Shown here: positions 1-17,419 of the stretch, one piece after another
Position numbering within the stretch: the stretch's first letter is position 1
Layout: every line of letters begins with the position of its first letter
DNA from: an uncultured Kangiella sp.
Lineage (GTDB): Bacteria > Pseudomonadota > Gammaproteobacteria > Enterobacterales > DSM-103792
NCBI GenBank assembly: GCA_946481205.1
Contig: CAMLNB010000057.1
Coordinates: forward strand, 1 to 17,419
Direction: 5' to 3'
DNA: 17,419 nucleotides
Position numbers and translations under genes: made by a program
Notes under the pieces: generated by a model
What the model was told of the DNA's origin: nothing
Database searches by the model: none
What the model saw: only the letters and a program-made list of their open reading frames with translations

Positions 1-852
1 ACCTACCAGTTCTACCAACCGGATATGAACGCGCTGTCGCTGCGTCGGCTCAGTCTCGCCACCGAACTGCGCGAAGCGCTTCAGTACAACCAGCTCGAAC
101 TGTATTATCAGCCGCAGCTGGATACGCGCCGGCAAACCATTGTCGGTGTTGAAGCGCTGCTGCGCTGGAAGCATCCGGTCATGGGCTCGATTTCACCGGC
201 CGAATTCATTCCGATTGCCGAAAGCACCGGCCTGATCGTGCCGATTGGCCAGTGGGTGATCGAACGCGCCACCAAACAACTGGCCGATTGGCGCAAGCAG
301 GGCATCGGGCCGTTGCGGGTAGCAGTGAACATTTCGGCGGTGCAGTTCCGCCAGGTCGATCTGGCCGAGCAGATTGCCCGCACGGCGGCCGTGCATGGCG
401 TGCCGCCGGAATCGCTGGAGCTGGAGCTGACCGAGTCGCTGCTGATGCGTGATGTCGAGAGTGCGACCAATCAGCTGAAGAAACTGAAAGCGCTGGGCTT
501 CAAGCTGGTGATCGACGATTTCGGTACGGGCTATTCATCGCTGAGTTATCTGCGCCGTTTCCCGCTTGATGGTTTGAAGATTGATCGCAGCTTCATTGAT
601 GAAGTGAACCGCAACACGGACGATACCGCGATCACCTTGGCGGTGTTGTCGATGGCGCGCAGCCTGCGCCTGATGGTGATCGCCGAAGGCGTCGAGACGC
701 GCGAGCAATTCGAGTTTCTGCTCGCGCATGATTGCGATGAAGTGCAGGGCTATCTGTTCAGCCCGCCGGTGCCGGAATCGGTGTTGACGCCGCTGTTGAA
801 ACAAGCCAAACCGCATTTCCCGCGGTTGCAATCGGTCGACAAATCCGGCTGA
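1..852 (+). CDS. EAL-domain c-di-GMP phosphodiesterase, C-terminal part (5' end outside window)
   Basis: The reading frame is open from base 1, so the gene starts upstream; 283 residues are visible. The first residues before M9 (TYQFYQPD) look like the tail of a GGDEF domain leading into EAL, so the whole protein is probably a GGDEF-EAL protein, but this is inferred. The EAL domain appears complete and active: EALLRW at about residues 51-56, VAVNIS (metal-site Asn), ELTES, the DDFGTGYSS loop starting near D172, LKIDRSFI with the catalytic-region Lys, AEGVET, and the closing EVQGYLFSPPVP. Proteins of this family hydrolyse cyclic di-GMP to pGpG at the inner membrane or in the cytosol and lower c-di-GMP. 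The gene converges on the RutE-like gene with about 50 bp between stops. No input domain is visible, so the signal it senses is unknown. Confidence 0.93.
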   Translation, partial: TYQFYQPDMNALSLRRLSLATELREALQYNQLELYYQPQLDTRRQTIVGVEALLRWKHPVMGSISPAEFIPIAESTGLIVPIGQWVIERATKQLADWRKQGIGPLRVAVNISAVQFRQVDLAEQIARTAAVHGVPPESLELELTESLLMRDVESATNQLKKLKALGFKLVIDDFGTGYSSLSYLRRFPLDGLKIDRSFIDEVNRNTDDTAITLAVLSMARSLRLMVIAEGVETREQFEFLLAHDCDEVQGYLFSPPVPESVLTPLLKQAKPHFPRLQSVDKSG

Positions 853-902
853 GACAAGCGCTGTCCCGGCCGGATGACAATCACGCAATCCGCCGTTTCG
901 AC

Positions 903-1493
903 TCAGGCAATCGTGCAGGCTTCGGCGAAACTCAGCCGCGGATTGCGCGGGAACACACCGCTCGGATCGCCATAGCCGATGTTGCACAGGAAATTGGCTT
1001 GGAAGGTCGTGCCGGCGAAGAACGCGGCATTGACTTTGTCGGCGCTGAAACCGCCCATCGGGCCGCAATCCAAACCGAGCGCACGCGCTGCCAGAATGAA
1101 ATAGCCGGCTTGCAGTGTGCTGCCGCGGAAGGCGTTTTCGTAAATCGCTTTCTCTTTACCGGCATACCAATTGCGGGCGTCGAGGTTGTTCGGAAACAGC
1201 TTCGGCAGCTGCTCATAGAACGCGTTATCCCAAGCCAATATCGCCGTCACCGGTGCGGCCATGGTTTTGTCGACATTGCCGGCCGACAGACAGGGCCGCA
1301 ATTTTTCTTTGGCTTCGGCGGATTTGACGAAGACGATGCGCAGCGGGCAGGTATTGGCTGCAGTCGGACCCCATTTGACCAAGTCATACAACTGCTGCAA
1401 CAGGGCATCATCGACCGGTTGATCGCGCCAGGCATTATGGGTGCGCGCATCAATAAACAATTGTTTCAGGGCAGCTTCGGACAGCACGGACAT
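903..1493 (-). CDS. rutE: RutE-like nitroreductase (probable malonic semialdehyde reductase)
   Basis: The protein has 196 residues, the same length as E. coli RutE, and follows it almost throughout from memory: DARTHN near the start, then [61 protein letters not shown] and the C-terminal PRLSFAEAC. RutE enzymes are FMN-dependent nitroreductase-fold proteins that reduce malonic semialdehyde to 3-hydroxypropionate in pyrimidine catabolism. No other rut genes are in the window, so its physiological substrate here is uncertain; a general flavin reductase of the same fold is the alternative. The ATG at 1493 is preceded by GAGG with a 5-nt spacer, a good ribosome site. It is the last gene of a leftward trio but is separated from the next gene upstream by about 120 bp, so it may have its own promoter. 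Confidence 0.88.
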
Positions 1494-1558
1494 GACAACC
1501 TCATCAGGGCTGGATTTTTTCAGGGGTACTGCATCAGGGCGCGACAGTATACGGAAGC

Positions 1559-1574
1559 GGCCGCCGCGGCGGCC
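1559..1574. repeat. Perfect 16-bp GC palindrome upstream of the RutE-like gene
   Basis: GGCCGCCGCGGCGGCC reads identically on both strands. It lies in the 119-bp gap between the TIGR02647-like gene and the RutE-like gene. No T-run follows it on either strand, so it is not a standard intrinsic terminator. On the minus strand it is followed a few bases later by TATACT (about 60 bp before the RutE-like ATG), a plausible -10 element, so an operator is possible. Its function is unknown. Confidence 0.45.
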
Positions 1575-1612
1575 ATTGCGCGATGCACGAACCGGTGTGG
1601 CAGCGACGACAC

Positions 1613-1864
1613 TCAGTGCATGGTCGGCTGCAAGGAGTCGATCAGCAACTGGGCGTAGTTGGCGGCTTCGATGCCGCGATCGGTCAAATAACCACCATCG
1701 GTCTGACTGATCAGGCCTTTGCTATACAAGCGCTCGGCAGCCTGCTTCAGCTGCGGCTCGGCGTCGGTATGCAACTTCAGGCCGGCAAGGCGGGAATGAC
1801 GAGGAAACTGCATCAGCAAGCGGATCTCCGCCAGCAATTCTTCTACCGACCCGGCTCCGGTCAT
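1613..1864 (-). CDS. Small TIGR02647-like conserved protein
   Basis: The protein has 83 residues from the ATG at 1864. It begins [20 protein letters not shown], then an [19 protein letters not shown] segment, then [20 protein letters not shown], and ends in an amphipathic helix. This matches my memory of the short gammaproteobacterial family TIGR02647, whose members carry a 'GLIxxxDGGYLTxxG' winged-helix-like turn; the family is sometimes labelled DNA-binding but has no established function. An upstream in-frame ATG at 1927 would add 21 residues (MPACWQRC...) that run through a strong hairpin and look non-coding, so I prefer 1864. The ribosome site is modest, AAGGA about 12 nt before the ATG. 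Neighbours give no clear functional hint. Confidence 0.72.
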
Positions 1865-1905
1865 GATGGATGTGTGTCCTTGAGAACGGTCGGAGCCAGT
1901 CTGAC

Positions 1906-1931
1906 ACCGTTGCCAGCACGCTGGCAACGGT
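1906..1931. repeat. Inverted repeat (11-bp perfect stem, 4-nt loop) between two leftward genes
   Basis: The arms ACCGTTGCCAG (1906-1916) and CTGGCAACGGT (1921-1931) pair perfectly around CACG. The hairpin sits after the stop of the 105-residue gene and before the TIGR02647-like gene, both on the minus strand. Neither side has a T-run, so it is not a canonical intrinsic terminator. It could protect mRNA 3' ends, act as a weak terminator, or be a protein-binding palindrome. Confidence 0.55.
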
Positions 1932-1959
1932 TACGGTGAAGGCGAGGGTAACGAGCGGA

Positions 1960-2277
1960 TCAGCGCCAGACGGCCTGATTTTTGTTCAGCTGCTCATCTT
2001 GCAGCAGCTGCTTGCGCCGATCGAACTGGTCACGCGACATCACTTCGGTGAACACATCGAGCAGCAGCGATTGCGCATCTTTCTCGCCGTACTTGGCGAC
2101 GATATAGGTGCGGATTTCCTGCATCCAGTCAGGCCAATGGAAGCGGATACGACCGCCAACATCGTCGAATTCGAGTGGGTTGTTGAACATTTGTGCGTGA
2201 CCGCCGCAGCGTTCACTGGCACGCATCACCACCTGCCAGACAAAGTCCTTGTCTTGTTCGGTGAGTTGGAGCGGCAT
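1960..2277 (-). CDS. Conserved-looking small protein of unknown function
   Basis: The protein has 105 residues starting MPLQLTEQDKDFVWQVVMRA. I do not recognise the family. The start is chosen at 2277 because AGGAG lies 7 nt upstream; the longer in-frame extension to 2433 is Arg/Trp-rich and lacks a ribosome site. The sequence is soluble, has no signal peptide or membrane segment, and mixes an N-terminal helix, a central FDDVGGRIRFHWPDWMQEI segment and a charged C-terminal helical part (EVMSRDQFDRRKQLLQDEQ). It carries one Cys (SERCGGH). It is the first gene of a leftward run and is divergent from trhO with 285 bp between the starts. Clear coding character and a strong ribosome site make it a real gene; the role is unknown. 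Confidence 0.75.
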   Translation of the reverse strand: MPLQLTEQDKDFVWQVVMRASERCGGHAQMFNNPLEFDDVGGRIRFHWPDWMQEIRTYIVAKYGEKDAQSLLLDVFTEVMSRDQFDRRKQLLQDEQLNKNQAVWR

Positions 2278-2562
2278 CCCTTTTCTCCTGTGACCCCTGG
2301 GAAGGGGGCTCGACGGCGTGTTGACGCGCAGAACCGTGTTCGTACGCAGAACAACGGGGCGACGTAACCAAGCAGCCATGAAGCTGCAACAATTACGCCA
2401 CCACCGTCCCAACACGCCTGCAAAACGGTGCACCGGCAGCGGGAAAACTGCCCGGTACTCCGCGTGTAGGCCGCCATTTTACTGGTCTTGGCGTTCCCGA
2501 CTGGTCCGCCAAAGCCGATTCCCGGATAATACGCCGCCCTTGATGTCTGTGAGCTTTTCGCC

Positions 2563-3501
2563 ATGGTTGTGGTCGCTGCATTGTATAAATTTGTGACACT
2601 GGCCCCATCGCCGGAGGCGACTGCGTCACTTTTGCATTGGCAAGAACAGCTGTACCAAGTCTGCCAAAGCCACGGCATTCGCGGCACCTTGCTGCTGGCG
2701 CACGAAGGCATCAATGGAACCGTTTCCGGTTCGCGCAGTGGAATCGATGGGCTGTTGGCTTGGCTGCGCAGCCATGTCGAATTTGCCGATCTGGAACACA
2801 AGGAATCGGCGGCGGAAAAGAATCCGTTCTTCCGGCTCAAGATCAAACTGAAGAAAGAAATCGTCACGATGGGTGTGCCGGGCGTCGATCCGAACAAAAA
2901 AGTCGGCACCTATGTCGAGCCGCAGGACTGGAACGATTTGATCGCTCGCGACGATGTCATCGTGCTCGACACCCGCAACGACTACGAGTACGCCATCGGC
3001 ACGTTTGACAAGGCGCTGGATCCGAACACCCAAAGCTTCCGCGAGTTTCCGGACTGGGTGAAGCAAAATCTGGATCCGGCCAAGCACAAGAAAGTCGCGA
3101 TGTTCTGCACCGGCGGCATTCGCTGCGAGAAAGCCAGTGCCTACATGCTGGCGCAGGGCTTTGAAGAAGTGTTTCATCTGAAAGGTGGCATTCTGAACTA
3201 CATCGAGAAAGTGCCGGCCACCCAGAGCCGCTGGCGCGGCGATTGTTTTGTCTTCGATAACCGGGTTGCTGTCGATCACGGCCTGCAACCGGGTGACTAT
3301 GCGTTCTGCCCGAGTTGCCGCGGCCCGGTTTCAGCGGCGGATCGGCTGTCTGACAAATACGAGCGCGATTTCTGCTGCCCGCGCTGCCACGACCGGCTGA
3401 CCGACGAGCAGAAATTCCGCTTTGCCGAACGGCGCAAACAGTTGCAGCTGGCGCGGCAGCGCGGTGAACGGCATCTGGGGACCGGCACCGAGTCGGAGTG
3501 A
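2563..3501 (+). CDS. trhO: tRNA uridine(34) hydroxylase TrhO (YceA family, rhodanese domain)
   Basis: The protein has 312 residues and the full TrhO layout. It has an N-terminal acylphosphatase-like domain (ALYKFVTL, then [19 protein letters not shown]), a linker with [16 protein letters not shown], and a rhodanese domain with [17 protein letters not shown] and the active-site loop CTGGIRC (C182 and C188). A C-terminal zinc-binding-like part follows, with FCPSC (C249, C252) and CPRC (C272, C275). Family members catalyse prephenate-dependent or O2-dependent 5-hydroxylation of U34 in some tRNAs, the first step towards cmo5U or mo5U. The ATG at 2563 is the only start that includes the conserved N-terminal strand; the ribosome site is weak. 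It stands alone and is closed by the bidirectional terminator at 3521-3549. Confidence 0.95.
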
Positions 3502-3519
3502 GTTGATTTCTGCTCAAAT

Positions 3520-3549
3520 AAAAACGGCGCCATCAGGCGCCGTTTTTTT
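3520..3549. terminator. Bidirectional intrinsic terminator between trhO and the permease gene
   Basis: The stem ACGGCGCC (3524-3531) pairs with GGCGCCGT (3536-3543) around the loop ATCA. It extends through AAA/TTT pairs, with seven T on the plus strand (3543-3549) and five A (3520-3524) that become T on the minus strand. It lies 18 bp after the trhO stop and 20 bp after the stop of the convergent permease, so it can end both transcripts. Confidence 0.92.
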
Positions 3550-3569
3550 ACTGCGTGAATCTGACGGAA

Positions 3570-5021
3570 TTACACCGCTTTGTTGCGCAAGCGGCTGTGA
3601 CGCATGCCGTAACCGAAGTAAATCACCAAGCCAAGCAGCATCCAGTAGAACAGGTTCATCAAGGTGCCGGTCGGCAGCTTGTACATCAGATAGAAGCAGA
3701 CCGCTGCGCCTACTGCCGGCAGGACCGGCACCCAAGGCGTGCGGAAGGGCCGATCTAATGTCGGCTGGGTTTGCCGCAGCCAAATCACGCCGATGCAGAC
3801 CATGGCGAACGCCAGCAGCGTGCCGCCGGAAACCAGATCACCGAGAATATTCAGCGGGAAAATGCCGGCAATTGCAGCGGTCACGACGCCGGTAATGATG
3901 GTGTTGATATGCGGTGTTCGGTACTTCGGGTGAATGGCGGCGAACGATTTTGGCAGCAGGCCGTCGCGCGCCATCGAATAGAAAATCCGTGGTTGGGCGA
4001 TCGACATCACCAGAATCACCGAGGTCAGGCCGGCCAGGGCGCCGATCTTGATCAGCGGTTTCAGCCAATCCAGTTCTTCACCGGTGCGGTCGATGGCCAG
4101 TGCGATCGGCGCATCCACACCGAGTTCCTTGTACGGCACGATGCCGGTCATCACCAGCGCCATGCCGATGTATAGCGTGGTGCAGATGACCAGCGAGATC
4201 ATGATGCCGCGCGGCATGTCGCGCTGCGGATTCTTGGCTTCCTGCGCGGCGGTCGACACCGCCTCGAAGCCGATATAGGAGAAGAAAATCACGCTGGCAC
4301 CGGTAGCGATGCCTGACAGACCAAACTGGCCGGTGTCGCTGATCGCTTCCGGAATGAACGGGGTCCAGTTGTCGGCGTTGATGTAGGCAATGCCGAACAC
4401 GATGAACAGCACAATCACCGCAACTTTCAGCACGACGAAGAAATTGTTGACGCCAGCCGACTCGCGCATGCCGATGTAGGCAATGCCGGCGCAGATCATG
4501 GTGATGATCACCGCCGGCAAATTGATGATGGCGCCGGTAGCGAACAGCTCGCCGTTTTTCCAATCGAGCGGTGCTGATGACAACGCCGCTGGCAAGTGAA
4601 CACCAATTTCACCGAGCATGCTGCTCAAGTAACCGGACCAGCTGACCGCGACGGTCGAGGTCGAGATCATGTATTCGAGCACCATGGTCCAGCCCATCAT
4701 CCAGGCGACCAGCTCACCGACCGTCAGGTAGGCATAGGTGTAAGAGCTGCCGGCCGCCGGAATCATCGCGGCGAATTCGGCGTAGCAAAGACCGGCGAGG
4801 GCGCAGGCAAACGCCGCCAGAATGAAGCTGAGCACAATTGCCGGGCCGGCGTAATGGGCCGCGGCGGTGCCCGTGATGACGAAAATGCCGGCGCCGATCA
4901 CCGCGCCGATGCCAAGCGACACCAGTGCGGTCAGGCTCAGGCTGCGCTTCAGGCCGTGGCCGGAATCGACCAGTTCGTTGGACAAGTCCTGCACGGACTT
5001 GGTCGCCCACAATTGCTTCAT
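3570..5021 (-). CDS. APC-superfamily amino-acid permease (CAT/YfnA-like)
   Basis: The protein has 483 residues with about 12 hydrophobic segments. It carries the APC signature GAVIGAGIF at residues 39-47 in the first membrane helix, then CYAEFAAMIPAAGSSYTYAY typical of cationic-amino-acid-transporter-like permeases, a conserved SYIGFEAVSTAAQEAKNPQRD segment, and a last cluster of helices with PFRTPWVPVLPAVGA. Such inner-membrane carriers import amino acids; the substrate cannot be read from sequence. The ATG at 5021 is chosen because the protein begins MKQLWATKSV, as in relatives I recall, and AGGG lies 8 nt upstream. The longer open frame to 5150 adds low-complexity Arg/Ala/Thr residues. The gene is divergent from the lipoprotein gene and ends at a shared terminator. 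Confidence 0.9.
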   Translation of the reverse strand: MKQLWATKSVQDLSNELVDSGHGLKRSLSLTALVSLGIGAVIGAGIFVITGTAAAHYAGPAIVLSFILAAFACALAGLCYAEFAAMIPAAGSSYTYAYLTVGELVAWMMGWTMVLEYMISTSTVAVSWSGYLSSMLGEIGVHLPAALSSAPLDWKNGELFATGAIINLPAVIITMICAGIAYIGMRESAGVNNFFVVLKVAVIVLFIVFGIAYINADNWTPFIPEAISDTGQFGLSGIATGASVIFFSYIGFEAVSTAAQEAKNPQRDMPRGIMISLVICTTLYIGMALVMTGIVPYKELGVDAPIALAIDRTGEELDWLKPLIKIGALAGLTSVILVMSIAQPRIFYSMARDGLLPKSFAAIHPKYRTPHINTIITGVVTAAIAGIFPLNILGDLVSGGTLLAFAMVCIGVIWLRQTQPTLDRPFRTPWVPVLPAVGAAVCFYLMYKLPTGTLMNLFYWMLLGLVIYFGYGMRHSRLRNKAV

Positions 5022-5278
5022 TGTTATGCCCTGTTGTGAAGAAGTCGCCGTGGCCGAAGGCCGAGCGGCGCTACGATTTCCATCGTGGCTGGTGGCGGTC
5101 GTCAGGGCTGGGCGCTGGACCCAGCCGGCGCGAGCGTGCCAGCCATACACGTATCCGCGACCGGGCGAACGGTCCGGAAAAGTGCCGGCGAAACTACCAT
5201 AGCCGTCACCGAGTCACAAACCACAACGCGCCTGCGGCCTAGACTTCGCCAAGCTGGCGTTGGTCATGCCCGCCGACT

Positions 5279-5308
5279 GGCCTTGTATACGGCTACGTGT
5301 ATAAGGCC
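5279..5308 (+). promoter_or_regulatory. 12-bp RNA-type hairpin upstream of the PQQ-cytochrome lipoprotein gene
   Basis: GGCCTTGTATAC (5279-5290) and GTGTATAAGGCC (5297-5308) pair over all 12 positions as plus-strand RNA, using two G-U wobbles, around the loop GGCTAC. On the minus strand the two wobbles become C-A mismatches, so the structure favours plus-strand RNA. It ends 37 nt before the ATG and leaves the ribosome site free. No T-run follows. The same bases include TATAAG (5300-5305), a possible -10 box, so an operator over a promoter is an alternative. Confidence 0.45.
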
Positions 5309-5335
5309 ACGCCGACCGCTGCCGTAGCTTGATTC

Positions 5336-5340
5336 GGAGG
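5336..5340 (+). promoter_or_regulatory. Strong ribosome binding site of the PQQ-cytochrome lipoprotein
   Basis: GGAGG lies 5 nt before the ATG at 5346 and fixes that start. Confidence 0.8.
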
Positions 5341-5345
5341 TCGAG

Positions 5346-7544
5346 ATGCGAATGCAGGGAGTCCGCAACACGCTCAGCGCGCGCTGGCTCAGTGCGCTGC
5401 TGATGGCCGGTCTGCTCAGCGCCTGTGGCAACAACAATTCCAGTGACAGCGACAACCCGCCACCGCCACCACCGCCGCCCAGTGGGTTGGCGAGTCGGCC
5501 GGATAACAGCAGCTGTCTGGCGCCGGAGAGCGCCGGTTCGACCGGTATCCGTTGGCAGGCGGCGTTTGCCCAGTTGCCGTCGCTGTCCGGTTTGGTCGGC
5601 CTGCATCAGGCACCGGGTGACAGCAGTGTGTTCTATGCGGTGCGCAAATCCGGGCTGGTGCAGCGCTTTGCCAATCAGCCATCGGCCAACACCGTGACGA
5701 CGGTGCTGGATCTGTCCGGTCGGGTCCGCGACAGCGGCGAGTCCGGTTTGCTCGGTTTTGCTTTTCATCCGCAGTACGCCAGCAATGGCCGGCTTTATGT
5801 GTACTACACCGGCGGAACGCCGCTGACCTCGTATCTTTCGCGCATCGTCCGCCGTGGCGATGGCTCCTTGAATGCCGCCGATGAAGACATTCTGCTTACA
5901 GTCGCGCAGCCGTATTCGAATCACAACGGTGGCCAGCTGGCGTTCGGTCCCGACGGTTTTCTGTATCTCGCGCTTGGTGATGGTGGCAGCGGCGGTGATC
6001 CGCACGGCCATGGCCAGAACACGCAGACATTGCTCGGCAAGATTCTGCGCCTCGATGTTAACCCGGCTAATGAAAACAGCGGCGCTGCGTATGCCATCCC
6101 GAGCGACAATCCGTTTGCCAATGGCGTCAATGGCCGGCCGGAAATTTACGCCTGGGGTTTGCGCAACCCGTGGCGGTTTTCGTTTGATCGCAGCAATGGT
6201 GAATTGTGGGCCGCTGACGTTGGCCAGAATGAATACGAAGAGATCAACAAAATCGAGCGTGGCGGCAATTACGGCTGGGCGGTGATGGAAGGCCTGCATT
6301 GCTTTGGCACCAGCAACTGCAATCAAACCGGATTGAAATTGCCGGTCTTTGAATACAACCACAACCAGGGCTGCTCGGTGACCGGCGGCTATGTCTATCG
6401 CGGCAATACGTTGGCGGCGTTGCAAGGCCGTTACATTTTTACCGATTACTGCAGCGCCAATGTCTGGTCGCTGATCCCGCAGGGCAATGGCAGCGTGCAA
6501 GCGGAAATGCTGACTTCACTATCCGGCAATCCGTCATCGTTTGCCGAGGATCACGCCGGTGAGTTGTACGCATTGATGCTGAGCGGCAGTGCCGGTGCCA
6601 ACATCTACAAGATGCAGCCGGAAGGCACGACGCCCGGTACGGTAGCGACCCAACTGTCGCAAACCGGTTGTGTCAGTAGCGTCGCGCCGAGCCAGCCGGT
6701 TGAGGCGGCCATTCCTTACACCATCAACAGCCCGTTTTGGTCCGACGGCGCTGACAAGGAGCGCTTTGCCGCGATTCCCAATTCGAGCCAAATCAGTGTG
6801 CAAACAGATGGCGATTTCAGTTTTCCTGCCGGCACGGTGTTGATGAAGCATTTTCGCTTGGCCGGGCAGCTGATCGAAACCCGGCTGTTCATGCGCCATA
6901 GCGATGGCTGGCGAGGTTACAGCTACGAATGGCGCGCCGATCAAAGCGATGCGGACTTGCTCAGTGACAGCAAAGACAAACTGATCAACGGCCAGCTTTG
7001 GCATTACCCGTCGGCCAGCGAATGCCTGCAATGCCATACCCAGGCTGCCGGTTTTGTCCTTGGTATCGAAGCGGGTCAGCTCAATCGCAATCTGCTTTAC
7101 AGTCGCACCGGGATCACGGCCAATCAGCTCGATACCTGGCAGCACATCGGCTGGTTCAGCAGCAATCTACCGACCAACATTCGCACGCTGCAGTACGCGG
7201 AACCCGGCGATACTACGGCGACCGTGACCGCGCGGGCACGCAGCTATCTGCACAGCAATTGCAGTCATTGCCATCGGCCGAATGCGGCGCCGGTCAGCAT
7301 GGATTTGCGCCACGGCACCGCCTTCGTCGATACCCAGACCTGCAATGCCTTGCCGCAATCCGGTTCGCTCGGCATCACCGATGCCCGCGTGCTGGCGCCC
7401 GGCGATCCGGCGCGTTCGCTGTTGCACAATCGAATGAACCGGCGCGATGGCAATGCCATGCCGCCGCTGGCCTCAAGCGTGATCGATACGGCCGGTGCTA
7501 CGTTGCTATCGGATTGGATTACCAGCCTGACTGGCTGCAACTAG
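5346..7544 (+). CDS. Lipoprotein fusing a PQQ-type sugar-dehydrogenase propeller to a diheme c-type region
   Basis: The protein has 732 residues. A signal peptide ends in the lipobox LSAC (C27), so it is predicted to be lipid-anchored, then comes a Ser/Asp/Asn stretch and eight Pro (38-45). The middle third is a soluble glucose dehydrogenase/HHIP-like beta-propeller: SGLLGFAFHPQY, HNGGQLAFGPDG with the catalytic-type H193, LALGDGGSGGDPHGHGQN, and IYAWGLRNPWRFSFD. The C-terminal third carries two heme c motifs, CLQCH (560-564) and CSHCH (639-643), within text resembling SO_2930/HNE_0200-type diheme proteins (from memory). The likely role is periplasmic oxidation of a sugar or alcohol-like substrate with electrons passed internally to heme. 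Substrate and PQQ binding are inferred; no pqq genes are in the window. The gene appears to be a single transcription unit. Confidence 0.88.
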   Translation: MRMQGVRNTLSARWLSALLMAGLLSACGNNNSSDSDNPPPPPPPPSGLASRPDNSSCLAPESAGSTGIRWQAAFAQLPSLSGLVGLHQAPGDSSVFYAVRKSGLVQRFANQPSANTVTTVLDLSGRVRDSGESGLLGFAFHPQYASNGRLYVYYTGGTPLTSYLSRIVRRGDGSLNAADEDILLTVAQPYSNHNGGQLAFGPDGFLYLALGDGGSGGDPHGHGQNTQTLLGKILRLDVNPANENSGAAYAIPSDNPFANGVNGRPEIYAWGLRNPWRFSFDRSNGELWAADVGQNEYEEINKIERGGNYGWAVMEGLHCFGTSNCNQTGLKLPVFEYNHNQGCSVTGGYVYRGNTLAALQGRYIFTDYCSANVWSLIPQGNGSVQAEMLTSLSGNPSSFAEDHAGELYALMLSGSAGANIYKMQPEGTTPGTVATQLSQTGCVSSVAPSQPVEAAIPYTINSPFWSDGADKERFAAIPNSSQISVQTDGDFSFPAGTVLMKHFRLAGQLIETRLFMRHSDGWRGYSYEWRADQSDADLLSDSKDKLINGQLWHYPSASECLQCHTQAAGFVLGIEAGQLNRNLLYSRTGITANQLDTWQHIGWFSSNLPTNIRTLQYAEPGDTTATVTARARSYLHSNCSHCHRPNAAPVSMDLRHGTAFVDTQTCNALPQSGSLGITDARVLAPGDPARSLLHNRMNRRDGNAMPPLASSVIDTAGATLLSDWITSLTGCN

Positions 7545-7561
7545 CCGTCAGCGCAAAAACT

Positions 7562-7599
7562 GCCGGCTCGCACGGCCAACCATGGCCGCCGTGACCGGC
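7562..7599. repeat. Imperfect GC hairpin after the PQQ-cytochrome lipoprotein gene
   Basis: GCCGG (7562-7566) and CACGGC (7571-7576) pair with GCCGTG (7588-7593) and CCGGC (7595-7599), with a small asymmetric internal loop. It begins 17 bp after the stop. No T-run follows on the plus strand; five A lie upstream at about 7555-7559, so a T-run exists only on the minus strand. It may still act as a weak or Rho-assisted end of the transcript. Confidence 0.35.
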
Positions 7600-7640
7600 A
7601 ATCGCTACACTGGCAGGCATCTTCCGTTCGAGTTGCGGTC

Positions 7641-8228
7641 ATGTCTGCCACTACACCAGCCACCACACCCAGCCAAGCCATCGATGTGCTGTATTTGCAG
7701 ATGCGCAGCCGCGATGCGTTGCTCAGCAAACCCTGTCCGGATCCGGACAACCTGCAGATCATCGAAGCCAAAGAAGCGCTGCCGGAATTGAACCGTTTTT
7801 TGTATACCGCGGTCGGCGGCGATTGGTACTGGGTCGACCGCTTGCCGTGGACTTACGAGCAATGGTTGAGCGCCATCGGCGGGCCGAATCATCGGACGTT
7901 TGTTTGCTACAGCCGCGGCACGCCTGCCGGTTATTACGAGCTGCACAAGCACAGCGACAACACCGTCGAAATTGCCTATTTCGGTTTGATCGGCGCGTTC
8001 ATGGGCCGCGGCATCGGTGGCTGGTTGCTGTCACGTTGCATCAGCGATGCCTGGGACTGGGGCGCGAACCGGGTTTGGGTACACACCTGCACGCTCGACC
8101 ATCCGGCTGCACTGAGCAATTATCTGGCGCGCGGTTTGAAACAGTACGACAGCGAAATTGAACACCGGCAGTTGCCGTCGCAGCCACCGGGGCCGTGGCC
8201 GGGCGCGCAGCGGCCATTACAGCGCTGA
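7641..8228 (+). CDS. GNAT-family N-acetyltransferase
   Basis: The protein has 195 residues. The acetyl-CoA-binding motif A is clear: EIAYFGLIGAFMGRGIGGWL, with the pyrophosphate loop GRGIGG at 122-127. It is followed by a helix, the strand NRVWVHTCTLDHPAAL typical of motif B, and YLARGLKQYDSE as in many GNAT enzymes. The N-terminal half has LPWTYEQWL. The acceptor substrate is unknown. No strong ribosome site precedes the ATG. The next gene starts 9 nt after its stop, so the two are probably cotranscribed. Confidence 0.85.
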   Translation: MSATTPATTPSQAIDVLYLQMRSRDALLSKPCPDPDNLQIIEAKEALPELNRFLYTAVGGDWYWVDRLPWTYEQWLSAIGGPNHRTFVCYSRGTPAGYYELHKHSDNTVEIAYFGLIGAFMGRGIGGWLLSRCISDAWDWGANRVWVHTCTLDHPAALSNYLARGLKQYDSEIEHRQLPSQPPGPWPGAQRPLQR

Positions 8229-8237
8229 GCGGTGTTG

Positions 8238-9278
8238 ATGACTGCAGCGTCAGCGCTTAAACCAACACGACAACTCTGGCGCATTGCGCAGGCCGGTGAT
8301 CTGGCCGCACTGCGTTTGCTTGAAGAACCGGGGCCGGCGTTGGCAGCAGGGCAGGTACGCGTCAGTGTGCGCGCGGTCGGTCTGAATTTCGCGGATATTT
8401 TTGCTCTGACCGGTTTGTATTCCGCGACGCCAACCGGCGCGTTCACGCCTGGTTTGGAATTTGCCGGTGTGGTCAGCGAAAGCCATGCGCCGCAATGGCA
8501 AGTCGGCCAACGCGTCATGGGCTGCATCCGCTTCGGTGCGTATGCCAGCGTGGTCGATGTCGCGCCGCATCAACTTGCGTTGCTGCCAGAGTCCTGGTCA
8601 TTTGAACAGGGCGCGGCATGTCTGGTGCAGACCTTTACCGCCTGGTATGCGCTGCATGATCTAGGGGCGTTTGCACCGGGCCGTTTGACGCTGATTCATT
8701 CCGCCGCTGGCGGCGTCGGTTTGCAGGCGATGCGGATCTGCGCCGCACGTGGTGTGCCCGTGATTGGCACGGTCAGTGATGAGGCCAAGAAAAAATTTCT
8801 GCATCAGCAGGGTTTTGCCGAGGTGCTGGTGCGCGAGAACGATTTCGCAACGCAGCTGCAGCAGCAACTGAATGGTCGGCCGCTTTATCTGGTGCTCGAT
8901 GCCATCGGTGGAGCGATCCAGCAGGCCTCGTTTGCCGCGTTGGCGCCGACCGGTCGCTTGGTGGTATTTGGTGCCGCCGAATATGCGCCGGGCAAGCGCC
9001 GGCCGAACTGGCTGAAAATGGCCATCAAATACCTGACCCGTCCGCGTTACGATGCGCTGGCGATGATCAGCGAGAACAAATCCGTGCTGGCGTTCAATCT
9101 GATCTGGTTGTGGCAACAACAGGGGTTGTTCCAGCAGCTGCTGACCGAGATTAACGCGCTGGCATTGCCACCGCCGCATGTCGGTCATGAATTTCTCTTC
9201 ACCGAGGCGCCGTTGGCGTTGGAGTGCTTGCGTTCCGGCCGCTCGATTGGCAAGGTGGTGTTGCGCGTGCCGGACTAA
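8238..9278 (+). CDS. Zinc-free MDR-family NAD(P)H:quinone-oxidoreductase-like protein (VAT-1-like)
   Basis: The protein has 346 residues from the ATG at 8238. In-frame GTG (8232) and TTG (8235) just upstream would add only two residues. It has the GroES-like N-terminal domain (VRAVGLNFADIFALTGLY, PGLEFAGVV), the Rossmann loop SAAGGVGLQA near residue 155, and a C-terminal ENKSVLAFNLIWLW stretch reminiscent of the VAT-1 branch. The catalytic and structural zinc Cys sets of alcohol dehydrogenases are absent, as expected for quinone oxidoreductases. It probably reduces quinones or enones with NADPH. It lies 9 nt after the GNAT gene and 29 nt before the flavin-reductase-like gene, indicating an operon. 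Confidence 0.87.
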   Translation: MTAASALKPTRQLWRIAQAGDLAALRLLEEPGPALAAGQVRVSVRAVGLNFADIFALTGLYSATPTGAFTPGLEFAGVVSESHAPQWQVGQRVMGCIRFGAYASVVDVAPHQLALLPESWSFEQGAACLVQTFTAWYALHDLGAFAPGRLTLIHSAAGGVGLQAMRICAARGVPVIGTVSDEAKKKFLHQQGFAEVLVRENDFATQLQQQLNGRPLYLVLDAIGGAIQQASFAALAPTGRLVVFGAAEYAPGKRRPNWLKMAIKYLTRPRYDALAMISENKSVLAFNLIWLWQQQGLFQQLLTEINALALPPPHVGHEFLFTEAPLALECLRSGRSIGKVVLRVPD

Positions 9279-9307
9279 GCCGGCGTTTTCGGATACAACA
9301 GCTCGTC

Positions 9308-9862
9308 ATGATTCGCGTTCCGGTTCCACTCGACAAATGCTACAAGCTGCTCAACCACGGTCCGGTGACATTGGTCACCAGCGCCCACGGTGGTCAGCGC
9401 AATATCATGGCGGCATCCTGGGCCATGCCGCTGGATTTCTCGCCGCCCAAAGTGGTCGTGGTGATCGATGCCACAACCCATACCCGCCAATTGGTTGATG
9501 CCAGCGGTGAATTCGGTTTGCAGATCCCCTCGCGTGCCCTGGCCAAGCTGACCTTGCAAACCGGTTCGGAAACCGGTCGTGAGGTGGACAAGTTTCTCGC
9601 CCACGACATCGCGACATTTGCGGCTGAACGGATCGCAGCACCGATGGTCGAAGGCTGCCTCGGCTGGCTGGAATGCAAAGTTATTCCCGATGCCAGCCAG
9701 CGCTTTGATTTGTTTATTGCCGAAGTGCTGGCGGCCTATGCCGATCCGGAGGTGTACTCGGAAGGGCGTTGGCATTTTCCAGCCGATCCGCAGCGGCGTT
9801 CCGTGCATTACATGGCTGGCGGCCAATTCTTTGCGACCGGTGAGGCATTTCGGACTGATTGA
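9308..9862 (+). CDS. Flavin reductase-like (FMN-binding split barrel) protein
   Basis: The protein has 184 residues, starting MIRVPVPLDKCYKLLNHGPV. The family signature is the N-terminal stretch TLVTSAHGGQRNIMAASWAM followed by PLDFSPPKVVVVID at residues 21-54, then EFGLQIPS, and a C-terminal HYMAGGQFFATGE. Such proteins bind FMN and often act as flavin reductases or oxygenase partners. The frame is open back to 9224 inside the previous gene, but the family N terminus begins at the ATG at 9308. The ribosome site is weak, consistent with translation coupled to the upstream MDR gene. A joint redox role with that gene is inference. Confidence 0.85.
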   Translation: MIRVPVPLDKCYKLLNHGPVTLVTSAHGGQRNIMAASWAMPLDFSPPKVVVVIDATTHTRQLVDASGEFGLQIPSRALAKLTLQTGSETGREVDKFLAHDIATFAAERIAAPMVEGCLGWLECKVIPDASQRFDLFIAEVLAAYADPEVYSEGRWHFPADPQRRSVHYMAGGQFFATGEAFRTD

Positions 9863-9891
9863 TGCGTTGCAGTGGGCCGCGTACCAAAATT

Positions 9892-9929
9892 CTCGCAGCA
9901 AGCTTCTTGCAACGAACAACTCGCAGCAA
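9892..9929. repeat. Direct repeat of CTCGCAGCAA in the leader of the giant membrane protein gene
   Basis: The ten bases CTCGCAGCAA occur at 9892-9901 and 9920-9929, a 28-bp period, within the 99-bp gap before the ATG at 9962. A small stem GCAAG/CTTGC overlaps the first copy. They could be paired regulator sites, but with two copies only, chance is not excluded. Confidence 0.35.
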
Positions 9930-9961
9930 ACCTTGATTAGCAGACAAACCAGGAGAACGGA

Positions 9962-12900
9962 ATGAAACACTGGTGGCAGCGGTTATGTGCAGTACTGATT
10001 CTGGCATTGGGCGGCAGCAATCTGGTCGCCGCGGCCGATGTTGCCATACCGGAGCCGTTGAAGCCCTGGCGCGACTGGGCACTGCACGGCGAGGAGTTTC
10101 GTCGTTGTCCACTCAGCCACGGTCAGGATGGTGCTGACGCCGCCGATTTCGTCTGCGTTTGGTATGGCAGTCTGCAGATTGATGCGAGCAATAGCGGCGC
10201 CCGTTTCAGTGTGCCGGTCGATGTGCTCAGCGGTCGCGAAACGGTGGTCATGCTGCCGGGTTCCAGCGAGCTCTGGCCGCGCGAACTGAGTGATGGTTTC
10301 CGCAGTCTGCCGGTCATCGAACGCAACCAACAGCCAGCCGTGTTACTGCCGCCCGGCCGCACTGTCCTGCAAGGCCAGATCCGCTGGCGTCAATTGCCGG
10401 GCGCGCTGCCCTTGCCGAATGGTTTGGCGCTGGTGTCGCTGAGTTTGAATGGCAAACCGGTCGGCCAGGTGCAACGCGATGGCGATGCACTGATGCTGTC
10501 ATCCGATGAAAAACGCGCCACCGTGCAAGACACGTTGCAACTGCGGGTGTATCAGCGCGTGCAGGACGGCATTCCGTTGTTGCTCGAAACCGTGTTGACC
10601 ATCAATGCGACCGGCAGCGCCCGTGAAGTCGTGATCGGGCAACCGTTGCTGCCGGGTTTTGTCCCGACAGCGATGAGCAGCAAACTGGCCGCGCGCCTCG
10701 ATGAACAAGGTCAGCTGCGCTTGCAGCTGCGTGCCGGCGAGTGGCAACTGCATCTGTACAGCCGCGCCGAAAGCCTGCCGGAAACGCTGACACTGCGAAC
10801 GGATAACGGGCTGTGGCCGAGCGAAGAGATCTGGTCCTGGCAGAGTGGCGAGCGCCTGCGTGCCGCCAGTTTGGAAGGCGGTGTACCGATTGATCCGGTG
10901 CAGGCCGATGTGCCGAGTGACTGGCAGGAACTGCCGGCGCTGCGCGTACGCGCCGGCGAAAGCCTGCGCATCAGTGAGCGTAGCCGTGGCCGCCAAGTCA
11001 CCGACAACGCGCTGCAATTGCAGCGGGATCTGTGGCTGCGCTTTGATGGCAGCGCCTACAGCTTCCGCGATCAGATCAGCGGCACGTTGCGTCGCGATTG
11101 GCGGCTGGATATGGCCACGCCCTATCAGCTACTCAATGTCTCCGAAAGCGGCAGTGCCTTGCCGGTCAGCAGTGGCGACAACGACAGTCTGCGCGGCGTC
11201 GAATTGCGCACCGGTTATCTGAATCTGAATGCCAGTGGCGAACTGGCGCCTGATGCCGCCCTGTCGGCGACCGGTTGGCAAACGCGCTTCGACAGCGCGC
11301 AGGTGAATCTGCATTTGCCGCCCGGTTACCGTTTGTTGGCCGCCACCGGCGTTGACGATGCGCCCGGCAGTTTTATCGAGCGCTGGAATCTGCTCGATAC
11401 GTTCATTCTGGTGCTGACTGCCGTGTTGATTTTCAAACTCTACGGTGTGATCTGGTCATTGCTGGTGTTGGTGGCTTTTGCCTGGCTGTTCCATGAGCCG
11501 GAGATGCCGAACTGGCTGCTGCCGAATGCCGCGCTGGCACTGCTGGCCTGTCGCTATGCCAGCGGCAAATTGTTGACCTGGTTGCAACGTTATCGCTTGG
11601 TCAGTCTCGCAGCGCTGGTGCTGATCTTGATTCCATTTGCCGCCGGGCAGATCAGCGCACTGTTGCACCCGCAATTGGAGTCGCACGGCAGTGCTTATGG
11701 TTATGGTCATGCACCGGGTATCTATGATCAGGCGATGCCAGCTGCGGCCCCCGAACCGGTCATGCAAGAGTCAGCTATTGAGGTGCCGACTAAACCGCAG
11801 GCGAAGCGGGTGCCGATTGAGGAGGAGGCCGCCTTGATGGAGTTGAGGCGGCAAGAAGAGCAGCGGATCGAGGTGACTGGTTCCCGGATTAAACGCAGCG
11901 ATTTGTATCAAACCTATGCCGACAACACGATCAGCCAATCCGGCAAAGGCATTCCGAATTGGCAGTGGCACAGCTATACGCTGTCCTGGTCTGGTCCGGT
12001 CGATCCAGAGCAAAACGTCACGTTGTGGTTGCTGCCGTATGCTGCGCGCGTGTTGGTGGTATTGCTGGCGCTGGCGATCTTTGCCGGCCTGTTCCTGCGC
12101 GTTGTCCGTGAACTGACAGGCGCGGCGCCGTTGACGCTGGCGAAGCAGCAGCTTGGTTTCTCAATGTGGTTGCTGCCGCTGTTGTTTGCCAGCGCGTTGC
12201 TGCCATCGCCATCGGCACAGGCGGAGATGCCGTCCGAGCAATTGCTTAATGAGCTGAAAACCCGCTTGACCACGCCACCCACATGCGCGCCGAGCTGTGC
12301 TGAACTGGCCAATGCCGACGTACGGGCCAGCCGCGAGCAGATCGAACTGACGTTGGATGTGCAAGCGCTGGAAGCGAGCGCGATTCCGGTGCCGGGACGT
12401 GCAGGCGAATGGCTGCCGACCAGTGTGTCGCGCGATGGCGAGCGCAGCGTCGCGCGTCAGCGCGGTAATGGTTTGCAAGTCTGGGTACCGGCCGGCAAAC
12501 ATCGTTTGGTGTTGACCGGCCCGGCGCCGGGCAGCGATCGCGTTTCGCTGGCGTTTGCGCTGAAGCCGCGTCGCATCACTGTGCAACTCGACGGTTGGGA
12601 AGCCAGCGGTCTGCAAGGTGATTTGTTGCCATCCGGTTCATTGGCACTGACTCGTGCCGCCAGTCAATCGCCGCAGGAACGGGCAACGGTGACTCAGCTC
12701 AGCGTGCCGCCATTTGTTCAGGTCGAGCGGGTGTTGAGTTTTGCTGACGAATGGCGGGTCGATACCACCGTTACGCGGATGGCACCGCGTATTGGCGCGT
12801 TCACTTTGCCTTTGCCGCTGCTCACTGGCGAGGCAGTGCAAGACGACAATCTGAAAGTCGAGAACGGCAGCGTGCAACTGACTTTTGCCGCCAATGACGC

Positions 12901-14119
12901 CAGTCTGCGCTTTAGCAGCACCTTGGCGCGCGCTGAACAACTCACCTTGCAAAGTCCGGACAAGGCGACGTATGTCGAAATCTGGCAACTGGCACCGGAC
13001 AATCAATGGCGCGTGCGCACCGAAGGCACGCCACAGATCGCGAGCGAAGACGGTACGGATTGGTTGCAGACGTTTGCACCGCGGCCGGGCGAGACACTGA
13101 CCGTCAATATCACTCGACCGGTGATCGTAACCGGCGCGACGGTGGCGATCGATCAGTTGCAGGTGCATCACGAACAAGGTCAACGCGGTGCCAATGGTTT
13201 TCTGCAGCTGAGCTACCGCGCCACCCAAGGTGGCGAGCAGGTGCTGAAATTGCCGGCGGCATTGGAAGTGCTGCGCATCGAGCTGGATGGGCGCGAACAA
13301 ACGCTGCGCCCGCGTGAGGGCCTGCTGACCGTGCCGGTGTTGCCCGGCGAGCATCGGCTGATCATCAGTTATCGCGACAGTGCAGAAGTCAGCTGGCGTC
13401 AGGGCATACCAGCCATTGCGCTGGGTTTGCCGGCAGCGAATCTGAGCTACTCGGTGCAAATGCCGGACAACCGCTGGATTCTCTACACCAGCGGCCCGAC
13501 GCTCGGACCCGCCGTGCTTTACTGGAGTGCGCTGCTGGTGTTCATCGCCTTGGCGTTTGCGTTGGCACGCAGTGGTCTGACTGCCGTGAACTTCCGCGAC
13601 TGGTTACTGCTCGGTCTTGGCTTGTCGACCGTGTCGTGGTGGGTGCTGACGCTATTGGTTGTCTGGCTTATCGTACTGCGCTGGCGGGAAAAGCAGCAGG
13701 TGCAATCGAGTTCTGGTTGGTTCAACCTGCAGCAACTGGCGCTGCTGGCATTCAGTGGCATCGCGGTGTTGACACTGGTTGGTTCGGTACCGGCAGCCTT
13801 GCTGTCATCACCGGACATGATGCTGACCGGCAACGGTTCCTACGGCAATCAGCTGAACTGGTTTGCCGATTACAGCAATGATGTGTTGCCGGCCGTTCAT
13901 GTGATCTCGGTGCCGATGTGGTTGTACAAAGGTGCGATGCTGCTGTGGGCGATCTGGCTCAGCTTTGCCTTGCTGCGCTGGATCAAGCATGCCTGGCAGG
14001 CGCTCAATGTCGGCGGTTTCTGGCACAGCAAACCGGGCAAGACGCGACTGGCAACCGGTGGCGAACCGGATGCCGCAGCAACACCCGCCGACAATGCGGA
14101 CAAACCGACAGCGTCGTGA
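9962..14119 (+). CDS. Giant multi-pass envelope protein of unknown function with a TonB-receptor-like motif
   Basis: The protein has 1385 residues, and AGGAG lies 6 nt before the ATG. A signal peptide (MKHWWQRLCAVLILALGG..., likely cut after about residue 25) leads to a large beta-rich region, 26-478. Hydrophobic segments lie at about 480-493, 494-510, 517-531 and 546-566, then an exposed linker (about 570-690) containing RIEVTGSRIKRSD (635-647). A helix follows at about 692-712, then a signal-peptide-like segment at 735-754 ending SAQA, a second beta-rich region at about 755-1183, and more helices at 1184-1202, 1214-1241, 1259-1281 and 1319-1340. Topology counting places both large regions and the motif in the periplasm and the C terminus in the cytoplasm. 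From memory, similar uncharacterised long proteins with 'LPPGYRLLAATGVD' and 'GPTLGPAVLYW' exist in proteobacteria; no function is known to me. Confidence 0.85.
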   Translation: MKHWWQRLCAVLILALGGSNLVAAADVAIPEPLKPWRDWALHGEEFRRCPLSHGQDGADAADFVCVWYGSLQIDASNSGARFSVPVDVLSGRETVVMLPGSSELWPRELSDGFRSLPVIERNQQPAVLLPPGRTVLQGQIRWRQLPGALPLPNGLALVSLSLNGKPVGQVQRDGDALMLSSDEKRATVQDTLQLRVYQRVQDGIPLLLETVLTINATGSAREVVIGQPLLPGFVPTAMSSKLAARLDEQGQLRLQLRAGEWQLHLYSRAESLPETLTLRTDNGLWPSEEIWSWQSGERLRAASLEGGVPIDPVQADVPSDWQELPALRVRAGESLRISERSRGRQVTDNALQLQRDLWLRFDGSAYSFRDQISGTLRRDWRLDMATPYQLLNVSESGSALPVSSGDNDSLRGVELRTGYLNLNASGELAPDAALSATGWQTRFDSAQVNLHLPPGYRLLAATGVDDAPGSFIERWNLLDTFILVLTAVLIFKLYGVIWSLLVLVAFAWLFHEPEMPNWLLPNAALALLACRYASGKLLTWLQRYRLVSLAALVLILIPFAAGQISALLHPQLESHGSAYGYGHAPGIYDQAMPAAAPEPVMQESAIEVPTKPQAKRVPIEEEAALMELRRQEEQRIEVTGSRIKRSDLYQTYADNTISQSGKGIPNWQWHSYTLSWSGPVDPEQNVTLWLLPYAARVLVVLLALAIFAGLFLRVVRELTGAAPLTLAKQQLGFSMWLLPLLFASALLPSPSAQAEMPSEQLLNELKTRLTTPPTCAPSCAELANADVRASREQIELTLDVQALEASAIPVPGRAGEWLPTSVSRDGERSVARQRGNGLQVWVPAGKHRLVLTGPAPGSDRVSLAFALKPRRITVQLDGWEASGLQGDLLPSGSLALTRAASQSPQERATVTQLSVPPFVQVERVLSFADEWRVDTTVTRMAPRIGAFTLPLPLLTGEAVQDDNLKVENGSVQLTFAANDASLRFSSTLARAEQLTLQSPDKATYVEIWQLAPDNQWRVRTEGTPQIASEDGTDWLQTFAPRPGETLTVNITRPVIVTGATVAIDQLQVHHEQGQRGANGFLQLSYRATQGGEQVLKLPAALEVLRIELDGREQTLRPREGLLTVPVLPGEHRLIISYRDSAEVSWRQGIPAIALGLPAANLSYSVQMPDNRWILYTSGPTLGPAVLYWSALLVFIALAFALARSGLTAVNFRDWLLLGLGLSTVSWWVLTLLVVWLIVLRWREKQQVQSSSGWFNLQQLALLAFSGIAVLTLVGSVPAALLSSPDMMLTGNGSYGNQLNWFADYSNDVLPAVHVISVPMWLYKGAMLLWAIWLSFALLRWIKHAWQALNVGGFWHSKPGKTRLATGGEPDAAATPADNADKPTAS

Positions 14120-14141
14120 TCGCGATTGCCGTCACCAACGT

Positions 14142-14176
14142 AAACAGAACGGGCCAGCAATGGCCCGTTCTGTTTT
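14142..14176 (+). terminator. Intrinsic terminator after the giant membrane protein gene
   Basis: AAACAGAACGGGCCA (14142-14156) and TGGCCCGTTCTGTTT (14161-14175) form a perfect 15-bp stem with a GCAA tetraloop, followed by TTTT. It begins 22 bp after the stop. The A-rich 5' side gives a short T-run on the other strand as well. It separates the giant gene from the photolyase cluster. Confidence 0.9.
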
Positions 14177-14242
14177 GGTGCCCGCTGATGTGGGCGCCAG
14201 TGGGGTGTTGGCAAGGCGCAGGCTGCGCAAAGGCGATCGAGC

Positions 14243-15808
14243 GTGTCCGTAACGACTCCGCTGCAACTGGTCTGGTTCAAACGCGATCTGCGCGTGCATG
14301 ATCACGAGCCACTGGCGCGTGCGGCACGGCAGGGGCCGGTGCATTGTCTTTACGTCATCGAGCCGGTGCTGTTGCAAGCGCCGGACAGCAGCGCCCAGCA
14401 CCTTGCGTTTGTGCTGGAAAGTCTGCGTGAGCTCGACCGCGATCTGCGTCAGCACGGTCTGTGGCTCGATGTGCAAGTCGGTGACGTGATTGACGTGCTC
14501 GCGACGCTGCGGGCTCGTCATGCCATTGCCACGCTGTGGAGTCATCAGGAAACCGGCAATGCGCTGAGCTTTGCCCGTGATCGATCGGTGGCCGCGTTTT
14601 GTCGCATGCATGGCATTGGCTGGCAGCAATGCCGCCAGCACGGTGTCGTGCGCTGTTTGCCGAACCGCGATAACTGGTCGCAGCGCTGGCTGGAACTGAT
14701 GCAGCAACCGGTATTTCGTTTGCCGGCTGATGTGCAAGCGGCTTTTCCTGACGTGCAATCTTCGTTGCCGCTTTTGGCGCGTTTGCCCGTCAGCGGTGCG
14801 GACAAGCCGGCGCGACAACGCGGCGGTCGTCGTGCCGCCGAAAATATCCTCACCAGTTTCTGGCGCAGCCGGATGCTGCGTTATCGCAGCGGTTTGTCGA
14901 GTCCGCTGTCGGCCGCCAGCAGCTGTTCCCGGTTGTCACCGTATCTCGCCTATGGCGTGCTCAGCCTGCGCGCGGTGGTGCAGGGCACCTGGGCCTTGCA
15001 GGCCGAGCTGGCCGCTGATCCGCGTCCCGGCGCGGCCCATGCATTGCGGCAATTGCAAGCCTTCGAAGAGCGGCTGCACTGGCATTGCCATTTCATCCAG
15101 AAATTGGAAAGCGAATGGCAGATCGAGCAGCGGCCGGTGCACCAAGGCTTCATCGGTTTGCGGGAAGCGGCGTTTGATCCGCACCGTTTTGCCTGCTGGC
15201 AGCGCGGCGAAACCGGTTTGCCGCTGGTCGATGCCTGCATGCGCTATCTGGCGCACACCGGCTGGCTCAATTTCCGGATGCGGGCCATGCTGGTCAGTGT
15301 CGCGAGCTATCAGCTGTGGTTGCACTGGCCGCCTCTCGCTCAGCATCTTGCGCGTGAATTTCTCGATTACGAACCTGGCATTCATTACCCGCAAATCCAG
15401 ATGCAGAGCGGCGTCAACGGTATCAATGTGATCCGGCTTTATGACCCGATCAAACAGGCGCGGGATCAGGACCCGCAGGCGCTGTTTGTCCGGCGTTGGC
15501 TGCCGGCATTGCGACAGGTGCCCGACAGCTATGTGTTCGAGCCGTGGCGAATGCCGGCCAACGTCCAGCAGCGCTGCGGCGTGCGTGTCGGTCGTGATAT
15601 TCCACCGCCGGTTGTCGACCCGAAACAGAGCCTGCAGCTTGCCCGCGAGCGCATGTACGCCTGGCGCCGGCAGCTGAACGGCAGCAGCGAAACCGAGCGG
15701 GTGCTGCACCAGCATGGCAGTCGCTGGCGCCAACGTCGCGATCTCGACAGCTGGCGACAGTCCGAGCACAACGCGAACAGCAACCAGCTGTCGCTCGACG
15801 GTTTGTGA
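14243..15808 (+). CDS. Divergent photolyase/cryptochrome-family FAD protein
   Basis: The protein has 521 residues with a GTG start, MSVTTPLQLVWFKRDLRVHDHEPL. The N-terminal photolyase antenna domain is followed by the FAD domain: SRLSPYLAYGVLSLRAVV, EERLHWHCHFIQ, WQRGETGLPLVDACMRYLAHTGWLNFRMRAM, EFLDYEPGIHYPQIQMQSG, NVIRLYDP and FVRRWLPAL. Aligned by eye with E. coli PhrB, the surface Trp (W306), middle Trp (W359) and Asp372 are retained. The proximal Trp (W382) position reads Pro, with Tyr just before it, and R278 reads His. It is therefore a side branch of the family; light-driven DNA repair is likely but unproven, and a cryptochrome-like sensor is the alternative. It begins the three-gene repair cluster, 9 bp before the DUF2256 ATG. 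Confidence 0.88.
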   Translation: MSVTTPLQLVWFKRDLRVHDHEPLARAARQGPVHCLYVIEPVLLQAPDSSAQHLAFVLESLRELDRDLRQHGLWLDVQVGDVIDVLATLRARHAIATLWSHQETGNALSFARDRSVAAFCRMHGIGWQQCRQHGVVRCLPNRDNWSQRWLELMQQPVFRLPADVQAAFPDVQSSLPLLARLPVSGADKPARQRGGRRAAENILTSFWRSRMLRYRSGLSSPLSAASSCSRLSPYLAYGVLSLRAVVQGTWALQAELAADPRPGAAHALRQLQAFEERLHWHCHFIQKLESEWQIEQRPVHQGFIGLREAAFDPHRFACWQRGETGLPLVDACMRYLAHTGWLNFRMRAMLVSVASYQLWLHWPPLAQHLAREFLDYEPGIHYPQIQMQSGVNGINVIRLYDPIKQARDQDPQALFVRRWLPALRQVPDSYVFEPWRMPANVQQRCGVRVGRDIPPPVVDPKQSLQLARERMYAWRRQLNGSSETERVLHQHGSRWRQRRDLDSWRQSEHNANSNQLSLDGL

Positions 15809-15817
15809 GCCAAGTTC

Positions 15818-15997
15818 ATGCGCGGCGTTGCCAAGGCGAATCTGCCGGAAAAAATCTGCCCGGTCTGCCAGCGCCCGTTCCGCTGGCGCAAGCGCTGGGA
15901 AAAAAATTGGGATGCAGTCAAGTACTGCTCCGATGCCTGTCGCGGGCGTCGGCGCGGCATCTCCTCAACGGAAACATATGATGACGGCCATTCGTGA
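15818..15997 (+). CDS. DUF2256 family small zinc-ribbon-like protein
   Basis: The protein has 59 residues: MRGVAKANLPEKICPVCQRP, then a basic, Trp-rich stretch RWRKRWEKNWDAVKYC, then SDACRGRRR. The Cys set C14, C17, C37 and C41 (CxxC and CxxxC) suggests a bound metal. DUF2256 proteins are short and, as I recall, are commonly encoded next to FeS-type photolyase genes; their role is not established. The start lies 9 bp after the upstream stop. The gene overlaps the next one by 20 bp in a different frame (ATG at 15978 inside it), pointing to translational coupling. A nucleic-acid-binding or photolyase-accessory role is inferred from the basic residues and position. Confidence 0.85.
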   Translation: MRGVAKANLPEKICPVCQRPFRWRKRWEKNWDAVKYCSDACRGRRRGISSTETYDDGHS

Positions 15998-17419
15998 AGT
16001 TCGTTTGATCCTCGGTGATCAATTGCATGCCGGCCATTCCTGGTTTCGGGAACGGCGCGATGATGTGTTGTATGTCATGGCCGAGTTGCAACAGGAAAGC
16101 CATTACGTCAAACACCATGCCCAGAAACTGCTGGCTTTTTTTGCCAGTATGCGCGCGTTTGCCGAGGCGCTGCAGAAAGCCGGCCATCGTGTTCATTATG
16201 TACGCATTAGCGAACCGGCAAGCCGGCAATCATTTGTGCAATTGCTACGTGCGGTACTGGCCGAGCAGCAATGTCAGGCCGTGGCGTATCAGTTGCCGGA
16301 CGAGTGGCGGCTGGATCAGGAACTGCGCACGCTCTCTGCAGAGTCCGGTTTGCAGGTGACGGTTTACGACAGCGAGCATTTCTACACCGAACGCGAAGCG
16401 GTCGCGCAGTTCTTCGGCAGCAAGCAGTACCGGATGGAGTATTTCTACCGGCAGCTGCGCCAGCGTCATCAGGTTCTGGTCAGCAAGACCGGCGAGCCGG
16501 TGGGCGGTCAGTGGAACTATGATGCCGACAACCGCGAACGCTGGGATGGCGAGCCGGCGATTCCGGTCGAGCCGTGGCGCAAACAGGATCTGTCGGCGCT
16601 GTGGCAGGAGATTGTCGATGCCGGTGTGCCGTATTTCGGTGAGCCCAGGGCCGACGCGTTTTTCTGGCCGACCACGCGCCGGATGGCGCAGGCCGATTTG
16701 CGCAGCTTTGTCTCTAATCGGTTGCCGTGGTTTGGTCGTTTTCAGGATGCCTTGGCGGACAACGAAAACTGGCTGTTTCACTCGCGGCTATCGTTTGCGC
16801 TCAATGCCAAACTGATCACGCCGCAAGAGGTTGTTGATGCGGCCGTCGCGGCCTATCACGATGAACCAGATCGTTATCCGCTGGCTGCGGTCGAGGGTTT
16901 CGTCCGGCAGATCCTCGGCTGGCGTGAATACGTGCGCGGCGTCTATTGGGCCAAGATGCCGACGTATCGGCAGCAGAATGCGTTGCAGCATCGGCGGCCG
17001 CTGCCGTGGTGGTACTGGACCGGCGAGACCAAGATGCGCTGTTTGCAGCAGGCCATTCGCGGCTCACTGCAAAACGCTTACGCCCACCATATTCAGCGCT
17101 TGATGATCACCGGCAATTTTGCCTTGCTCGCCGGTTGCGATCCGGACGAGGTCGATGCCTGGTACCTCGGCATTTACATCGATGCGCTGGAATGGGTCGA
17201 GCTGCCGAATACGCGCGGCATGAGTCAGTTCGCCGATGGTGGTTTGCTTGGCTCGAAGCCGTATGTGTCGGGTGGAGCTTACATTCACCGCATGGGCAAT
17301 CACTGCGCACAGTGCCATTACAAGGTCAAGGACAAAACCGGCGAGCGCGCCTGTCCGTTCAACAGCCTGTATTGGCATTTCATTGATCGCCATGCCGAGC
17401 GCTGGCTGAAGAACCAGCG
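15978..17419 (+). CDS. FeS-BCP type photolyase/cryptochrome (PhrB/CryB class), 3' end outside window
   Basis: The frame is open from the ATG at 15978 to the window edge, giving 480 full residues; a second ATG at 15981 would shorten it by one. It begins MMTAIREVRLILGDQLH, as in the DPRP family. The FAD domain carries FVRQILGWREYVRG, YWTGETKMRC, and the HHIQR sequence (H370, H371, R374) that fits the HHxxR motif needed for (6-4) photoproduct repair in Agrobacterium PhrB. C355, C443, C446 and C459 fit the 4Fe-4S ligands of that protein (recalled as 350, 438, 441, 454) with a constant offset of five. The enzyme repairs UV (6-4) lesions using light and a flavin. Family members run a little over 500 residues, so only a short C-terminal tail is missing. 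Confidence 0.95.
   Translation, partial: MMTAIREVRLILGDQLHAGHSWFRERRDDVLYVMAELQQESHYVKHHAQKLLAFFASMRAFAEALQKAGHRVHYVRISEPASRQSFVQLLRAVLAEQQCQAVAYQLPDEWRLDQELRTLSAESGLQVTVYDSEHFYTEREAVAQFFGSKQYRMEYFYRQLRQRHQVLVSKTGEPVGGQWNYDADNRERWDGEPAIPVEPWRKQDLSALWQEIVDAGVPYFGEPRADAFFWPTTRRMAQADLRSFVSNRLPWFGRFQDALADNENWLFHSRLSFALNAKLITPQEVVDAAVAAYHDEPDRYPLAAVEGFVRQILGWREYVRGVYWAKMPTYRQQNALQHRRPLPWWYWTGETKMRCLQQAIRGSLQNAYAHHIQRLMITGNFALLAGCDPDEVDAWYLGIYIDALEWVELPNTRGMSQFADGGLLGSKPYVSGGAYIHRMGNHCAQCHYKVKDKTGERACPFNSLYWHFIDRHAERWLKNQ

Follow-up and report, generated by a model that had tools for sequence, protein, structure and literature searches.

The window, a 17,419-nucleotide stretch of DNA from an uncultured Kangiella sp., contains a gene for a large inner-membrane protein, one segment of which reads like the start of a TonB-dependent receptor. 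The question raised by this locus is what such a segment does in a protein of this kind. A sequence-only reading of the same DNA had offered three answers, namely that the segment binds TonB, that it is a partner-recognition or processing signal which receptors also carry, or that it was captured as a fragment, and of these TonB binding is favoured here on sequence grounds. The gene lies at 9962..14119 on the plus strand, as do all the features described below, and its open frame encodes 1385 residues for which homologues were found. Over its whole length the protein has no match in Pfam or NCBIfam and so belongs to none of their families, and sequence searches of the PDB yielded nothing useful.

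Architecture and predicted topology of the protein

Structure models of residues 1-764 (mean pLDDT 83) and 690-1385 (mean pLDDT 86) contain the same order of elements: a beta domain, a four-helix bundle, a disordered linker, a hairpin and a helix in the first model, with a short loop in the second where repeat 1 has the linker. The two halves are alike by profile comparison (probability 98, E 2e-13), and the protein is therefore a tandem duplication in which the linker that carries the box is an insertion in repeat 1. The N-terminus (residues 1-25; 9962..10036) is probably a signal peptide, given a modelled helix at residues 2-18 and a hydropathy run, and is followed by the repeat-1 beta domain (residues 60-462; 10139..11347), which was delimited by the model, Foldseek and VIA-align and is predicted to be periplasmic. 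Next come the repeat-1 helix bundle (residues 477-494, 496-509, 519-532 and 536-568; 11390..11665), as modelled, and the linker (residues 574-660; 11681..11941), which is hypervariable in the family, of low pLDDT and predicted to be periplasmic. Alignment and model define a conserved QSGKGIPNW segment together with the beta hairpin of the repeat-1 beta domain (residues 659-691; 11936..12034), with G661 and W667 invariant in the family alignment and the hairpin strands modelled at residues 670-676 and 685-691. A membrane helix backed by model and hydropathy follows the hairpin (residues 693-719; 12038..12118), and a weakly defined hydrophobic stretch (residues 734-750; 12161..12211), modelled as helix for 734-745 only, leads into repeat 2 (residues 757-1348; 12230..14005), where model and profile comparison place a beta domain, helix bundle, short loop, hairpin and helix.

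The best Foldseek match of each half is OST1/ribophorin I, at an overall rmsd of about 19 over 292 residues. The beta-domain fold is that of the M1 aminopeptidase N-domain, to which there is a close structural match over 143 residues. This M1-type match spans residues 348-692, and the hairpin after the linker thus belongs to the beta domain.

Residues 578-617 and 634-659 fall under pLDDT 50, and from this very low model confidence the linker is read as disordered. Immediately before the motif it is Glu/Arg-rich, and the earlier proposal that this linker faces the periplasm was borne out as a prediction by model and hydropathy. With a 19-residue hydropathy window only two runs appear in the helix bundle, at 484-504 and about 550-561, and two of the four modelled helices are only 14 residues long; the bundle would thus cross the membrane two or four times, both even numbers, which puts linker and N-terminal domain on the same side. 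A signal-like N-terminus, a large beta domain and then an even number of crossings favour a linker exposed to the periplasm. The acidic FHEPEMPNW loop and the positive CRYASGKLLTWLQRYR fit this placement by the positive-inside rule, although loop charge counts alone are non-decisive, with 0 Lys/Arg in the short loops. A cytoplasmic linker was ruled out by the predicted topology, at the level of prediction that model and hydropathy afford.

A receptor-type TonB box in the linker

Translation places RIEVTGSRIKRSD at residues 635-647 (11864..11902), exactly where the sequence-only reading had put it, and the positions 11867-11899 under which it was first recorded correspond to the inner 11 residues (636-646) of this 13-mer. 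The TonB-box-like core, EQRIEVTGSRIKR, occupies residues 633-645 (11858..11896) and was delimited by matrix score and by the family-conserved positions -5 to +5. The receptor-only matrix was made from 81 distinct 16-mers of 119 out of 120 receptors related to one Pseudoalteromonas receptor (the best 120 of 6467). On this matrix the window linker scores 24.0 bits, a value reached by 0 of 200 of its own shuffles, the best of which scores 14.2. The window box has Q at the acidic position and is therefore missed by the strict pattern [ED]xhxV[TS][GA]; on its matrix score it was nevertheless judged to follow the core pattern acidic-x-hydrophobic-x-Val-(Thr/Ser)-(Gly/Ala).

The absence of a receptor barrel, also claimed earlier, holds by Pfam and by the models. 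The Plug domain PF07715 has no match in the whole protein (Pfam) or in the linker piece, and in place of a 22-stranded outer-membrane barrel, for which there is no Pfam match, the models contain two beta domains and helix bundles. A degenerate receptor was ruled out, as neither Plug nor barrel is present. The MotA/TolQ/ExbB proton-channel domain likewise has no Pfam match in the window protein. Judged by its sequence, the segment is a TonB box of receptor type in a protein with neither plug nor barrel.

Conservation of the box in the proteobacterial family

The family set consists of the window protein and the best 120 of 185 relatives (121 in all), with named members from Permianibacter (69% identity), Rhodanobacter, Dyella, Dokdonella and Oceanisphaera. 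Linker limits for the counts were taken from the alignment, text anchors having missed 23 of the 121 linkers. In a motif-blind alignment, 62 sequences give ExVxVTGSR as their majority consensus over this region, against a linker that is otherwise hypervariable across the family. On the receptor-only matrix, 62 of the 121 family linkers reach at least 10 bits and 68 outscore all 200 of their own shuffles, the highest shuffle of any linker being 15.8 bits, and sites of at least 10 bits occur outside the linker in 4 of 121 proteins. A loose box pattern fits 84 of 121 linkers, against a mean of 7.7 and a maximum of 16 after shuffling; it also takes spurious sites, and a wider version used for the tree (85 of 121) misplaced the box in P0009 and P0026. 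The strict pattern is found in 48 of 121 linkers (shuffles: mean 0.48, maximum 3). Among 81 representatives under 70% identity, the loose box occurs in 51 and a score of at least 10 bits in 34.

When 47 of the 81 representatives are anchored on the box, only positions -5 to +5 are conserved, as L-E-x-V/I-x-V-T-G-S-R-I; nine of these 11 core positions hold 1.6-3.6 bits and the two x positions 0.9, whereas each upstream position from -6 to -30 holds under 0.5 bit; because anchoring selects the core columns, the result lies in this contrast with the flanks and not in the height of the core. Downstream of the box, some conservation resumes with the next domain, and QxGxGxPxW follows the box at a median distance of 21 residues (n 44; quartiles about 20-25), against a more variable upstream part of the linker (51-64).

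Chance or low-complexity convergence in the linker would accord with the VTGS word outside the linker in 20 of 121 proteins and with the average of 7.7 shuffled linkers that fit the loose pattern, but full-matrix scores exceed the shuffles, the strict pattern far outnumbers its occurrence in them, and the Verrucomicrobial set described below contains 0 of 120 by score or strict pattern. A chance origin is scarcely credible and was rejected on the matrix, on both patterns against shuffles, and on the Verrucomicrobial comparison.

The extent of the conserved stretch bears on another rival, in which the peptide would be read by a different periplasmic partner that handles receptors too, such as a protease, chaperone or assembly factor, and not by TonB. 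Family conservation runs beyond the classic pentapeptide to GSRI, and VTGSxI is kept in 108 of 120 receptors, as this rival would have it; however, the partners of the receptor segment named in the accessible part of PMC11658791 are TonB and the receptor's own signalling domain, and no other reader of the segment was recognised in the portions of the open-licence literature searched. Such a reader is considered improbable.

Similarity to receptors and the origin of the box

The earlier claim of likeness to a receptor start, upheld by the matrix score, also agrees with a generic receptor-type peptide, which finds receptors: it was found in 48 plasmid records (59 places, of which only the best in each record was judged), the best place being an annotated receptor in 38 and a Plug domain in the other 10, although this peptide was composed by the authors, includes the plug start and is thus biased to receptors. 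By itself, the 29-residue peptide of the window protein lacks significance, with two records at E<=10, a receptor (E=4) and a 92-residue chance frame. A 41-residue linker piece of the relative P0027, which runs into a plug-like start, found 24 plasmid records (26 places, judged in the same way; best E 2e-3), of which 19 are annotated receptors. In the other five, Plug is present in L068, L072 and L077, and L078 and L079 resemble receptor starts by eye. NZ_AP026896.1 and CP125156.1 (L072 and L080; 4.9 and 5.4 Mb) are labelled plasmids, and their size suggests chromosomes. The Plug model matched none of five linker pieces, P0027 included, and the linker region of P0026 shows weak, non-significant similarity to the NCBIfam model of a TonB-dependent B12 receptor (E 0.081).

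Since the P0027 linker matches receptors beyond the box and into the plug start, capture is a credible origin of the box. As the main rival for this origin, and perhaps for the whole, it holds that, by recombination with abundant envelope genes whose N-terminal stretches are similar, an Ala/Pro-rich linker acquires the fragment following the Ala/Pro stretch, be it a receptor box, an ExbB tail or a secretin domain, without selection for TonB binding; its probability is low but appreciable. Capture alone leaves unexplained why conservation stops at the box core and why the spacing from the box to QxGxGxPxW is fairly tight where the upstream length is variable.

Box-less relatives and the history of the box

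The proposed check on whether homologues lose the motif while keeping the linker gave a divided answer. Within the proteobacteria, the linker varies and the motif is often kept, as counted above by score and loose pattern, in favour of the sequence-only reading; against it, 37 of the 121 members lack even a loose box, and Verrucomicrobial homologues retain the end of the linker with the box absent. The 37 include P0113, P0120 and an Azoarcus plasmid homologue, and the protein can therefore do without the box. The Azoarcus homologue (L035), itself box-less, is carried on a mobilizable megaplasmid near FKBP and asparaginase genes.

The Verrucomicrobial set is the best 120 of 1604 matches to L003, whose identical protein is, like the other named ones, from Verrucomicrobiota. 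The receptor matrix reaches 10 bits in 0 of these 120 proteins, the loose pattern occurs in 7 and the strict pattern in 0. Of the 29 linkers taken from genome loci in the other phylum, likewise 0 reach 10 bits on the matrix; L031 (no linker) was left out of this scoring, L029-L031 out of the tree, and L032 and L033 out of linker reading. Genomes of another class yielded a more distant branch of the family (30 of 286), as did genomes of its phylum (4 of 387), some of the matches being partial. A genome scan with a single protein gave one locus, L001, and the profile found no family member in the L001 genome. Verrucomicrobial genomes with the box-less protein contain 0-6 Plug matches each, with at least one in 21 of 29 genomes, so that any link between the box and receptor number comes from one two-phylum comparison with receptors counted in the Verrucomicrobial genomes. 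Receptors with box-like starts occur in some of these genomes (L057, L063), and a lack of receptors therefore does not explain the lack of the box.

On a tree from which the linker columns were omitted, 20 changes of the box label are required, compared with a mean of 48 for shuffled labels. Boxes are present in all three main proteobacterial clades, and the two earliest-branching proteobacterial rows, P0113 and P0120, are box-less. Both an early gain followed by many losses and several independent gains fit this distribution, as the tree cannot separate gain from loss. The 20 changes are in keeping with repeated capture, but capture alone would leave the presence of the box in all three main clades unexplained.

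Other occupants of the linker

The motif NPY[GSA][LM] occurs in nine of the 121 linkers (P0061, P0066, P0078, P0094, P0098, P0101, P0111, P0118 and P0121), among them 8 of 36 box-less ones, and nowhere else in the family proteins, against a shuffled mean of 0.036 of 121; as these members partly cluster on the tree, the hypergeometric P of 2e-4 overstates the significance. Three of five ExbB-type proteins, those of Caballeronia, Variovorax and Sphingomonas, have NPYGL in their N-terminal tails as well, and those of Burkholderia cenocepacia (L086) and E. coli lack it, but four of the five were picked through a match to an NPYGL-bearing peptide and the proportion is thus not a frequency. The P0121 peptide found three records at E=5, two from Caballeronia, one of which is ExbB-type by sequence, and one from Rhizobium (a 76-residue frame), and the P0111 peptide with NPYGL found one record (E=9). 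As the direct match between linker and ExbB has E=5 and is not significant alone, the tie between NPYGL and ExbB is suggestive. In Serratia, the Ala/Pro-rich ExbB tail is described as binding HasB, a TonB paralogue, at the face of its C-terminal domain that lies opposite the box site (PMC9008036), and a text search of the accessible part of that paper did not find NPYG.

Nine of the 120 Verrucomicrobial relatives (P0249, P0294, P0297, P0314, P0323, P0326, P0345, P0360 and P0361) have a linker of more than 140 residues, and all nine match the Amuc_1098 secretin family (NF042912; best E 4e-42), at scores far below the full-length cut-off of that model. An STN domain in the insert scores below the Pfam cut-off. 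Amuc_1098 itself is, by published description, a secretin of type IV pili in the outer membrane (PMC4960237).

Such different pieces in different lineages are also expected under capture. The NPYGL and secretin segments also fit the linker as a docking slot, the NPYGL-ExbB part of this fit being weak. It is tentatively suggested, as a possibility still attended by more doubt than confidence, that the protein may be a Ton client resident in the inner membrane, and its linker an exchangeable slot in which trans-envelope machinery docks. Depending on lineage, the slot would hold a receptor box (most of the proteobacterial members examined), a motif of the ExbB tail (a few others) or a secretin segment (some Verrucomicrobia). 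The action of TonB would then extend beyond the outer membrane to a protein in the membrane where TonB itself resides.

A proposed Ton client and its genomic neighbourhood

The explanation held to be probable, from sequence and by analogy, is that the disordered linker carries a receptor-type TonB box to which the C-terminal domain of TonB would bind, making the protein a non-receptor client of the Ton system. Binding of this kind is suggested by the sequence, its context and published box behaviour (PMC11658791, PMC10771500, PMC9022066). For TonB-type proteins and box peptides, affinities of about 9-57 uM are quoted (PMC7593965). Published boxes include ETLTV of colicin M, for which strand pairing with TonB is described (PMC11658791), and the agreement of the window and family box with such ETLTV-like forms is counted in favour of TonB binding. 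The box sits just before the hairpin of the beta domain, much as a receptor box precedes the plug, and a bound Ton motor could thus pull on the beta domain or be held by it.

The nine neighbouring frames scanned encode EAL, nitroreductase, rhodanese/UPF0176, amino-acid permease, sugar dehydrogenase, GNAT, zinc-binding dehydrogenase, flavin reductase and photolyase proteins. No Ton gene is among them, a local Ton operon being ruled out by their contents, and nothing in them is suggestive of an oligosaccharyltransferase complex. The window has no Rfam match at the gathering score. At 5346-7544 lies a gene for a glucose/sorbosone dehydrogenase-like protein (Pfam) that starts like a lipoprotein and whose C-terminal part carries heme-type CxxCH motifs.

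The published descriptions consulted place TonB boxes in outer-membrane receptors and imported bacteriocins (PMC11658791, PMC9022066), and no earlier report of such an inner-membrane box was recognised in the portions of the open-licence literature searched. With a conserved box in an inner-membrane protein, the Ton motor would have clients within the membrane in which it resides, and through the box the function of a large unnamed family becomes open to direct test.

Comparison with known systems

OST1/ribophorin I and the N-terminal beta domain of M1 aminopeptidases have 5-12% identity to the window protein, which differs from them in being a tandem duplication with helix bundles and in having no peptidase domain found. 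The Amuc_1098-family secretin (NF042912) has a like piece in the same linker of the nine Verrucomicrobial relatives, whereas it has no match in the window protein. The periplasmic N-terminal tail of long ExbB proteins is likewise Ala/Pro-rich and is described as binding a TonB paralogue (PMC9008036), and NPYGL is common to such tails and the nine family linkers; the window protein, in contrast, has the box and not NPYGL, and no ExbB domain. With the VTGSxI-type box of TonB-dependent receptors it shares LExVxVTGSxI(R/K) and a segment, predicted to be flexible, just before a folded element, but its box lies away from the N-terminus, without plug (PF07715) or barrel, in an inner-membrane protein with several helices. 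Group B colicins, pyocin S2 and klebicin C are described as likewise having a TonB box within a disordered region of a non-receptor protein (PMC11658791, PMC9022066); these are imported bacteriocins, whereas the window protein is a predicted resident of the inner membrane.
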